In this document: positions 1-64,000 of the stretch, piece after piece
Layout: each line of letters begins with the position of its first letter
How positions within the stretch are numbered: position 1 is the first letter of the stretch
Source: an uncultured Desulfovibrio sp.
GTDB taxonomy: Bacteria; Desulfobacterota; Desulfovibrionia; Desulfovibrionales; Desulfovibrionaceae
Assembly (NCBI GenBank): GCA_913060505.1
Contig: CAJXRQ010000004.1
Span: forward strand, 62,001 to 126,000
DNA: 64,000 nt
Direction: 5' to 3'
Made by a program: the position numbers and the translations under genes
Notes under the pieces: model-generated
Database searches by the model: none
Told to the model about the DNA's origin: nothing
Seen by the model: the letters and a program-made list of their open reading frames with translations, nothing else

Positions 1-432
1 CTTGGCCATGTATGCGATTTTGAGCTTGTCTCCAGGGACAATGTCGAAGTGAATAATGGCCGGGGTGTTGTCGCCCGTATTTTTGCGGGTTAGTGGATCG
101 CATGCGGATTTGCGAAGGTAGCCTTCACCGTATCCTTTGCGAACGCCTTTGTTGATAGCGTCCTTGACGTTGCCGCCTTCGACGGTGAGGTCTTCGCCAA
201 TTTCAACGAAGAAGACCGCCAGCCCCGTGTCCTGACACAGAGGCAGTTTCGTTTTCATGGCCAGATCAGCGTTTTCCAACAGTTGCCGGAGCACTTCCTT
301 GGCCGAAGCAGAGTCTTCGTTCGCCATGGCCTGTTCGAATTTGGCCCGAACATCGTCCGGAAGCTCGGTGTTGGCCCGAACACACATGGTGGCAACCGCG
401 TCGATAATGTCTTTTGCTTGGATAGTACGCAT
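1..432 (-). CDS. Fumarate hydratase class I, alpha (N-terminal) subunit, 3' end outside window
   Basis: Interconverts fumarate and malate using a 4Fe-4S cluster. The reading frame starts at ATG 432 with an upstream AGGAAGT ribosome site and stays open to the window edge, giving 144 residues beginning MRTIQAKDIIDAVATMC. The LPLCQDTG segment (Cys66) carries one of the cluster cysteines of oxygen-sensitive class I fumarases. In two-subunit forms this is the alpha part, and a beta subunit would be expected next outside the window. It sits 2 bases after the frdB stop, so fumarase is co-transcribed with fumarate reductase and links the C4-dicarboxylate steps. The C-terminus is unseen, so a single-chain class I enzyme is not excluded. 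Confidence 0.9.
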   Translation of the reverse strand, partial: MRTIQAKDIIDAVATMCVRANTELPDDVRAKFEQAMANEDSASAKEVLRQLLENADLAMKTKLPLCQDTGLAVFFVEIGEDLTVEGGNVKDAINKGVRKGYGEGYLRKSACDPLTRKNTGDNTPAIIHFDIVPGDKLKIAYMAK

Positions 433-434
433 GG

Positions 435-1172
435 CTACTTCCTGAATATTTCCTTGATTGCTGTAATGCCCATCTTACGGCGCAGGAACCCGAGCTGGTT
501 TTGCAGGGGGAGGCCTTTGGGGCAGACGTCTTCGCAGGCCAAAAGGCCCATGCAGCCGAACACGCCGTTGTCATTGCCGATAATTTCAAAGTATTGCTTG
601 TCGGTCCGCTCATCTCGAGGGTCGACCACGAAGCGGGCGATGCGGTTCAGTGCTGCCGCACCCATGAAGTCTTCGCGCAGTCGAGCCGTACCGCAGGCGG
701 AAACGCAACAGCCGCATTCGATGCAGCGTTCCAGCTCATAGATTTGCTCGGCCACGTCATTGTTCATACGCTCTTCTTCCTTGGTGGGGTCGAAGGTCTT
801 GGACGTGTGAACCCAAGATTCCGTTTTCTCGTACATTTCACGGAACCAAACGCCGGTATCCACGGCCAGGTCGCCGATAAGTTTGAACACCGGAAGAGGG
901 TGCAGGACTATTTTGCTGGGTTGGTCCTTGGTCTTGGTCTGGCAGGCTAGGCCTGGGCGACCGTTGATGACCATGGCGCATGCTCCGCAGATGCCAGCCC
1001 GGCAGCAGAAATCGAAAATAAGGCTCGGATCCTGTTCTTCACGAATCCTGTTCAATGCAATGAACAGGGTCATGTTCTGGGTCTCTTCGAGCCGGAAAGT
1101 CTGCATCCGGGGCTGGTCCCCTTCTTTTTGAGGGTTGTACCGGAATATTTCGAATTGAAGTTCTCTACCCAT
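435..1172 (-). CDS. frdB: Fumarate reductase iron-sulfur subunit (FrdB/SdhB)
   Basis: Electron-transfer subunit that passes electrons between the membrane cytochrome b and the flavoprotein. The 245 residues have an N-terminal 2Fe-2S ferredoxin domain, with CRAGICGAC (Cys57, 62, 65) and a later Cys77. A C-terminal dicluster domain follows, with CIECGCCVSAC and CMGLLACEDVCPKGLP for the 4Fe-4S and 3Fe-4S clusters. The start at 1172 has GAGGAAC upstream. It lies between frdA (13-bp gap) and fumarase. The family catalyses both fumarate reduction and succinate oxidation, and sequence alone does not give the direction. Confidence 0.95.
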   Translation of the reverse strand: MGRELQFEIFRYNPQKEGDQPRMQTFRLEETQNMTLFIALNRIREEQDPSLIFDFCCRAGICGACAMVINGRPGLACQTKTKDQPSKIVLHPLPVFKLIGDLAVDTGVWFREMYEKTESWVHTSKTFDPTKEEERMNNDVAEQIYELERCIECGCCVSACGTARLREDFMGAAALNRIARFVVDPRDERTDKQYFEIIGNDNGVFGCMGLLACEDVCPKGLPLQNQLGFLRRKMGITAIKEIFRK

Positions 1173-1185
1173 GATGAGTTCCTCT

Positions 1186-3045
1186 CTACTTGTCCTTCTT
1201 GATCATGCGTTCCTTGACGAATTGCTCATCGGCCGGAATGATCGTGCCGCCGCCGTAGCCGCGTTCTCCCGGAGGAATTTCGAAAACCGGCGAGGCATCT
1301 TCATATTGGAGATCCGGCAGGGTCGCGTCTTCTTTCCAGTAAGCCAGAGTGCGGGTCAGCCATTCGGCGTCATTTCGTTCCGGGAAGTCGACCCTGTTAT
1401 GGGAACCTCGTGATTCCGTACGGTCCAGAGCTCCCTTGGCGATCATCAGAGCCAGTTTGACCTGTCCCTTGATCTTGAGTGCTGCCGCCAGTTCATGGTT
1501 GACGCCCAATCCATCCGATTTAAGTCCGATGTGCCCTGCGCGATCCAGAACTTTCTGCAAGGTTTCCACGGTCTCTTCCAGATCCGGTCCGTTGCGGAAT
1601 ACGAAGCATCCCTTCATGAGTGCTTCCTGCATGTCATTGCGCACATCGTAGACATTTTCCGATCCATTGCGGCCGGATATGAGATCCTGGATGCGCTGCT
1701 CCTGCTTCTTATATTCCTGAGTCACTATGTCTGTCTTGATTTTTGTTTCGTATCCTTCCAGAAACTCGACGATTTTTGCTCCGATGATGCCGCCGGCAAC
1801 AACGGTTTCCGCCAACGAGTTTCCGCCCAGCCTGTTGAAGCCGTGCATATCCCAGCAAGCGACTTCACCGGCGGAGAACAGTCCCTTGAGCCCGTATACC
1901 GCACCGTCCTTGTTGGTGCGTATGCCAGCCATGGTATAGTGCTGGGTGGGCCGTACTGGAATGAGTTCCGTGCGGGGATCAACACCCAGGAAGTGGTGAC
2001 AGATTTCATCGACTTCGCGGAGTTTGGTGGAGATGTGCTTGTCGCCCAAATGCCGGATGTCCAGCCAGAGGTGTTCGCCGTATGCGCTTTTGACGCCTTT
2101 GCCTTCGCGCATATGGTGGGTCATCCATCGGGATACGACATCGCGGGAAGCGAGTTCGGCTTTTTCCGGTTCATAGATGTTCATGAACCGTTCTTCGTTG
2201 ACGTCGAGGAGTGTGCCGCCGTCCCCACGGCAACCTTCGGTAACCAGAATGTCCGTAGGGACGATGCCTGTGGGATGGAATTGAATGGCTTCCGGGTTTC
2301 CGATAGGAACAAGACCGGTATCCATGGCAATGATGTGCCCACCACCGTCACAGATGACGGCATTTGTGGTCGCCTTGTAAATGCGACCGAATCCGCCCGT
2401 GCAAATGGCCGTGGCTTTGGAGATGAATGCTTCCAACTGTCCTGTACGCAGGCATCGGACAATGGCACCCATGCAGGTTTCACCATCATGAAGCAGGGCA
2501 ATCGCTTCCTTGCGGTCCAGTACGTTGATACCCAACTGTGCACAGCGATTATCCATCGTACACATGACTGCGTGCCCTGTTCCGTCCGAAGTGTAGCAGG
2601 TGCGCCATTTCGCTGTGCCGCCAAATGCCCGGGCCGTAATCAAACCTTCATTTTCCGGCTTTTCGTATTTTTCGAATTTCTGGCCGCCCTTGAAATAGAA
2701 TGACTGTCCGGGAACAACCCTGTTCCAGGGGACTCCCCAGTGGGCGAGGCGCCTCATTTCAATGGGAGATGCGTCGGCAAAGAGTCGTGCAACTTCCTGA
2801 TCGCAACCCCAGTCGGAGCCTTTAACGGTATCGCCGAAGTGGATGTCCGGGCAGTCGCCTTCGCCCTTGGCACTGTTGCCGAGGGCCGCTTGCATGCCGC
2901 CTTGTGCGGCTGAAGAATGCGAACGGCGTGCAGGGACAATGGAAAGGCATGTGACGTTGAAGCCTTTTTCAGCCGAGTCGACCGCCACACGTTCACCGGC
3001 AAGGCCTGCGCCGATGACAAGCAGATCGGAGTAATACGTTTGCAT
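1186..3045 (-). CDS. frdA: Fumarate reductase/succinate dehydrogenase flavoprotein subunit
   Basis: Catalytic flavoprotein that binds covalent FAD and the dicarboxylate. I start it at ATG 3045 (MQTYYSDLLVIGAG) because AGGGAGGAAT lies just upstream. A longer in-frame extension overlaps frdC and looks non-coding. The product is 619 residues. The Rossmann GxGxxG is at residues 12-17, and the covalent flavin histidine is His43 in the RSHSSAAQGG segment. The substrate-site HPTG and the late GGNSLAE motif are present. It forms an operon with frdC upstream and frdB and fumarase downstream. Confidence 0.95.
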   Translation of the reverse strand: MQTYYSDLLVIGAGLAGERVAVDSAEKGFNVTCLSIVPARRSHSSAAQGGMQAALGNSAKGEGDCPDIHFGDTVKGSDWGCDQEVARLFADASPIEMRRLAHWGVPWNRVVPGQSFYFKGGQKFEKYEKPENEGLITARAFGGTAKWRTCYTSDGTGHAVMCTMDNRCAQLGINVLDRKEAIALLHDGETCMGAIVRCLRTGQLEAFISKATAICTGGFGRIYKATTNAVICDGGGHIIAMDTGLVPIGNPEAIQFHPTGIVPTDILVTEGCRGDGGTLLDVNEERFMNIYEPEKAELASRDVVSRWMTHHMREGKGVKSAYGEHLWLDIRHLGDKHISTKLREVDEICHHFLGVDPRTELIPVRPTQHYTMAGIRTNKDGAVYGLKGLFSAGEVACWDMHGFNRLGGNSLAETVVAGGIIGAKIVEFLEGYETKIKTDIVTQEYKKQEQRIQDLISGRNGSENVYDVRNDMQEALMKGCFVFRNGPDLEETVETLQKVLDRAGHIGLKSDGLGVNHELAAALKIKGQVKLALMIAKGALDRTESRGSHNRVDFPERNDAEWLTRTLAYWKEDATLPDLQYEDASPVFEIPPGERGYGGGTIIPADEQFVKERMIKKDK

Positions 3046-3058
3046 AAAAGATTCCTCC

Positions 3059-3706
3059 CTAAGCCAAGAACATGAAACGGATAAGGGTAATGATGCCGAT
3101 AACCATGAAGATCGTGAACAGTAAGCCCTCAAGCTTCTTGAAGGCGGCGCGCCCTTCGGATTTGATGAAGCCCCATTTGATGCCGATTCTGTAGAACCCG
3201 ATGCTGACATGCAATTCGACACAGGGAAGCAGGATCAAATAGAAGACGAACCAGAAACCACCCTGAATGCGTGCTGCGGATTTTGCTGCGGTGATGGGCA
3301 AATCTGTAAGCACCACCCACATGTGAATGGCTCCCATAATGAGAATGATCATGGCTGTCACTGCCTGCACAACCCACAGCCATGTGTCCTTGTGATGCAT
3401 CATTTTGGCGTGCTTCCAAATGGTGTCCTGGCCTTCAGCACGGAATGGAATCTTGCGGGCGGCAAGGACGAAATGAAGTAGAAATGCCAGGAAAATTACC
3501 GGGCCGCCCACCTGGGCCATGTAGGTAACCTCAAAGAAGTACGCAATGGCGTTCATGACCTTCGGCGAGATGATGACAGATGAGACCAGAAGCATATGAC
3601 ACCACATGAACAGGATAAGACCTGCTCCTGTAAGCATTTGCATCCAGTCGAGCACTGCATCGCGTTTGGACGGTCGCACGACGTGCAATGTTGCATCCAC
3701 GGACAT
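3059..3706 (-). CDS. frdC: Fumarate reductase cytochrome b subunit
   Basis: Membrane anchor with heme b that exchanges electrons with the menaquinone pool. The start at ATG 3706 (MSVDATLHVV) is set by AAAAGGAGAT upstream, giving 215 residues. Five hydrophobic segments are visible, at about residues 20-48, 62-85, 110-135, 155-180 and 192-215. Histidines in several of them (WCHML, LLHFVL, HMWVV, ELHVSIG) suit di-heme coordination. This matches the single-polypeptide cytochrome b of Wolinella/Desulfovibrio-type enzymes. It is the first gene of the operon. Confidence 0.92.
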   Translation of the reverse strand: MSVDATLHVVRPSKRDAVLDWMQMLTGAGLILFMWCHMLLVSSVIISPKVMNAIAYFFEVTYMAQVGGPVIFLAFLLHFVLAARKIPFRAEGQDTIWKHAKMMHHKDTWLWVVQAVTAMIILIMGAIHMWVVLTDLPITAAKSAARIQGGFWFVFYLILLPCVELHVSIGFYRIGIKWGFIKSEGRAAFKKLEGLLFTIFMVIGIITLIRFMFLA

Positions 3707-3724
3707 AGCAATCTCCTTTTTTGC

Positions 3725-3736
3725 GGGAATATTCCC
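3725..3736. promoter_or_regulatory. Palindrome GGGAATATTCCC in the frdC leader
   Basis: A perfect 12-bp palindrome that extends by GC pairing to about 17 bp. It lies about 20 bases upstream of the frdC start codon and next to its ribosome-binding site on the minus strand. It could be a repressor operator or a short mRNA hairpin affecting translation of the fumarate reductase operon. Only the symmetry is seen, and no regulator is assigned. Confidence 0.35.
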
Positions 3737-4922
3737 CGCCGGTTGAGGGATGTTGCCAGGGCGCACTCATAGATTTCCGCATAAAAGTTCATGCAGCGTT
3801 GCGACACCGCTGTCAACGAAACCAATGGCCGTCATCCAGCATCCGGCGCAGGCCTTTGGGGGACACGCCGGATGTCGTATTAGTTACCGGTCTTAAGCCC
3901 GGGAAGGGCTTTCTTGGATCTGTTGAGACGTATGTTCTTGTGTCGGAAAGAGTTGGTCTTGGTCAGACGCTGTGCAACTATGATAACGGTGCAGAGCGCG
4001 TTTTCGGATTTGCGCCGTTTAAGCATTATCGTCCGTTCAGGAATCGATGGGGAGGCGGATGACGGAACCGGACGGCCCTGCACAGCTCGGAGCAGGGCGC
4101 GGCTACAGTGCGTACTTGCTCCGGCAGCAATGCGCCTTAGCCCTCTTGGGAGGCGATTGGAGGCGATGAGGGAAGGAATGCGGCGCACTATATTGCGGTG
4201 TGTATGCTTCCCCCCGCTGATAGATATGGTTTTGCTGGATTGTTTTTTTGTAGGCCTGTCTGATGAGCCGCGCTGGGATACCCCTCTATCTTTCCACCGG
4301 GGCGCGTGTTGGCTGTTGGCGGCAGAGGAGGCGGTGTGCATGGCAGCTTTCCCCCGTGCTCGGGGGCAGGAGTGTGCAGGATTCATAACTGTCCACCTTT
4401 CCGGAGGTCCGGATATTACAGTATGAGAGGCCCAAAAATTCCAGTAGTGCATTTACATTTTTGGAAAAACCGTGATGGGTAATTTGCAAGAATGTAAACT
4501 TGATTTTTCTTGTAGCACGGCTTAATTGAACGGTCAATCAATTCTGGAAAAATCCTTGACAACTTTTCGTTTTTTTGGCGTTTTATTAAACTTTTTTTCT
4601 AGTATATCCTTTTGAATTTCATTCGTTTTTTGTTGTTTTCCCGATATTGCAAGCTTTGCGTGGGCGCAAAACGTCTGATTCATTTATACTATAATGATAC
4701 GAAATAAAAGGACAAATATACGGGGCTCGCTATGTCGAAAAAATTGATTTGGGCTTGAATTAAGTGTTTACCCATATTACTGCAATACTGCCCCCTTCGC
4801 TGGATTCTTCGGATTATGAGAAGTGACGAAATGGGTACAGATCGTTTAAGGGAGTTTGCTGATGTAATAACGGAAGCACTCTTTTCTCTGCCTGAAGGAA
4901 TGGGGACAGTGAGCAAATAGTT
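3737..4922. other. 1.2-kb gene-free region between frd operon and tetR
   Basis: Both strands carry open frames of 170-190 codons between about 3880 and 4450. Their products are rich in Arg, Ser and Cys, lack recognisable domains and have no convincing ribosome site, so I do not call genes. From about 4440 the DNA turns AT-rich with several TTGACA- and TATAAT-like words (for example TATAAT at 4690-4695), consistent with promoters for tetR. A TetR-type dyad lies at 4525-4538. Nothing else is recognised. Confidence 0.5.
4525..4538. promoter_or_regulatory. Candidate TetR-family operator (ATTGA-ACGG-TCAAT)
   Basis: Two 5-bp arms, ATTGA and TCAAT, flank a 4-bp centre, with a further TCAAT directly downstream. 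The size and form resemble operators of TetR-family repressors. The site is about 390 bases upstream of the TetR gene in the AT-rich promoter region. The assignment rests only on dyad symmetry and proximity. Confidence 0.3.
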
Positions 4923-5495
4923 ATGACAAAGAAAGAAAAAATTCTCGTTGCCGCGCAGGCAGCCTTTGCCAAGTATGGCTACGCAGGGACAACCATGAAA
5001 ATGGTCGCGGAGATGGCCGGTGTCGCTTCCGGTCTGGTTTCGCATTATTATGGAAGCAAAGAACATTTGTTCATGGTCGCAGGGCAGGAGATGGTCGATA
5101 CCATGCTCAAGGTTCTACGAGCCAAAGTGCGTGATGCCAGCTCCGGACGAAGCGCTGTGGGGCTTTTTGTCAAAGCCTATCTTGATTTCACTCTCCAGCA
5201 TCAGGAAACCTTTCCCACATTGATCCGTTGTTCGCCTTTCAGTGACGACAATCCTGATCTTGATCGGGAAAAGATAGGCAGAAAGTTCTCTGAATTGATT
5301 CGGGAGTTGGCCGATCATATCCAGCGCGGCATTGACGATGGTTCCATCCGGGATGTGCCTGTCGAAGAAACGGCTTTCATGATTTACGGCAGCATGATCG
5401 GTGCGGTGAGAACCATGTTCCTGACCCCTTATGATGTGCCGGGGCTCTATGAAGAGGCTTGCCAGTTCGTCATGCGCAGCCTTGCTGCGGAATAA
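4923..5495 (+). CDS. TetR-family transcriptional regulator
   Basis: A one-component DNA-binding repressor of 190 residues. The N-terminal HTH spans about residues 8-55, with the family-typical FAKYGYAGTTMKMVAEMAGV followed by the YYGSKEHLF recognition and hinge segment. The remainder is the helical ligand-binding and dimer domain. It lies 20 bases upstream of the MFS-ApbE fusion gene and probably autoregulates the pair through the upstream AT-rich region. The ligand cannot be read from the sequence. Confidence 0.9.
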   Translation: MTKKEKILVAAQAAFAKYGYAGTTMKMVAEMAGVASGLVSHYYGSKEHLFMVAGQEMVDTMLKVLRAKVRDASSGRSAVGLFVKAYLDFTLQHQETFPTLIRCSPFSDDNPDLDREKIGRKFSELIRELADHIQRGIDDGSIRDVPVEETAFMIYGSMIGAVRTMFLTPYDVPGLYEEACQFVMRSLAAE

Positions 5496-5515
5496 GAGTC
5501 TTCGGAGGATTCCTC

Positions 5516-7693
5516 GTGACGGGCAATGTCGGCTCTCGCCGTCTCATCATTTTTTCCATTATGGGTGGAGGGTTCGCTACCACTCTTGGGCTTGGAGCAC
5601 TTTCCTTTGTGCTGCCTTTGTTTGGCCTTGATACCAGCCTTGGTGACATTTGGATCGGGTCAGCTTTTTCTGCCTATTTTTTGGCTCGCCTCATTCTCGC
5701 TCCTCTGGCGGGGATGTGGGCTGATCGGTTTGGAGCAAAACACGTGCTGGTCGGTGCTGCACTGAGCGGTGTATTCCTTCCCTTGACCCATTTTCTTTTT
5801 ACGGGCCCCCAGTGGCTTTTTTTCATTCAATTTCTTCTCGGTATTTCTGGTGGGCTGATTCGTCCGGTGAGTATGGCGGTCATTGGTTCCCTGGGGGAAA
5901 AATCATCAAAGGCACGTAACTTTGGCTTGCATGCTGCGCTTATGAATGCCGCCTTCTTTTTGGGGCCTGTTCTGGGTGGGGTATTGTATTTCAATCGATC
6001 CTTTGTCCCTGTCGTCATTTTTCTCTGTCTGACAATGGCCGTTGCTGCAGGACTGTTTTATGCGCTTGTGCCGGGAGGATTGTTGACCTTGGCTCACCAT
6101 GAAATTGAGCAGGGGCGACATGACTCTTTCGCCCGTCCCGAAAAGACAGGATTGTTTGAATTGCTTTTGGCCATTGGTGGCAGAACCGCCGGGATTGGGG
6201 CTTTGCTTACTTTTCTTCCAATCTTGCTTGCCCGTCACTTCTATGAAAATCCTTTGGCGGTTGGTCTCGTGACCTCCGTACCTAGTCTTGTGGCCTGTGT
6301 CGGTCTGGCTCTTTTTTCAGGCCGTATGGCTTGGCGTAACAAAGGTCTGGTTGCCGGCATTGGCATGATTCTCAGCTCATTATGCATGTTTTTTATGGGA
6401 AACTGCTCTGAGGTTTGGCTATTCGTGCTGCTTGGCGCTGGCGTAGGTTTCGGGCGAGTTGTGTCCGTGCCGGTGTCCATGGAGTTGGCTTCTTTGTCGG
6501 GTGTTGCACAGGGGCGAGTTTTTGGACTTGCCAACGGCACAGCTTCTGCCGGGTTTGTTTTGGGGCCTTTGGTTGGTGGTGTAGTGGCTGCGGCATATGC
6601 CGACCTGGGGCCTGTCTTTCAGCTTTTTGGACTTGCCGGTATTGCGTTGTGTCTGCCGTTAGTTGCCGTAGCCCTGATCCCGAGGGTTTATCCGCGGGGA
6701 ATGGGCTTGGTCGTCGGAATTTTTCTTATGGCCGGAGTCTTGGGATTCGGCATTTGGGCACATCCCCGGGCCGAGAACGGAAAGAACAATATCTATACGT
6801 ATGGCGGAGCCGCCATGGGGACCATGTTTCATCTTACGTTGGAGGCTCCGAATAAGGATGTTGCTGACACCGCAGCCCGCAAAGCCCGAAAGACCATTGC
6901 GGCTTTGCAGCGTGATTTTGATTTTCGTAATAGATACGGCTCCATTGGTCGGGTTAATCTTCATGCCGGAGGTCGTGGCGCGCGTATTTCCGAACGGGCT
7001 TTTGCCTTGCTCGGCCGTGCTCTGGACATGGGGGGAAAAACTGATGGACTTTTCGACGTGACCGTTGGGGCGGTCACCGTGACTCCGCTTTATTTTGCCC
7101 GAAGCGAACGTGTTGCCGAGACTAAGCGGAACCTGATCGACTATCGTTTGGTCCGCATGGACCCGAAAACGTTGAACGTGACGTTGCCCAAGCTGGGGAT
7201 GGCCATTGACCTTGGTGGAATTGCCAAGGGCGCAGTTATAGATGGTGCTGTCGCTGTTTTACGAAAAAGTGGCATTACGGCTGGGATTGTGGAGGCTGGA
7301 GGCGATTTTTATTGTTTTGGCGATCGGCTCTGGACCGTTGGTATACGGCATCCCCGCGAAGAACGTTTGCTTGGCAATATTCGTGTACGGGAAAAGGGGG
7401 TTTGCGGTTCTGGAGACTATTATCAGTACGTTGTGGAAGTTCAAAATGGACATGAGGCAAGAAGGCACCATATCCTCGACATTGCCACAATGCATTCCGC
7501 AAACCGTAGCGTTGGGGTTACCGTTGTGGCGGAAAATGCGGAACGTGCCGATGCGTTGGCTACGACCATGCTTATTGCCGGGCCCGGACAGGGAGGGGGG
7601 CTCTTGAAAAAGTTCTTCCCAGGAGCATCCGCTTTATGGGTTCTTCCAGATCTTTCCGTTCAGGCTTCCGAGAATTTTCCCGCACTTGAATAA
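5516..7693 (+). CDS. MFS transporter fused to ApbE-type FAD:protein FMN transferase
   Basis: A 725-residue two-part protein. I chose GTG 5516 because CGGAGGA sits 5 bases upstream and an earlier frame start overlaps tetR. Residues about 8-400 form a 12-helix major facilitator permease, with a typical loop after helix 2 (GMWADRFGAKHV). A further hydrophobic stretch, GMGLVVGIFLMAGVLGFGIW, leads into an ApbE domain from about residue 425. ApbE hallmarks are GTMFHLTLEA, FDVTVG, DLGGIAKGAVIDGA, EAGGDFYCFG, VCGSGDYYQY, HHILD and the Mg/FAD-site segment ADALATTMLIAGP. ApbE enzymes attach FMN to Thr/Ser of exported flavoproteins. Here the usual lipoprotein anchor is replaced by the permease. Transport substrate and flavinylation target are unknown. 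Confidence 0.88.
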   Translation: MTGNVGSRRLIIFSIMGGGFATTLGLGALSFVLPLFGLDTSLGDIWIGSAFSAYFLARLILAPLAGMWADRFGAKHVLVGAALSGVFLPLTHFLFTGPQWLFFIQFLLGISGGLIRPVSMAVIGSLGEKSSKARNFGLHAALMNAAFFLGPVLGGVLYFNRSFVPVVIFLCLTMAVAAGLFYALVPGGLLTLAHHEIEQGRHDSFARPEKTGLFELLLAIGGRTAGIGALLTFLPILLARHFYENPLAVGLVTSVPSLVACVGLALFSGRMAWRNKGLVAGIGMILSSLCMFFMGNCSEVWLFVLLGAGVGFGRVVSVPVSMELASLSGVAQGRVFGLANGTASAGFVLGPLVGGVVAAAYADLGPVFQLFGLAGIALCLPLVAVALIPRVYPRGMGLVVGIFLMAGVLGFGIWAHPRAENGKNNIYTYGGAAMGTMFHLTLEAPNKDVADTAARKARKTIAALQRDFDFRNRYGSIGRVNLHAGGRGARISERAFALLGRALDMGGKTDGLFDVTVGAVTVTPLYFARSERVAETKRNLIDYRLVRMDPKTLNVTLPKLGMAIDLGGIAKGAVIDGAVAVLRKSGITAGIVEAGGDFYCFGDRLWTVGIRHPREERLLGNIRVREKGVCGSGDYYQYVVEVQNGHEARRHHILDIATMHSANRSVGVTVVAENAERADALATTMLIAGPGQGGGLLKKFFPGASALWVLPDLSVQASENFPALE

Positions 7694-8091
7694 TAACATT
7701 CGAAAAAGAATCATTTTTTTTTCGTTGATATACTGCTTTTGTGTTAAATATTATGTTTCCCATACCTTTTTTGCAAAAAAGTATACGATCCTTCTTTTTT
7801 GTGTATAATCTGTCGGTGGTGTCAGAAAAGAATGAAGTTAGCGCCTGCCAATGGTTTTGATTTGGGTTAGGCCGATTCCCTTTTTTTGGGGTTTTATTTG
7901 TTTGATTACATTTATGAAAACAAATTGGGAGTAAAGATTATAATTTGTCTGTTACCTTGACTTTTTTGCAACTACAAAGCATAAGAGTTGGTCTACGCTG
8001 GATACTTCCCGGCCACAGGTAATTGCACTACATTCGTCGTGCTTTTTTTTGGTCAGGGTTGTCACATATCTTTCTTTGGGAGTTTAATTCT
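7694..8091 (+). other. AT-rich leader upstream of the amino-acid ABC operon
   Basis: About 400 bases without a supported gene. The first part has T-runs after the MFS-ApbE stop that may weakly terminate, and a TATAAT word at 7804-7809 lacks a good -35. The best promoter is at 7957-7985. The last 100 bases would be the untranslated leader of the transporter operon. No riboswitch fold was recognised. Confidence 0.45.
7957..7985 (+). promoter_or_regulatory. Candidate sigma-70 promoter for the ABC operon
   Basis: TTGACT at 7957-7962 and CATAAG at 7980-7985 are separated by 17 bases, close to the vegetative consensus. Transcription would start near 7992, about 100 bases before the ATPase start codon. 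Confidence 0.45.
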
Positions 8092-8820
8092 ATGGCAATG
8101 ATTGAAGTGAACAAGCTTCATAAGTGGTACGGTGATTTTCACGTACTGCAAGGTATTTCGGAGAATGTCGAAAAGGGTGAAGTTTTGGTTATTTGTGGTC
8201 CGTCCGGGTCCGGGAAGAGCACCTTCATCCGGTGCATCAACCGGCTTGAGGACTACCAAAAGGGTACCGTCTTTTTTGACGGAAAGGATATTCATGACAA
8301 GGGTGTGGATATCAATAAACTGAGGGCTGAAATCGGCATCGTTTTTCAGCAGTTTAACCTTTACCCCCACCTGACGGTTCTCAAAAATGTTACTTTGGCC
8401 CCCATCAAGGTCAAGAATGCCCCCCGCGAAGAGGCGGAAAAACTGGCACTGAGTTTGCTTGAACGAGTCGGAATTCATGACCAGGCCCATAAGTATCCCG
8501 CTGAATTGTCGGGAGGGCAGCAGCAACGAGTGGCAATTGCGCGTTCTTTGGCAATGAAACCGAAGGTTATGCTTTTTGACGAGCCTACTTCAGCTCTTGA
8601 TCCGGAAATGATTAACGAAGTCCTCAATGTCATGAAGGATCTGGCCCGTGAAGGAATGACCATGTTGTGTGTGACACACGAAATGGGATTTGCTCGCGAA
8701 GTGGCCGATAGGGTAATTTTCATGGATGGGGGCGTTGTTGTGGAACAAGCTCCGCCAGATGAATTCTTCAGCAACCCCACGCACGAGAGAACAAAGGCTT
8801 TCCTTAAGGAAATCCTATAA
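8092..8820 (+). CDS. Polar amino-acid ABC transporter, ATP-binding protein (GlnQ/AapP type)
   Basis: The 242-residue ATPase energises uptake through the two downstream permeases. Walker A is GPSGSGKST, the signature is [15 protein letters not shown], Walker B is [14 protein letters not shown], and the switch histidine is in CVTHEMGFA. The start at ATG 8092 follows GGGAG; an upstream in-frame ATG lacks a ribosome site. It is first in the order ATPase, binding protein, permease, permease. It closely resembles the ATPase at 53713-54441, so the two systems are paralogous. Confidence 0.95.
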
Positions 8821-8872
8821 TAGAACGATTGTCGCTACTTGCAAATGAAAAGTTAATTGAGGAGGTTAACTC

Positions 8873-9763
8873 ATGCAGAAGTTTTTAACCAAACCGCTGG
8901 CCTTTTTTGTGGCCGTGGTTGCACTGATGGCATTTATGGGATGTTCCCAGGCTCCTGAAAAAGCATCGGAGCCCAAGGCTGAAAAAGCCGCTCCCGCTGA
9001 CGCTGCATCGGCCAAAGACCGTGTGGAAGCTATCAAGGAGCGCGGTGTGCTTGTCTGCGGTGTTAAGGATGCTGTTGTCCCCTTTGGTTACGTTGATGAA
9101 AAAACCAACCAGATCATCGGGTTCGATGTCGATATCTGCAAGTATCTTGCTGATGAGTTGGGCGTTAAGCTTGAAACCAAGGCCGTGACTTCCGCAACTC
9201 GTATCCCCATGGTTGCGCAGGGTTCCATCGATATCGCTGCAGCGACAATGACTCATAAGCTGTCCCGTGACGACGTCATCGACTTCTCCATTACATATTT
9301 CATGGATGGTCAGAAGATTTTGGTGGCCAAGGACAGCGGCATTTCTTCCGTTGCCGATCTCGCTGGCAAGAAAGTCGGAACCGCAAAGGGTTCCACATCC
9401 GAAAAAAATATCAAAGCCGCGCAGCCTGACTGCACCGTGCTTTCCTTTGAAGGGTATCCGCAGGCCTTCCTGGCCCTGAAGCAGGGCAAGGTTGCTGCCG
9501 TGACCACCGACTCCACCATTTTGCTGGGACTTAAAAATTCCGATGAAAGCCCTGAGAATTGGGTTATCGCCGGGGATTACATCTCCGCAGAACCGTATGG
9601 TCTCGGTCTGCCTGAAAATGAATCCAACTTCCGTGACTTTGTCAATGGTGCGCTGATGAAACTGTGGCGCTCCGGCGAGTATCAGAAGATTTACAACAAG
9701 TGGTTCGGAGAGGACACCAACTACTATCTGCCTTTGACTTGGCAGATGGAGTTGTGGCCCTAG
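8873..9763 (+). CDS. Amino-acid-binding lipoprotein of ABC transporter
   Basis: Solute-binding protein of the SBP_bac_3 family (296 residues). It begins with a lipoprotein signal, with lipobox AFMGC placing the acylated cysteine at Cys24. An Ala/Glu/Lys-rich linker follows, then the two-lobe binding domain with family motifs FGYVDE, GFDVDICKYLA and GSIDIAAATMTH. The start has GGAGG upstream. A perfect hairpin follows the gene and may raise its transcript over the permeases. The ligand is probably a polar or acidic amino acid, but this is not proven by sequence. Confidence 0.93.
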   Translation: MQKFLTKPLAFFVAVVALMAFMGCSQAPEKASEPKAEKAAPADAASAKDRVEAIKERGVLVCGVKDAVVPFGYVDEKTNQIIGFDVDICKYLADELGVKLETKAVTSATRIPMVAQGSIDIAAATMTHKLSRDDVIDFSITYFMDGQKILVAKDSGISSVADLAGKKVGTAKGSTSEKNIKAAQPDCTVLSFEGYPQAFLALKQGKVAAVTTDSTILLGLKNSDESPENWVIAGDYISAEPYGLGLPENESNFRDFVNGALMKLWRSGEYQKIYNKWFGEDTNYYLPLTWQMELWP

Positions 9764-9796
9764 GCTGTACTTGTTGCATACTCTGAGCAATGAATT

Positions 9797-9819
9797 GGGG
9801 CGCGCCTTTGGCGCGCCCC
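9797..9819 (+). promoter_or_regulatory. GC-rich stem-loop between binding protein and permease genes
   Basis: A perfect 10-bp stem (GGGGCGCGCC and GGCGCGCCCC) with a TTT loop and no following U-tract. It probably acts as an mRNA-stabilising or partial-attenuation element that lets the binding protein exceed the permeases. It lies inside the longest possible permease frame, which supports a permease start downstream at 9841. A similar hairpin occupies the same place in the second ABC operon at 52765-52790. Confidence 0.75.
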
Positions 9820-9840
9820 TCAAAAGAAACGGAACCGGCT

Positions 9841-10542
9841 TTGAATTATCAGTTTGATTGGCAACTCGTCTTATCCGGGGAATATGCGCAATGGCTCACC
9901 GATGGTGTGCTTGTTACTCTTGAAATTTCTGCAGTTTCCCTTTTGCTTTCCCTTTTGCTCGGCACGATTGTGGCCGTTATGCGCATGACGCGGTTCAAGC
10001 CTTTGGAATGGCTTGGCCTCGCCTACACGGAATTTTTTCGCAACACGCCTCTGCTTGTGCAGATTTATTTTTGGTACTTTGGTTCCAGCCAGGTTCTCCC
10101 GGATGTTATCAACAAGTGGCTGTATGCCCATGATTTTGAATTTGCGGCCGGTGTGATTTCTCTGACTGTCTATACCTCGGCTTTCATCGCGGAAGAGATT
10201 CGGTCCGGGATTTTCAGTATCCCCAAAAATCAGCTGGAGGCCTCCCGTGCCATTGGGTTGTCTTTTATTCAGGCCTACCGCTACGTGATTTTGCCACAGG
10301 CTTTCCGGATCATTATTCCGCCGCTTATTTCCCAAGCCCTGAACCTGATCAAGAACTCATCCCTGGTCATGGTTATCGGCGTCATGGATATTTTCTACAT
10401 GGCAAAGCAGATTGAATCATACAGTTTCCATGGTTTTGAGGCTTTCACCGTGGCAACACTGATTTATCTGTCTATCTCGCTTGTGGTGTCCTTGTGCATC
10501 AATCTTTATGACAAGCACTACCTGAGACAAATTTCATATTAG
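9841..10542 (+). CDS. Polar amino-acid ABC transporter permease (HisM/GltJ type), first
   Basis: Membrane subunit of 233 residues. I start it at TTG 9841, giving (M)NYQFDW, typical of the family's N-terminus. The ATG at 9790 would translate through a 10-bp hairpin. About five helices are visible. The cytoplasmic EAA loop, which contacts the ATPase, is around EEIRSGIFSIPKNQLEASRA and continues to QAFRIIIPPL. It pairs with the next permease, 12 bases downstream. Confidence 0.9.
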   Translation: MNYQFDWQLVLSGEYAQWLTDGVLVTLEISAVSLLLSLLLGTIVAVMRMTRFKPLEWLGLAYTEFFRNTPLLVQIYFWYFGSSQVLPDVINKWLYAHDFEFAAGVISLTVYTSAFIAEEIRSGIFSIPKNQLEASRAIGLSFIQAYRYVILPQAFRIIIPPLISQALNLIKNSSLVMVIGVMDIFYMAKQIESYSFHGFEAFTVATLIYLSISLVVSLCINLYDKHYLRQISY

Positions 10543-10554
10543 CGGGAGCTCGCC

Positions 10555-11250
10555 ATGCGTTTTGACGTAGTATTTAAAAACTTTGATTACTTCCTTTGGG
10601 GTGCGTTCCCTGAAGGCCCTCTCGGTGGTCTTGCCATGACCATCATCCTGGCGGCTGTCTCCATTTTTCTTGCTTTTTGGGTTGGACTTGGCTTCGGTCT
10701 CATGCGTAACAGCAAAAAACCTTGGCTCCGATATCCTGCCATGGTCTATGTGGAGCTGGTTCGCGGTACTCCGCTTTTGCTGTTGATTTTTTGGTTCTAT
10801 TTTTTGGCTCCGGTCATTGTCGGTTATTCGGTGCCGGAGTTACAAACGACAGTTGTTGCCTTGGTCGTATTTACGGGTGCTTACATCGCAGAGATTGTAC
10901 GTGCGGGTATTATGGCCCTGCCCAAGGGGCAGATGGAGGCAGCCCGGGGAACAGGACTTTCCCACTTTCAGGCCATGCGCTATGTAATCCTGCCTCAATC
11001 GTTGCGCAATATGATCCCTTCCTTCGTGAACCAGTTTGTTTCCTTGACAAAAGATACTTCGCTGGCTTCCACGATCGGTGTGCTTGAACTGACTCGCTGT
11101 GCCGAGCAAGTCAGCAACAGGACATTGAATGCTCCCATGGAGATTTACGTAACCATCCTAATCATGTATTTTGTCATCTGTTATTGTCTGACATCATATA
11201 GTCGTCGATTGGAAAAACAGTTGTCCCGTTATCAAGCAAGGGATAGATAG
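10555..11250 (+). CDS. Polar amino-acid ABC transporter permease, second
   Basis: The 231-residue partner permease has hydrophobic helices and an EAA loop (AEIVRAGIMALPKGQMEAAR, then GTGLSHFQAMRYVILPQ). GGGAG precedes its ATG. The DeoC-like gene begins at the base after its stop codon, so transport and the next two genes are probably co-expressed. The second half of the fused permease at 50985-52748 is its counterpart. Confidence 0.92.
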   Translation: MRFDVVFKNFDYFLWGAFPEGPLGGLAMTIILAAVSIFLAFWVGLGFGLMRNSKKPWLRYPAMVYVELVRGTPLLLLIFWFYFLAPVIVGYSVPELQTTVVALVVFTGAYIAEIVRAGIMALPKGQMEAARGTGLSHFQAMRYVILPQSLRNMIPSFVNQFVSLTKDTSLASTIGVLELTRCAEQVSNRTLNAPMEIYVTILIMYFVICYCLTSYSRRLEKQLSRYQARDR

Positions 11251-11922
11251 ATGACCACTACGCAATCTGATCTGGCCAGGTATTTTGAGTATACACTTCT
11301 CAAGCCTGATGCCACTGCGGCAGATGTTGACAACGTCTGCCTTGATGCTGTTCGTCTTGGCGTAAAGAGCGTTTGCGTCAACCCTGTTCACATCAAGCTG
11401 GCCAACTGGCTGCTCAAGGGGAAAGAGCCCATCCCTGTCTGTACCGTCGGCTTTCCCACCGGGGCGACTCTCGGGAGCATCAAGGCCGCTGAAGCTGCAG
11501 AAGTTGTCCGCCTTGGCGCCTGTGAGATCAACATGGTCATGAATCTTACGGCCTTTAAGGCCGGGGATGACCGTGCCGTCGTACAGGATATTCAGGGCGT
11601 AATCACTGCTGCCGGTGTCCCCGTTAAAGTGATTGTGGAGGCATCACTTCTGGATGCAGCCCAGTTGCCTCAGGTTTGCTCTCTGGCTCAGGAGGCGGGG
11701 GCAAGGGCTGTGATAAGCAGTTCCGGGTATGGAGGGCAGACAACGCGAGTTAGTCAGATTAGAAAGCTTCGCAAGGCTTGCGACTGCTCCATTGAAGTGA
11801 TTGCCGCCGGCGGCATCAGTGGGTTCAAGCGTGCGATGTCCATGGTTGAGGCCGGGGCTGACCGCATCTGTTCTTCTTCAGTATCTGCGATTTTCGGCAA
11901 TATACCGCAAGAAGTAGAATGA
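11251..11922 (+). CDS. DeoC-fold protein lacking the deoxyribose-phosphate aldolase catalytic residues
   Basis: The 223 residues follow the DeoC TIM barrel closely: TLLKPDATAADVDNVC, TVGFPTGAT, VKVIVEASLL and the phosphate-site AAGGISG. Compared with active DeoC proteins, the key residues differ. The catalytic Asp of EIDMV is Asn94 (EINMV), the Schiff-base Lys of VKTSTG is Ile155 (VISSSG), and the second Lys of VKASGG is Ile184 (VIAAGG). Aldolase activity is therefore unlikely. It starts directly after the permease stop and overlaps the CbiC-like gene by 4 bases. It may bind a phosphorylated ligand or catalyse a different reaction. The residue comparison is by eye. Confidence 0.8.
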   Translation: MTTTQSDLARYFEYTLLKPDATAADVDNVCLDAVRLGVKSVCVNPVHIKLANWLLKGKEPIPVCTVGFPTGATLGSIKAAEAAEVVRLGACEINMVMNLTAFKAGDDRAVVQDIQGVITAAGVPVKVIVEASLLDAAQLPQVCSLAQEAGARAVISSSGYGGQTTRVSQIRKLRKACDCSIEVIAAGGISGFKRAMSMVEAGADRICSSSVSAIFGNIPQEVE

Positions 11923-12563
11923 GTTCAGGCATCGCTATCCGTACTATCGCTCCCGGCGATATTGAAGCGGAGTCTTTTCGAATCATTGATTCCGAAGTCC
12001 CGGAACCTCGGCTGTACAGCGGTTACGAGTGGGAAATTGTGCGTCGTATGATTCATACCACTGCCGATTTCGATATGCTGAACATCGTGCGTTTCGGCAA
12101 TGATGCTGTTGCAGCGGGGTTGGATGCGCTCCGTAATGGAGCGACCATTGTCACGGACACCGAAATGGCTCGCCGTGGTATTCCCATGCGCAGAATGACG
12201 CCATTGAGCTGCACGGTTCAATGCCTCATGAATGACGAACGCGTGGCGGAGCTTGCCCGATCCAATGGTACGACCCGTGCCTTCGCCGCCGTCGATGTTG
12301 CAGTCCGCGACATTGTTCCATCCATTTATGTCATTGGTAATGCTCCCACAGCTCTGGTTCGTCTGGTGGAACACATGCGGGAAGGTCATGCTGCCCCCAA
12401 GCTGGTGGTGGGAATGCCTGTCGGATTTGTAAACGCCGAAGAATCCAAGGGCTTGTTGCAGCAGGAAGGCGTTCCCTATATCACCATTGCCGGCCGAAAG
12501 GGCGGTTCCCCACTTGCTGCCTGCGTGATAAATGCATTGGCAGACATTCTTCTCCGAACATAA
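11919..12563 (+). CDS. CbiC/CobH-family protein (precorrin-8X methylmutase-like)
   Basis: The 214 residues carry the family marks: RRMIHTTADFD with His46 at the position of the catalytic histidine, VIGNAPTALVRLVE, VGMPVGFVNAEESK and AGRKGGSPLAACVINAL. The known reaction moves a methyl group from C-11 to C-12 of (cobalt-)precorrin-8 in cobalamin synthesis. It overlaps the DeoC-like gene (ATGA) and sits behind an amino-acid transporter with no other corrin gene in view. That setting is odd for a housekeeping CbiC and suggests either dispersed cobalamin genes or a repurposed paralogue. Confidence 0.82.
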   Translation: MSSGIAIRTIAPGDIEAESFRIIDSEVPEPRLYSGYEWEIVRRMIHTTADFDMLNIVRFGNDAVAAGLDALRNGATIVTDTEMARRGIPMRRMTPLSCTVQCLMNDERVAELARSNGTTRAFAAVDVAVRDIVPSIYVIGNAPTALVRLVEHMREGHAAPKLVVGMPVGFVNAEESKGLLQQEGVPYITIAGRKGGSPLAACVINALADILLRT

Positions 12564-12676
12564 TTCATCACAGAATTCCCATAAGTACTTGCTTTACCTG
12601 TTTTTGGATGCTAGGGCCGAACTATGTGTAACGGTTTGGTTGCATTGATATTCAACTTTCCATCCGGAATGAGGTT

Positions 12677-12907
12677 ATGGTTAAGAAGAATAAGGGAAAT
12701 AGCCGGGTTACTGTCTATCCGGACTGGTGTAAGGGGTGTGGTATCTGTATTGAATTCTGTCCAAAGAAGGTGTTGGAATTCGATGCGCACGGAAAGTGTT
12801 CGGTTGTTCGTGAAGACGATTGTATCCATTGCGGTTTTTGCGAATTGCACTGTCCTGATTTTGCCATCGTGGTAACCGAAAAAAAATCCGGAGAGACGGC
12901 TTCCTAA
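12677..12907 (+). CDS. korD: 2-oxoacid:ferredoxin oxidoreductase, delta (ferredoxin-like) subunit
   Basis: Small 76-residue subunit with two 4Fe-4S sites, CKGCGICIEFCP and CIHCGFCELHCP. It shuttles electrons from the TPP-containing core to ferredoxin. The start at 12677 follows GGAATGAGG. It heads a four-gene operon followed by alpha, beta and gamma subunits, the order typical of 2-oxoglutarate or branched-chain 2-oxoacid oxidoreductases. Confidence 0.92.
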   Translation: MVKKNKGNSRVTVYPDWCKGCGICIEFCPKKVLEFDAHGKCSVVREDDCIHCGFCELHCPDFAIVVTEKKSGETAS

Positions 12908-12928
12908 GGAGTGGGGGATAGCAGACTC

Positions 12929-14074
12929 ATGGCTCGACGAAAAAAGAACAAGGAAATTTTCGCCTTGGGCAACGAAGCCGTTGTCGAGGGTGCGTTGATA
13001 GCCGGGTGTTCCTTTTACGGAGGATACCCCATTACGCCATCATCGGAAATCATGGAAATTATGGCCCAGCGCCTGCCCATGTCCGAAGATGGCGTTTTTA
13101 TTCAGCTTGAGGATGAAATAGCTTCGATGGGGGCGATTGTTGGTGCCTCCATGGCTGGAAGAAAGGTCATGACGGCAACCTCTGGCCCCGGTTTTTCTCT
13201 TATGCAGGAGAATTTGGGGTATGCATGTATGACCGAAACACCGTTGGTGGTAGTTAATGTCATGCGTGGCGGTCCCAGTACCGGGCTGCCGACCAGTCCT
13301 GCCCAGAGCGATGTGCAGCAGGCCCGATGGGGTACTCACGGCGATCATCCTATCATCGTTCTATCTGCTTCCGATGTTCAGGAATGTCTGGAGATGACCA
13401 TCATCGCATTTAATATGGCCGAGAAATATCGAACCCCGGTCATTCTGCTGCTTGATGAAATTACAGCCCATACCCGTGAGAAAATCAGGATTCCACAGCC
13501 TGACGAGTATGAGGTGACTTCCCGTATCGTGCCTTCCATTCCTCCAGAATGGTACAAGCCTTATGAAGAAACAGTCCGCGGTGTGGCCCCCATGCCGCCT
13601 ATCGGTTCCGGGTATCGTTTTCATGTCACGGGCCTGACTCACGATGTGAACGGGTTTCCGACCTCAAGGCCGGACGAAGTCGTGGACCTGATGGAACGTA
13701 TGCATCGCAAAATTGATCAGTTTTTTTACGATATTCAAATGCATGACGAATTGATGATCGAGGACGCCGAAGTGGTTGTCATTGCCTATGGCAGTGTTGC
13801 CCGTTCTGCGGAGTATGCCATCGAACAGGCTCGCAGTTCCGGTGTAAAAGCAGGATTGCTTAAGTTGAAAACATTGTTCCCGTACCCGCGCCGGGCAACC
13901 GAGAAGGCATTGGCCAATGCCAAGAGTATCATCGTTCCCGAGATGAACATGGGCCAGATTTCTCGCGAGGTGAAACGCGTCAATAGCGGCAGGGCTTCCG
14001 TGCGGACTATCAATCGTGTGGACGGCCAGATCATTACGCCATCCGAAATCCTCAAGGTCATCATGCAGGGGTAG
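12929..14074 (+). CDS. korA: 2-oxoacid:ferredoxin oxidoreductase, alpha subunit
   Basis: The 381-residue alpha chain has the pyrimidine-binding fold of the TPP site (GNEAVVEGALIAGCSFYGGYPITPSSE, seen as two blocks) and a C-terminal transketolase-like domain (EVVVIAYGSVARS). The start is ATG 12929, with GGGGGA upstream; a GTG at 12911 is too close to its ribosome site. It is 2 bases upstream of korB. The family decarboxylates 2-oxoacids to acyl-CoA, reducing ferredoxin. 2-Oxoglutarate is the likeliest substrate, but it is not certain. Confidence 0.9.
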   Translation: MARRKKNKEIFALGNEAVVEGALIAGCSFYGGYPITPSSEIMEIMAQRLPMSEDGVFIQLEDEIASMGAIVGASMAGRKVMTATSGPGFSLMQENLGYACMTETPLVVVNVMRGGPSTGLPTSPAQSDVQQARWGTHGDHPIIVLSASDVQECLEMTIIAFNMAEKYRTPVILLLDEITAHTREKIRIPQPDEYEVTSRIVPSIPPEWYKPYEETVRGVAPMPPIGSGYRFHVTGLTHDVNGFPTSRPDEVVDLMERMHRKIDQFFYDIQMHDELMIEDAEVVVIAYGSVARSAEYAIEQARSSGVKAGLLKLKTLFPYPRRATEKALANAKSIIVPEMNMGQISREVKRVNSGRASVRTINRVDGQIITPSEILKVIMQG

Positions 14075-14076
14075 TC

Positions 14077-14916
14077 ATGGAAATAACAGGAAACGAGATT
14101 ATCCATCAGTATTTGCGACACAATAAGAAATTCCCGCATGTGCTCTGTCCCGGATGCGGGCATGGTATCGTGCTCGGCACCTTGATCCGCAGCGTCCACC
14201 ACCTTGGATTGCCCAAAGATGATGTGGTCATTGTTGCCGGTATAGGCTGTTCCGGGCGGCTGGCCGTGTATGTTGATTTCAATACCGTGCATACAACTCA
14301 CGGCAGGGCATTGACTTTTGCTACCGGCATTAAAATGGCCAATCCCAAGCTTAACGTGATTTGCCTCATGGGCGATGGTGACGCCTTGTCTATTGGCGGG
14401 AATCACATGATCCATGCCGCAAGGCGCAATATCGGAATTACTGCTCTTATCCTTAACAACAATATTTACGGCATGACCGGTGGGCAAAGCTCTCCGGCAA
14501 CACCGGAGGGCGCCGTTTCCATGACGGCACCTTTCGGTCAGCTGGAAAAGAGTTTTGATACGGTGCAGTTGGCCTGCGGAGCCGGTGCCAATTTTGTGGC
14601 CCGAGGTACGGTCTTTCATGTCAACAATCTGGAAAAATTGATGATTAAAGCCATAGAGCGTCCAGGCTTCAACATGCTGGAAATCATCACCCCATGTCAC
14701 ACGCAATTTGGCCGCAAGAACAAGTACAAGACCTCGGTGGAGATGTATCGCTGGCTCAAGGCAAATGCTTTGGATCGGGAACGGTACGAAGAACTGGAAG
14801 AATCGAAAAGAGGGGACAAATTTCCCGTAGGCGTATTTGTGGAACGGGATGAACCCGGTCTTGAAGAGCGTTATGCAGAACTCAAGGCACGATTTTCTGC
14901 AGGGAGGAACGGATAA
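14077..14916 (+). CDS. korB: 2-oxoacid:ferredoxin oxidoreductase, beta subunit (TPP-binding)
   Basis: The 279-residue subunit holds the diphosphate part of thiamine pyrophosphate. CPGCGHG and GIGCSGR are present near the N-terminus. The TPP motif begins GDGD and ends in the Asn-rich LNNNIYGMTGGQ. It is nested between korA and korC with almost no spacing, so translation is coupled. Confidence 0.93.
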   Translation: MEITGNEIIHQYLRHNKKFPHVLCPGCGHGIVLGTLIRSVHHLGLPKDDVVIVAGIGCSGRLAVYVDFNTVHTTHGRALTFATGIKMANPKLNVICLMGDGDALSIGGNHMIHAARRNIGITALILNNNIYGMTGGQSSPATPEGAVSMTAPFGQLEKSFDTVQLACGAGANFVARGTVFHVNNLEKLMIKAIERPGFNMLEIITPCHTQFGRKNKYKTSVEMYRWLKANALDRERYEELEESKRGDKFPVGVFVERDEPGLEERYAELKARFSAGRNG

Positions 14917-15549
14917 ATGAAAGATCAAGCTGAATTGGAACGGTTTGAGATCCGTTTTTCCGGCCTTGGCGGACAAGGAATCATCACTCTGGGCAAGGTT
15001 ATGGGAGCCGGGTTGTCCCTTGGCCACGGCTACAATGTTACTCAGACGCAGAGCTATGGTCCGGAAGCCCGTGGCGGTTCCAGCCGTTGCGATCTTGTGG
15101 TCAGTTCACGGCGTATCAGTTTTCCCAAGGCCGAAAATCTCGATTTGCTCGTGGCGTTGTCGCAAGAGGCTTGTAACGCCTATTATCCTTACCTCAAGCC
15201 CGGTGGCGTTTTGATCATAGAGTCGGACATGGTTGCCCAACCTCCTACCAACCAATATCTCGGGCTGCCATTTACAGCCATGGCAAAAGACAGGATTGGA
15301 ATACCTCAGGCCATGAACACTATAGTTTTGGGGGCGCTGACACATCTTCTTCCATTCGCTGTGCCGCGCATTATGCGCAAGAATATGGAAGAGGCTCTTC
15401 CCGAGAAGATTAGGGCCATTAACGTGAAAGCCTTTAATCTGGGTAATCGTGAAGCGAAAAAACATTTCGGCGATGTGCCGCAGGCGTGGGCTGATATGGT
15501 TGTGGAGCATCGTAAGCCCGAAAAGAAAAGAAGCACACAAAAGAAATAG
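14917..15549 (+). CDS. korC: 2-oxoacid:ferredoxin oxidoreductase, gamma subunit
   Basis: The 210-residue gamma chain has the family opening FSGLGGQGIITLGKVMG, then TQTQSYGPEARGGSSRCDLV, typical of POR/KOR gamma domains. It starts directly after the korB stop and ends the operon. A strong terminator follows at 15575-15604. The C-terminus is rich in Lys. Confidence 0.93.
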   Translation: MKDQAELERFEIRFSGLGGQGIITLGKVMGAGLSLGHGYNVTQTQSYGPEARGGSSRCDLVVSSRRISFPKAENLDLLVALSQEACNAYYPYLKPGGVLIIESDMVAQPPTNQYLGLPFTAMAKDRIGIPQAMNTIVLGALTHLLPFAVPRIMRKNMEEALPEKIRAINVKAFNLGNREAKKHFGDVPQAWADMVVEHRKPEKKRSTQKK

Positions 15550-15574
15550 TGCAATGTTCTGGTTTACATAAAAA

Positions 15575-15604
15575 AGGGCCGCCGGAAATCCGGCGGCCCT
15601 TTTT
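15575..15604 (+). terminator. Rho-independent terminator after korDABC
   Basis: An 11-bp GC-rich stem (AGGGCCGCCGG with CCGGCGGCCCT) with an AAAT loop, followed by TTTT and preceded by AAAA. It can therefore serve both korC on the plus strand and the converging small gene on the minus strand. Confidence 0.95.
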
Positions 15605-15606
15605 CG

Positions 15607-15747
15607 CTAAGCCTTTTCTCGTGGGGGAGTAGGGGCGGGAGGAGGCGAAACCGGCGTGGGGCCGCGTGATCCCATAAACGATGAAAAGGCCTTCTTGGCG
15701 AAAGTTTCCGGGGACTTTGACGATATGGACAAATATTTTTTGGTCAT
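15607..15747 (-). CDS. 46-residue proline-rich small protein coupled to the TPR-like gene
   Basis: The frame opens MTKKYLSISSKSPETF and ends in a Pro/Ala/Thr-rich tail (PVSPPPAPTPPREKA). Its ATG overlaps the stop of the upstream TPR-like gene as ATGA, so translation would be coupled. It ends at the edge of the bidirectional terminator at 15575-15604. No family is recognised, and no signal peptide or membrane helix is visible. The coupling and well-placed terminator make a real gene plausible. Confidence 0.5.
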   Translation of the reverse strand: MTKKYLSISSKSPETFAKKAFSSFMGSRGPTPVSPPPAPTPPREKA

Positions 15748-16070
15748 GCCGCTTGTGCCTCCTTGTTGCAAGGCGAAATGGCCGCAAGGTTTCCGGCTAT
15801 TCTGCGATATAAGTGGTTTTCTGTCCCGATGTCGGCTTCCACTATATCCAGAGCTCTTCTGAACTGGGTTTTGGCTTCTTCGGCATTGCCTCCCAGCAGT
15901 ATTGCCAGCCCAATGTTATTACGGACTTTTGCCTCGTTAAGGCGTGTCTTGAAGCAACCTGCACGGGCCAAAGCCTGCTTGAGAATGAAAAGTGCGTTGG
16001 CATGTTGTCCTTTGGATAATGCTTTCATGCCTTCTCGATTCAAAATTCCCAGTTCCATTGCCGGTTTCAT
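15744..16070 (-). CDS. Small TPR-like helical protein
   Basis: The 108 residues, starting MKPAMELGILNREG at ATG 16070, follow GGGGGAT. The sequence is helical with tetratricopeptide-like spacing (EGMKALSKGQHANALFILKQ; VRNNIGLAILLGGNAEEAKT). TPR proteins mediate protein contacts. It overlaps the 46-residue proline-rich gene by 4 bases, and the pair may act together. The exact role is unknown. Confidence 0.7.
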   Translation of the reverse strand: MKPAMELGILNREGMKALSKGQHANALFILKQALARAGCFKTRLNEAKVRNNIGLAILLGGNAEEAKTQFRRALDIVEADIGTENHLYRRIAGNLAAISPCNKEAQAA

Positions 16071-16169
16071 TTTTATCCCCCTTGTCATGTTGACGTTGTC
16101 TATTGATAATGAAATTCAAGATCAATGTCAATGCGCAAATATATTTTTTTGAAGAGAAGGCCAAAGGGA

Positions 16170-16808
16170 TTAAAAAGTATCCTGAACTGCCGGTTTTATC
16201 CCGGTATTTCGGCTTTTGAACTGTGGAAGTAATGAGCGGGTATTATCATTAATGGGAAGGGTCCAACTTTTGCCGGAAACAACGGCGTTATCGTCAAGCC
16301 GAATAAGTTTGGCATTTAAGTAGATGACAGTATCTCCAATAAAATAGGTCCCGGTAAGCATGGCCGGACGAGGGGTATCTTCCGGAGCCAGCGGGGTGCC
16401 ATCTTCTGCCGTCGCGTTATCGGGCTTTATGGGTTGCGGAGCGCCATCCACGATGAACATCTCATGTTGGGCGAGGCGTCCTGCAATCTGGTTGGCGACA
16501 ATACGACCAAAACGGGAGTTGTCCCCAGGATCGTTCTCATTGGTGAAGTTATGCACGTATATTGGGGAGCCTTCCGGGAGTTCGGATTCCCTGCCTGTAT
16601 AGTAGTAAAGGCTGTCCGCAGCCTTGCTGTTCAGGATGATAATGGGGGTGTCGTCTTCCGTGTTGATGGGAGAAGATTTGGATCCGGTATCAAATACGGC
16701 GTCGTACGTGTCGCTGACTCCTTCTTTGGCGGCGTTGAATGCGGCGCACCCGCTCAAAACAATGAAGGATGCCAAAAGACTGGTCAGCAGGGATATACGC
16801 ACATTCAT
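16170..16808 (-). CDS. FlgO-like outer-membrane lipoprotein
   Basis: The 212 residues start with a lipoprotein signal (lipobox VLSGC, acylated Cys21). The body contains a segment like the FlgO domain: RFGRIVANQIAGRLAQHEMF, then LTGTYFIGDTVIYLNAKLIRL. FlgO proteins of Vibrio affect flagellar outer-membrane integrity. Motility genes motAB-pilZ lie 1 kb away, though divergently. The ribosome site is AGGAAAT. The assignment to FlgO is by pattern only. Confidence 0.7.
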   Translation of the reverse strand: MNVRISLLTSLLASFIVLSGCAAFNAAKEGVSDTYDAVFDTGSKSSPINTEDDTPIIILNSKAADSLYYYTGRESELPEGSPIYVHNFTNENDPGDNSRFGRIVANQIAGRLAQHEMFIVDGAPQPIKPDNATAEDGTPLAPEDTPRPAMLTGTYFIGDTVIYLNAKLIRLDDNAVVSGKSWTLPINDNTRSLLPQFKSRNTGIKPAVQDTF

Positions 16809-16880
16809 GAGATTTCCTGTAGCTGTGGTTGTTTTTTCGTATGCGGCGGAAATGATCCCGCCGCATACTCAATCGGATGG

Positions 16881-17711
16881 TTATTGAATATTCTTTAGGA
16901 TTTCAAGAACAAGGCTTGTCATGGCGTCTGAAGAGCGTGCGGCTTGCGCAAGAACCTGTTCGTGGGTGACTTCCTGGATGCAGTCCGGAAGGTTTTTATT
17001 TGTCAGGCAAGAGAAGCCAAGGACACGCATGCCCATATGATGGGCTGCTATGGCTTCTGGGACTGTCGACATGCCGATGGCGTCTGCTCCCATGATGCGA
17101 TACATGCGCGTTTCCGCAGGGGTTTCCAATGTGGGGCCCATAACTCCCATATATGCTCCGGTTTCCAGCCTAAGGCCCAGCTGCAGGGCACATTGCATCG
17201 CCAAGGTTCGTAATTCCTTGTCATAAACACAACTCATATCCGGGAAACGCGGTCCCCACTCTTCGTTGTTTTCACCGCGCAAAGGATTCATGCCTACCAT
17301 GAAGTTGATGTGGTCACTGATGAGCATGGGGGTGCCGACCTCGAAAGCCGGATTGAGAGCGCCCGCAGCGTTGGTCAGGATGATGGTGCGGACCCCTGCT
17401 TCATAAAGGGCACGTACTCCGAACGTAACTTCCTGAGGTGAAAAGCCCTCATACAAATGTACGCGGCCATTCATGGCGATGACCGGAGTTCCATGGATAT
17501 TCCCGCAAACCAATGTCCCCGCATGCCCCTGAACCGATGAAACCGGGAACCCCGGAATTTCACTATAGGGGAGGCTGATTTTATCTTCAATGGCGTCGGT
17601 TATGCCTCCCAAGCCACTCCCGGTAACGATAGCTATTGTTCCTGCTTGAATTTTCTTTAACTTTTCCTGTATATAAGACGAAGCATGTTGTACTGACTCA
17701 GTGTAATTCAT
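16881..17711 (-). CDS. Purine nucleoside phosphorylase
   Basis: Cleaves purine (deoxy)nucleosides with phosphate to base and (deoxy)ribose-1-phosphate. The 276 residues have the trimeric PNP signature set: VTGSGLGG, QGHAGTLVCG, GRVHLYEGFSPQEV, LTNAAGALNP, MGPTLETPAETRMY and the base-binding late segment SCLTNKNL. The start at 17711 has AAAGGAG upstream. It is divergent from motA across 77 bases that must hold both promoters. Confidence 0.94.
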   Translation of the reverse strand: MNYTESVQHASSYIQEKLKKIQAGTIAIVTGSGLGGITDAIEDKISLPYSEIPGFPVSSVQGHAGTLVCGNIHGTPVIAMNGRVHLYEGFSPQEVTFGVRALYEAGVRTIILTNAAGALNPAFEVGTPMLISDHINFMVGMNPLRGENNEEWGPRFPDMSCVYDKELRTLAMQCALQLGLRLETGAYMGVMGPTLETPAETRMYRIMGADAIGMSTVPEAIAAHHMGMRVLGFSCLTNKNLPDCIQEVTHEQVLAQAARSSDAMTSLVLEILKNIQ

Positions 17712-17788
17712 TAAAGGACTCCTTTATTCGGCTTTCGCTCCAAGGGGCGGAATGTTTATCTGAGGGTCAACCGAAGGGATTGATATTT

Positions 17789-18538
17789 ATGGATATTGCG
17801 ACACTATTAGGTCTGGTCGTAGGCCTTTCGCTTGTTATTGGTGCGATCATACTTGGTGGAGCTGTCGATGTCTTCATCAATGTGCCCGGCATGATGATCG
17901 TTATCGGCGGTACCTTGGCGGCCATCATGGTCGCTTTCCCATTTGAAGAGGTCATACAGGCCTTTGTTGCTGCTTTCAAGATGTTCCAGCAGCGCAAGAC
18001 AAAGGCTCGTGATGTCGTGAACATCATGGTCAAGGTGGCGGAGATCAGCCGGCGTGAAGGGCTGTTGGCATTGGAAAATGTGCAGACAGAAAACATGGTT
18101 CTCAAAAAGTCGTGTCAGCTCATTGCGGATAACGCCGATTCGCAGTTGATTCGTGCCACGCTTTCCATTGAGATCAACGGGCTTCGTCGTCGTCACCAAG
18201 TTGCGCAGGACGTTTTTAAACGTCTTGCAGCCTTGGCTCCGTCTTTCGGGATGATGGGAACATTGATCGGGTTGGTTCAGATGCTTTCTCGTCTTGACGA
18301 CCCCAAAGCCATTGGACCAGCCATGGCTGTTGCCTTGCTGACAACATTTTATGGTTCCGCCATGGCGACTCTCATTTTTATTCCCATTGCGGCCAAACTC
18401 AGGGCACGTACTCTTCAGGAACAGTTGAACCTCGAAATCATTTTTGAAGGTGCCAAATCGATTCTTGAAAATAACAACCCGAGATTGGTTTACGAAAAGC
18501 TTTCATCGTTTCTTTCACCCTCTGAGCGGGGAGAATAA
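17789..18538 (+). CDS. motA: Flagellar motor stator protein MotA
   Basis: Membrane stator subunit of 249 residues, from ATG 17789 with GAAGGG upstream. Four helices are visible: two at residues 1-50, two at about 150-205. The conserved segment before helix 3 (LAALAPSFGMMGTLIGLV) and the charged cytoplasmic loop, which contacts FliG, are present. With MotB it conducts ions to drive rotation. A 3-base gap separates it from motB. Its short length resembles PomA/MotA forms of deltaproteobacteria. Confidence 0.94.
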   Translation: MDIATLLGLVVGLSLVIGAIILGGAVDVFINVPGMMIVIGGTLAAIMVAFPFEEVIQAFVAAFKMFQQRKTKARDVVNIMVKVAEISRREGLLALENVQTENMVLKKSCQLIADNADSQLIRATLSIEINGLRRRHQVAQDVFKRLAALAPSFGMMGTLIGLVQMLSRLDDPKAIGPAMAVALLTTFYGSAMATLIFIPIAAKLRARTLQEQLNLEIIFEGAKSILENNNPRLVYEKLSSFLSPSERGE

Positions 18539-18541
18539 GTC

Positions 18542-19282
18542 ATGGATGAAGAAAAGACCCTGTTGCGTCCTCCGCAGGAGGATGATGATAGCGGCGGCGA
18601 GTGGATGACCACGTTTGCCGATCTTTCCATGTTGCTGCTGGTTTTTTTCGTCTTGCTGTACTCCATGTCCACTTTGGATACAGATAAGTTTTCCAAGACG
18701 TTTTCTTCCGTGACGAAGGCTCTTTCCGGTCGACTGCAAAAGGTTTCCACCAGCCGAATCAGTCGAGATGAAGCTGGCGTGTTGATCGATCAGGCTCTGA
18801 TGCGGCGACAGATTGTGGAGTCGCAGCGAAAGGTTTTTGCCGAGGTCAAGACCTTGCAAACCAAAAAAGGCGTGGAAGGTCTGGTCAGTGCCAACTTCGA
18901 AGATGGAGTTATCACTTTGCGCGTGCCCGGAGATGTTTTGTTTCTTCCCGGAAGGGTGCAGTTGACAGAGCGTGGGAGGCAGGTCATTCTTACGTTACGG
19001 AACTTTTTTATCCAACATCCTGACCAACAGATTAAAATTATTGGATATACAGACGACTCTTTGCCGAGCGGGAAGGGGCGTTTCAAGGACAATTGGGAAA
19101 TTTCAGCCATGCGGGCCGTGAACGTGCTGCGCGACTTGTTGAAGATGGGCATTAAGTCGAATCGGCTGACTGCAACTGGACTTGCCGATATTAATCCCTT
19201 GTTCCCCAACACTTCTCCTGAGTTTCGTGCAAAAAATCGACGTGTGGAATTCATCCTTGAAAAAAGGGTCATTGGAAAGTAG
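18542..19282 (+). CDS. motB: Flagellar motor stator protein MotB
   Basis: The 246 residues have a cytoplasmic N-tail, a single helix (WMTTFADLSMLLLVFFVLLY) whose Asp27 is the ion-binding residue, and a periplasmic OmpA-like peptidoglycan-binding domain. In that domain IIGYTDDS and SAMRAVNVLRDLL with AKNRRVEFIL are conserved. It anchors the stator to the cell wall. Confidence 0.95.
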   Translation: MDEEKTLLRPPQEDDDSGGEWMTTFADLSMLLLVFFVLLYSMSTLDTDKFSKTFSSVTKALSGRLQKVSTSRISRDEAGVLIDQALMRRQIVESQRKVFAEVKTLQTKKGVEGLVSANFEDGVITLRVPGDVLFLPGRVQLTERGRQVILTLRNFFIQHPDQQIKIIGYTDDSLPSGKGRFKDNWEISAMRAVNVLRDLLKMGIKSNRLTATGLADINPLFPNTSPEFRAKNRRVEFILEKRVIGK

Positions 19283-19345
19283 AGAATTTTGGAGGGGAGA
19301 TTGCCTTCTCTCCAGGAGATTGAGTTAAGGTTATCTGGGGGAGCT

Positions 19346-19741
19346 ATGGATTTTAAGATCAGCATTCCTAGCGCTGATGACAGGATGCGCCAGGCATACC
19401 GCACAAGAGTGCCGGGGTTTTTTGCCTGTTTTCCTGAAGTGGATGCTCAATGCCCGGTCAAAGACTTGAGCGCTACAGGTTTTGCCATTGTTGACGAACA
19501 GCACCGTTTTACTGAGGGCAATGAATATAAGGCCGAACTCAGGATCAAGGAAAAAGTGTTTCTTGACGAGTTTACGGTGAAAGCCAAGCGGGTGCTTGAC
19601 AATGGGTTGGTCGGCTTCACTTTTCATAAATTGGATCGCCGCAGCCAGCTCAAGCTGGACAAGCTGGTGCTCGAGGTGCAAAAAAGGCTGATAGCTTACA
19701 AAAAAGCTAAACAGGCACAGGAAGACGATCAGGCTGAATAG
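19346..19741 (+). CDS. PilZ-domain c-di-GMP-binding protein
   Basis: The 131 residues start at ATG 19346 after GGGGGAG. The c-di-GMP signature is visible: RxxxR in the RQAYR segment (residues 14-18) and DLSATG about 30 residues later. Its place after motAB suggests a c-di-GMP brake on motility or chemotaxis. It overlaps the biotin carboxylase start by one base, so it may be translationally coupled to an unrelated enzyme. Confidence 0.85.
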   Translation: MDFKISIPSADDRMRQAYRTRVPGFFACFPEVDAQCPVKDLSATGFAIVDEQHRFTEGNEYKAELRIKEKVFLDEFTVKAKRVLDNGLVGFTFHKLDRRSQLKLDKLVLEVQKRLIAYKKAKQAQEDDQAE

Positions 19742-21153
19742 TGAGTAACCGGCATAAAATCCTTATTGCTAATCGTGGCGAGATCGCCATGCGTATCATG
19801 TGCGCATGCCGCGAACTTGGCCACGATTTTGTGTGTTTGTACACTCCCGAGGACAAGTATTCCGGCCATGTGGAACTGGCTCGAGAGCTTGGTGGTGAAC
19901 AATCGGTCTATAAGATTTCAAACTACCTTGATGCCAATGAGATTTTTTCTGTCGCCGATCAGGCCAATGCTACGGCGATCCATCCAGGATACGGCTTTTT
20001 TGCTGAGGATTTTCGTTTTGCCCGCCGTGTGGTGAGGCGGGATCGGCCCATGATTTTTATTGGGCCGTCATGGTGGATCATTCGGGATCTGGGCGACAAA
20101 ATCAATACCAAGCGCATAGCCCGTAGTCTCGGCGTTCCCACTATCCCCGGTTCTGACCGTCCCATCTATGACGAGATGGAAGCGGAATCAATTGCCACTC
20201 ACCTGTTCGAATTTCAGAGAGCACAAGATATTCGTGGTGGTATGGTTTTGGTTAAGGCTTCGGCCGGGGGCGGTGGCATGGGCATCGAAGAGGTGCAAGA
20301 CCCCGATCAGTTCCGTTCAGTTTTTCGGCGTGTACGGAATTATGCCAAACGCAATTTCAACGACGAAGGTGTGCTCATTGAACAGCGTATCTTCGATTTC
20401 AACCACCTTGAGGTTCAGATTGTTTCTGAACATGGCGGCAAGCGTCATGTTCATTTCGGAACCCGAAATTGTTCCGTGCAAAGTACCGGCAAGCAAAAAC
20501 GCATCGAGGTTGCCCCGGGGTTTGCCCCAGCCGAAGTCCCATACGCTTTCGACGCGGATCGGGTATTGGATGAGATTACCCGGCACTCTTTAGCCATGGC
20601 AGAAGAGGTCGGATATGATAACGTCGGCACTTGGGAATGGATCGTGACACCTCGTGGCGAGCCGTTTCTCATGGAGGTCAATACTCGTATTCAGGTAGAA
20701 AACGGTATCTCTGCAGCCATCTCTCGTGTCGGAGAGCAGGAGCATGTAGACCTTGTCCGGGAGCAGATCCGTTTGGGACTGGGGGATACGTTGGGGTATG
20801 ATCAGTCTGATGTTCGATTTTCCGGGATCAGTATTGAGTATCGTTTGGTAGCAGAAGCTCCAGAGCGGGATTTCGCTCCCTGTTCCGGGCGTATATTGCG
20901 GTTTCAATGGCAGGAAGCGCCATGGCTCAAAATGTATACACAAGTGCCGAAGAATGGAGCTTATGAAATTCCCATGGAGTATGACCCCAACTTGGCGTTG
21001 GTGATAATCTGGGGTGAAAACCTTCAACAGGCGCGGGAACGGGGAGTGGCATTTCTGGATTCCCTGATTCTTGAGGGAGAAGCTTCAGGGCATGGATTTT
21101 CTTCCAACGTGGCTTTTTTGAAGGCGCGAACTCAGGGGCTTTTGGAGTTCTGA
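19741..21153 (+). CDS. Biotin carboxylase (AccC-like)
   Basis: ATP-grasp enzyme that carboxylates a biotinyl carrier with bicarbonate. The 470 residues start with GTG 19741. Hallmarks are ILIANRGEIAMRIMCACREL, HPGYGFFAE, the Gly-rich ATP loop KASAGGGGMGI, HLEVQIVSEHGGKRHVH and EVNTRIQVENG. It is longer at the C-terminus than E. coli AccC. The next genes encode carboxyltransferase and a carrier-like protein, so the cluster encodes an acyl-CoA carboxylase, most simply acetyl-CoA carboxylase. Confidence 0.92.
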   Translation: MSNRHKILIANRGEIAMRIMCACRELGHDFVCLYTPEDKYSGHVELARELGGEQSVYKISNYLDANEIFSVADQANATAIHPGYGFFAEDFRFARRVVRRDRPMIFIGPSWWIIRDLGDKINTKRIARSLGVPTIPGSDRPIYDEMEAESIATHLFEFQRAQDIRGGMVLVKASAGGGGMGIEEVQDPDQFRSVFRRVRNYAKRNFNDEGVLIEQRIFDFNHLEVQIVSEHGGKRHVHFGTRNCSVQSTGKQKRIEVAPGFAPAEVPYAFDADRVLDEITRHSLAMAEEVGYDNVGTWEWIVTPRGEPFLMEVNTRIQVENGISAAISRVGEQEHVDLVREQIRLGLGDTLGYDQSDVRFSGISIEYRLVAEAPERDFAPCSGRILRFQWQEAPWLKMYTQVPKNGAYEIPMEYDPNLALVIIWGENLQQARERGVAFLDSLILEGEASGHGFSSNVAFLKARTQGLLEF

Positions 21154-23429
21154 TGGATAGGGAAAAGCGACTTTTGGCACTCCGAAATCGTCTTGCATAT
21201 GTCGAAGATGTCTTTGGTCCGGACGGCAATGATTCCATCCGGGTGTTGAAGGCTCGCGCCGCGGAGTTTCTGGAGCGTCTTCCCCATTTCCCTCAGGCTG
21301 ACGTTGAGCGGGAGTTCCGGCGAATTGAAGAGTTGTTGGATTTTTCAGAGAAAAAACTGGAAAAAGAATTGACCCCCATGGACCGGGTTCGCATTGTCCG
21401 CCATCCTCAACGTATTTGCCTCAAGGATATTCTGGAAAATGTTTATGACAACTATAGCGAAATAGGTGGGCAGGGAGAATATAATATAGATCCAAGCGTG
21501 CTCATCGCCCGTGCCATAATTTCTCGCAGGGTTGGACGGCGAGTCGTCAATCAACCTGTTTTGGTTATTGGGCACGAAAAAGGACACGGGGAAGAGTTCC
21601 GCAATGGCGGTTCTGCCAAGCCGTGGGGCAATGCCAAGGCGTTGCATTATATGAAGGTCGCCGAAACCGAGAATATTCCCATTCATACGTATGTTTTTAC
21701 ACCCGGTTCCTATCCTGTAGAAGATTATCCGGGAGCAGCTCAACAGATAGCCCGCAATCTTTATGAAATGAGCGCGTTGCGAGTTCCCGTTGTGGCCGTT
21801 TTTTCCGAAGGAGGGTCTGGCGGGGCCGAAGCCGTAGCTCTTGCGGACCGCAGGATAATGCTTTCGCATGGCTACTATTCTGTTATTTCTCCAGAAGGGG
21901 CTGCCGCTATCGAAGGACGCCTTCGCAACGGTCAGCGGGCTGATTCCGCTTTAGTGGAGCGATGTGCTCGCCAGTTGGCTATTACGGCGCAGGACAATGT
22001 TGCCAACGGGTATGTGGATCGTGTGGTGCAGGAACCGCCATTGGGTGCTCGTCCCGATCATTTTGAATTTTTCAAGACCTTGCGCCGGGAAATCCTTCAA
22101 GCCACCAATGAAGTGGTGTCCAGTGTCAAGTCCATGAAGTTGTTTCGGGCAATGGCTTTGAGTAGCCGGACGCATCGCAAGGCCGCGTTGGACCCGGAAA
22201 GTATTTATGTCCGTTGGGATTTGAGCAATGCCGCTCGAGACAGGTTGCTTTGTAAACGGTATCAGCGTTTTCGGGATATGAGCCACCATGCATACCGTGA
22301 CAACCGGACATTTATGGATAAAATTCGTTCTGGTTTGGAACCGCTATGTTGGTCCTTGCATTCGTTTGTCAGCTATGGATTGGCCCGGGGGATGCGAAAG
22401 CGTGTGCGTGATTTGGCCGAAGAAGTGAGCGCAGAGGCTTTTCTTATCAGTGAACGGGTCGTAAGGCCTGCACGGAAAGCTCTTTCCCGATTCAGCGGTC
22501 CTGATCAACCCCGTGCAGAGCTTGGCAAAAGAGCAAAAGAAGCTTTGACGCGGTTATCCTGCCCAGAGGAAGGAGCCTGTATAAATGGCGATTCATGGGT
22601 ATGGATGAGTGGTCGGGCCCGGGAGGACAGGGCCGTTTCGTGCCCGAATGCCAGAACTCACGGTTGTCCGGATCTATGGGCTCCGGACCTTTTTTCCGAG
22701 TTTGCCGGCGTGTGTCCGTGCTGCGGGCATCATTTCTCCATGGAATATGAGTGGTATTTCTACAATGTTTTCAATTACGCAGAAGCCCAGGAGTTCAATG
22801 CGGACATTGAGAGCGGCAATCCTCTGGAATACGAAGGGTTTGACGCCAAGATAGAACAGGCAAGAAAGCGCACAGGGCGCAAGAGTTCGTGCGTGACTTT
22901 TGAAACATCGCTTGACGGTGTGCAGGTTGTGGTAGCCAGTTTGATCGCGCCGTTTCGCGGTGGTACCGTCGGAGCGGCCGAAGGGGAAAAGTTTATTCTT
23001 GCTGCGGAAAGGGCGCAAAAAAAGCATTATCCTTTCATTGCCTATGTTCACGGGACCGCCGGGATTCGAATTCAGGAAGGCGTGAACGGCGTAATCCAAA
23101 TGCCTCGTTGCACCTTGGCTGTCCGCCGCTACATCGATGCGGGAGGCTTGTATTTGGTTATTTACGACACCAACTCCTATGCCGGACCGGTGGCCAGCTT
23201 CTTGGGATGTTCCCCCTACCAGTTCGCCATTCGTTCTTCGAATATCGGTTTTGCAGGTCCTGGAGTTATTTCCGAGACCACGGGGATGCCTGTTCCACCT
23301 AATTATCACAAAGCATATCAGGCCCTTTCCCGAGGTCATGTTCATGGAATCTGGGATCGGCGCGAGATCCGTAAGAACCTTTACCAGGTGCTCTTGACCG
23401 TTGGCGGTCGAAACCTCTATTATCGCTAA
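21153..23429 (+). CDS. Fused acetyl-CoA carboxylase carboxyltransferase (AccA-AccD)
   Basis: One 758-residue chain joins both carboxyltransferase halves, in reverse of the usual beta-alpha logic. Residues about 1-320 are AccA-like (RIVRHPQRICLKDILENVY; EGGSGGAEAVALADR; YYSVISPEGAAAI). Residues about 480-758 are AccD-like, with a zinc finger whose first cysteine pair is spaced CPNARTHGC rather than CxxC, followed by CPCCGHHF, and a crotonase-fold core (YVHGTAGIRIQEGVNGVIQM). A charged linker of about 150 residues connects them. It transfers the carboxyl group from biotin to acetyl-CoA. It overlaps the biotin carboxylase stop by one base. Confidence 0.9.
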   Translation: MDREKRLLALRNRLAYVEDVFGPDGNDSIRVLKARAAEFLERLPHFPQADVEREFRRIEELLDFSEKKLEKELTPMDRVRIVRHPQRICLKDILENVYDNYSEIGGQGEYNIDPSVLIARAIISRRVGRRVVNQPVLVIGHEKGHGEEFRNGGSAKPWGNAKALHYMKVAETENIPIHTYVFTPGSYPVEDYPGAAQQIARNLYEMSALRVPVVAVFSEGGSGGAEAVALADRRIMLSHGYYSVISPEGAAAIEGRLRNGQRADSALVERCARQLAITAQDNVANGYVDRVVQEPPLGARPDHFEFFKTLRREILQATNEVVSSVKSMKLFRAMALSSRTHRKAALDPESIYVRWDLSNAARDRLLCKRYQRFRDMSHHAYRDNRTFMDKIRSGLEPLCWSLHSFVSYGLARGMRKRVRDLAEEVSAEAFLISERVVRPARKALSRFSGPDQPRAELGKRAKEALTRLSCPEEGACINGDSWVWMSGRAREDRAVSCPNARTHGCPDLWAPDLFSEFAGVCPCCGHHFSMEYEWYFYNVFNYAEAQEFNADIESGNPLEYEGFDAKIEQARKRTGRKSSCVTFETSLDGVQVVVASLIAPFRGGTVGAAEGEKFILAAERAQKKHYPFIAYVHGTAGIRIQEGVNGVIQMPRCTLAVRRYIDAGGLYLVIYDTNSYAGPVASFLGCSPYQFAIRSSNIGFAGPGVISETTGMPVPPNYHKAYQALSRGHVHGIWDRREIRKNLYQVLLTVGGRNLYYR

Positions 23430-23472
23430 CTGCCCAAGGGGCAATCTCACAAAACTCATTAGGGGAACACCA

Positions 23473-24123
23473 TTGCTGAATATCAAGGAATTGCTCGAAG
23501 ATATAAAATCAAATCCATACAAAGAGATCATTGTTCGTTCACCGCACACGGGTACGGTGGAATTTGCTGCAGGGAAGTCCGGCGATATGGTTCGGGGACG
23601 TGCTGGAACATGGGGAGAGAAGCCGGGAACGTTGCTGGCCCATCTCACCAGGGAGAAGAACAAGAAGCCCATTTATGCGCCTGAAAAGGGCGAAATCGTC
23701 AATATTCGTACAGAGCTTGAAGGCGCATTTGTAGAAGCCGGTCAGGAGTTGTTGACATTGCGTCATTATCTGACCCGCAAGGAAGTTATCGAGCGCATCC
23801 TCAAGCAGGCATTGTTTCTTTTTCGGGCACCGGAGCGGGCCAAATACTATTTTATCCCTGAAGTGGACCAGAAGCTCAAGGTTTCCGGCAAGCGTTCAGT
23901 CAAGGTATTTGAAGGCATGGATATGCTTATTGTCTCCCGCATGAAACGGGAGACTCCTTTGGCGTATAGTGGCCCCGAGGGCTTGATATATTCAGTATAT
24001 TTCCACCGCGGAGACAACGTGGATGAAGGGGAACCCCTTTTGGGTGTTTGCCCCGAGGACCAGCTTTCCACCATTCAGGACGTTGTCGCGCGGGTCCAGA
24101 GTGAGTGGGAAGAGGACGAATAG
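23473..24123 (+). CDS. Biotinyl/lipoyl-like carrier protein of the carboxylase cluster
   Basis: The 216 residues start at TTG 23473, six bases after AGGGGA. Two half-barrel-like hammerhead segments are visible. The first is at about 20-100 (VRSPHTGTVEF ... PIYAPEKGEIVNI). The second is at about 145-192 (SRMKRETPLAYSGPEG, then SVYFHRGDNVDEGEPLL). The second aligns with the biotin loop of BCCP, with Lys158 in MKR where MKM is normal. It is the only carrier candidate beside the carboxylase genes. Whether Lys158 is biotinylated is an inference. Confidence 0.7.
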   Translation: MLNIKELLEDIKSNPYKEIIVRSPHTGTVEFAAGKSGDMVRGRAGTWGEKPGTLLAHLTREKNKKPIYAPEKGEIVNIRTELEGAFVEAGQELLTLRHYLTRKEVIERILKQALFLFRAPERAKYYFIPEVDQKLKVSGKRSVKVFEGMDMLIVSRMKRETPLAYSGPEGLIYSVYFHRGDNVDEGEPLLGVCPEDQLSTIQDVVARVQSEWEEDE

Positions 24124-24132
24124 GAACAAATC

Positions 24133-24477
24133 ATGGGTCGAATAATCCAGATTCGCGTTAGTGCGAGCACGCCTGATGAAAAGGATGTGCAAAGGGCTTG
24201 GCCTCTGCTGGATCGATTGGTCTGGACTCGTGGTGAATTTATGAATCCGGTGCGTGGAGCGGTTGAGTTGGCACATGCAGCCTTTACCGCTGTTGATGCC
24301 GGGTTGATTGAAGATAGCCAGGCCAAGGCTTTGGAAGATAAGGCCCGGGAGGCCGAGTCGCTCCGGCTTCGTATGGAGTCGGCTCTGGCAGAAAGAAACG
24401 CGGCAGAGGCGGATGTATTGAGCTACCGCCTTGAGGACGCGTTGGATGAAATGGAAACAATCGCGAAAGGATTCTGA
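24133..24477 (+). CDS. Conserved-looking 114-residue protein of unknown function
   Basis: Begins MGRIIQIRVSASTPDE after AGGAAC, 9 bases after the carrier gene. The second half is strongly helical and acidic with coiled-coil character (KALEDKAREAESLRLRMES). No family is recognised. Its position between the carboxylase genes and ssb suggests co-transcription with the carboxylase cluster. Confidence 0.65.
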   Translation: MGRIIQIRVSASTPDEKDVQRAWPLLDRLVWTRGEFMNPVRGAVELAHAAFTAVDAGLIEDSQAKALEDKAREAESLRLRMESALAERNAAEADVLSYRLEDALDEMETIAKGF

Positions 24478-24517
24478 TCGCTGAGGCGATACGCATTCGC
24501 GCAGGAGGAATGAAGAT

Positions 24518-25075
24518 ATGGCTGGAAGCATGAACAAAGTTATTTTGGTTGGAAGAATTGGTCAGGATCCCAAGCTCTCCTATACCGGATCCGGGCAGGC
24601 TGTTGCCAATTTCAGCGTTGCCACGGATGAAGGATACCGTGACAAAAATACCGGACAACGCGTGGAACGCACAGAATGGCATCGTGTTGTCGCCTGGCGC
24701 CAGACTGCCGAGTTCGTCGGGAACTATATGGGCAAAGGCCGTTTGATTATGGTCGAAGGCAAATTGCAGACCAGAAAATGGCAGGATCAGAATGGTCAGG
24801 ACCGTTACACCACGGAAGTTGTAGCTGACAGGGTCCAAGGTTTGGACCGCGCTCCTGAGGGAGCTGGAGCTTCTCAGCAGGGTTACCAGCAGAGTCAGGG
24901 CGGCGGCCATCAACAACAGGGTGGCTACCAGCAGAATCAAGGTGGTGGATACCAGCAACAGGGTGGTTATCAACAGGGCCAGCAGCAACAGAATGGGCAG
25001 CCTCAACAGCAGGATGAAGATCTTGGTCCGGCTTTCCCCTCTGAGGCCAGCGGCATGGACGATGTGCCGTTCTGA
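24518..25075 (+). CDS. ssb: Single-stranded DNA-binding protein
   Basis: The 185 residues have an OB-fold at about 1-110 ([43 protein letters not shown]). A flexible Gln/Gly-rich linker with repeats of the GGYQQ type follows, then the acidic tip MDDVPF that binds partner proteins. AGGAGG precedes the ATG. The island begins directly downstream, so ssb is its left-hand chromosomal neighbour. Confidence 0.96.
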
Positions 25076-25093
25076 CATGGTGTGTTTAGGTGG

Positions 25094-25103
25094 TGTCCAG
25101 TTA
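25094..25103. repeat. TGTCCAGTTA, putative left-end element of the island
   Basis: The 10-mer lies 19 bases after the ssb stop. Its reverse complement TAACTGGACA occurs twice, and AACTGGACA once more, at 39550-39636 near the other end of the island. A second partial inverted copy, TAACTGG, is at 25131-25137. The opposite orientation at the two ends is what terminal or recombinase-binding repeats would show. The repeat is short, so chance is not excluded. Confidence 0.35.
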
Positions 25104-25156
25104 GGGGGATAGTGATGGGCCTTTAGCCTTTAACTGGTAAGACTTAGGATGAGTAG

Positions 25157-25184
25157 AGAGGATGGTTCGCCATCCTCTTTTTTT
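25157..25184 (+). terminator. Rho-independent terminator, probably of ssb
   Basis: A 9-bp stem AGAGGATGG / CCATCCTCT closed by a stable TTCG tetraloop and followed by seven T. It lies about 80 bases after the ssb stop. If it belongs to ssb, the island edge lies to its right rather than at 25094. Confidence 0.9.
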
Positions 25185-25278
25185 GTGCCTCGATTTAGCT
25201 ATTTGCTTTGTCTTTGAATATGACTAGTATACTTTTTACTTACTGTATTTAATGAATAGATTATGGTCAGTTTTTCAA

Positions 25279-25332
25279 TTTCCTCTTTCCGTGGCAAGGA
25301 GCCCATAGGGCGACTGCCACGGAAAGAGGAAA
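25279..25332. repeat. Perfect 18-bp inverted repeat before the recombinase genes
   Basis: The arms TTTCCTCTTTCCGTGGCA (25279-25296) and its exact complement (25315-25332) flank 18 bases that contain a smaller dyad, GCCC-ATA-GGGC. The right arm ends 26 bases before the first recombinase start. It could be a recombination core site, an operator for the recombinase operon, or a strong leader hairpin. No second copy was found in the window. Confidence 0.8.
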
Positions 25333-25358
25333 AGACTGAAACTCCTAAGAGGTTATCA

Positions 25359-26591
25359 ATGTGGACTATTCCTGAAGATCGAAAGTACTTCGTCCATAAG
25401 GCCGTTTTCCCCACCGGGGAACGCTTCCCCGTTATTCTCCATGTCGACTCCCTTCAGCCAGCGGTGTTAGCCACCAGATATATCATAGACGAGCGGCGTG
25501 AGAGTCGGCAGGCATCGACGTTGGAACGAGATGTCAGAGTGCTTTGTTGGTTTTACGAATGGTGCGCTCAGGTGGGCATTGATCTCGAAAAGAGGCTTAA
25601 ATCAGGAGATACCTTAAACTCCGGAGAAATACAGGGGGTTGCACGATGGCTTCGTGCAGGCAGGAACAGGAAGATCGTAGGGACTATTGGCAAAGTAAAT
25701 GACAGCTCCTCTTCTCGAATTCCTCTTCTACAACCCAGAACTTTCAACGATTACCTGTCTTCCATTGAGTCCTTTTTGATTTGGGCTGCCTATGAATTTG
25801 TTCCAAAAGCTAGCTCTGAAGCTGGGCTCAGAAAAAGTCTTCGAGGTGCAAAGCGTCGAATCAAGCGAGCGTTTAGGGCATTTAAGGCTGTTGGGACAGT
25901 AGAACGAGCTAAGCGTTACGGACTTACTGGAGAGGAACTTCGAGAACTTCGGGAGTTGACCCAGCCAGGGGGGAGACGAAATCCATTTCGTGAAGCGATG
26001 CAGAATAGAAATCATTTGATCATTGAGACGATGCTTGCCACCGGGGTGCGTCGTGGGGAGCTTTTGAAGATTCGGTTGGTCGATCTGCCAAGAGGTCCAA
26101 AGCAGACCATTTCAATTCTAAGGCAACCTGATGATTCTGATGACCCTCGTCTCAATGAACCCCGAGTAAAAACCCGTTCTCGGGAAATCCCGATCCCTAA
26201 AACTCTTGCGATCAGCTTGGTTCAATATGTCCAACGGGAAAGGGGAAGGTGTAATCATCCTTACCTCTTTGTGTCCTCAAGAGGTCATCAGCCTTTATCT
26301 CTGGCCGGTTTAAATAATATTTTTTTAATGATTCGGAAAAACTTCAGGGTGAGTGACAGGTCCATTCATCCTCATCTATTAAGACATACCTTCAATGATC
26401 TCTTAATGGAAAAAGCCAAGGCATCAGGCATGACGGATGATATTCGACTCAAGGTCCAGAATTTTCTTAATGGCTGGACTGAAGGGAGTACTCAGAGTGA
26501 AATTTATACCCACAGGTTTGTAGAAGCAGAGGCTATGCAGCTTTTAGGGAGTTACCAGCAGTCCCTCTGGCGGGAGGAACCCCATGGCTAA
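25359..26591 (+). CDS. Tyrosine recombinase 1 of the island (Tn554 TnpA-like)
   Basis: Site-specific recombinase of 410 residues, from ATG 25359 after AGAGGTT. The longer in-frame start at 25263 would run through the inverted repeat and is unlikely. An N-terminal SAM-like core-binding domain precedes the catalytic domain. Visible catalytic residues: Arg in TGVRRGELLKIR (about 229), HLLRH (about 337), Trp in NGWTEGS at the second His/Trp position, and Tyr in IYTHRF (about 381). It appears active. It ends in an 8-base overlap with recombinase 2. Confidence 0.88.
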   Translation: MWTIPEDRKYFVHKAVFPTGERFPVILHVDSLQPAVLATRYIIDERRESRQASTLERDVRVLCWFYEWCAQVGIDLEKRLKSGDTLNSGEIQGVARWLRAGRNRKIVGTIGKVNDSSSSRIPLLQPRTFNDYLSSIESFLIWAAYEFVPKASSEAGLRKSLRGAKRRIKRAFRAFKAVGTVERAKRYGLTGEELRELRELTQPGGRRNPFREAMQNRNHLIIETMLATGVRRGELLKIRLVDLPRGPKQTISILRQPDDSDDPRLNEPRVKTRSREIPIPKTLAISLVQYVQRERGRCNHPYLFVSSRGHQPLSLAGLNNIFLMIRKNFRVSDRSIHPHLLRHTFNDLLMEKAKASGMTDDIRLKVQNFLNGWTEGSTQSEIYTHRFVEAEAMQLLGSYQQSLWREEPHG

Positions 26592-28116
26592 GGCTCTGAA
26601 ATCGACAGCGAGGGAAAATGAAGACCAATTGTTGGCTTTTACATGGGAAAATCCTGGTGTTGTTTATGATAGGTTTGGCCATTCAGTTGATACTAGTGGT
26701 GATGTCTGGGAACTGACTGACCCCTCAAGGGGAAGAATTTGCAATTGGCGAAAATGTCGGTGTGATAAAAATGTAGTAGAATCGTTGAAAGCATACATAG
26801 CAAACAATGTAGAGATGAATTCTTCGCACACTGCAGCAAACGCATTTCATTATCTTGTTGAGGACAAGTATAATGATGCTTTTTTTGATTTCCCCGTAGC
26901 AGAAAAATCGCTGCTTTCTCTTTTGCAAAAATATAGAGGAATTGGGCAAGAGTGGCGATTTCATTGGATTCGAAGATGGTATTTGTGGTGCGCGGATGTT
27001 GGCCTTCCCGGTTTTTCTCAAGATGTTGGTGACAAGCTGATGGCGTACAGGGTTGGGGGGAATGATAAAGGAGTGGCTGTCCTCACGGATGATGATGAGA
27101 TGGGGCCTTTGAACGACGTTGAATTTGATCTTTTAAGGGGCGTTATCGAGAGAGGGAAGGGAAGTCTGGTTGAACGTGTATGTGTGATGTTGTGTATGGA
27201 ACTAGGGGCTAACCCCAAGAGTTTAGTTCTTCTGGAAGAAAGGGATTTTAAAAAGCATAAAGCTGCTGGGGATAAATGTTTTTATATGCTCCAAGTCCCT
27301 AGAATCAAAAAACGTTTATCGAGGCGTTCTGTAAGGAATCGCAAAATATCTAAGAATCTTGGAGTATTGATCGAGAAGTTGGTTCAGATCAATGCGAAGG
27401 TTGAGGGGCATCCGCATGGAGGCAAATCTCCTTTGTTGATGCGTGATAAAAAAAGGAAAAGATTGTGTAAAAGCAGTGGGCTGAAAAGGTTTGAATATCA
27501 CATGGAGACGGTAGACTTTTTACGTATAGTAAGTACCTATGCAGAGGACGCAGGGTTGATTTCGCCACGAACCGGCAATCCTTTGCATCTTTCTCCTCGC
27601 CGACTCCGATATACTTTTGCTACCCGATTGGTCGAACAAGGGGCTCCGCTTGCGGTTGTCGCTGACGCTTTGGATCATACAGATCTCCAACATGTTGGGG
27701 TTTATTACGAGGCTAGGGGAAAGACTGTTGAAGCCTTGGATAAAGCGTTGGAGAACAATCCGCATTACTCTTATGTGATCAATCGGTTCATGGGAACTGT
27801 TGTTGAGCGCGGCAGTTCTTCTTTGCCTATTGTGCCTGGGGATGCGCCGACTTACAGGAGTCTTGGAGGTATTGGCTACTGTGGCGCTACCAAACTTTGC
27901 AATGTTTATCCTCCATTGTCCTGCTACCTTTGCCCAAGTTTTCAGGCTTGGAAAGATGGTCCTCATAGAGAAATGTTGGCTGAACTCAAAACGTATGCGC
28001 GTGAATTTGCCTCGTTATCTGGATACCCTGTTCCAAGAATAAGTAATCAAGTTGATGATGTTATTTTAGCAATCGAGCAACTTTTGCAGCGGCTTCAGGA
28101 GGATGTCCATGCGTAA
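26584..28116 (+). CDS. Tyrosine recombinase 2 of the island, partly degenerate active site
   Basis: The 510-residue integrase-family protein starts at ATG 26584 after GGAGG. The C-terminal catalytic fold is clear around LSPRRLRYTFATRLVEQGAP and DHTDLQHVGVYYEARG, with His and Tyr. By eye, the first catalytic Arg region reads GANPKSLVLLEERD without the usual Arg, and the HxxR box reads RRLRY. A Cys-rich tail, CGATKLCNVYPPLSCYLC, looks zinc-binding. It may work as a structural partner rather than a cleaving subunit. It overlaps the next gene by ATGCGTAA, the same length as its own overlap with gene 1. Confidence 0.82.
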   Translation: MAKALKSTARENEDQLLAFTWENPGVVYDRFGHSVDTSGDVWELTDPSRGRICNWRKCRCDKNVVESLKAYIANNVEMNSSHTAANAFHYLVEDKYNDAFFDFPVAEKSLLSLLQKYRGIGQEWRFHWIRRWYLWCADVGLPGFSQDVGDKLMAYRVGGNDKGVAVLTDDDEMGPLNDVEFDLLRGVIERGKGSLVERVCVMLCMELGANPKSLVLLEERDFKKHKAAGDKCFYMLQVPRIKKRLSRRSVRNRKISKNLGVLIEKLVQINAKVEGHPHGGKSPLLMRDKKRKRLCKSSGLKRFEYHMETVDFLRIVSTYAEDAGLISPRTGNPLHLSPRRLRYTFATRLVEQGAPLAVVADALDHTDLQHVGVYYEARGKTVEALDKALENNPHYSYVINRFMGTVVERGSSSLPIVPGDAPTYRSLGGIGYCGATKLCNVYPPLSCYLCPSFQAWKDGPHREMLAELKTYAREFASLSGYPVPRISNQVDDVILAIEQLLQRLQEDVHA

Positions 28117-30091
28117 TGATGGGAGGAGTCCTTCTGGGGTTGCTTTGGACAAGATGGTGGCCATAGCAAAGGCGTTGCCCATTTATCCCGGTGTTGAGTG
28201 GGATGAGCCGGTTTGGGATGTTACTCCCTTTCAAGAAGGCAAATCTCATAAGAAAAAATCTTCTTATCTCAAGTTTTTTCGTCGAACGGGGAAGAAGGTG
28301 TCAAAGGGGAGCGAGATACCTCTTGGAGAGTCGTTCTCGGAGTTTTGCAAAAGCACTGTTTGCGTGAAGAGGATGGAGCGAAATATCTCCTTTGATCCTC
28401 TTCAGAGGTTACTTGATGCTGCGAGGGTCTTGTTTGAGGTTATGCTTGAAGCTGGAATCGAGAATGATCTTGGCAAACTGCGGAAAAGGTATTTTTCTAT
28501 CGCAGAAGAATATATTGTTAAAAATTATTCTTCTGCTACAGCATATCGAATTGCTAATGCGTTGCAAGAGGTCTCTTCTTTTGTAGATAGGTTTAATATT
28601 TCGGAATCAAAAATTGGCTACAAGTCCACGGTAAAAAGGCCAAGGGATAGGGATGCGCGGACTCCAGATGGGCAGCAGGCAGGGATGGAAAAAATGCCAT
28701 CTGCCGAAGTTTTTGAGGCGCTAGCTGAAGTTTCATGCGCTCCAATAGATATTAATGAGTTGATTAGAATTCGAATTGTGGATTTGATGGTGGTTGGAGG
28801 CTTTCGAATCGGTGAAATCCTTTCACTTCCCAAGACTTGTTGGGTTGAAAAGAAACAATATTCTGATGACGGTGCTGTGCTTTTTGATGAAAATACCGGT
28901 GAGCATTTGTTAAGTTGTGGAATAAGATATTGGCCTGAGAAGGGGGGGGAGCCTTCCATCAAGTGGGTGCCAAGTCACACGGTTCCGTTGGCAAAAAGGG
29001 CTATTGAGGATTTACAAGTTCATTGCAAAAAGGCCCGAAAGAGGGCCTTGGTGCTTGAGGCCAATCCGGATCGGATCCCGCTTGTTAATGCCAGCGAAGG
29101 GAGAAGGTTTTTTACTGCCAAACAGATTGGTAAGGTAGTTGAAAGACACAACGGGGCGGATTTCGTCAGACAGCTTGGTATTAAGACTGCACAGCCTTCG
29201 ACGAAATCTGGTGAGCCTGCTTTGTATCGGATGTCGGATGTTGAGAAGGCTTTAATTAGGCGTCGTGGAGATTTGGAGATTAGGCGTAAGGCTGGCGGAA
29301 AGGTTCAGAAGTTATCCGACTCACTATGTGTTTGTTTTTATAATCAGTTTAAACCTACGGGTGCCTTTCGGTTTATTTCGGAGTTGATTAATGAACAGCA
29401 TATTTCAGATTTTCTTGGAGGAAAGAAGGGGCGTTCCTCTGTCTTTTCTAGGCATGGCTTTAAAGATCGTCATGGGAAATTCTTGCAGGTTAATACTCAT
29501 GCCTTCAGGCATTGGCTGAATACCCTAGCAGATCATGGGGGGCTCAATGAACTACAACTTGCACGTTGGATGGGCAGAAGGGATGTTCGTCAGAATGAAG
29601 CTTACAAGCATGCAACCGTTGCTCAACGTGTTGAATGGGCAAAGCAAATGATTATTGATGGTGAGTTGACTGGGCCTATCACGGACACTTATCACGGCTT
29701 AGATCCCGTAGATAGAGACTCTTTTTTAGAGGCGCAGGTTAGTACGGTGCATTTTACGCAGTTCGGGGTGTGCGTTCAGGATTATTCAATTGAGCCCTGT
29801 GAGTTTCATCTTCAATGTTTGCGGGGGTGCCTCCACTATTTGAGGACCAAGGGGAATGTCCGTGAACAGGACAATCTGACGAAGCTTAAAAAAGTTCTTG
29901 AATCGCAGATTGATCGATATCGCGATGCCAACGGCAAGTTAACTGCTAAGAGCGATCCCTTTTTGAAACATTCCCTTAGACAAATGGAAGGGGTGCAGGT
30001 GGCGTTGTCTGTCGATGATCGGGATGGGGTTTCTACGGGGGAGCTAACACGTGTATTTAGGAAAAATAGTTCTGCAGACGGAGATATATAA
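28109..30091 (+). CDS. Tyrosine recombinase 3 of the island (Tn554 TnpB-like, large)
   Basis: The 660 residues start at ATG 28109, 6 bases after AGGAGG; an ATG 6 bases earlier abuts that site. Catalytic parts are the Arg in GGFRIGEILSLP, HAFRHWLNT, and Tyr in RQNEAYKHA within WMGRRDVRQNEAYKH. The C-terminus has a Cys/His cluster (CVQDYSIEPCEFHLQC, CLHYL). Large proteins of this type are the second recombinase in Tn554-like modules. It ends in a TAATG overlap with the small fourth gene. Confidence 0.85.
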   Translation: MRNDGRSPSGVALDKMVAIAKALPIYPGVEWDEPVWDVTPFQEGKSHKKKSSYLKFFRRTGKKVSKGSEIPLGESFSEFCKSTVCVKRMERNISFDPLQRLLDAARVLFEVMLEAGIENDLGKLRKRYFSIAEEYIVKNYSSATAYRIANALQEVSSFVDRFNISESKIGYKSTVKRPRDRDARTPDGQQAGMEKMPSAEVFEALAEVSCAPIDINELIRIRIVDLMVVGGFRIGEILSLPKTCWVEKKQYSDDGAVLFDENTGEHLLSCGIRYWPEKGGEPSIKWVPSHTVPLAKRAIEDLQVHCKKARKRALVLEANPDRIPLVNASEGRRFFTAKQIGKVVERHNGADFVRQLGIKTAQPSTKSGEPALYRMSDVEKALIRRRGDLEIRRKAGGKVQKLSDSLCVCFYNQFKPTGAFRFISELINEQHISDFLGGKKGRSSVFSRHGFKDRHGKFLQVNTHAFRHWLNTLADHGGLNELQLARWMGRRDVRQNEAYKHATVAQRVEWAKQMIIDGELTGPITDTYHGLDPVDRDSFLEAQVSTVHFTQFGVCVQDYSIEPCEFHLQCLRGCLHYLRTKGNVREQDNLTKLKKVLESQIDRYRDANGKLTAKSDPFLKHSLRQMEGVQVALSVDDRDGVSTGELTRVFRKNSSADGDI

Positions 30092-30513
30092 TGCGAAAGA
30101 AGAAACAGTTGAGAGGAGGAAAATTGATACTGGCTGTGAAGGCTGAGTTGGGTAGAATGTCCAGCCTTTCTCCCGGTGAATGCCCCATTAATATTTCTTC
30201 GCTAGCTCGGCGACTTGGTGTTTCCAGACAGACATTATATTCGAATGGGGTGGCAGATTTTATTTCAGAATTTTCAGAATTGCAGAAGAGTAATTTTGAT
30301 AAAGACGTTGAGTCTGCTGTCAGACGTGCATCCTATGAGGAGAGGATAGGTTTGCTGGAATTTGAAAATAAAAAGTTGAGAGAGAGGCTTGATAACTATG
30401 TAGAACGGTGGGTGGCTGTGGAGTACAATGCAAGAATGTTGGGTGTTGATCCGGACGAATTGTTTAAATCAATCGCAAAGCCATCACGGAAGATCGCCCG
30501 GGGACGTCGATGA
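30091..30513 (+). CDS. Small HTH/coiled-coil partner of the recombinases (TnpC-like)
   Basis: The 140 residues have a basic N-terminus, a helix-turn-helix-like segment (SSLARRLGVSRQTLYSN, about residues 37-53) and a coiled coil (ERIGLLEFENKKLRERLDNY). Its length and position as the last gene of the recombinase operon match TnpC of Tn554, which influences target orientation and frequency. The start codon overlaps the recombinase 3 stop. The match is by architecture, not sequence search. Confidence 0.7.
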   Translation: MRKKKQLRGGKLILAVKAELGRMSSLSPGECPINISSLARRLGVSRQTLYSNGVADFISEFSELQKSNFDKDVESAVRRASYEERIGLLEFENKKLRERLDNYVERWVAVEYNARMLGVDPDELFKSIAKPSRKIARGRR

Positions 30514-30593
30514 TAATAAAGCAGATTAAACCTTATGCTATTTGAGCCAGCAAAAGAATATACTGTAATCCTCTAATTCCCCTTAATGAATTC

Positions 30594-30624
30594 TTGACAC
30601 TAACCACTTGCTGAGTTTTAGCTT
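30594..30624 (+). promoter_or_regulatory. Weak candidate promoter before hsdM
   Basis: TTGACA at 30594-30599 is a perfect -35. The best -10 is TAGCTT at 30619-30624, with a long 19-base spacer. An imperfect small dyad (AGACTTTTATAGTCT) follows at about 30653. The 190-base gap separates the recombinase operon from the restriction genes and is the natural promoter site. Confidence 0.3.
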
Positions 30625-30702
30625 ACGGACGAATTTAACCCACAGTGCATCCAGACTTTTATAGTCTGAGATTTTTCAACACCAACAGGTATTAAGACTC
30701 AA

Positions 30703-33099
30703 ATGGCTCTCAAAAAATCCGAACTCTATTCATCCCTCTGGCAGTCCTGTGACGAGCTTCGCGGAGGCATGGATGCCAGCCAATACAAGGACTATGTCCT
30801 CGTCCTTTTGTTCATCAAATATGTCAGCGACAAGTATGCGGGGGTTCCCTTTGCCTCCATCACCATTCCGGAAGGTGCGAGCTTCAAGGATATGGTGGCG
30901 CTCAAGGGGAAACCGGACATCGGCGATCAGATTAACAAGAAGATCCTCGCGCCCTTGGCCAATGCTAATAAGCTGGCGGACTTCCCGGACTTCAATGACA
31001 CGAACAAGCTTGGCAGTGGCAAGGAGATGGTCCAGCGACTGACCAACCTCATTGCCATATTCGAGAACCCGGCTTTGGACTTCTCCAAGAACCGGGCGGA
31101 AGGGGATGACATCCTGGGTGATGCTTACGAGTATCTCATGCGGCATTTCGCCACGCAGAGCGGCAAGAGCAAGGGGCAGTTCTATACGCCTGCCGAAGTC
31201 AGCCGTCTCATTGCGCAGATCGTGGGTATCCATGCGGCTGAAACCACCCCGAAGACGACCGTCTATGACCCGGCCTGTGGATCAGGCTCTTTGCTCCTCA
31301 AAGTGGCGGATGAAGCCGCGACCAAGGTGACACTCTACGGGCAGGAGAAGGACGCGACCACTCGCGCTCTGGCGCACATGAACATGATTCTGCACGATTG
31401 CCCCGAGGCGACCGTCATGCAGGGCAACACCTTGTCCAACCCCAAGTTTTTTGATGGCGCGGTGCTCAAGACCTTCGACTACGTGGTAGCCAATCCGCCT
31501 TTCTCGGACAAGCGCTGGAGCAACGGAGTGGATACGGAGAAGGATCCGCATGAGCGCTTCAAATTCGGCACACCACCCGCGAAACAAGGGGATTATGCGT
31601 ATCTCCTGCACATAATCCGGTCCCTCAAGCCCACGGGCCAGGGAGCGTGTATTTTGCCGCATGGAGTGTTGTTTCGTGGTAATGCCGAGGCCGGGATTCG
31701 CAAGAACCTGATTCGCCGGGGCTACATCAAGGGTATCATCGGCCTGCCTGCCAACCTTTTCTACGGCACCGGCATTCCGGCCTGTATTGTGGTTCTCGAC
31801 AAGCAGGGAGCTGCGGCCCGGAAAGGGATATTCATGATCGACGCCAGTGGTGGGTTCATGAAGGACGGTCCCAAGAACCGGCTGCGGTCGCGGGATGTGC
31901 ATAGGGTCGTGGATGTCTTTACCCGTGAAGTGGAGGTCGAGAAGTTCTCTCGCATGGTGAGTTTCGAGGATATCGAGAAGAACGACTTCAACCTCAATCT
32001 GCCCCGGTACATTGACAGCCAGGAGCCAGAAGACAGGCAGGACATCGAAGCCCACCTGCGCGGTGGCATCCCGCAGGACGACGTTGATGCCTTGTCCCGG
32101 TACTGGGAGGTCTGCCCCGGCCTGAAGGGAGCGTTGTTCAGGGACAACCGTCCCAAGTATTTCGACCTTGCCGTGGACAAGGCGGCGATCAAGCCTTTCA
32201 TTTTCGAACATCCGGAATTCGCGGCTTTTGTGGCCGGGATGAACGCTCACTTCGGCGTATGGCGCGATGAAAGCATCGTGAAGCTCAAGGCCCTGGGGCC
32301 GGGCGTGTTGCCCAAGCCCTTTATCAAGGAGTTTTCGGGCGGGTTGCTGGCCCATTACAAGGACAGGCCGCTGGTCGATCAGTATGCGGTGTATCAGCAC
32401 CTCATGGATTACTGGTCCGAAACCATGCAGGACGACTGCTATCTCATCGCGGTGGACGGCTGGAAGGCCAAGGCTGAGCGTATCATAGAGATCGACAAGA
32501 AGGGCAAGGAAAAGGACAAAGGCTGGGCCTGCGACCTGATCCCCAAGGAGTATGTCGTTGCTCGTTTCTTTGCCAAGGAGCAGGCCGAGCTGGACCGCAT
32601 TGCCGCTAAGCTGGAAACCGTCAAGGCCGGGATGAGCGAGCTGGAGGAAGAGCACGGCGGCGAGGACAGCGCGTTTTCCGAGCTGGACAAGGTCAACAAG
32701 GGCAATGTCATGGCGCGGTTCAAGGAGATCAAGGGTGACAAGGAAGCGGCAGACGAGGCCAGGGTGCTGAAGACCTGGCTGGAGCTGAGCAAGCAGGAAG
32801 CCGCCTTGAAGAAACAGCACAAGGAAGCCGATCGGGCGCTCGATGACATGGCCTATGCCAAGTATCCCAAGTTGTCAGAGGGCGAAATCAAGACCTTGGT
32901 GGTGGAAGACAAATGGTTGTCGACCCTGGACAGCGCCATCCATGGCGAGATGGACCGTGTGAGCCAGCAATTGACGCAACGAGTGAAGGAACTGGCCGAG
33001 CGATACGAAACATCCATGCCGGTGTTGGCTGATCGGGTGAAGGACATGGATGCCAAGGTTAATCAGCATCTGAAAAGGATGGGGTTCGCATGGCAGTAA
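30703..33099 (+). CDS. hsdM: Type I restriction-modification system, methyltransferase subunit
   Basis: N6-adenine methyltransferase of 798 residues. An N-terminal helical domain (LYSSLWQSCDELRGGMDAS) is followed by the SAM site DPACGSGSLLLK (about residue 189) and catalytic NPPF (about 263). It is longer than the usual 500-residue HsdM. The last 200 residues are charged and predicted helical (LDRIAAKLETVKAGMSELEE), probably for assembly with HsdS. It overlaps hsdS by 10 bases. Base composition is GC-rich, unlike the recombinase genes before it. Confidence 0.94.
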   Translation: MALKKSELYSSLWQSCDELRGGMDASQYKDYVLVLLFIKYVSDKYAGVPFASITIPEGASFKDMVALKGKPDIGDQINKKILAPLANANKLADFPDFNDTNKLGSGKEMVQRLTNLIAIFENPALDFSKNRAEGDDILGDAYEYLMRHFATQSGKSKGQFYTPAEVSRLIAQIVGIHAAETTPKTTVYDPACGSGSLLLKVADEAATKVTLYGQEKDATTRALAHMNMILHDCPEATVMQGNTLSNPKFFDGAVLKTFDYVVANPPFSDKRWSNGVDTEKDPHERFKFGTPPAKQGDYAYLLHIIRSLKPTGQGACILPHGVLFRGNAEAGIRKNLIRRGYIKGIIGLPANLFYGTGIPACIVVLDKQGAAARKGIFMIDASGGFMKDGPKNRLRSRDVHRVVDVFTREVEVEKFSRMVSFEDIEKNDFNLNLPRYIDSQEPEDRQDIEAHLRGGIPQDDVDALSRYWEVCPGLKGALFRDNRPKYFDLAVDKAAIKPFIFEHPEFAAFVAGMNAHFGVWRDESIVKLKALGPGVLPKPFIKEFSGGLLAHYKDRPLVDQYAVYQHLMDYWSETMQDDCYLIAVDGWKAKAERIIEIDKKGKEKDKGWACDLIPKEYVVARFFAKEQAELDRIAAKLETVKAGMSELEEEHGGEDSAFSELDKVNKGNVMARFKEIKGDKEAADEARVLKTWLELSKQEAALKKQHKEADRALDDMAYAKYPKLSEGEIKTLVVEDKWLSTLDSAIHGEMDRVSQQLTQRVKELAERYETSMPVLADRVKDMDAKVNQHLKRMGFAWQ

Positions 33100-34289
33100 G
33101 GGCAAGGTTTAAACAGACTGAGGTTGGTGAAATCCCTGAAGACTGGAGTGTCGATTCTGTTGGCCAAACTTTTAATATTCGGAATAATCTTCGTTTGCCG
33201 ATAAGTAGAGCTGTGCGTGAAAAAATAGCTGGTCCGTATCCTTATTACGGCCCTACGGGCATTCAAGGGTACATCAATGAATACAGAGTTGAGGGAGAAC
33301 ATGCCCTAATCGGTGAGGATGGAGATCACTTTTTGAAATTCAGTCAACAGCGAATGACTTTGTTAGTTCGTGGGCGGTTCAACGTAAATAACCATGCCCA
33401 TATAGTGCAGGGAACTACGAATCTTACAGCTTGGTTTTATTATTATTTCTCCCATCGCGATTTATCCCAGTTTCTGACAAGACAAGGTGCAGGGCGTTAC
33501 AAGCTTACAAAGCAAGCCTTAAAAGATATTCCTTGTGCTCTTCCTCCCACCAAAGCCGAACAGGAAGCCATCGCCGAGGCGCTCTCCGATGCGGATGGGC
33601 TCATCGAATCCCTGGAGCAGCTCATCGCCAAGAAACGCCAGATCAAGCAAGGCGCGATGCAGGAATTGCTGACGGGCAAGAGGCGCTTGCCGGGGTTTGA
33701 GGGGAAGTGGGAGGAGAAAAGAATCGGCTCTTTAGCGCAGGTTCAACGAGGAGCATCACCGCGCCCAATTGATAGCCCTATCTGGTTTGATGATAACTCT
33801 GAAATTGGTTGGGTTCGTATATCTGACGTTACCAAGTCTAATATTTTCTTACGGGCTACAACACAACGCCTTTCAGACTTGGGCATCCGGCATAGTCGTC
33901 CTGTTGGGCGGGATAGCTTAATAATGAGCATATGCGCCACAGTAGGTAGACCGATGATTACCAAAATCAATGTCTGTATTCATGATGGATTTGTGGTCTT
34001 TGATGATCTCAAAGTCGATCAAATGTATCTTTATTACTCCTTGGCATTTATTGAAAATGATTGGTCAAAACATGGACAAACAGGTTCTCAAATGAACCTT
34101 AATACCAATCTTATCAATAGCACTAGAATAAAGGCGCCAAAGGATACAGGAGAACAAACCGCCATAGCCACAATCCTCTCGGACATGGACACCGAAATCA
34201 CCGAACTGGAAACCAAGCTGACCAAGGCCCGGAAGGTTAAGCAAGGCATGATGCAGGAACTGCTGACCGGACGAATTAGACTCGTATGA
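33090..34289 (+). CDS. hsdS: Type I restriction-modification system, specificity subunit
   Basis: The 399 residues have two target-recognition domains (about 1-150 and 215-350), each followed by a conserved helical spacer. The spacers end QIKQGAMQELLTGKRRLPGF and KVKQGMMQELLTGRIRLV. The recognition domains are AT-rich and the spacers GC-rich, a mosaic typical of domain exchange. It decides the sequence methylated and restricted. The recognition site cannot be read from sequence. Confidence 0.93.
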   Translation: MAVRARFKQTEVGEIPEDWSVDSVGQTFNIRNNLRLPISRAVREKIAGPYPYYGPTGIQGYINEYRVEGEHALIGEDGDHFLKFSQQRMTLLVRGRFNVNNHAHIVQGTTNLTAWFYYYFSHRDLSQFLTRQGAGRYKLTKQALKDIPCALPPTKAEQEAIAEALSDADGLIESLEQLIAKKRQIKQGAMQELLTGKRRLPGFEGKWEEKRIGSLAQVQRGASPRPIDSPIWFDDNSEIGWVRISDVTKSNIFLRATTQRLSDLGIRHSRPVGRDSLIMSICATVGRPMITKINVCIHDGFVVFDDLKVDQMYLYYSLAFIENDWSKHGQTGSQMNLNTNLINSTRIKAPKDTGEQTAIATILSDMDTEITELETKLTKARKVKQGMMQELLTGRIRLV

Positions 34290-34296
34290 GGTTGTC

Positions 34297-35223
34297 ATGA
34301 AGAGCTACTACCGGATCATGTTGGGCAGAGCGAGCGCCTTTGCCGTAGAATGTCACCAAGGCAGTTTCATCGGTGCCGATTTCGGCATCGAGCAGGATCT
34401 GACCAACGATCTGCCTGATGCGTGGCGCGAGTTCAACAAGAAGTTTATCCCCGTTTACCTTAAGAACAGGCCGGAAAAATCCAAAGTGGCTGCCGGACTG
34501 GCTTGCGGGGCGCTCTGGACAGTCTCCAAAGGCGTCAGAAACGGCGATATTGTCCTGTGTCCCGATGGAAACGGTCAGTATCTCGTCGGTGAGGTCAATG
34601 GCAACTACCGCTACAGCCCCGGCTCCAACCTGCCGCATCAACGGCCTGTGCAGTGGTACAGTGAGCGCATAGACCGCGAAGATATGAGCGATGCGCTCCG
34701 CAATTCCTGCGGTTCCATCGGTACGGTCAGCAATGTCACCAAGTACAGGGATGAACTCGAAAAGCTCATCACCGGCACCACGCCGCCGCTCCTGGTCGTC
34801 ACTGACGAAACCATCGAAGACCCGGCCTGCTTCGCTCTGGAAAAGCACCTCGAAGATTTTCTTGTCGAAAACTGGAGCCAGACCGAACTGGGCAAGGATT
34901 ACGATATCTTCTCGGACGAAGGTGAACTGGTCGGTCGACAGTATCAGACCGATACCGGCCCTCTCGACATTCTGGCCGTCAGCAAGGACAAGAAGACTCT
35001 CCTTGTGGTCGAACTTAAGCGAGGCCGAGCCAGCGACGCCGTCGTCGGCCAGGTGCTCAGATACATGGGATTCGTCCGCGAAGAACTGGCCGAAAACGGA
35101 CAGTCGGTCAAAGGCGTCATAATCGCCCTGGAGGACGACCTCCGCACCCGCCGGGCGCTTGCCGTCATGCCCGACGTCGATTTCTACCGCTACCGCATAA
35201 ATTTCACTCTCACCAAGGTGTAA
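34297..35223 (+). CDS. NucS/DUF91-like nuclease associated with the type I system
   Basis: The 308 residues start after GAGG, 7 bases from hsdS. The C-terminal domain (about 180-300) has the PD-(D/E)xK core GPLDILAVSKDKKTLLVVEL with KRG following, then AVVGQVLRYMGFV, as in NucS/DUF91 proteins. The N-terminal half reads GDIVLCPD, YLVGEVNGNYRYSP and HQRPVQWY. That pattern resembles PUA/EVE-like modules that read modified bases, but this is a by-eye inference. Encoded between hsdS and hsdR, it may be an accessory or independent nuclease of the locus. Confidence 0.75.
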   Translation: MKSYYRIMLGRASAFAVECHQGSFIGADFGIEQDLTNDLPDAWREFNKKFIPVYLKNRPEKSKVAAGLACGALWTVSKGVRNGDIVLCPDGNGQYLVGEVNGNYRYSPGSNLPHQRPVQWYSERIDREDMSDALRNSCGSIGTVSNVTKYRDELEKLITGTTPPLLVVTDETIEDPACFALEKHLEDFLVENWSQTELGKDYDIFSDEGELVGRQYQTDTGPLDILAVSKDKKTLLVVELKRGRASDAVVGQVLRYMGFVREELAENGQSVKGVIIALEDDLRTRRALAVMPDVDFYRYRINFTLTKV

Positions 35224-35226
35224 GCC

Positions 35227-38200
35227 ATGAGCAGCCTCAGGAAACCCGAACGCGCTACGCAGAACCGTGTCATAGATCTCTTCCGCGACGAACTGAAGTA
35301 TCAGTACCTAGGCGACTGGTCCGACCGGGACAACGCCAATATCGAAGAAGAGTATCTGGCGAGCTTCCTGAAAAAATCGGGGTATTCTCCTGAGCAGACT
35401 TCCAGGGCCATCTACCTGCTGAAGGTGGAAGCGGATAATCATACCCGTGGCCTGTACGGAAACAACCAGGCCGTATACGAGAAACTCCGCTATGGCGTGC
35501 AGGTCAAAGTCGAGGCGGGGAGCCCGACCGAGACTATCCGGCTTATCAATTGGGCAGAGCCGAAGAAAAACGATTTCGCCATTGCCGAGGAAGTGACCCT
35601 CAAAGGCAACCATGAGCGCAGACCCGATCTCGTTCTCTACGTCAACGGCATTGCGGTCGGCGTCATCGAACTCAAGAACAGCCGTGTTTCCATCGGTGAC
35701 GGTATCCGACAGCTCATCTCCAACCAGAAACCGGAATTCAACGAATGTTTTTTCTCCACCGCTCAGGTTCTCATTGCTGGCAACGACTCCGAGGGGTTGC
35801 GTTACGGCACCATCGGTACGGCAGAGAAGTATTACCTGAAGTGGAAAGAGGACGAGCAGGACAACGAGGGCTACAAGCTGGACAAGTACCTGCGCAAGAT
35901 GTGCAGCAAGGAGCGACTCCTCGAATTGATGTACGACTTCGTCGTCTTTGACGGCGGAGTGAAAAAACTCCCTCGTGTTCACCAGTATTTCGGCATCAAG
36001 GCCGCACAAAAGCACGTCAACCGATACGAGGGCGGCATCATCTGGCACACGCAGGGCAGCGGCAAGTCCATCGTCATGGTGCTGCTGGCTAAGTGGATTC
36101 TGGAGAACAAGCCCAACGCCCGCGTGGCCATCATCACCGACCGGGACGAATTGGACAAGCAGATCCAGCGCGTCTTTACCGAAACCGGCGAGGATATCCA
36201 CCGCTCCCGGAGTGGAAGGGAATTGATGAGCCAGTTGGGACAGGCCAAGCCCCGACTGTTGTGTTCGCTCGTCCACAAGTTCGGGCGTAAGGACATCAAG
36301 GATCATGAGGCATACATCAAGGAACTGGAAGCCTCGCCAAGTCCGGCGGTAGGGGAGTTGTTCCTTTTCGTGGACGAATGCCACCGGACTCAGAGCGGCA
36401 AGCTTCACCAGATCATGAAGGCCATGCTGCCCAATGCGGTATTCATCGGCTTCACCGGTACGCCGCTTCTCAAGAAGGACAAGCAGACCAGCCTCGAAGT
36501 GTTCGGGAAGTATATCCACACCTACAAGTTCGGTGAGGCGGTCGAGGATGATGTGGTGCTCGACCTCATGTACGAGGCACGCGACATCGATCAGCGGCTC
36601 AGCTCAGAGGAAGGCGTTGATGCCTGGTTCGAGGCAGTGACCACTGGACTCAACGACTGGCAGAAGGATGAACTGAAAAAGCGTTGGGGCACCATGCAGA
36701 AGGTGCTCAGCTCAAAGTCCCGCATGAACCGGATCGTGACGGATATTGTCACTGATTTCGTGAAACAGCCGTACCTGCGTGGCGAGCACCGTACAGCCAT
36801 GCTTGTGGCCTCCAGCATGTACGAGGCAGCCAAATATTTCACGTTGTTTGAAGGCTCGCCGCTCAAGGGAAAATGCGCCATCATTACGTCTTACAATCCT
36901 TACGCTGGGGACGTGTCCAAGGAGGATGTCGGCGCGAATACCGAGACGGAAAAAGAGTTCCTTTACAACACCTACATGGACCTGCTCAAGAATGTCACGC
37001 CTCGGGGAGACATGTCCGCGACCGAGACCTACGAGGAAGACGCCAAGCGGCTCTTCATCAATGAACCGGCTCGCATGAAGCTCCTCATCGTGGTCAACAA
37101 GCTCCTGACGGGATTTGACGCGCCATCGTGCACCTGCCTCTTCATCGACAAACACATGCAGGACCACGGTCTGTTCCAGGCTATTTGCCGCACGAACCGT
37201 CTTGATGGCGATGAAAAGCCTTTCGGACACATCGTCGATTACAAGGATCTGTTCACGAAGGTCGAAAATGCGATCAATGTCTACACCGAGGAGCTGGACC
37301 ACGAAGCAGGGGAGGCCGATCCGCAGATCATGCTTAAGGATCGTCTCAATACTGGGCGAGAGCGGCTCGAAACGGCCCTGGAGGCCATAGCGCTGCTCTG
37401 TGAGCCCGTGGAACCGCCCAAGGGCGATCTGGAGCATATTCATTATTTCTGCGGCAACACGGAAATCCAGACCGACCTGGAGGAGCGTGAACCTCGCCGT
37501 GTGGCCCTGTACAAGGCCACGGCTTCCCTGGTCCGGGCATACTCGAACATTGCCAACGAAATGGAGTCAGCAGGATACACTCAGGCAGAGGCCGACAGTA
37601 TCAAGAAACAGGTCGAAGAATATGTTGCCCTGCGGGACACGATCAAGAACGCTAGTGGCGAGACCCTTGATTTCAAGCCGTTTGAGGCAGACATGCGCCT
37701 CCTTATCGATACGTATATCGAGGCGGATGGCCCACGTAAAATTTCCCCCTTTGACGAGATGCCGTTACTCGACCTGATCGTGAACGCAGGGATTGCGGAA
37801 GCCATCGGGACTCGGCTCGGTGCTCTCAAAGGCGACAAGAACGCCGTTGCGGAGACAATCGAGAATAACGTCCGCCGTAAGATCATCAAGGAGCACCTCA
37901 ACAATCCCGCCTTTTATGAGAGGATGTCTGAACTGCTGGATGAGATCATAGTCGCCCGGAAGGAAAAGGCGCTTGAGTACGAGGAATACCTGAAGAAGAT
38001 CGCGGAACTGGCCAGCCAGGTTCAATCCGGAGTTAAAGAAGATACCCCCAAGTCGCTCGACACCAAGGGTAAGCGGGCTCTCTATGACAATCTGGGGCAA
38101 GATGAAAACTTGGCCTTGCAGATCGATGCGACGGTCAGGGGTGTTCGCCCTGATGACTGGCGTGGGGTGCAGGCCAAGGAAAACGTCATCAAGGCCGGTT

Positions 38201-38274
38201 TGTATGGCGTTCTCCAGGATGAGGACGAAGTTGAGCGCGTGTTCAGTATTATCGTGGAGCAACCGGAGTACTGA
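35227..38274 (+). CDS. hsdR: Type I restriction enzyme, motor/nuclease subunit
   Basis: The 1015 residues carry, in order, an N-terminal PD-(D/E)xK nuclease (RPDLVLYVNGIAVGVIELKN, about 137-156), a superfamily 2 translocase with Walker A TQGSGKS (about 280) and DECH (VDECHRTQSGK, about 382), and GFTGTPLL as motif III. A long helical C-terminus contacts HsdM and HsdS. It starts 3 bases after the nuclease-like gene and its stop overlaps the next ATG. The whole set appears intact. Confidence 0.95.
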   Translation: MSSLRKPERATQNRVIDLFRDELKYQYLGDWSDRDNANIEEEYLASFLKKSGYSPEQTSRAIYLLKVEADNHTRGLYGNNQAVYEKLRYGVQVKVEAGSPTETIRLINWAEPKKNDFAIAEEVTLKGNHERRPDLVLYVNGIAVGVIELKNSRVSIGDGIRQLISNQKPEFNECFFSTAQVLIAGNDSEGLRYGTIGTAEKYYLKWKEDEQDNEGYKLDKYLRKMCSKERLLELMYDFVVFDGGVKKLPRVHQYFGIKAAQKHVNRYEGGIIWHTQGSGKSIVMVLLAKWILENKPNARVAIITDRDELDKQIQRVFTETGEDIHRSRSGRELMSQLGQAKPRLLCSLVHKFGRKDIKDHEAYIKELEASPSPAVGELFLFVDECHRTQSGKLHQIMKAMLPNAVFIGFTGTPLLKKDKQTSLEVFGKYIHTYKFGEAVEDDVVLDLMYEARDIDQRLSSEEGVDAWFEAVTTGLNDWQKDELKKRWGTMQKVLSSKSRMNRIVTDIVTDFVKQPYLRGEHRTAMLVASSMYEAAKYFTLFEGSPLKGKCAIITSYNPYAGDVSKEDVGANTETEKEFLYNTYMDLLKNVTPRGDMSATETYEEDAKRLFINEPARMKLLIVVNKLLTGFDAPSCTCLFIDKHMQDHGLFQAICRTNRLDGDEKPFGHIVDYKDLFTKVENAINVYTEELDHEAGEADPQIMLKDRLNTGRERLETALEAIALLCEPVEPPKGDLEHIHYFCGNTEIQTDLEEREPRRVALYKATASLVRAYSNIANEMESAGYTQAEADSIKKQVEEYVALRDTIKNASGETLDFKPFEADMRLLIDTYIEADGPRKISPFDEMPLLDLIVNAGIAEAIGTRLGALKGDKNAVAETIENNVRRKIIKEHLNNPAFYERMSELLDEIIVARKEKALEYEEYLKKIAELASQVQSGVKEDTPKSLDTKGKRALYDNLGQDENLALQIDATVRGVRPDDWRGVQAKENVIKAGLYGVLQDEDEVERVFSIIVEQPEY

Positions 38275-38990
38275 TGGTTTCTCGGATAGATCTCGGCGAA
38301 ATCCCGGTGGATGTCATCCTCAAGGATATCAAGAACATTCATTTGAGCGTGAATCCTCCAGACGGGAAGGTTCGTATTTCCGCGCCATTGCGTATGGATC
38401 TTGACACCATACGCGTCTTTGCCATCTCCAAGCTCAACTGGATAAAGAAAGAACAACGAAAGATGCGGGAACAAGAACGCGAAACAGCACGGGAGTATTT
38501 GGAGCTAGAAAGCCATTACCTGTGGGGTAAACGATATTTGATGAAGATTATCGAAGTGGAAGCTCCACCGTCTGTTGACCTCAAGCACAACGCTATGATC
38601 CTGAGCGTTCGTTCAGGGATGAGTGAGGAAAAACGACGGGAAGTCGTGGATGAGTGGTACAGGGGCCGACTGCGCGAAAAGGCTGAGCCCATGATTTCCC
38701 AGTGGGAACCACGCTTAGGCGTAAAGGTGAATCGGCTTTTTATACAGCGTATGAAGACACGCTGGGGAAGCTGTAATCCGGAGCGCGGTTACGTGCGCCT
38801 CAATACACATATAGCCAAAAAGCCTGTCCAATGCCTGGAGTACCTTCTTGTTCACGAGATGTTGCACATGATCGAACCGACGCATAATGCCAGCTTCAAA
38901 GCGTTGCTCGATAAGCACATGCCTCAGTGGGAAGATCTCCGACGGTTAATGAATCGTCTGCCGGTGAGCCATGAGGAGTGGCGGTATTAA
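38274..38990 (+). CDS. YgjP-like zinc metallopeptidase (WLM/M48-type)
   Basis: The 238 residues have the HExxH zinc site in LLVHEMLHMIEPTHNASF and the family segment MKTRWGSCNPERGYVRLN. Such proteins are often last in type I restriction operons, but their role there is unclear. The start codon overlaps the hsdR stop (TGATG), so it is translationally coupled. It is the last supported gene of the island. Confidence 0.88.
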   Translation: MVSRIDLGEIPVDVILKDIKNIHLSVNPPDGKVRISAPLRMDLDTIRVFAISKLNWIKKEQRKMREQERETAREYLELESHYLWGKRYLMKIIEVEAPPSVDLKHNAMILSVRSGMSEEKRREVVDEWYRGRLREKAEPMISQWEPRLGVKVNRLFIQRMKTRWGSCNPERGYVRLNTHIAKKPVQCLEYLLVHEMLHMIEPTHNASFKALLDKHMPQWEDLRRLMNRLPVSHEEWRY

Positions 38991-39549
38991 ACCCTATAGT
39001 TTAATAGAATTGCTTACAAAATAAGTGCTTATGGCAAGCAAGAATATTTTTTCAAGTTAGAAATAGAGTGCATTAGAGATGCTAGGTGGGTGATCCTTCC
39101 CTTACGAGTAGGCTTAAAGGTAGAGGCTGCGGCACCTCGGCCAGCCTGGGCCATGGTTTTTTCTCAAGAAGGTAAACATGGATTTCGGGGGAAAGCGCAA
39201 TTTGACATGACAGAGTTCTAGAGATAGTCGTTTCTCATATTCTGATTCTCTTGTCGAAGAGTCTTAGTCTATGGAAACGCTAAAGGCTGAACTCAGTCAA
39301 TGCCGGAGAATTCTCCCTAAGTTTCAGATACGCCAAACTGGATTCGTCATCCTTTCCTGTTTTGTAATGGGATCAAGTAGACGCTGCCGCTCTTATAAGT
39401 AACCAGACTTTGCGGCAGATGAATGAACTACATCTGGTCTTATCGTTTGCCCTCAATCCAAAAAAGGGAATGAGGGCTTAATTTATTTAACAGAGTTAGG
39501 AGTGACCCTAGTGCAGTCTGGGGGCTATCAACTCTGTGACTTTTACGCG

Positions 39550-39636
39550 TAACTGGACAGTAAGTAACTGGACAGGTTGCGGAGGATAAAAGGCAAGAAT
39601 ATACGTGATCAGAATGGGTTGTGCAGAACTGGACAG
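39550..39636. repeat. Three copies of AACTGGACAG near the island's right end
   Basis: TAACTGGACAG at 39550-39560 and 39565-39575 (15-base period) and AACTGGACAG at 39627-39636. The inverted form TGTCCAGTTA occurs at 25094-25103 after ssb. Spaced copies of a short motif near an element's end resemble arm-type or terminal recombinase sites. Confidence 0.45.
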
Positions 39637-39745
39637 TTGGACACGCAGCAGAACCGTTCTGATGAGTTGTGTATAAAGACTTTCTCGGCAGATTGAACAG
39701 CACGAGCTGTTTATCTGGTCGTGGACAATGATTATAAAGAATATG

Positions 39746-39770
39746 AGGGCGGTACAACCGCCCTTTTTTT
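39746..39770 (+). terminator. Rho-independent terminator at the island's right edge
   Basis: An 8-bp stem AGGGCGGT / ACCGCCCT with a 3-base loop and seven T. It reads on the plus strand and would stop island transcription before the convergent histidine-kinase gene. Confidence 0.88.
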
Positions 39771-39932
39771 ATCAAGACCATATATATGTGCTTATAGGCT
39801 TACAAGGTCTGGCACGATTTTGTTGAACAGATCTGGCATTTGAAGAACATGAAATGACTAGATTTTTCAAAGTATTGTTTTGTCGAGCCGTTGATGGCTT
39901 TAAGAAGGGGTAAACTTTCGAGACTTGGGTGG

Positions 39933-42128
39933 CTAGTTTTGACGTAAACGAACAGCTCTTTCCACGGTCTTTACCAGTGTATTCATGTCTACCGGTTTAG
40001 CCAAATATCCGCTCACCCCGCATGCAAGAATGTTCTCCCTGTCGCCGCGCATGGCGTGGGCTGTCAGTGCGATGATCGGAGTGTTGGCATCGATTCCGTT
40101 GACACCTTTGCGAATGGCACGCGTGGCTTCCAATCCGTTCATGTTGGACATTTGGACGTCCATGATTACGCAATCTATTCTGTTTGTTGCCAATTGCTTC
40201 AAAACTTCGGTGCCGTCCTGAACGGAAATTACAGTATGTCCAGCCTTCTCCAGAAATCGGCAGGAGGAGAGGCGGTTAATTGCGTTATCGTCGGCTACGA
40301 GCAGGGTGTATTGGCGTTTTTGGGCAAGAGGTGGTTCCGGTGCGCATGTCGCTGAACTCTTGGTGCCGTGGGTTGCTTTGATTGTGAAGGTAATCTTCGT
40401 GCCTTTTCCTGCAACGCTTTTCAAAGATATGGTTCCGCCCAGAACAGATATAAGTTGTTGAACAATGCTCAGCCCAAGCCCCGTACCACTTTGCCGCTGC
40501 TCAAAGGGTTGTTCCCCCTGTGTAAAGGGATCAAATATTTCTTCTTGCTGAGAAGTAGGGATTCCAAGCCCTGTATCGGTAATAGTGAAGACAAGTTCCA
40601 GATTTTGTTCTGTTGTCGCGTTGTTTGTTGTCGAAATTTCTATGTCGATGCTTCCTTCGGTAGTGAACTTCACGGCATTGCCAATGAGGTTGTAGAGAAT
40701 CTGGCGGAGTTTTCCTTCATCCCCCAAAATCCATTCTGGCGTTTGCACGTTCATATTCCAGCTCAAGTGAACGTGGGATGCCTCCAACTGGTCGTTGAAC
40801 AGTGCTGTTACTACACCCAGTAGTGAGGGAAGATGGAAATTGTTTTCTTCAACCTCCACGTGGCCTGTTTCAATTTTTGAAAGATCCAGAATATCGTTGA
40901 TGATTTGCAACAAACTGCGGCCTGCATTGAGTGCGTTGAGAATGTATTCCCGCTGTTCGCTTGTTGGAGCTGAGCAATCGAGTAATTGTAGCATGGAGAG
41001 CACCCCATTGAGGGGGGTGCGGATTTCGTGGCTCATGTTGGCGAGAAATTGAGATTTTACGTTGTTGGCTTTTTCTGCAATTTTTTTTGTTTCTCTCAAG
41101 TCCTGTTCAATTTTGTTCTTGAGCAGCCCTGCGCCTATGATGGAAGCGGCGGCCTGAAGCGCATCAAGTTCCGCATGGCTCCACTCCCTTTCCCATCGGC
41201 ATTCGTCAAAGCCGATAAAGCCCCACCACTTGTCACCCCGGTAAATGGGAAAGGCCACGACAGATTTTATTCCCTGCACTTCAAGGACAGATTGTTCCTC
41301 TGGTGGCATTTCCCGAATATGGCCGACAATAAATTTTCGTTTTTCAAAAAATATCTTCCAACGGCCAGCTCCGCTTTCTTCATAACTGAGCCCGCGTAGC
41401 CCCGGATTGTTGATTTCGGCCTTTGCATGAGAAGCTGTCCACTCATGATGGTGGTTCATGAGGATTGTTCCACAGTCATCCTCGGAGTTTTTGAAAATGT
41501 AGACTCGACTGACATCAGCTCCGTTTCCCATTTTTTCGAGCAACGTTGTCGTGTGCCTGTGTAGATCATTGTCTGTAAGAAATCGTTCGGACGCCCAACT
41601 CACTGCCTTGAGTATTGCCTCGCGGGACTGGATTGCGGTTTCGTTTTGTTTGCGTTCGGTTATGTCTGTGGCGATTTCAAGTCGTGCCAGGCGGCCGTCC
41701 GGCCATCGGATGGCCCTGTCCTGAATAAAGTACCAGCGTTTGTTACCCGTGTTTTGAAATTCCCAGGTATGCACTCCGGTAGGTTCATCATTTTCATCCA
41801 GCAATTTATGGTTGGTGCAAAACGGGCAAGGACCATTTTGTCCCTTTTGCATAACCGTCCAGCACTTTCGGCCGATGAGGTCGTCAGAACGGCCGATTTC
41901 GACAATGGCTTTATTGTTCAGGAAAAGAATTGCATCAGTTTTGATGTCTGTGGCATAGACCGCAGCATCAAGACTATTCAGGATGGTGAAAAGGCGTTGC
42001 CGTTCAAGTTCGATGGCCTTGTCAGAGAAAGACGTGGGAGTGTTGCCAATCATGTGGATGCTTGCGTCTCCTCTGATGATTCGAAGAGTAGCCTGAGTTG
42101 GACATATATCCGGTATATCGCATTTCAA
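39933..42128 (-). CDS. Hybrid sensor histidine kinase (PAS-GAF-HisKA-HATPase-REC)
   Basis: A 731-residue signalling protein without clear membrane helices. The order is PAS (about 45-158, containing CWTVMQKGQNGPCPFC, a Cys cluster that could bind metal or sense redox), GAF (about 170-335), HisKA with His367 in ANMSHEIRTPLNG, ATPase (NLIGNAVKF; DTGLGIP; GTGLGLSIV) and a C-terminal receiver with Asp in CVIMDVQMS and Lys in GYLAKPVD. ATG 42128 lacks a clear ribosome site; a later ATG near 42056 is an alternative. It lies 4 bases after the membrane-protein gene, in one operon. Its partner protein is unknown. Confidence 0.9.
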   Translation of the reverse strand: MKCDIPDICPTQATLRIIRGDASIHMIGNTPTSFSDKAIELERQRLFTILNSLDAAVYATDIKTDAILFLNNKAIVEIGRSDDLIGRKCWTVMQKGQNGPCPFCTNHKLLDENDEPTGVHTWEFQNTGNKRWYFIQDRAIRWPDGRLARLEIATDITERKQNETAIQSREAILKAVSWASERFLTDNDLHRHTTTLLEKMGNGADVSRVYIFKNSEDDCGTILMNHHHEWTASHAKAEINNPGLRGLSYEESGAGRWKIFFEKRKFIVGHIREMPPEEQSVLEVQGIKSVVAFPIYRGDKWWGFIGFDECRWEREWSHAELDALQAAASIIGAGLLKNKIEQDLRETKKIAEKANNVKSQFLANMSHEIRTPLNGVLSMLQLLDCSAPTSEQREYILNALNAGRSLLQIINDILDLSKIETGHVEVEENNFHLPSLLGVVTALFNDQLEASHVHLSWNMNVQTPEWILGDEGKLRQILYNLIGNAVKFTTEGSIDIEISTTNNATTEQNLELVFTITDTGLGIPTSQQEEIFDPFTQGEQPFEQRQSGTGLGLSIVQQLISVLGGTISLKSVAGKGTKITFTIKATHGTKSSATCAPEPPLAQKRQYTLLVADDNAINRLSSCRFLEKAGHTVISVQDGTEVLKQLATNRIDCVIMDVQMSNMNGLEATRAIRKGVNGIDANTPIIALTAHAMRGDRENILACGVSGYLAKPVDMNTLVKTVERAVRLRQN

Positions 42129-42132
42129 TAGG

Positions 42133-43029
42133 TTATTGGTTCCGTGACGTAAAAAAACAATTATACGTCAACGTCAGCAACACTGCAAACAGTGCTGCAC
42201 CAATACCTATGGCTGCATTATAGTAGGGAGGGGCTGTCAAAGCCAGACGGATGAAGAGGGTGGCCAATGCGAAGCCTGAATTGCGGAATACCGCATTGAA
42301 TGCCGGGAGATAGCGCTGCGCGATGAGGACAAGCAGAATATCGCTAAAGATGAGAACCGTATAGAACGCCTGGAAGAAATCGAATTCATGATGTCCGTGG
42401 AAGAACAGCCATGAATTGAGGATTCCCATGCCGGCGAATGCCACCAAAAGAAGAAGCGCCACAATTTTTTTGGCCGCCACGAATTTGAATAGCACGACTC
42501 CTTTGGTGGTGTCTTCATCTGTGTCTCGCCGAATGCGCATATATAAACCGAGGAGGGCAAATATGATCAGTGCAGCGGTGCCGTCCGATACAATATGATA
42601 CAGGGCGGCTTCCTGCCCCGTAACCCTGATGGGCTCCGGGAAGTTGACGAGTTCCTTGAATGAACTTCGAAGCATGATCAGGGCCAGAATCTCGAACTGC
42701 TTGCCTACAGCTTTTGAAATGGAACAGGGGAGTGTGAATATGAGGCTGACAACCTCAAGGATCAACACCAGCGTGAACGCAAGGTTGATGGCCATGTAAT
42801 GGCTCTTGGGTGTAATGGCCGCCATAGAGGCAGGGAGTAACCCCTGCCGATTCATTTCAATAGTTGCCATGGCCCCGAGAAAGAAAAGCACCAGCAAGCC
42901 GGCGACCTTGCGCTGTGTGGCGTCACTTTCCCACCAGTGGTGCAAAGGATCAAAAAGGTAGGTTGCTACCTTGTATGCCGTATACATGGGGTTGCACCGG
43001 TTGTTTTGCTGACATTGGAATTGAGCCAT
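42133..43029 (-). CDS. Multispanning membrane protein of unknown function
   Basis: The 298 residues start with a Cys/Asn-rich cytoplasmic N-terminus (MAQFQCQQNNRCNPMYTA). About seven hydrophobic helices follow, including VAGLLVLFFLGAMATIEM and FTLVLILEVVSLIFTLPCS. No transporter or channel family is recognised. Its ATG directly follows the stop of the helicase gene and its stop is 4 bases before the kinase gene. It may be the sensor or membrane partner of that kinase. Confidence 0.8.
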   Translation of the reverse strand: MAQFQCQQNNRCNPMYTAYKVATYLFDPLHHWWESDATQRKVAGLLVLFFLGAMATIEMNRQGLLPASMAAITPKSHYMAINLAFTLVLILEVVSLIFTLPCSISKAVGKQFEILALIMLRSSFKELVNFPEPIRVTGQEAALYHIVSDGTAALIIFALLGLYMRIRRDTDEDTTKGVVLFKFVAAKKIVALLLLVAFAGMGILNSWLFFHGHHEFDFFQAFYTVLIFSDILLVLIAQRYLPAFNAVFRNSGFALATLFIRLALTAPPYYNAAIGIGAALFAVLLTLTYNCFFTSRNQ

Positions 43030-46000
43030 TTATACCTCGAACAGCATCTCCAAATCGTCTCGGGTCAGGCTCTTGAGAGCGGATTGGCCGGGAATAATGG
43101 CCTCTGCAACATCCTTTTTCTGTTCCTGAAGTTTCAGAATCTTTTCTTCCACTGTATTCTGGCAGATCATCTTGTAGGCAAATACCTGACGTTTTTGTCC
43201 TATACGGTGAGTTCTGTCCGTCGCCTGATTTTCCACTGCCGGGTTCCACCATGGGTCATAATGGATCACGTAGTCGGCAGAGGTCAGGTTCAGCCCGGTA
43301 CCTCCTGCTTTGAGCGAGATGAGGAACATGGGGATATCAGGTGAGTCGTTGAAACGGTCGACCTGTTCAAACCTGTCCTTGGAGGAACCGTCCAGATAGC
43401 AGAAAGGCATGTCCTTGATCTGCGTCCAGGAGCGGATGATCTTAAGCATGGACACGAACTGGGAGAAGACAAGCACTTTGTGCCCACCCTCGATGATGTC
43501 AGTCACCAGATCCTTGAAAGCGTCAAACTTGCCGGAGGGAAGGTTGGTTTCCACGCCCGGAATATCCAGCTTGAGCAGCCTCGGATGGCAGCATATCTGC
43601 CGCAACTTGAGTAGCGCGTCGAGGATGGACATCTGGCTTTTAGCCAAGCCTTTTTCGTCCACATCCTTGAGCACCTGATCTTTGAGACGTTTGGCAAGGG
43701 CGTTGTACAGCTCGCGTTGCTCGTCGATGAGTTCGCAGTAATGCGTTGTCTCGATTTTGGGCGGCAAGTCCTTGGCCACTTCAGCCTTGGTGCGGCGGAG
43801 AATGAATGGTTTGACTCGTGAACGCAGGAAATCGAGAGTTTCTTCGTCTCCATCCTTGATGGGCTTGACGATGCCTCGCTGGAAAGAGTGCTGCGAACCC
43901 AGGAAGCCGGGCATAAGGAACTCGAACAGCGACCAGAGTTCAAACAGGTTGTTTTCGATGGGGGTACCCGAAAGGCAAAGCTTCATGTCCGAGTCGAGCT
44001 TGCGGACAGAGCGGGCCGTGATTGTGTTCGGGTTCTTGATGTTTTGGGCCTCGTCAAGAATGACGCTTCCGTATTTGTACTTGAGCAATTCGTCGAGATC
44101 ACGCCTGAGCAACGCGTAGGTCGTGATGATGAGGTCCGAATCCTTGATATGTTGGAAGAGATCTTCGCGTTTGGCTCCGTAAATGGTCAGACGCTTGAGG
44201 TCCGGTACGAACTTTTGTGCTTCACGTTCCCAGTTGGGCAATACGGATGTAGGCACGATGATCAGGTTCGGATACTGCATGTTGCGCTCTTTGAGCGACT
44301 GGATAAAGGAAAGGGTTTGGATGGTCTTTCCCAGTCCCATTTCATCAGCAAGGATGCCGCCGAATCCGTATTCACGCAGGAAGTTGAGATAACTGAGTCC
44401 CTGAACCTGATAAGGGCGCAGAGTCGCCTTGAGGTCTCTGGGCTGTTCAATTTCTCGAATTTCTTGGAAATTATGAATTTTTTCACGCAGTTGAACAAAG
44501 AATTCGTCTGTCTGGGCGTGTGGAATATCATCCAGAATCTTGTCGAGTACTGGGGCTTCGAACTGCTGGAAGGTCTGCTGAGGCGGTTTCTCGGGATCAT
44601 ACCCGAGAGCCTTGAGCTTGTAGCCGATACGCTTGAGCCAACTTTCGGGCAGGCTGGTATATGAGCCGTCCTTGAGCTGGACGTAGCGTTTTCCACTGGT
44701 CCATGCCTTCCAGATTTTGTCGATGGGAACACGTTGTTCTTCGTATTCCACAGCCAAATCCAGCTTGAACCACTTGTTTTCTTCGTCAGACTCGACTTCC
44801 GCCACGATTTCAGGCTTGGAGTTGCGAACCTTGTATCGGGTCAGGTTCTTTTCCCCGAAGACCCGGTATGCTTCTACGAGCATCGGATAATAGTCCAGGA
44901 GGAAGTTGATGGCCTCTTCCTGTTCCATAAACCAGATGTGGCTGCTGCGTGGCTGGAATCCCATGTCGGCAAGCTCGGCAAGCAGCATGGATTCTTCCTG
45001 CTGTTCCCGCAGAACCAGAAAGCTTTTGCCTTCATAGTGATAACTGCCGGTCTGCAAGTCCGGGTTGGGGCCGGGCAAGGAAAATTCGCCATGTTCGTTT
45101 TCATAGATGTTCTGAACTTTGAGAGTCAGCAGGCTGCCCTCTTCGTCCAGATACAACTTGGGATTATAGGCCGCTGCCTGGAAGATGGGGCCAACACGCT
45201 CAATGAAGTCTTCCTGCCCGTAAAGGTCGGACTGCGGGATTTTGGTCCAGACACGATCCAGAAATTCAGAGATGTCCGAATGCGGAATGATGGGCTGTTG
45301 CTCCACCATTTCCTGAATGAGCTGCGGGTCGAGTCCGGTCTGGACAGGGTAGAACCCCTGCTTGCGATAGACCCAAAGCGGCAGCCGACCGTAAAAGAAA
45401 ACTTCGTCTTCGGCCGTGATGGAGAAGGGCAGTTTATCTTCCCGGGCCAGCATGATCTCAAAGTTTAACCCGTCTTCGGAGAGAAGGGGGGAAAGCTTGA
45501 GCTGCATGGTTTTGTTTTCAACGCGAACAGGTTGGTCGGTTTCCCGCAGGTAAAGATAGTATTCGTTTTTGATTGCCCGGAAGAACCATGAATGAAGCCC
45601 CGCAGGAATTTCGACGCGATGCCCCCAATAATCGAGGTAATGGCCGATCATCTCTGCGACTCGGGGCAAAGAGGGAGAAGTTTCGCACCAATCCGGGTTT
45701 TCCGTAATCTGGTGGAGAGTCACTTCGTTTTGAACCTGGGAAATCCCGGATTTGTTTTGCCGCGCACGGAAAAAAGCGACCTGAAGCCGTCCCGGTTCCG
45801 GGTATATGCGGTAGATCAGATAGTGCTTGCCCGCCTCCGGTTCCAACTCTGTGGCAAAAAAAGGACGAAAAATTTGGTGCCAATCCGTTCTTGGGGTCGG
45901 AACAGGCTCGTCGGAATCCTGGTCAAGAGATTTGAGCAGTTTTACGGATGTGGCTGCTATATGTTTGCATACGCCGGAGAAAGAATCCGGGCAGTTACAG

Positions 46001-46239
46001 TAGTAATTTATTGTATTGTCACCGAGATTGATACCGATCTCGGAAGAATAATTCTGGAAATCTTCGCCTTCGACCTGACCTTCGACATCCCAGTATTGTT
46101 CCCGTTTCTTCAGGTCCATTTTGCGGACGTTTCCAACCGCAACAATGCTCTGTCCCATTTCCAGAATATAATCCGGAATGGTGTTATTCACGAATTCCTG
46201 AAGTATTTCTTTGACAGCTGCTTCTTCGCTGTTCGCCAT
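43030..46239 (-). CDS. SNF2-family DNA helicase/ATPase with SWIM zinc finger
   Basis: The 1069 residues start at ATG 46239, downstream of AAGGAG; a TTG four codons earlier is too close to that site. A SWIM finger is at about 80-96 (YCNCPDSFSGVCKHIAA, CxCxnCxH), then a long middle region. The Snf2 motor spans about 600-1069: DEMGLGKTIQTL (Walker A, about 633), LDEAQNIKN (about 728), and TDRTHRIGQ (motif VI, about 1009). Such bacterial proteins translocate on DNA and are proposed to remodel RNA polymerase or protein-DNA complexes. It heads a three-gene operon with the membrane protein and kinase. Confidence 0.92.
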   Translation of the reverse strand: MANSEEAAVKEILQEFVNNTIPDYILEMGQSIVAVGNVRKMDLKKREQYWDVEGQVEGEDFQNYSSEIGINLGDNTINYYCNCPDSFSGVCKHIAATSVKLLKSLDQDSDEPVPTPRTDWHQIFRPFFATELEPEAGKHYLIYRIYPEPGRLQVAFFRARQNKSGISQVQNEVTLHQITENPDWCETSPSLPRVAEMIGHYLDYWGHRVEIPAGLHSWFFRAIKNEYYLYLRETDQPVRVENKTMQLKLSPLLSEDGLNFEIMLAREDKLPFSITAEDEVFFYGRLPLWVYRKQGFYPVQTGLDPQLIQEMVEQQPIIPHSDISEFLDRVWTKIPQSDLYGQEDFIERVGPIFQAAAYNPKLYLDEEGSLLTLKVQNIYENEHGEFSLPGPNPDLQTGSYHYEGKSFLVLREQQEESMLLAELADMGFQPRSSHIWFMEQEEAINFLLDYYPMLVEAYRVFGEKNLTRYKVRNSKPEIVAEVESDEENKWFKLDLAVEYEEQRVPIDKIWKAWTSGKRYVQLKDGSYTSLPESWLKRIGYKLKALGYDPEKPPQQTFQQFEAPVLDKILDDIPHAQTDEFFVQLREKIHNFQEIREIEQPRDLKATLRPYQVQGLSYLNFLREYGFGGILADEMGLGKTIQTLSFIQSLKERNMQYPNLIIVPTSVLPNWEREAQKFVPDLKRLTIYGAKREDLFQHIKDSDLIITTYALLRRDLDELLKYKYGSVILDEAQNIKNPNTITARSVRKLDSDMKLCLSGTPIENNLFELWSLFEFLMPGFLGSQHSFQRGIVKPIKDGDEETLDFLRSRVKPFILRRTKAEVAKDLPPKIETTHYCELIDEQRELYNALAKRLKDQVLKDVDEKGLAKSQMSILDALLKLRQICCHPRLLKLDIPGVETNLPSGKFDAFKDLVTDIIEGGHKVLVFSQFVSMLKIIRSWTQIKDMPFCYLDGSSKDRFEQVDRFNDSPDIPMFLISLKAGGTGLNLTSADYVIHYDPWWNPAVENQATDRTHRIGQKRQVFAYKMICQNTVEEKILKLQEQKKDVAEAIIPGQSALKSLTRDDLEMLFEV

Positions 46240-46429
46240 GTGATGGTCCAACTCCTTCTATCATCGAATCCGCATCAAGATGACCGTTTTTAACGGTGTG
46301 GCGAGTGCGGAAAATCTATGTAATACTTGGGACTGTGGCACGGAACGGGGCGTGACTGAGCACACATTTGTACGCGCCCCCCAAGAACTAATTGTATATG
46401 ATCTAAATACCCACTTTTGGCAAGCTAAA

Positions 46430-48070
46430 ATGAAAGTAACCTTGGTTGTTCTGCTGTTTATAACGTTTTTCTCCCTCACAGGATGTTCTGATGAGGGGAA
46501 AAAGGTAGAAAATGACAGAAAAACAGACTCCAGTCCTGTGGAATTCGCGGGCGTTCCTGAGTACGGAGGGCGCTTTGTGGAGGCCGCTTTGGGCGCTTTT
46601 ACCAATCTTATCCCGCAACTTTCCGCGGATACAGGGTCAGCTGAAGTCGTTTCCAAAATATATGTCTCTCCCTTGAAGTACGACAAGGACATCAATCTGG
46701 TTCCGTATGCCGCAAAGTCGTTTGAAGTGCTGGATGGCGGCAAGCATCTCAAATTTGTTTTGCGTAAGGACATACGCTGGTTTGATGGCGAGCCGCTTAC
46801 GGCCGAGGATGTGGAGTTTACGTACCGTACCATGATCGACCCGAAAACCCCAACGGCTTATTCTGAAGATTGGAAGGCTATTAGTGAATTTCGCCTGACA
46901 GGACCGTATTCTTTTGAAGTCTTCTATAAAAAGCCGTTTGCTCGTTCGCTGGTAACTTGGGCTCTTAATATTTTGCCGAAACATGCTTTGGCCGGGGAAG
47001 ACCTGTCTAACACAAAATATAGCCGAGAGCCGCTTGGAGCAGGACCATATAAACTCAAGGAATGGATTGCTGGGCGCCGTCTTGTTTTGGAAGCGAATCC
47101 TGATTTTTTTGAAGGCAGACCCTACATAGACAAGATTATTTATCGCAACATCCCCGACCTTTCCACGCAGTTTTTGGAACTTAAGTCTGGAAACATAGAC
47201 ACCATGGGATTGACCCCACTGCAATATTTGCGTCAGACTCAAGGCAAGGAGTGGGGCCGTTATCGGAAGTTCAAGTATCTCTCTTTCGGGTATTCTTATC
47301 TTGGTTTTAATTTCAAGCACCCGTTTTTTCAGGATGTCCGAGTCCGGCGAGCCATAGATCTGGCCATCGACAAGCAGGAGATCGTCAAAGGTGTGCTTAT
47401 GGGCATGGGGGTACCTGCAGCAGGACCGTACAAACCCGGCACATGGCAGTTTAATAAGAATATTCAGGATCGGGGCTACCATCCTGATCAGGCCCGAAAG
47501 CTGCTGGCTGAAGCCGGTTGGCGTGATACGGACGGCGATGGTGTGCTGGACAAGGACGGTAAGCCGTTTTATTTTACAATCCTGACCAATCAGGGGAATT
47601 CTCAACGGAGCAAAGCTGGAGTAATTATTCAGGAGCGGCTGCGCGACGTAGGGATTCGTGTTGATATCCGTATTGTGGAATGGGCTGCCTTTTTGCACGA
47701 ATTCGTACTCAAAGGGCGATTTGATGCCGTCCTGCTCAGTTGGAATATTTTGCAGGATCCAGACCTTTATGACGCGTGGCATTCGTCCAGAAGTATTCCT
47801 GATGGGTTGAATTTCATCAGTTATAAGAATGATGAAATGGACGCTTTGCTGGAAAAGGGACGCAGGCTTGTGGACCGGGCGGAGCGCAAGAAAATTTATG
47901 ATCGCGTTCAGGAAATCATGTTTGAAGATCAACCGTATGTGTTTCTGTACATTCCGTACTCACTCCCCATTGTGAATGCCCGTGTGCAGGGCATTAAAAC
48001 GGCTCCGGCCGGTATCGGATACAATTATACCAAGTGGTGGATTCCCAAGTCTCTGCAACTGCAACAATAA
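46430..48070 (+). CDS. Peptide/oligopeptide-binding lipoprotein (SBP family 5)
   Basis: The 546 residues start at ATG 46430 with a lipoprotein signal (lipobox SLTGC, Cys19). The Dpp/OppA-type fold follows: RKDIRWFDGEPLTAEDVEFTYR as two blocks, GAGPYKLKEWIAGRRLVLEA, and VRRAIDLAIDKQEIV. It would deliver peptides or nickel-like ligands to an ABC permease, but no permease or ATPase genes adjoin it. It is 14 bases upstream of rel. Confidence 0.9.
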   Translation: MKVTLVVLLFITFFSLTGCSDEGKKVENDRKTDSSPVEFAGVPEYGGRFVEAALGAFTNLIPQLSADTGSAEVVSKIYVSPLKYDKDINLVPYAAKSFEVLDGGKHLKFVLRKDIRWFDGEPLTAEDVEFTYRTMIDPKTPTAYSEDWKAISEFRLTGPYSFEVFYKKPFARSLVTWALNILPKHALAGEDLSNTKYSREPLGAGPYKLKEWIAGRRLVLEANPDFFEGRPYIDKIIYRNIPDLSTQFLELKSGNIDTMGLTPLQYLRQTQGKEWGRYRKFKYLSFGYSYLGFNFKHPFFQDVRVRRAIDLAIDKQEIVKGVLMGMGVPAAGPYKPGTWQFNKNIQDRGYHPDQARKLLAEAGWRDTDGDGVLDKDGKPFYFTILTNQGNSQRSKAGVIIQERLRDVGIRVDIRIVEWAAFLHEFVLKGRFDAVLLSWNILQDPDLYDAWHSSRSIPDGLNFISYKNDEMDALLEKGRRLVDRAERKKIYDRVQEIMFEDQPYVFLYIPYSLPIVNARVQGIKTAPAGIGYNYTKWWIPKSLQLQQ

Positions 48071-48084
48071 AAGACTGGCTTCGA

Positions 48085-50241
48085 ATGATTCGTATTACAG
48101 ATATTACTGACAAGGTCGCTGGATACATAGAGAATCCGGATCTTGCCCTCATCCAGAAGGCATACATTTTTGCAGCACAGGCCCATGAAGGGGTCGTGCG
48201 TCTGTCTGGGGAGCCGTATATTTCCCACCCCATATCCGTGGCCAATCAGCTTGCGGAAATGCAACTGGATGAGGCTTCCGTGGCTGCAGGATTACTGCAT
48301 GACACTGTGGAGGACACGGATACGACCATCGATGAGATCGAAGATCTTTTCGGTTCGGATGTGGCTGACATTGTCGACGGTGTCACCAAGATCAGCAAGA
48401 TGCAGTTCGAATCCAGAGCCGTGGCGCAGGCAGAGAATATCCGTAAGATGATTTTGGCCATGGCCGAGGATATTCGTGTGCTTATGGTTAAGTTGGCAGA
48501 CCGCCTGCATAACATGCGCACGTTGAAACATATGCGTCCCATCAAGCAGCGTATTATCGCTCAGGAAACGCAGGATATTTATGCGCCACTCGCCAACCGG
48601 CTCGGATTGCACCGCATCAAGACCGAACTTGAGGACATGTGCCTGCGCTACCTCAAGCCCGATGTCTATAGCCAGCTCAGTGAAGCTGTGGCCAAACACC
48701 GTTCGGCCGGTCAGGAATATATTGACAAGGTCATTGACCTTATTCAGGGCATGTTGGGGAAAAACAAGATCAAGGGGCATGTGTACGGCCGGACAAAGCA
48801 TTTGCACAGTACACACCAGAAGATGGTCCAACAGGATCTCAGCTTTGAGGAAATCTATGACCTGATCGCTTTTCGTATCATCGTTCCCACGGTCAAGGAC
48901 TGTTATGCTGTTCTGGGGTTGATTCATGCCGCATGGAAACCTATTCCCGGCCGTTTCAAGGATTACATCTCCATACCCAAAGCCAATATGTACCAGAGTT
49001 TGCACTCCACAGTCATTGGTCCTGACGGAGAACGCATCGAGGTGCAGATTCGTACGGAGGAGATGAACAGGGTTGCGGAATATGGTGTTGCCGCGCACTG
49101 GCAGTACAAGGAAGTGGGCAAGGGGGCCAAAAAGGGCAAGGCCGCCGGACAACGTGATGCCGAGCGTTTTACCTGGTTGCGCCAGATTCTTGATTGGCAG
49201 CGGGAACTGAATGATCCTCGCGAGTTCATGGCTTCTCTTCGTTTCGATCTGTTTCAGGACGAGGTGTATGTCTTCACACCTAACGGGGACATCAAGGAGA
49301 TGCCGGACGGCGCCACCCCTGTGGATTTTGCCTATACCATCCACTCGGAAGTTGGTGACCATTGTGCTGGAGCCAAGGTCAACGGACGGCTCGTGCCGCT
49401 GCAAACCCAACTCAAGAACGGTGACTCTGTAGAGATCATTACAGATAAGAATCGCAATCCGAGCAGGGACTGGCTCAAGTTTGTCAAAACGGCCAAAGCC
49501 AGAACCCGCATCAAGCAGCATATCCGGACAGTTGAACGCGAACGTAGTATCGCGTTGGGCAAGGAGTTGCTGGAGAAGGAAGGACGTCGTGTAGGCATCA
49601 ATTTCCAGAAAAGTCTCAAGGATGGAGCTTTTCAGAAACTGGCCGAAGATTTCAACTGCAGCAGCGCAGATGACCTCATTGCTCAGGTCGGCTATTCCAA
49701 TTTTACGCCAAAGAAAGTGCTGAAGCGGCTATATGCCGTGATGCACGGAGAGGAGCAGCGTCAGAAGATCCCCGAAAAGGCTGTGGAAACAACCAAGCCC
49801 AAGGGGGAAGGGCTGAGCATCAGCGGTGTGGACAAGATGCTGGTACGGTTTGCGGTCTGCTGTAACCCTCTGCCGGGAGACCCTATTGTCGGGTATATTA
49901 CACGGGGACGCGGTGTGACTATCCACCGTGTGGATTGCCACAACGTAAAGAATTTTGAACCTGAACGCCTGCTTCCTGTTTCCTGGGAAGGAGAAGAGGA
50001 ACGTTCCTATCCTGCCAAGGTTCGTATCAAATGTCGTGATCAGAAAGGCATGCTCGGCAAGATTTGCATTATGCTCGGCGAGGCGGATGTTAATATCGCT
50101 TCCGGGACGTTCAATTCCATGGTGGACGGCACTTCTCAACTGGAATTCACCGTCGAGGTCAAAGACCTCGCCCAGTTGTATTCAGCCTTGGCGAAGGTAA
50201 AGAATCTCGATTCGGTATATGAGGCTCTCCGCGTTTCATGA
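48085..50241 (+). CDS. Bifunctional (p)ppGpp synthetase/hydrolase (Rel/SpoT)
   Basis: Stringent-response enzyme of 718 residues, from ATG 48085 (MIRITDITDKV). The order is HD hydrolase with HDTVED (about residue 72), synthetase with RFKD (about 290) and ANMYQSLHSTVIGPDG, TGS (VYVFTPNGDIKEMPDGATP, about 395) and C-terminal ACT (about 645-718). RxKD together with an intact HD site marks the bifunctional type. An in-frame start at 48034 would overlap the binding-protein gene and has no ribosome site. A terminator follows at 50259. Confidence 0.95.
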   Translation: MIRITDITDKVAGYIENPDLALIQKAYIFAAQAHEGVVRLSGEPYISHPISVANQLAEMQLDEASVAAGLLHDTVEDTDTTIDEIEDLFGSDVADIVDGVTKISKMQFESRAVAQAENIRKMILAMAEDIRVLMVKLADRLHNMRTLKHMRPIKQRIIAQETQDIYAPLANRLGLHRIKTELEDMCLRYLKPDVYSQLSEAVAKHRSAGQEYIDKVIDLIQGMLGKNKIKGHVYGRTKHLHSTHQKMVQQDLSFEEIYDLIAFRIIVPTVKDCYAVLGLIHAAWKPIPGRFKDYISIPKANMYQSLHSTVIGPDGERIEVQIRTEEMNRVAEYGVAAHWQYKEVGKGAKKGKAAGQRDAERFTWLRQILDWQRELNDPREFMASLRFDLFQDEVYVFTPNGDIKEMPDGATPVDFAYTIHSEVGDHCAGAKVNGRLVPLQTQLKNGDSVEIITDKNRNPSRDWLKFVKTAKARTRIKQHIRTVERERSIALGKELLEKEGRRVGINFQKSLKDGAFQKLAEDFNCSSADDLIAQVGYSNFTPKKVLKRLYAVMHGEEQRQKIPEKAVETTKPKGEGLSISGVDKMLVRFAVCCNPLPGDPIVGYITRGRGVTIHRVDCHNVKNFEPERLLPVSWEGEEERSYPAKVRIKCRDQKGMLGKICIMLGEADVNIASGTFNSMVDGTSQLEFTVEVKDLAQLYSALAKVKNLDSVYEALRVS

Positions 50242-50258
50242 CTCTGTTTAGAACATGA

Positions 50259-50289
50259 AAAAGCCCGCCGGGAGGAGTGGCGGGCTTTT
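50259..50289 (+). terminator. Rho-independent terminator after rel
   Basis: An 11-bp stem AAAAGCCCGCC / GGCGGGCTTTT with a 9-base loop, starting 17 bases after the rel stop. The A/T ends make it usable in both directions, so it can also serve the convergent cytochrome gene. Confidence 0.9.
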
Positions 50290-50337
50290 GGTTACTCCGG
50301 TGGGAGAGTCCGGAGATGAGGGGAGGAGGTATTCTGT

Positions 50338-50736
50338 TCACTTCTTCGGATGGCATTGCCTGCAGGACGTGGGAGCGACTGTATTGCCCTGCTTTTTGGC
50401 TGCCTTGTGGCAACCGACACAGCTCTGCTTTGCCTTGGAAGCATGAAACGCCTTATAGAAGCTCATGTCCGCTTTCTTGCTCGGTTGATCATGACACCCG
50501 GCACTGGAACATTTGAGCATTTCACTCTTGCCATCCCACTTGTGGTGGCAGGTTTTACATTCCAGCCCTGCATTCGAGTGCTTGCCATGGGGGAATTGAA
50601 CCGGTGCTTTCTTGGCCGTAATGGATTCCGGAGCGGAGAGGAGCATGTCGTTCGGAATCGGAGCCGCAGCATAGGCTTTGCCCACACACAGCAGAAACGC
50701 TACCAACACGAGAATTCTATACAGACTGACTTTCAT
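50338..50736 (-). CDS. Tetraheme cytochrome c3 (class III), periplasmic
   Basis: The 132 residues, from ATG 50736 with GGAGACG upstream, have a signal peptide cleaved near AYAAAP (about residue 23). Heme sites are C60KTCH, C76SSAGCH (CX4CH), C106VGCH and C125RQCH. Early histidines (PHGKHSN) provide sixth ligands. Cytochrome c3 accepts electrons from periplasmic hydrogenases and formate dehydrogenases in sulfate reducers. The fourth site is CXXCH, where classic type I proteins often have CX4CH, so this may be a divergent paralogue. Confidence 0.92.
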   Translation of the reverse strand: MKVSLYRILVLVAFLLCVGKAYAAAPIPNDMLLSAPESITAKKAPVQFPHGKHSNAGLECKTCHHKWDGKSEMLKCSSAGCHDQPSKKADMSFYKAFHASKAKQSCVGCHKAAKKQGNTVAPTSCRQCHPKK

Positions 50737-50951
50737 GGCGTCTCCTGGATTGGAGGTTGTCATTGTCTGGCTTACAGCAATCCGTGTGCCATGTTTTTAT
50801 CTTTCTAATATATAAGAGTATTTCTTTTTGTCGTTCGTTTGCAGGAAAAGTATGCGTACCAATGGTGCACGTGCTGCGCACTGATGGTTCACCGCGAGGA
50901 TGCCTTGGGACTTGATCGCCAGAGAGGGGAGAGGGGGGGAGAATTTTGAGG

Positions 50952-50979
50952 ACAGGGAGGACCGCACGGTCCTCCCTGT
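50952..50979. terminator. Stem-loop at the end of the fused-permease gene
   Basis: A 12-bp stem ACAGGGAGGACC / GGTCCTCCCTGT with a 4-base loop, placed 5 bases after the permease stop. A TTTTG tract follows on the plus strand but no good U-tract on the minus strand. It may end the minus operon weakly or act in both directions. Confidence 0.65.
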
Positions 50980-50984
50980 TTTGT

Positions 50985-52748
50985 TTACATGTCCAGCCTG
51001 ATTTTTTCCGGGCTGAGTCGTTTTTCCAGATGTGCAGAATATTTGCTCATGCAGAAACAGCAGATAAAATACAGTGCGGCTACGGCCGTATATATTTCAA
51101 AAGGAAAGATCATGAGTCTGTTGTTCAAGGCGAAACCGGCGCGGGTTAGTTCCATAACACCGATGATATATGCCAGCGAAGTGTCCTTGAAAGCAGCGAT
51201 GAACATGCCGACCAGTGCTGGAAGCATTTGTTTGAGCGCCTGGGGCAAAATGATTTTACGCATGGTCTGGAGGTAGGTCAATCCTGTAGATTGGGCTGCC
51301 TCTACCTGTCCTGCCGGAATGTTTTCAATTCCTGCACGGACGATTTCCGCAATATATGCTCCGAAGAAAATGGTCATAGCCCATGTGGCTGCCCAAAAAG
51401 CCTGCAGCTCGATTTTCAGGATTACCGGGATGGTGAAGAACATCCATGAAAGTACTATGACCAGAGGGTTGGCGCGGATGAGTTCAATGTAAAATGTGCA
51501 GGGGATTTTGAAAAAGCGGTAGCGCGATGTGCGTCCCATTCCGACCAGAAGACCGATGATGAAGCTGCACGATATAGCGAATACAGCCATGATAACCGAG
51601 CTTGAAAGGCCGCCAAGTCCCATGAAAAATTCTGTTTCCCCGCCATTGGGAAAACGCCAGAAGAGCAGGGTTTTCATGTTTTTGGCGATTATTCCCCAGT
51701 TAAAGGAAATAAGGGCCTTTGCTGTTATGAAGAGCAGATAACAGAGGAAAAGAACGAAAAGAGCTCGCCCTGCCAGAACTGTAACCTTCCAGATTGCTTT
51801 GGTTGCCTGTTCTATCGGAGACAATGTTTTAGATGCCGCCCGCCTGCGAGCAATCCTGCGTTTGGTGCGGGAGCAACGCCTGTATATGGCTCCGAGAATC
51901 CAGAAGAGCGCATCTGCAATTTTTCTGAGGAGGGATTCTTGTCCTATGGGGATGATTTTCAGCTTGGCATTAACCAGATTCATGAATCCTGCAATGAGCA
52001 GCGACAGAATTGTGTAGATGATCGTGGCGGCGGTCAGGGCTTCAAACCAATGGTAGGTCAAAGACGTTATTTCCGTCATTGCCCAAAAGACTTCCATGAC
52101 GCCGATGGTCTGGGCCAGAGACGAGTTCTTCATGTTGTTCAGGAACTCACTGCCCAGTGGCGGGATGATCTCACGGAATGCCAGCGGGAGAATGATTCTG
52201 CGTAGCGTTTGACCGAACGTCAGGCCAGATGAATATGAGGCTTCAAGCAATCCTTTGGGGATGGATTGAATTCCGGAGCGGATGATCTCCGCCATGAATG
52301 CACTGGTAAAAACACCGAGTCCCACAACAGAAATCCAGAACTCGAAATTGAGCTCGAAAAGTTGCATGCGGATGTCTTCGGGAAAAGCATAGGGCAGGGC
52401 AAAGTTCCAGAAGAATAACTGTACAAGCAGAGGCGTATTACGAAAGATTTCCACATAGCAGGTGGCAAACCAGTATACAGGTTTGAAATTGGAAAGTCGC
52501 GCAAGGCCGAAAATGGTCCCGAGCACCAAAGCAATGAGGGCTGAGTATATGGAGATGATGATGGTTTGGTTCAGTCCATTGAGCAGTAGGTCGCTCATGA
52601 CTCCATACTGGGTTTTTTCGCAAAGTATTGCCCAGTGGAAATCATATTTGAATTCGAAAACGAAGCCGAAATAGTAGACGACCAGCGCGAGCAGGCAGAA
52701 GAGGGCCACATTTTGGACCCATATCTTCTCAAAATAGTGTTTGAACAT
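50985..52748 (-). CDS. Fused double permease of a polar amino-acid ABC transporter
   Basis: One 587-residue chain contains both permease domains that are separate in the related operon at 9841-11250. The first domain (about 1-265) has NGLNQTIIISIYSALIALV and an EAA loop AEIIRSGIQSIPKGLLEASY. The second (about 330-587) has AEIVRAGIENIPAGQVEAAQ and ILPQALKQMLPALV. A basic linker (RRCSRTKRRIARRRAASK) joins them. With the upstream ATPase and binding protein it forms a complete importer. Fusion fixes the two halves at 1:1. Confidence 0.92.
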   Translation of the reverse strand: MFKHYFEKIWVQNVALFCLLALVVYYFGFVFEFKYDFHWAILCEKTQYGVMSDLLLNGLNQTIIISIYSALIALVLGTIFGLARLSNFKPVYWFATCYVEIFRNTPLLVQLFFWNFALPYAFPEDIRMQLFELNFEFWISVVGLGVFTSAFMAEIIRSGIQSIPKGLLEASYSSGLTFGQTLRRIILPLAFREIIPPLGSEFLNNMKNSSLAQTIGVMEVFWAMTEITSLTYHWFEALTAATIIYTILSLLIAGFMNLVNAKLKIIPIGQESLLRKIADALFWILGAIYRRCSRTKRRIARRRAASKTLSPIEQATKAIWKVTVLAGRALFVLFLCYLLFITAKALISFNWGIIAKNMKTLLFWRFPNGGETEFFMGLGGLSSSVIMAVFAISCSFIIGLLVGMGRTSRYRFFKIPCTFYIELIRANPLVIVLSWMFFTIPVILKIELQAFWAATWAMTIFFGAYIAEIVRAGIENIPAGQVEAAQSTGLTYLQTMRKIILPQALKQMLPALVGMFIAAFKDTSLAYIIGVMELTRAGFALNNRLMIFPFEIYTAVAALYFICCFCMSKYSAHLEKRLSPEKIRLDM

Positions 52749-52764
52749 TGTTTTCCATCATGTA

Positions 52765-52790
52765 AAGGCTCCGGGCTTGCCCGGAGCCTT
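52765..52790 (-). promoter_or_regulatory. Stem-loop between binding protein and permease genes (second operon)
   Basis: A perfect 11-bp stem AAGGCTCCGGG / CCCGGAGCCTT with a 4-base loop, lying between the binding-protein stop and permease start. It mirrors the hairpin at 9797-9819 and probably likewise protects or boosts the binding-protein mRNA. Confidence 0.75.
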
Positions 52791-52814
52791 GTTCATTAGA
52801 GTGTCGCTTGGACC

Positions 52815-53642
52815 CTAGGGCCACATTTCGATTTGCTTGGTCAGGGGGAAAGGGTATGCGGAATCCGGACCGAACCATTTGTTGTAGATGACCTTGTAGG
52901 TTCCATCCTTCCAGATGTCCTGAACGGCAAAGTTCACAGCGTCGCGCCATGCCGAGTCGTCCTGCGGCAGACCTATTCCATAAGGTTCGTCAGAGATGAA
53001 GTCACCTACCAGTTCATACTTGTCGGGAACCTTGGCTGCGTAACCCAGCAGGATGGTGGAGTCGGTGGAGATAGCTTGGACACGTCCGGAACGCAGGGCT
53101 TCAAACATGGCCACTTCGCCTTCATAGCCGGTGACTTTGGCATTGGGATTGCCAAGCTTCTTGAGGTATTCTTTGACGTTGATGATGGAAGTAGTTCCTT
53201 GCATGGAGCCGATCTTCATTTTGGCGAGCTGTTTCTCGTCAGTGACCTTGCCTTTGGGGGCCAGGAATTTTTGGCCATCAAAGAAGTAGGTGATGGAGAA
53301 ATCAATTTTTTCATCACGAATACGCTTGTGGGTCATGTTGGCCAGGACCATATCCACTTTGGGCGGATCGGTTTGCAGGAAGGAAATTCGTGTGTTGTTG
53401 TTGACCACGGTAGGCTCAAGCTTGCAGCCAAGGCGTTTGGCTATTTCCTTGGCCATATCCATGTCGAAACCAACCCATTCGTTGTTTTCATCAATGAAGC
53501 CGAACGGAATACCCTGATTGCTGATACCTGCACGAATGACCTTGTCTTGCATGACTCGGTCATAGGTCGTGCCGGCAACAGCGCTTGCCGCTGCCAGGGT
53601 CAACATGGCCGCCACAAGAACCATGATTTTGAAAGAACGCAT
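52815..53642 (-). CDS. Periplasmic amino-acid-binding protein
   Basis: The 275 residues, from ATG 53642 after AGAGAGG, have a cleavable signal (MRSFKIMVLVAAMLTLAAAS, cleavage near AVAG) with no lipobox, unlike its paralogue at 8873. SBP_bac_3 motifs: GIPFGFIDENNEWVGFDMDM, VDMVLANMTHKR, DEPYGIGLPQ. Both paralogues end in a shared QMELWP/QIEMWP-type tail. The ligand is likely a polar amino acid. Confidence 0.93.
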   Translation of the reverse strand: MRSFKIMVLVAAMLTLAAASAVAGTTYDRVMQDKVIRAGISNQGIPFGFIDENNEWVGFDMDMAKEIAKRLGCKLEPTVVNNNTRISFLQTDPPKVDMVLANMTHKRIRDEKIDFSITYFFDGQKFLAPKGKVTDEKQLAKMKIGSMQGTTSIINVKEYLKKLGNPNAKVTGYEGEVAMFEALRSGRVQAISTDSTILLGYAAKVPDKYELVGDFISDEPYGIGLPQDDSAWRDAVNFAVQDIWKDGTYKVIYNKWFGPDSAYPFPLTKQIEMWP

Positions 53643-53712
53643 AAGAACCTCTCTCCGTTTGTGAGTTATCTCCCAAGAGCCCGAGCAAAATTTGTCCGGG
53701 CGTACTACCAAA

Positions 53713-54441
53713 CTAGTGCGACAGAATCTTGCTCAGAAAATCTTTGGTGCGTTCGTTTTGAGGATTGTTGAAGAATTCTTCCGGAGTGTTTTGCTCAATG
53801 AGTAACCCGCCATCCATGAAAATTACCCTGTCGGCCACTTCTCGGGCAAATCCCATTTCATGCGTTACGCAGACCATGGTCATTCCTTCACGTGCCAGGG
53901 ATTTCATGACGTCCAGAACTTCATTGATCATCTCGGGATCAAGGGCGGACGTTGGCTCGTCAAAAAGCATGATTTTGGGTTGCATGGCCAACCCTCTCGC
54001 AATTGCCACGCGTTGTTGCTGTCCTCCTGACAATTGGGACGGGAATGAATGCGCTTTGTCGGGGATATTCACTTTTTCCAACAGTTTCATCGCAATGGCA
54101 CCAGCCTCGGCTTTCGGCATGTGGCGCACCATGGTGGGTGCAAGAATGATGTTTTCCAGCACGGACATGTGCGGGTACAGATTGAATTGTTGGAAAACAA
54201 ATCCAACTTCGGCGCGGAGCTGCGTCATGTTGGTTCTTGGGTCGTTGACGTCCATCCCCTCTACACAGATGCTTCCTTTCTGGATCGGTTCCAGGCGGTT
54301 GATACAACGAATGAGTGTACTTTTGCCCGATCCTGAAGGTCCACAGATAACGACAACCTCGCCCTTCTTGATCTCAAGCGACACGTTTTGCAGAACGTGA
54401 AGGTCGCCAAACCATTTATTTACATTTTTGAAAGATATCAC
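53713..54441 (-). CDS. Polar amino-acid ABC transporter ATP-binding protein
   Basis: The 242-residue ATPase has Walker [10 protein letters not shown], signature [15 protein letters not shown], Walker [15 protein letters not shown] and switch His in CVTHEMGFA. It is first in its operon and almost the same length as, and closely similar to, the ATPase at 8092-8820. This indicates duplication of the transporter. Confidence 0.95.
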
Positions 54442-54741
54442 GAATTATTTTCTCCCCCGGATTACTCTTGCGTTGAGCAAGTCGGCAAGTACCAAAATAA
54501 TCAAGGGGGAGCAACGTCTAGGAGGTGTTTGTCTGTTTGTATAGAATGACTATATGAAGATGTGTTTGGCCGGTTTTGAAATTGGAATGCGCAGTTTGGA
54601 CGACTCAAATTGCTGTTTGAAGAAAAAACAGGTGTGGAATTTGATTTTTTTGTAAAGTAGGCGTTGGCTTGAAAAAAAGAAAAAAAGCGCTTTGCCGTAA
54701 AAAAAGGCCAAAGCGCTTCAACAGATCTGGTACGTTTGCGA
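54442..54741. other. Intergenic region upstream of the second ABC operon
   Basis: About 300 bases with no gene. It must contain the promoter of the minus-strand ABC operon, though no clear -35/-10 pair stood out. It also holds the terminator of the serine ammonia-lyase gene at 54685-54718. Confidence 0.5.
54676..54718 (-). terminator. Rho-independent terminator after L-serine ammonia-lyase
   Basis: On the minus strand a 10-bp stem AAGCGCTTTG / CAAAGCGCTT with a 14-base loop is followed by a T-rich tract. It lies 24 bases after the stop. Confidence 0.88.
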
Positions 54742-56106
54742 TCAACATTCAATGAGACTGAGTGCCAAGCCTCCTTGAGAGGTTTCCTTGTATTTTTGCG
54801 ACATGTCTCTTCCCGTATCGGCCATTGCCTTGATGACCTTGTCCAAATCCACCATGTGGTAAGCGGCATCCACCGAACTTGCGATGAGGTATGCGTTGTA
54901 CGCTTTTACTGCGCCCATCGCATTGCGTTCTATACATGGGATTTGCACATAGCCTCCCACGGGGTCGCAAGTCAGGCCCAAATGGTGCTCCAAGGCTATC
55001 TCTGCCGCATTTTCGGTTATCTGGAATCGGTAGCCACGGGCATAAGCCATCATGGCTGCCCCCATGGAGGAAGCTACTCCAACTTCTCCCTGACAGCCGA
55101 CTTCGGCACCGGAAATGCTGGCATTGTTCTTGGCAAGAAATCCTATGGCTGCCGAGGCGATCAAACCTTCTCTGACTTCCTCAGTCAGTGCGCCCATGTG
55201 TCTTTTCAGGACGAAAATCAATCCGGGGATAACGCCCGCGGCACCAGCTGTGGGAGCCGTTACAATGCAGTGTCCCGATGCGTTTTCCTCCGAAGCGCCC
55301 ATGGCATACGCATTGAGTCCTTTGAGAAAACCCGGGCCTTGGAAATGTGCTTTTTTGGCCTTGTCGTAGAGTTTCTTTGCTTTGCGGTGCAAGCCTATGG
55401 GGCCGGGAAGCATCCCTTCTGTCTGAATTCCTTTTTCTACGGAGCGTTCCATGACCATAATGATGTTGTCGAGCTTTTCCACGATTTCATTTTCGCTAAG
55501 ACCAGTAATGGCTTTTTCGTTGCGGAGGATAAGCTCATGGAGCCGAAGGCCTGACATGACCAAATGTTTTTTGAGTTCAGCCATGGAGGAGTATTGAAAT
55601 TCCGGCTCTCCTCGTTCCGGTTCAACCCATCCTTTCCAGCGAATGAAACCACCGCCAATTGAATAATACTCCTGCTCGAAAAGAGTCTCATCTTTATTTT
55701 GCAGGCTGAATATCATGGTGTTGCTGTATGGAAAATCATGCTGAATTTCGTCAAAAATTACTTCACTTCCCTTGAATGAGATGGTTTTGGAACCTAAATC
55801 CAAAGGATATTCCTGATCAGGATTGAGATCCAACTCGTCCAGAACATCTGGATGGCATGTTTCCGGCTGGTGTCCGAGCAACCCGGAAATTACGGCTCTC
55901 CGAGTCCCATGCCCCATTCCCGTTGCACTCAGTGAGCCGAACAGGCGTACTTCGATGTTTTCCGCTTGCGCAAGGATTTGGGTGTCCAGGTTGCGGGCTG
56001 CATTCATGAAATGGCACCCGGCCTTCATGGGGCCGATTGTGTGGGAACTGGAAGGGCCTGGGCCAACTTTGAACAGTTCGAAGAGAGAGGTTGTGATGTA
56101 AGCCAC
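54742..56106 (-). CDS. L-serine ammonia-lyase, iron-sulfur dependent (single chain)
   Basis: Deaminates L-serine to pyruvate. The 454 residues start at GTG 56106, preceded by AAGGGGA. An N-terminal beta domain (GPGPSSSHTIGPMKAG) is followed by the alpha domain. Cluster cysteines lie in AEVGCQGEVG, LTCDPVGG and IPCIERN. The last residue is Cys454 (ALSLIEC), matching the tail-in-mouth cysteine that occupies the active site in type 2 enzymes. It may feed amino-acid carbon to pyruvate alongside the adjacent transporter operon. Confidence 0.93.
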   Translation of the reverse strand: MAYITTSLFELFKVGPGPSSSHTIGPMKAGCHFMNAARNLDTQILAQAENIEVRLFGSLSATGMGHGTRRAVISGLLGHQPETCHPDVLDELDLNPDQEYPLDLGSKTISFKGSEVIFDEIQHDFPYSNTMIFSLQNKDETLFEQEYYSIGGGFIRWKGWVEPERGEPEFQYSSMAELKKHLVMSGLRLHELILRNEKAITGLSENEIVEKLDNIIMVMERSVEKGIQTEGMLPGPIGLHRKAKKLYDKAKKAHFQGPGFLKGLNAYAMGASEENASGHCIVTAPTAGAAGVIPGLIFVLKRHMGALTEEVREGLIASAAIGFLAKNNASISGAEVGCQGEVGVASSMGAAMMAYARGYRFQITENAAEIALEHHLGLTCDPVGGYVQIPCIERNAMGAVKAYNAYLIASSVDAAYHMVDLDKVIKAMADTGRDMSQKYKETSQGGLALSLIEC

Positions 56107-56273
56107 GGGTATCCCCTTGGGTTGAAGGGCCTCGGCCACAACAGCTTATGTGGACCGTGAAGTTTCAGATGTCTATTTTATGGTCCATTATATGTGATTA
56201 GGCAACTAAAAAGATACGCTTTGCTCAAAATAAGCATGTTTTAAATGCGCTTTTCAGATTTTATGGTGTCAAT

Positions 56274-57041
56274 TTATTGTGGAACGCAATCGTAGTCAGG
56301 GTATGAAAATTCCCATTTATTAAATATTTTGCGTAACACTCCTTGTTTATGCAAGTTTTTCATACGGGAGTCGAAGAGGTTCTTAAGGTGGGTTCCATGT
56401 CGTGTTTGAGCAAACATCGGGTAATAACTTCGTCTGCCGACAGGCTTGATATCAAAGTCTTTCATGTCAAACTTGAGCGTGCATCCATCCAGATTTTCTC
56501 GGATCAGATTGATATCGTCAATGTAGAAGTCCGTGCGTCCAAGCACGACCATCCCCAGAGCTGTTGATCCACTGGAGTGTTCGGCAAACGTCAGTTCGTG
56601 CAAATCTTTGAATTCGTCTGCGGTGTAATACCCGCGCCGCCAGACGAGCGAATGCCCGTTCAATGACTTTCGGCCACGCCAGGGATGTATGTTCTTCTTG
56701 GAAAAGAATGCGTGGTACTGGTTCTGGAACATGGGACATGCCGCCAATTGTAACTGCGGCTCAACATGCGCAGAACAGGCCATGATATCAGCTGTGCCCA
56801 ATATCAGCATCTCATAGGCCCGGGCGGAGGGCATATAGACATGTGTTACTGTGATGTTCAGAGGCGTGAAAACCGCTTTGAAAATATCATGATACAATCC
56901 GGTTCCATCGCGGTTGGTGAATTTGTTCCATGAGGGCCCTACAGTTGTCACATGTTGGATGCCTCCAGCGTCCGGGGCGGCGTAAAGAGAGGGTTGAGAC
57001 AGGATGATTGTCAAAAGGGTGAGGGTAAGTATTCGGATCAT
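56274..57041 (-). CDS. Solute-binding-like periplasmic protein (SBP_bac_3-like)
   Basis: The 255 residues start at ATG 57041 with a signal peptide (MIRILTLTLLTIILSQPSLY, cleavage near YAAP). The fold resembles family 3 binding proteins (NRDGTGLYHDIFKAVF; ADIMACSAHVEPQ; GRTDFYIDDINLI), but no ABC genes adjoin it. Such stand-alone proteins may serve transport, sensing or unknown roles. Two Cys flank the middle segment. The ligand is unknown. Confidence 0.75.
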   Translation of the reverse strand: MIRILTLTLLTIILSQPSLYAAPDAGGIQHVTTVGPSWNKFTNRDGTGLYHDIFKAVFTPLNITVTHVYMPSARAYEMLILGTADIMACSAHVEPQLQLAACPMFQNQYHAFFSKKNIHPWRGRKSLNGHSLVWRRGYYTADEFKDLHELTFAEHSSGSTALGMVVLGRTDFYIDDINLIRENLDGCTLKFDMKDFDIKPVGRRSYYPMFAQTRHGTHLKNLFDSRMKNLHKQGVLRKIFNKWEFSYPDYDCVPQ

Positions 57042-57135
57042 GAAGTGGAATGCTCCAGTGATTCTCATTGCGTGAAAAATGATTGTATCTCATGTGGGAT
57101 CAAAATGTGAAATTATTTTTGGGCATTCTTTTGAT

Positions 57136-57172
57136 AATAAAAAAGGGGTTCCCGAAATTTCGGAAACCCCTT
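57136..57172 (-). terminator. Rho-independent terminator after nhaB
   Basis: On the minus strand a long near-perfect dyad (15-bp arms with one mismatch, AAGGGGTTTCCGAAA and complement) is followed by TTTTTTATT. It ends 24 bases after the nhaB stop. Confidence 0.9.
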
Positions 57173-57195
57173 GGTAGCTTTGGAACAGGAATGTA

Positions 57196-58818
57196 CTACA
57201 GGAACAGATACACTGCAGCCAGTCCAGTCAGAGACATTGTAATGGTGTACGGGAGAGCCAGCATTACCATGCGTCCATATGACAGACGAATTACAGGAGC
57301 AAGAGCGCTTGTCAGCAGGAAGAGGAACGCAGCCTGACCGTTAGGAGTGGCAACAGAAGGTATGTTGGTACCCGTATTGATGGCTATCGCGAGCTTGTCG
57401 AAATGTTCCATGACCTCCTTGACCTGCATTGCGACTCCCTGAGGCAACGTGGCAAGAACATCGGCTCTTGCCACGTGGGCGTCCGTCAGCTTGGCCATGA
57501 GAGCCTGGCCGCTCATTCCGATTCCGGGGATTGCATTCAGCACGTGGACGAAATGCAGCTTGGTTTCGGAAATATACACGGTGGCAACAAATACGTTATC
57601 CGAGATGGAGGAAAGCAGACCGTTGGCAATATAGTATGCTGCCAGTTGATCGTGTCCCTTCAGGCTCAAAACATAATTGATGATCGGGGCGAAGAGTTCC
57701 TGGGAATGAATGACTGCCACCACGGAGAAAAAGACAACGAGCAAAGCGGTGAAGGGGAGAGCCTCTTCAAACGCGGCACCAAGTTGGTGTTCTTCAGTAA
57801 CCCCGGTGCACGAAGTCAGCAGGACGATGACCGAAAGCCCGATGAGGCCGACTGCCGCCAAATGGAAAGCCAGGGCCGCAATGAGCCATATTCCGGTGAG
57901 AGCCTGGATGACCAGTACGATTTTTCCGTGCTGTCCCTGCTTCTCTTCCATTTCAATAGCTGTTTCCAGAAGGAAAGAGCGAATGTTGCCGGGAAGCTGC
58001 GCTCCATAGCCGAACAGTTTGAACTGTTCCACAGCGAGGCAGGTCAGCATTCCGATGACCAGGACGGGCATGGTCACCGGCATGGCGTGCAGGAAGAACG
58101 GAATGAAATGCCACCCCATTTCTCCGCCGACCAGCAGGTTCTGCGGCTCTCCGACGAGAGTGCAGACGCCGCCCAACGCAGTACCGACTGCGCCGTGCAT
58201 CATGAGGTTGCGAAGGAAAGCCCGGAATTCGAGAAGTTCTGCGCGATTTTGTTCCTTGATGGTGTCGTCGCAGCAAAGGTCGTGGGAATCGCCATATCCC
58301 TTGCCGGAAACAAAACGGTGGTATACGTTGTAGAATCCGTAAGCAACAGCCATGATAACCGCTGTGACTGTCAGGGCGTCTAGGAAAGCTGAAAGAAAAG
58401 CACCTGCAAAGCAGAAGAGAAGAGCGATGGTCTTTTTCGAGCGGATGCGGACCAGAATACGTGTAAAGGTGAACTGAAGGAAGCCTTTCATGAAGTAGAT
58501 GCCAGCAACCATGAAAATAAGCAGCAGGATAACTTCAAAGTTCTTGTAGGCCTCGTGGTAGACGGTTTCAGGAGTGGTCATTCCCAGGATGACTGCTTCA
58601 AGTGCCAGAAGACCGCCAGCCGGAAGCGGGTAACATTTCAGGGCCATGGCCAAGGTGAAAATGAATTCGGCAATGAGTGCCCAGCCCGCCACAAACGTAC
58701 CGGCCGTGAACATGAGTACCGGATTGAGAATCAGGAAGGCCACGAGGACCTGTTTGTACCATACAGGCGCATTGCCGAGAAAGGTTTTGGCAAGCGTCTG
58801 CGTCAACGAAGTTTTCAT
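57196..58818 (-). CDS. nhaB: Na+/H+ antiporter NhaB
   Basis: The 540-residue membrane protein starts at ATG 58818 with AAGGAG upstream. About 12 helices are visible. NhaB-type signatures include the N-terminal [20 protein letters not shown], the central [20 protein letters not shown] and the late [14 protein letters not shown], with [18 protein letters not shown] further on. It exchanges cytoplasmic Na+ for external H+. It lies downstream of the SLC13-like and Usp-like genes, separated from the former by a terminator hairpin. Confidence 0.95.
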
Positions 58819-58937
58819 TCCAATCTCCTTCAATCACCAAAAAATGCCCCGAAGGTCAGGCTCTGGGCCGTTAACCATTCGGAGGCAGATCTGATGAGTG
58901 GCTGTATTTCGTCTATTCGGAGTTTCCCCAACGGATA

Positions 58938-58967
58938 AAACGGGTGCAGGCCATCCTGCACCCGTTT
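58938..58967 (-). terminator. Terminator-like hairpin between the SLC13-like gene and nhaB
   Basis: A 13-bp stem AAACGGGTGCAGG / CCTGCACCCGTTT with a 4-base loop, 5 bases after the SLC13-like stop. The U-tract on the minus strand is short (TTTTAT), so read-through to nhaB is possible. Confidence 0.75.
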
Positions 58968-58971
58968 CTTT

Positions 58972-60771
58972 TCAATAGAACATCATCAGCGCGGTTATCA
59001 TGACCACCATGTAAAGAACTGTCATGCCAGCGCCGCTACGGACATAGTCGACGGTTCTATAGCCGCCGGGCCGCATAATCAGAGCGTTGACCTGATGTGT
59101 CGGGAGCACGAAGGTGTTCGATGCTGCCACAGCCACGGTCAGGGCTGCTACGCGCGGGTCTACTCCTGCATTAATGGCCATATTCATGGAGAGGGGCACC
59201 AGGAGAACCGTTGCGCCCACGTTTGATGCTACTAGCGTGAAGAATGAGGTCAGGATGCCTATGACCGTTAAAAGCATAACCGGTGTTGGTGTTCCAAGCG
59301 CCGCCATGATGGTGTCCGCAATGTATTTTGCCGCACCGGTGTTCTCAAAGGCCATTCCCAGCGGAATGAGTCCGCCCAGCAGGAAAACCGTCATCCAGTC
59401 CACGGACTGATACGCCTCGTCAATGGTTAAAACCTTTGTCAGGACCATTCCCAAGGCGCCTGTCAGTAACGCAATGGAAAGCTGAACGTGGAAGCCGAGG
59501 ATCATGATAAGGGAAACCACTAGCCAGAGCAATGCCAGTTTTGCCTTCTCCGTCCGCAGTAATTCACCCTTAACATTTTCAGTAAAAACAAGGTCCGGCA
59601 GACCTTTGAGCATATGGAACATTTCCCAACGTCCGTGCAGCAGCAAGGCGTCGCCGGTTTCAATGACGATATCGGTCAGGCCGCTGACAAAGATTTTTTC
59701 ACCTCTGAAAATGGCCAATGGTGAAACCTGGAAACGTTCTCTGATGCGCAAATCCCGAAGTGTTTTTCCCACGAATTCGGAACGGGGCGTCACTATGCCT
59801 TCCATGATGCCTGCATTGTTGGGAGAGAGTTCTTCCGCGAATGAGGACAATTCAGGCTGGAGCGCCCACCCCATATCTTCTGCCATGTGTTCCACGAATT
59901 CATCCGGCCCGACCACAACAAGATGATCTCCCGGTTGAATGGTTTCTTCCGAGTTTGGTGCAAAGATATGTGAAGTTCCGCCTTTTCTGGCAATGGCCAC
60001 CAGTGTACAGAAGTAGACTGGGCGAAGTTCCAGGGCATGGAGAGGTCCATCCCTTTTCCAGGTATCAGGAACATGGAGTTCGAAAAGCGATCCTACATTG
60101 CTGTAGGTGCTGGCAAGAACAGAAGACATGGGGCCGGTGTTTTCGTCTTCGGCTCTGTTTGGCAGTATGAAACGGCCAAGCAGGATGAAGTAAACGAGTG
60201 CCGCAGCAATCAGCAACAGGCCAACCGGCGTGACGCTGAACAAGCCGAAAGGTTCATACCGTGTGCCACCCACCACCATGAGGTCGTTCAGCAAAATCAG
60301 AGGGCTTGATCCCACGAGCGTGAGGCAGCCTCCGATGATTGCACAGAATCCCATAGGCATGAGAAGCCGGCCTACAGGGACTCCTGTTTGGTTCCCGATA
60401 CGTTTGGCGGCAGGCAAAAAGAGTGCTGCCGCTCCGATGTTTTGCATGAATCCGGAAATGATAGCGACAGTTCCGGAAATAAGCGTCATGATTCTTGATT
60501 CGCTCTTGCCTGCGAAACGGAGGATTACCCGGGCCATGGAGTTCATGACGCCGGTTTTGTCCAGCCCCGCGCCGATTATTATCACCGCGATAATGGACAC
60601 GACCGCATTACTGCTTAATCCGCTGATAGCCTGTTGCGGTGTGACAAGCCCCAGAAGGGGCAGGAGCACCATCATTATAATGCCCACAACATCAACCCGA
60701 ACCCATTCGAAAATGAACAATAGGACAGCAAAAAGGAGTACGGCCATAACCGTAATAATTTCAGGGGTCAT
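58972..60771 (-). CDS. SLC13/DASS-type transporter with two RCK_C (TrkA-C) domains
   Basis: The 599 residues start at ATG 60771 after AAGGA. N-terminal helices (VVGIIMMVLLPLLGLVTPQQ) and C-terminal helices (SIALLTGALGMVLTKVLTID; LVASNVGATVLLVPLSMNMA) flank two cytoplasmic RCK_C domains at about 240-320 and 325-410. Members move divalent anions, such as sulfate or dicarboxylates, usually with Na+. The Na+ antiporter encoded next would fit a Na+-coupled carrier. The substrate is not decidable; sulfate is attractive in this organism type. Confidence 0.88.
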   Translation of the reverse strand: MTPEIITVMAVLLFAVLLFIFEWVRVDVVGIIMMVLLPLLGLVTPQQAISGLSSNAVVSIIAVIIIGAGLDKTGVMNSMARVILRFAGKSESRIMTLISGTVAIISGFMQNIGAAALFLPAAKRIGNQTGVPVGRLLMPMGFCAIIGGCLTLVGSSPLILLNDLMVVGGTRYEPFGLFSVTPVGLLLIAAALVYFILLGRFILPNRAEDENTGPMSSVLASTYSNVGSLFELHVPDTWKRDGPLHALELRPVYFCTLVAIARKGGTSHIFAPNSEETIQPGDHLVVVGPDEFVEHMAEDMGWALQPELSSFAEELSPNNAGIMEGIVTPRSEFVGKTLRDLRIRERFQVSPLAIFRGEKIFVSGLTDIVIETGDALLLHGRWEMFHMLKGLPDLVFTENVKGELLRTEKAKLALLWLVVSLIMILGFHVQLSIALLTGALGMVLTKVLTIDEAYQSVDWMTVFLLGGLIPLGMAFENTGAAKYIADTIMAALGTPTPVMLLTVIGILTSFFTLVASNVGATVLLVPLSMNMAINAGVDPRVAALTVAVAASNTFVLPTHQVNALIMRPGGYRTVDYVRSGAGMTVLYMVVMITALMMFY

Positions 60772-60815
60772 ATGAAGTCCTTGCAATTACAATATAAGAT
60801 GTTGTCAGGCCTGTT

Positions 60816-61424
60816 TTATTTGGCCCGCAACGTCGCACGGGTATAGACGGGAATGACCTTCCTGTTTTTGCAAACGACAGCGGAGTCATCCATGACATAA
60901 CGGAATTGTGCATCTTCCTGATACATTTTGCCAATGACGCTTTCTTCATCGCCGTGACGGACTTCATGTGAAAAAAGCAATCCGGCATTGGCGGCTCTGT
61001 CTGAGAACCTATCGATGTTTTCTTCGGATCGGGCCTGGAAAACAGAGAAGTCGCGTCCTGTGGTATCAAGATTGAGGGCCACCAGGCCACTCCGTGTCTT
61101 TGCAGCCATATCAATGGCATAATCCATGACGCCGTCAGAGAAAGAAGATCCTTTGCAGACGACAAGAATTTTGCAATGGGTGCAATCACAGTTTTCTTTT
61201 ACAGCGATTGTTTCGTTTTGATTGGGAACGTTTTCGACTGCCGCTTTGCGGTTGCCGACAAGCCGTTTGAAGAGTGCCTTCATAGTACATCCTCCTGATG
61301 TATCCGTGAAATGCTGTTCGCGGCCGATAACCCATGCTCCTACATGGCATGTGTTGCAGTTGTGCTCGGCCTGTGCCTCGTAATGCTTGTTCACCATGTT
61401 TTTTACAGCGCTGAAGAGAGTCAT
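60816..61424 (-). CDS. Usp-like protein with a Cys-rich N-terminal extension (two possible starts)
   Basis: The frame from ATG 61424 (after GAGGAG) gives 202 residues. A second ATG at 61283 (MKALFKRLV) also has a strong GGAGG site and gives 155. The C-terminal part is a universal-stress-like alpha/beta domain (CKILVVCKGSSFSDGVMDYA). The extension carries CNTCH in EHNCNTCHVGAW, a heme-c-like CxxCH but without a signal peptide, and a further CDCTHC follows. It is first in the order with the SLC13-like and nhaB genes and may modulate the transporters. Confidence 0.7.
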   Translation of the reverse strand: MTLFSAVKNMVNKHYEAQAEHNCNTCHVGAWVIGREQHFTDTSGGCTMKALFKRLVGNRKAAVENVPNQNETIAVKENCDCTHCKILVVCKGSSFSDGVMDYAIDMAAKTRSGLVALNLDTTGRDFSVFQARSEENIDRFSDRAANAGLLFSHEVRHGDEESVIGKMYQEDAQFRYVMDDSAVVCKNRKVIPVYTRATLRAK

Positions 61425-61991
61425 GTTTCACTCCTCAAATTTTAGAGTTTTGGAGATTGTGTTTCAGCCTCTCGCCCTTCCTTAGATCAAAACACATGCC
61501 AAGAATGTTGAAGTTTGTAATATTTTGTTTTTGTTGAATTTATTTCTTTTTGTAACGTTTTTTGCCGTATGAAATGATGCAAAATGCAACGCTGAAAACC
61601 AAAAAAACGTTGATTTGTATTTTGTTTCGGTGGTGTAGGTGGGATATTTATGTTGCAGAATGAAACAGTGTTGAGCCTAATTTCTATATATAAATATAAC
61701 TGAAGCGCTTTATTCTTTTTTTATCAATCTGACTTTTATGTTTGTTCGTTTTTTCTCAAAATATATTTACTGTAATTTCAAGTTAATAGGTGAAAATAGC
61801 TTTTGTTTTACGCATCACCAGCCCATCATGACTGTGGAGTGGGCATATTTGAAAAGGGTGGTGTTGCGAAGTGCAACCTTAACAGCCTCGTTGAGCCGTG
61901 TTATTTAGGAATACTAAGTGCCATAAAAGATAGTGGATATGTTGATTTGGGCATACGATTTTAGCTTTGACAACATGTTTGGAGAGCAGAA
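61425..61991. other. AT-rich intergenic region between divergent genes
   Basis: About 570 bases separate the Usp-like gene (minus) from the receiver-Lon gene (plus), so both promoters lie here. The middle (about 61500-61800) is strongly AT-rich. A weak hairpin (GTTGC-GAAGT-GCAAC) is near 61873. I saw no gene, CIRCE-like heat-shock operator or riboswitch. Confidence 0.5.
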
Positions 61992-64000
61992 ATGGGCTGG
62001 TTTAACATCAGAAAGGGTGCTGCCCCGAGCACTGAACCTCAGGAAGAAAAAGAGCCGGAACGGTTGCAGAAAGAAACAACCACTCCGACTGAACGCGAAC
62101 TGCTCCGTGAGCGATTGGAAGCTGCGGAATTGCCGGACGAAATATACGAGGCAGCCCATGCCGAATGCGAGCGGATTGCATCTGTTGCCCCCTCTTCTCC
62201 CGAATATGCGATTGGGTTGAACTATCTCGAATTTCTTTTTTCCCTGCCATGGAATATTACGACCAAGGATGACTTGGATATCGTACGTGCCGAAAACGTG
62301 CTCAATGCTCGCCATTTTGGTTTGCAACGAGTCAAGGATCGAATTCTTGAGTTTCTGGCAGTGAAGAATTTGCGAGGGAAACATACCTCCTCCATTCTGT
62401 TGGTGGATGACGAGGCTATTGCCCGTGAGAACCTGTCCATTGTTTTTGAAAATGACGGGTATAACGTTCGCGCTGTGGGCAACGGGCTTGAAGCTGTTGC
62501 AGCCATGGAAAAAGAGGTTGCGGACGTCATTGTCTCCGATCTCAAAATGGATGGCATGGATGGTCTTGAATTGTTGAAGGTTGTCCGCAAGCGATGGCCG
62601 GACACCAAGGTCATCATGTTGACCGGTTATGCCACGGTCAAAACCGCCGTGGATGCAATGCGTCAAGGGGCTGATCAATACCTTGGTAAACCTGTTAATC
62701 TGACTAAATTGCGTTCGTATGTTGCCGAAATGTTGGAGCAGAGTGTGCTCGCCCGGCAACTGCATGGCCCCGTGTTGTGTTTTACAGGGCCTCCGGGAAC
62801 AGGAAAAACATCCATAGGTAAGGCTATCGCAGAAGCCCTGGGGCGGAAGTTCTTCCGTCTGTCTTTGGCAGGGCTTCGGGATGAGGCCGAATTGCGTGGG
62901 CACAGACGGACCTATGTCGGTGCCATGCCCGGACGCATCTTGCAGGGAGTGCAAAAGGCGGGGGCACGAAATCCTGTCATCATGCTCGATGAAATGGACA
63001 AGGCTGGTCAGGATTTTCATGGTGACGCCACTGCTGTTTTACTGGAGTTGCTTGATCCGGAGCAGAATGCCGCTTTTGGCGACCATTACATGGGGTTGCC
63101 TTTTGATCTTTCCGGTGCGCTGTTCATTTGCACAACCAATGCTTTGGAGCGCTTTCCGGCTCCGTTGCGAGACCGAATGGAAGTGATAGAGTTTTCCAGC
63201 TATACACGGCAGGAGAAATTTGAAATTGCGACCCGGTATCTTGTTCCTGAGCAACTGAAGCTGCATGGTCTTGATGACCAGCTTGTAAATGTGGAACCGG
63301 ATGCGATAACTTCAATTATTATGCAATATACTCGTGAGGCTGGGCTACGCGGGTTGCGTAAGCAATTGGCGTCATTGTGCAGAAAATTGGCCCGGCAGGC
63401 TCTGTCGGAGGGGGGTAGCCAGCTGACAGTGGATGCTGCCATGGCCGAGAAGCTGCTTGGTGCACCTCCCTTTGCTTCAACTATGGCCCAATCCGAAGCA
63501 AAGGTCGGGTTGGCGACAAGTCTGGTCTGGACCGAGAACGGAGGGGAGATCATCTTTGTTGAAACTGCCAGAATGCAAGGCAGCAAACAACTTATCCTGA
63601 CCGGTTCTTTGGGGGAAGTGCTGCGGGAATCAGCCCAGACAGCCCTCAGTTATATTCGGAGCCATGCTCAGAAGTTCGGGATTGAACCGGATTTTTTTGA
63701 ATCTTCGGACATTCATGTGCACATTCCCGCAGGGGCGGTTACCAAGGAAGGGCCTTCTGCCGGAGGAGCCATTACCTTGGCGTTACTTTCCTTGCTGACG
63801 GGCAAGCCTGTGCGCAGGGATGTCGCTTTGACGGGAGAATTGTCCTTGCTTGGCGAAATTCTCCCGGTGGGAGGAATTCGGGAAAAGCTCATGGCAGCAC
63901 AGCAGGCCGGAATTTCCTCAGTGATACTGCCCAAGGGGTGCGCCTCCTCGCTGGCTTCCATGGATGATGAAATAGTGCAGGATCTTCACATCCATCTGGT
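61992..64000 (+). CDS. Lon-type AAA+ protease with inserted receiver domain, C-terminus outside window
   Basis: The frame starts at ATG 61992 after GGAGAG and is open to the window end (669 codons). Residues 1-35 are a charged tail; the usual 300-residue Lon substrate-binding N-domain is absent. Residues about 36-127 match the Lon region before the ATPase (YLEFLFSLPWN; LQRVKDRILEFLAV). A response-regulator receiver occupies about 134-250 (ILLVDDE, phospho-site Asp183 in VSDLKMDG, Thr211, Lys233 in LGKPV). The chain then resumes as Lon at GPVLCFTGPPGTGKTS (Walker A 266-273), MLDEMDK (Walker B), and the S16 protease with Ser589 (EGPSAGG) and Lys632 (GGIREKL). It probably degrades substrates in response to phosphorylation. 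Confidence 0.92.
   Translation, partial: MGWFNIRKGAAPSTEPQEEKEPERLQKETTTPTERELLRERLEAAELPDEIYEAAHAECERIASVAPSSPEYAIGLNYLEFLFSLPWNITTKDDLDIVRAENVLNARHFGLQRVKDRILEFLAVKNLRGKHTSSILLVDDEAIARENLSIVFENDGYNVRAVGNGLEAVAAMEKEVADVIVSDLKMDGMDGLELLKVVRKRWPDTKVIMLTGYATVKTAVDAMRQGADQYLGKPVNLTKLRSYVAEMLEQSVLARQLHGPVLCFTGPPGTGKTSIGKAIAEALGRKFFRLSLAGLRDEAELRGHRRTYVGAMPGRILQGVQKAGARNPVIMLDEMDKAGQDFHGDATAVLLELLDPEQNAAFGDHYMGLPFDLSGALFICTTNALERFPAPLRDRMEVIEFSSYTRQEKFEIATRYLVPEQLKLHGLDDQLVNVEPDAITSIIMQYTREAGLRGLRKQLASLCRKLARQALSEGGSQLTVDAAMAEKLLGAPPFASTMAQSEAKVGLATSLVWTENGGEIIFVETARMQGSKQLILTGSLGEVLRESAQTALSYIRSHAQKFGIEPDFFESSDIHVHIPAGAVTKEGPSAGGAITLALLSLLTGKPVRRDVALTGELSLLGEILPVGGIREKLMAAQQAGISSVILPKGCASSLASMDDEIVQDLHIHL

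Follow-up and report, generated by a model that had tools for sequence, protein, structure and literature searches.

A Lon protease with a receiver domain ahead of Walker A in an uncultured Desulfovibrio: a candidate proteolytic arm of a branched two-component system

Gene content of the locus

We analysed a window of 64,000 nucleotides (positions 62,001 to 126,000 of contig CAJXRQ010000004.1) from an uncultured Desulfovibrio sp., at the end of which lies a gene for a protein combining a response-regulator receiver with a Lon protease, hereafter receiver-Lon. The features of the locus are as follows.

57196..58833, minus strand: NhaB-type Na+/H+ antiporter gene (PF06450, E 3.2e-216)
58972..60786, minus strand: CitMHS/Na_sulph_symp-type anion transporter gene with TrkA_C domains; a relative lies near receiver-Lon in 14 of 25 loci
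60816..61424, minus strand: divergent small gene, weakly Usp-like (PF00582, E 0.015, 16.3 bits against a cut-off of 24)
61486..61501, minus strand: imperfect sigma-54-like box TGGCATGTGTTTTGAT ahead of the divergent gene, kept in 6/6 intergenic regions
61576..61590, no strand assigned: palindrome copy 3, one mismatch to the pattern GTTGC-N4-TGCAAC
61652..61666, no strand assigned: palindrome copy 2, one mismatch to the same pattern
61863..61877, no strand assigned: palindrome GTTGCGAAGTGCAAC, candidate activator site upstream of receiver-Lon, recurring in aligned intergenic regions
61992..64000, plus strand: receiver-Lon gene, 691 codons (691 aa), with its stop at window-equivalent 64067 on the contig
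62091..62378, plus strand: residual Lon linker helices, about residues 34-129, placed by model helices and alignment with the genome's own Lon
62394..62723, plus strand: receiver domain, residues 135-244, with D139, D140, D183, T211 and K233 (PF00072 Response_reg, E 3.2e-29)
62775..63194, plus strand: AAA+ domain, residues 262-401 (Pfam AAA match)
63429..64000, plus strand, continuing past the window end: Lon protease domain, residues 480-681, with the dyad S589 and K632 (PF05362 Lon_C, E 3.4e-72)

The receiver-Lon gene is a single frame from the ATG at 61992, preceded by an in-frame stop at 61968 and open to the window end; the uninterrupted 691 codons and the Pfam domains bear out the fusion that an earlier note had read from the DNA. 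All residues named there (D139, D140, D183, T211, K233, S589 and K632) are at the positions given, so that the receiver has the acidic pair, the phospho-Asp, the Thr/Ser and the Lys of a response regulator. In the AAA+ part, Walker A is represented by K272 and T273 and Walker B by D333 and E334, together with N383 and R395, among the sensor and arginine residues of such ATPases; alpha0 is the last linker helix. A Lon_lid match at residues 424-474 separates the AAA+ and protease domains, and the protein scores above the cut-off of the NCBIfam model 'lon' (TIGR00763; 679.9 against 608.05). Of the three hallmarks of LonA, the AAA+ ATPase and the S16 Ser-Lys dyad are present, while a Lon N-terminal substrate-binding domain was not found by Pfam at E 0.001, only about 130 residues preceding the receiver. 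The earlier note was thus right that this domain is missing, with the correction that the linker helices before the insertion (about 34-129) are kept. The same genome also encodes an ordinary Lon, i.e. one without a receiver.

Directly downstream of receiver-Lon, on the opposite strand, come first the gene of a sigma-54 activator that has a receiver of its own, and next that of a HAMP histidine kinase. Receiver-Lon and the activator gene are convergent and their 3' ends overlap by 23 bp. The locus therefore pairs the Lon regulator with a transcriptional activator bearing a receiver, and the notion that phosphorylation would act on proteolysis instead of regulating transcription is not supported here.

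No Pfam family was found at E 0.001 in the product of the divergent small gene (60816-61424), which has several cysteines in its first half; it is a possible partner or substrate of receiver-Lon. Beyond the window end (L005, 12527-15993), genes for an amino-acid kinase, an amino-acid permease and a PAD_porph deiminase lie together, a set whose Pfam names would be consistent with agmatine catabolism.

Insertion point and predicted structure

Aligned with the genome's own ordinary Lon, which runs uninterrupted over the junction, receiver-Lon leaves the Lon sequence after LAVKNLRGK and resumes it at GPVLCFTGPPGTGKT, just as first read. The earlier note had also proposed a survey of homologues for the insertion point, and the same joint was found in 28/28 aligned fusions: the last linker helix is followed by the receiver and then by the (V/I)LCF strand leading to Walker A. 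Ordinary Lons likewise differ in length at the insertion loop, which may therefore be a tolerant site.

The part of receiver-Lon within the window (669 aa) was modelled as a monomer with AlphaFold2 from a 40-row alignment (mean pLDDT 87.2). The model has linker helices at 34-44, 49-63, 70-84, 97-107 and 112-129, the last of which ends at the insertion and leads to the first receiver strand (134-138); the last receiver helix (237-257) leads in turn to the Walker-A strand (261-265). The receiver is confidently predicted and its tethers are short, i.e. about four and three residues, with a pLDDT of 71 in the block 251-260 of the exit linker suggesting a possible hinge. When the model was searched with Foldseek, all 50 matches shown were Lon chains (bacterial, yeast or human).

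Distribution and origin of the fusion

With the junction-plus-receiver stretch as query and a full-length match to it as the definition of the fusion, 28 of 60 related genomes, our own included, were found to encode it (18/36 in the genus and 10/24 elsewhere in the order). A 13-row profile detected it in at least 48 genomes, ours among them, in a sample of 395 from the phylum, among the best nine candidates per genome and excluding the partial matches in G064 and G207, and in at least 24 of 198 Nitrospirota genomes among the best 18 candidates per genome. Named genome records contributed at least four full-length fusions among the 80 loci listed, i.e. those of Desulfobacter vibrioformis, a Desulfocurvus MAG, a Desulfovibrionales MAG and a delta-proteobacterial MAG. 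Among the best nine candidates in each of 369 gammaproteobacterial genomes, no fusion was found at E 1e-45; this search was run without a positive control and does not imply absence.

In a tree built on the AAA+ and protease part, with the receiver omitted, 55 fused Lons were split from 74 others by a single branch (SH-aLRT 99). These sequences remained after near-copies had been dropped by a k-mer filter, and the tree was made by a quick method without bootstrap. The sequence comparison thus makes it likely that the sampled fused Lons share one origin, short of proof since the tree is unrooted.

Four of 16 genomes searched (G097, G076, G371 and G457) have 3-5 further Lon-type matches beyond the fused Lon, so that several Lons can coexist in a cell. 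The homologue of G007 (L020; L219, 2915-4983) is read in two frames with a break near 434-442 in query numbering, reflecting either a sequencing error or a broken gene.

Conservation of the active sites

We compared 73 homologues without any residue filter, namely 28 loci from the related genomes, 29 from the phylum (the own locus counted once), 12 from Nitrospirota and four from named records. They are mostly best-scoring matches, and 18 of the 48 phylum fusions and 12 of the 24 Nitrospirota fusions have no locus in the count. D139, D140, D183, K233, K272, T273, Y308, D333, E334, N383 and R395 are kept in 73/73, and T211 in 72/73, with a Ser in L037. R453, S589 and K632 are kept in all 71 homologues whose frame extends that far, leaving out L038 (cut at a contig end) and the broken frame of G007. 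The prediction that the protease is active fits this conservation.

Outside the 73, an outlying and weaker fusion match (L179 of G076, 6840-8846) has a Glu in the acidic pair and a Ser for the Thr, and the activator match near it is weak. The switch may therefore be altered in some members.

Linkage to the kinase and the second receiver

Gene neighbourhoods were compared at 25 loci, i.e. 20 picked from fused genomes, the four named loci and our own. Activator and kinase matches are present in 24 of them, the exception being a contig of 6.2 kb; the 24 include L179, although its activator and kinase matches are weak and probably non-cognate. A kinase homologue (E up to 1e-60) is found at the fusion locus in all 28 related genomes with the fusion, whereas at the same threshold only five of the 32 fusion-free relatives have a match anywhere, with identities of 66 % (G001), 59 % (G008) and 35-38 % (G042, G050 and G056). 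In G008 the genes of activator and kinase are found at the end of a contig. G001 (L217, 8502-9347) lacks a whole block, comprising the transporter, the Usp-like gene and receiver-Lon, but has NhaB, activator and kinase; it offers a natural example of the system minus the proteolytic arm.

For the 45 phylum genomes with both a fusion and a listed second match, the highest-ranking non-fused hit of the fused-receiver profile, among the matches listed, is situated within 12 kb of the fusion in 36 and elsewhere in 9; our own genome and two lacking a listed second match were omitted. In one of these two (G356, which has the same coordinates as G458) the best non-fused receiver match is elsewhere. 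Fused receivers are slightly more alike to the receivers of their cognate activators than to those of non-cognate ones (0.490 against 0.460; for alpha1, 0.521 against 0.470; 22 pairs), and of 5000 shuffles 0 and 0.16 %, respectively, reached the cognate likeness. This excess is not separable from ancestry, since shared ancestry alone could give it. L037 (poor predicted start) and L179 (unrelated activator) were left out of the pairs, there was no activator for L038, and L182 was paired with its nearest activator, though another at the locus is more alike.

A described counterpart in Desulfovibrio vulgaris

The architecture itself is already known, and we rejected the idea that it was unreported: novelty, which the earlier note implied, is contradicted by the accessible text of Rajeev et al. 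2011 (PMC3333781), where DVU3303 of Desulfovibrio vulgaris is described as a Lon-containing response regulator and a need for phosphorylation is proposed. Direct control of proteolysis by phosphorylation, as the earlier note suggested, would fit the conserved active sites and the kinase at the locus, but the same hypothesis stands in that paper. Its accessible text presents DVU3303-3305 as a possible 'three-component system' with DVU3304 as kinase and DVU3305 as sigma-54 activator, the latter regulating the DVU3303-3305 operon and DVU3302-3298 (PMC3333781). Relatives are noted there in other Desulfovibrio, Thermodesulfovibrio, Thioalkalivibrio and Dechloromonas, and the Lon regulator accompanies the activator relatives of Thioalkalivibrio and Dechloromonas in most such genomes (PMC3333781). 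The accessible part of a 2015 sigma-54 study gives the same targets (PMC4641369). A 2023 fitness study, in its accessible part, names the anion transporter DVU3299 as a target, and reports pairwise cofitness above 0.9 for DVU3303-3305, all three being detrimental in chlorate (PMC10102598).

As far as these accessible texts go, the common fitness pattern might in part be a polar effect, because DVU3303-3305 are handled as a single operon. The polarity problem is removed at our locus, since receiver-Lon is not co-directional with the kinase in the window and in five relatives of the genus.

In the literature searched, mostly without subscription journals, we found neither a description of where the receiver is inserted, nor data on phosphorylation, ATPase or protease activity for any member, nor a test of receiver phosphorylation or its control of proteolysis. 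What the present analysis adds is the insertion site, the single branch of fused Lons, the active-site conservation and the co-occurrence with the kinase.

Regulatory DNA

Three copies of GTTGC-N4-TGCAAC with 0-1 mismatch lie between receiver-Lon and the divergent gene, and can be made out, somewhat altered, in an alignment of six intergenic regions from species of the genus. Counted over the whole window, the palindrome shows no enrichment, with 27 matches where 21.55 are expected (two mismatches at most). The sigma-54-like box scores 14-15 of 19 against the sigma-54 consensus, and no strict sigma-54 promoter was found beside receiver-Lon. In agreement with the D. vulgaris results, palindromes and box may be sites of the activator. 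A regulon reading from a genome-wide palindrome scan was rejected as too unspecific, with 13 matches against 4 for a reversed-pattern control.

Proposed mechanism and alternatives

Two-component control of proteolysis usually runs via adaptors and ClpXP. For the present locus we put it at slightly better than even that receiver-Lon belongs to a branched two-component system, in which one kinase feeds both transcription and proteolysis and the receiver gates the Lon motor. Receiver-Lon would be the proteolytic arm: the adjoining kinase most likely passes phosphate both to the receiver of the activator and to D183 of receiver-Lon, and the phosphorylated activator would turn on the transporter operon divergent from receiver-Lon and probably receiver-Lon itself. 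Phosphorylation of D183 would most likely be relayed to the ATPase or to hexamer assembly, because in the model the receiver sits on short tethers between alpha0 and the Walker-A strand; proteolysis could go up or down, activation being the favoured sign. Given that the ordinary Lon substrate-binding domain is absent, receiver-Lon probably has a restricted substrate range, linked to the stress or anion response in question.

We count in favour of the branched model the conservation of residues, the co-occurrence with the kinase, the gene linkage, the nearby non-fused receiver match in 36/45 genomes, the recurring palindromes, the geometry of the model and the published D. vulgaris findings. 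Against it we count the possible polarity in D. vulgaris, the likening to DVU3303 by description and gene content, the 9/45 genomes with the non-fused receiver match elsewhere, the slightness of the receiver likeness, the altered L179, the imperfect sigma-54 box and the lack of palindrome enrichment.

A different role for the receiver is conceivable and, in our judgement, unlikely while deserving serious thought: it may have replaced the N-terminal domain as a substrate-docking adaptor, phosphorylation picking the protein to be degraded by an always-competent protease, as RssB and CpdR do for ClpXP. The partner activator, whose receiver is similar, would then be a natural substrate, giving negative feedback. 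The missing N-terminal domain speaks for such a role, as do the mere 205-338 residues, receiver included, ahead of Walker A in the fused proteins measured and the proximity (within 12 kb in 36/45, among the matches listed) of the best non-fused receiver match. In the model, however, the receiver is held on short tethers beside the AAA+ core, not on a flexible end. Moreover, a Lon that destroys the activator predicts opposite effects of losing either gene, whereas the D. vulgaris genes share one fitness pattern in the accessible part of the 2023 study (PMC10102598), though polarity could mask a difference.

Rather improbable, and more so than docking, is that the receiver serves chiefly as a structural part, or acts as a phosphate sink that tunes the activator via the shared kinase, with Lon activity independent of it. 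The joint encoding of the kinase and a second receiver would allow such a sink; the lower confidence of the exit linker (251-260, pLDDT 71) would be compatible with weak coupling, and one member (L179) has an altered receiver. Such a role nevertheless leaves unexplained both the invariant ATPase and protease residues and the single insertion site beside the Walker-A strand (28/28 aligned).

That the gene runs past the window end might hint at an assembly error or a chance fusion of two genes, but the chance of this is negligible: a frameshift or misassembly, which the earlier note had named as grounds for refutation, is excluded by one open frame to the stop on the contig and by the identical joint in many independent genomes, named records included.

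Returning to the branched system, we judge the odds about even for the fuller statement that the fused Lons are a lineage of single origin whose AAA+ core has the receiver built in after alpha0 and before the Walker-A strand, the kinase directly switching the protease and, through the second receiver, transcription. With the switch within the protease, a few point mutants could show whether the receiver gates the AAA+ motor directly, and receiver-Lon could show whether one kinase divides its signal between making and destroying proteins.

Comparison with known systems

The nearest known system is that of DVU3303, to which the window locus was matched by description, domain make-up and gene content, not by sequence comparison. 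To the extent that the accessible text describes it (PMC3333781), both combine a receiver and Lon in a single chain, alongside genes for a kinase and a sigma-54 activator, and both are adjoined by membrane, UspA-type and anion-transporter genes. They differ in arrangement: the D. vulgaris genes are regarded as one operon, whereas receiver-Lon is convergent with the activator-kinase pair.

With LonA (TIGR00763; PDB 6u5z, 6on2 and 4ypl), receiver-Lon shares the AAA+ module, the lid and the Ser-Lys protease, and differs from it in lacking the N-terminal substrate-binding domain and in carrying a receiver before Walker A. As in NtrC-type response regulators, a kinase-controlled receiver stands ahead of an AAA+ ring; in contrast to these, the output is a Lon protease rather than a sigma-54 activating ATPase with a DNA-binding domain, and the receiver follows residual Lon linker helices instead of standing at the protein start. 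RssB and CpdR are receiver adaptors that control proteolysis by ClpXP, and share with receiver-Lon the use of a receiver in regulated proteolysis. They are, however, separate proteins acting on ClpXP, whereas receiver-Lon has its receiver within the protease chain.
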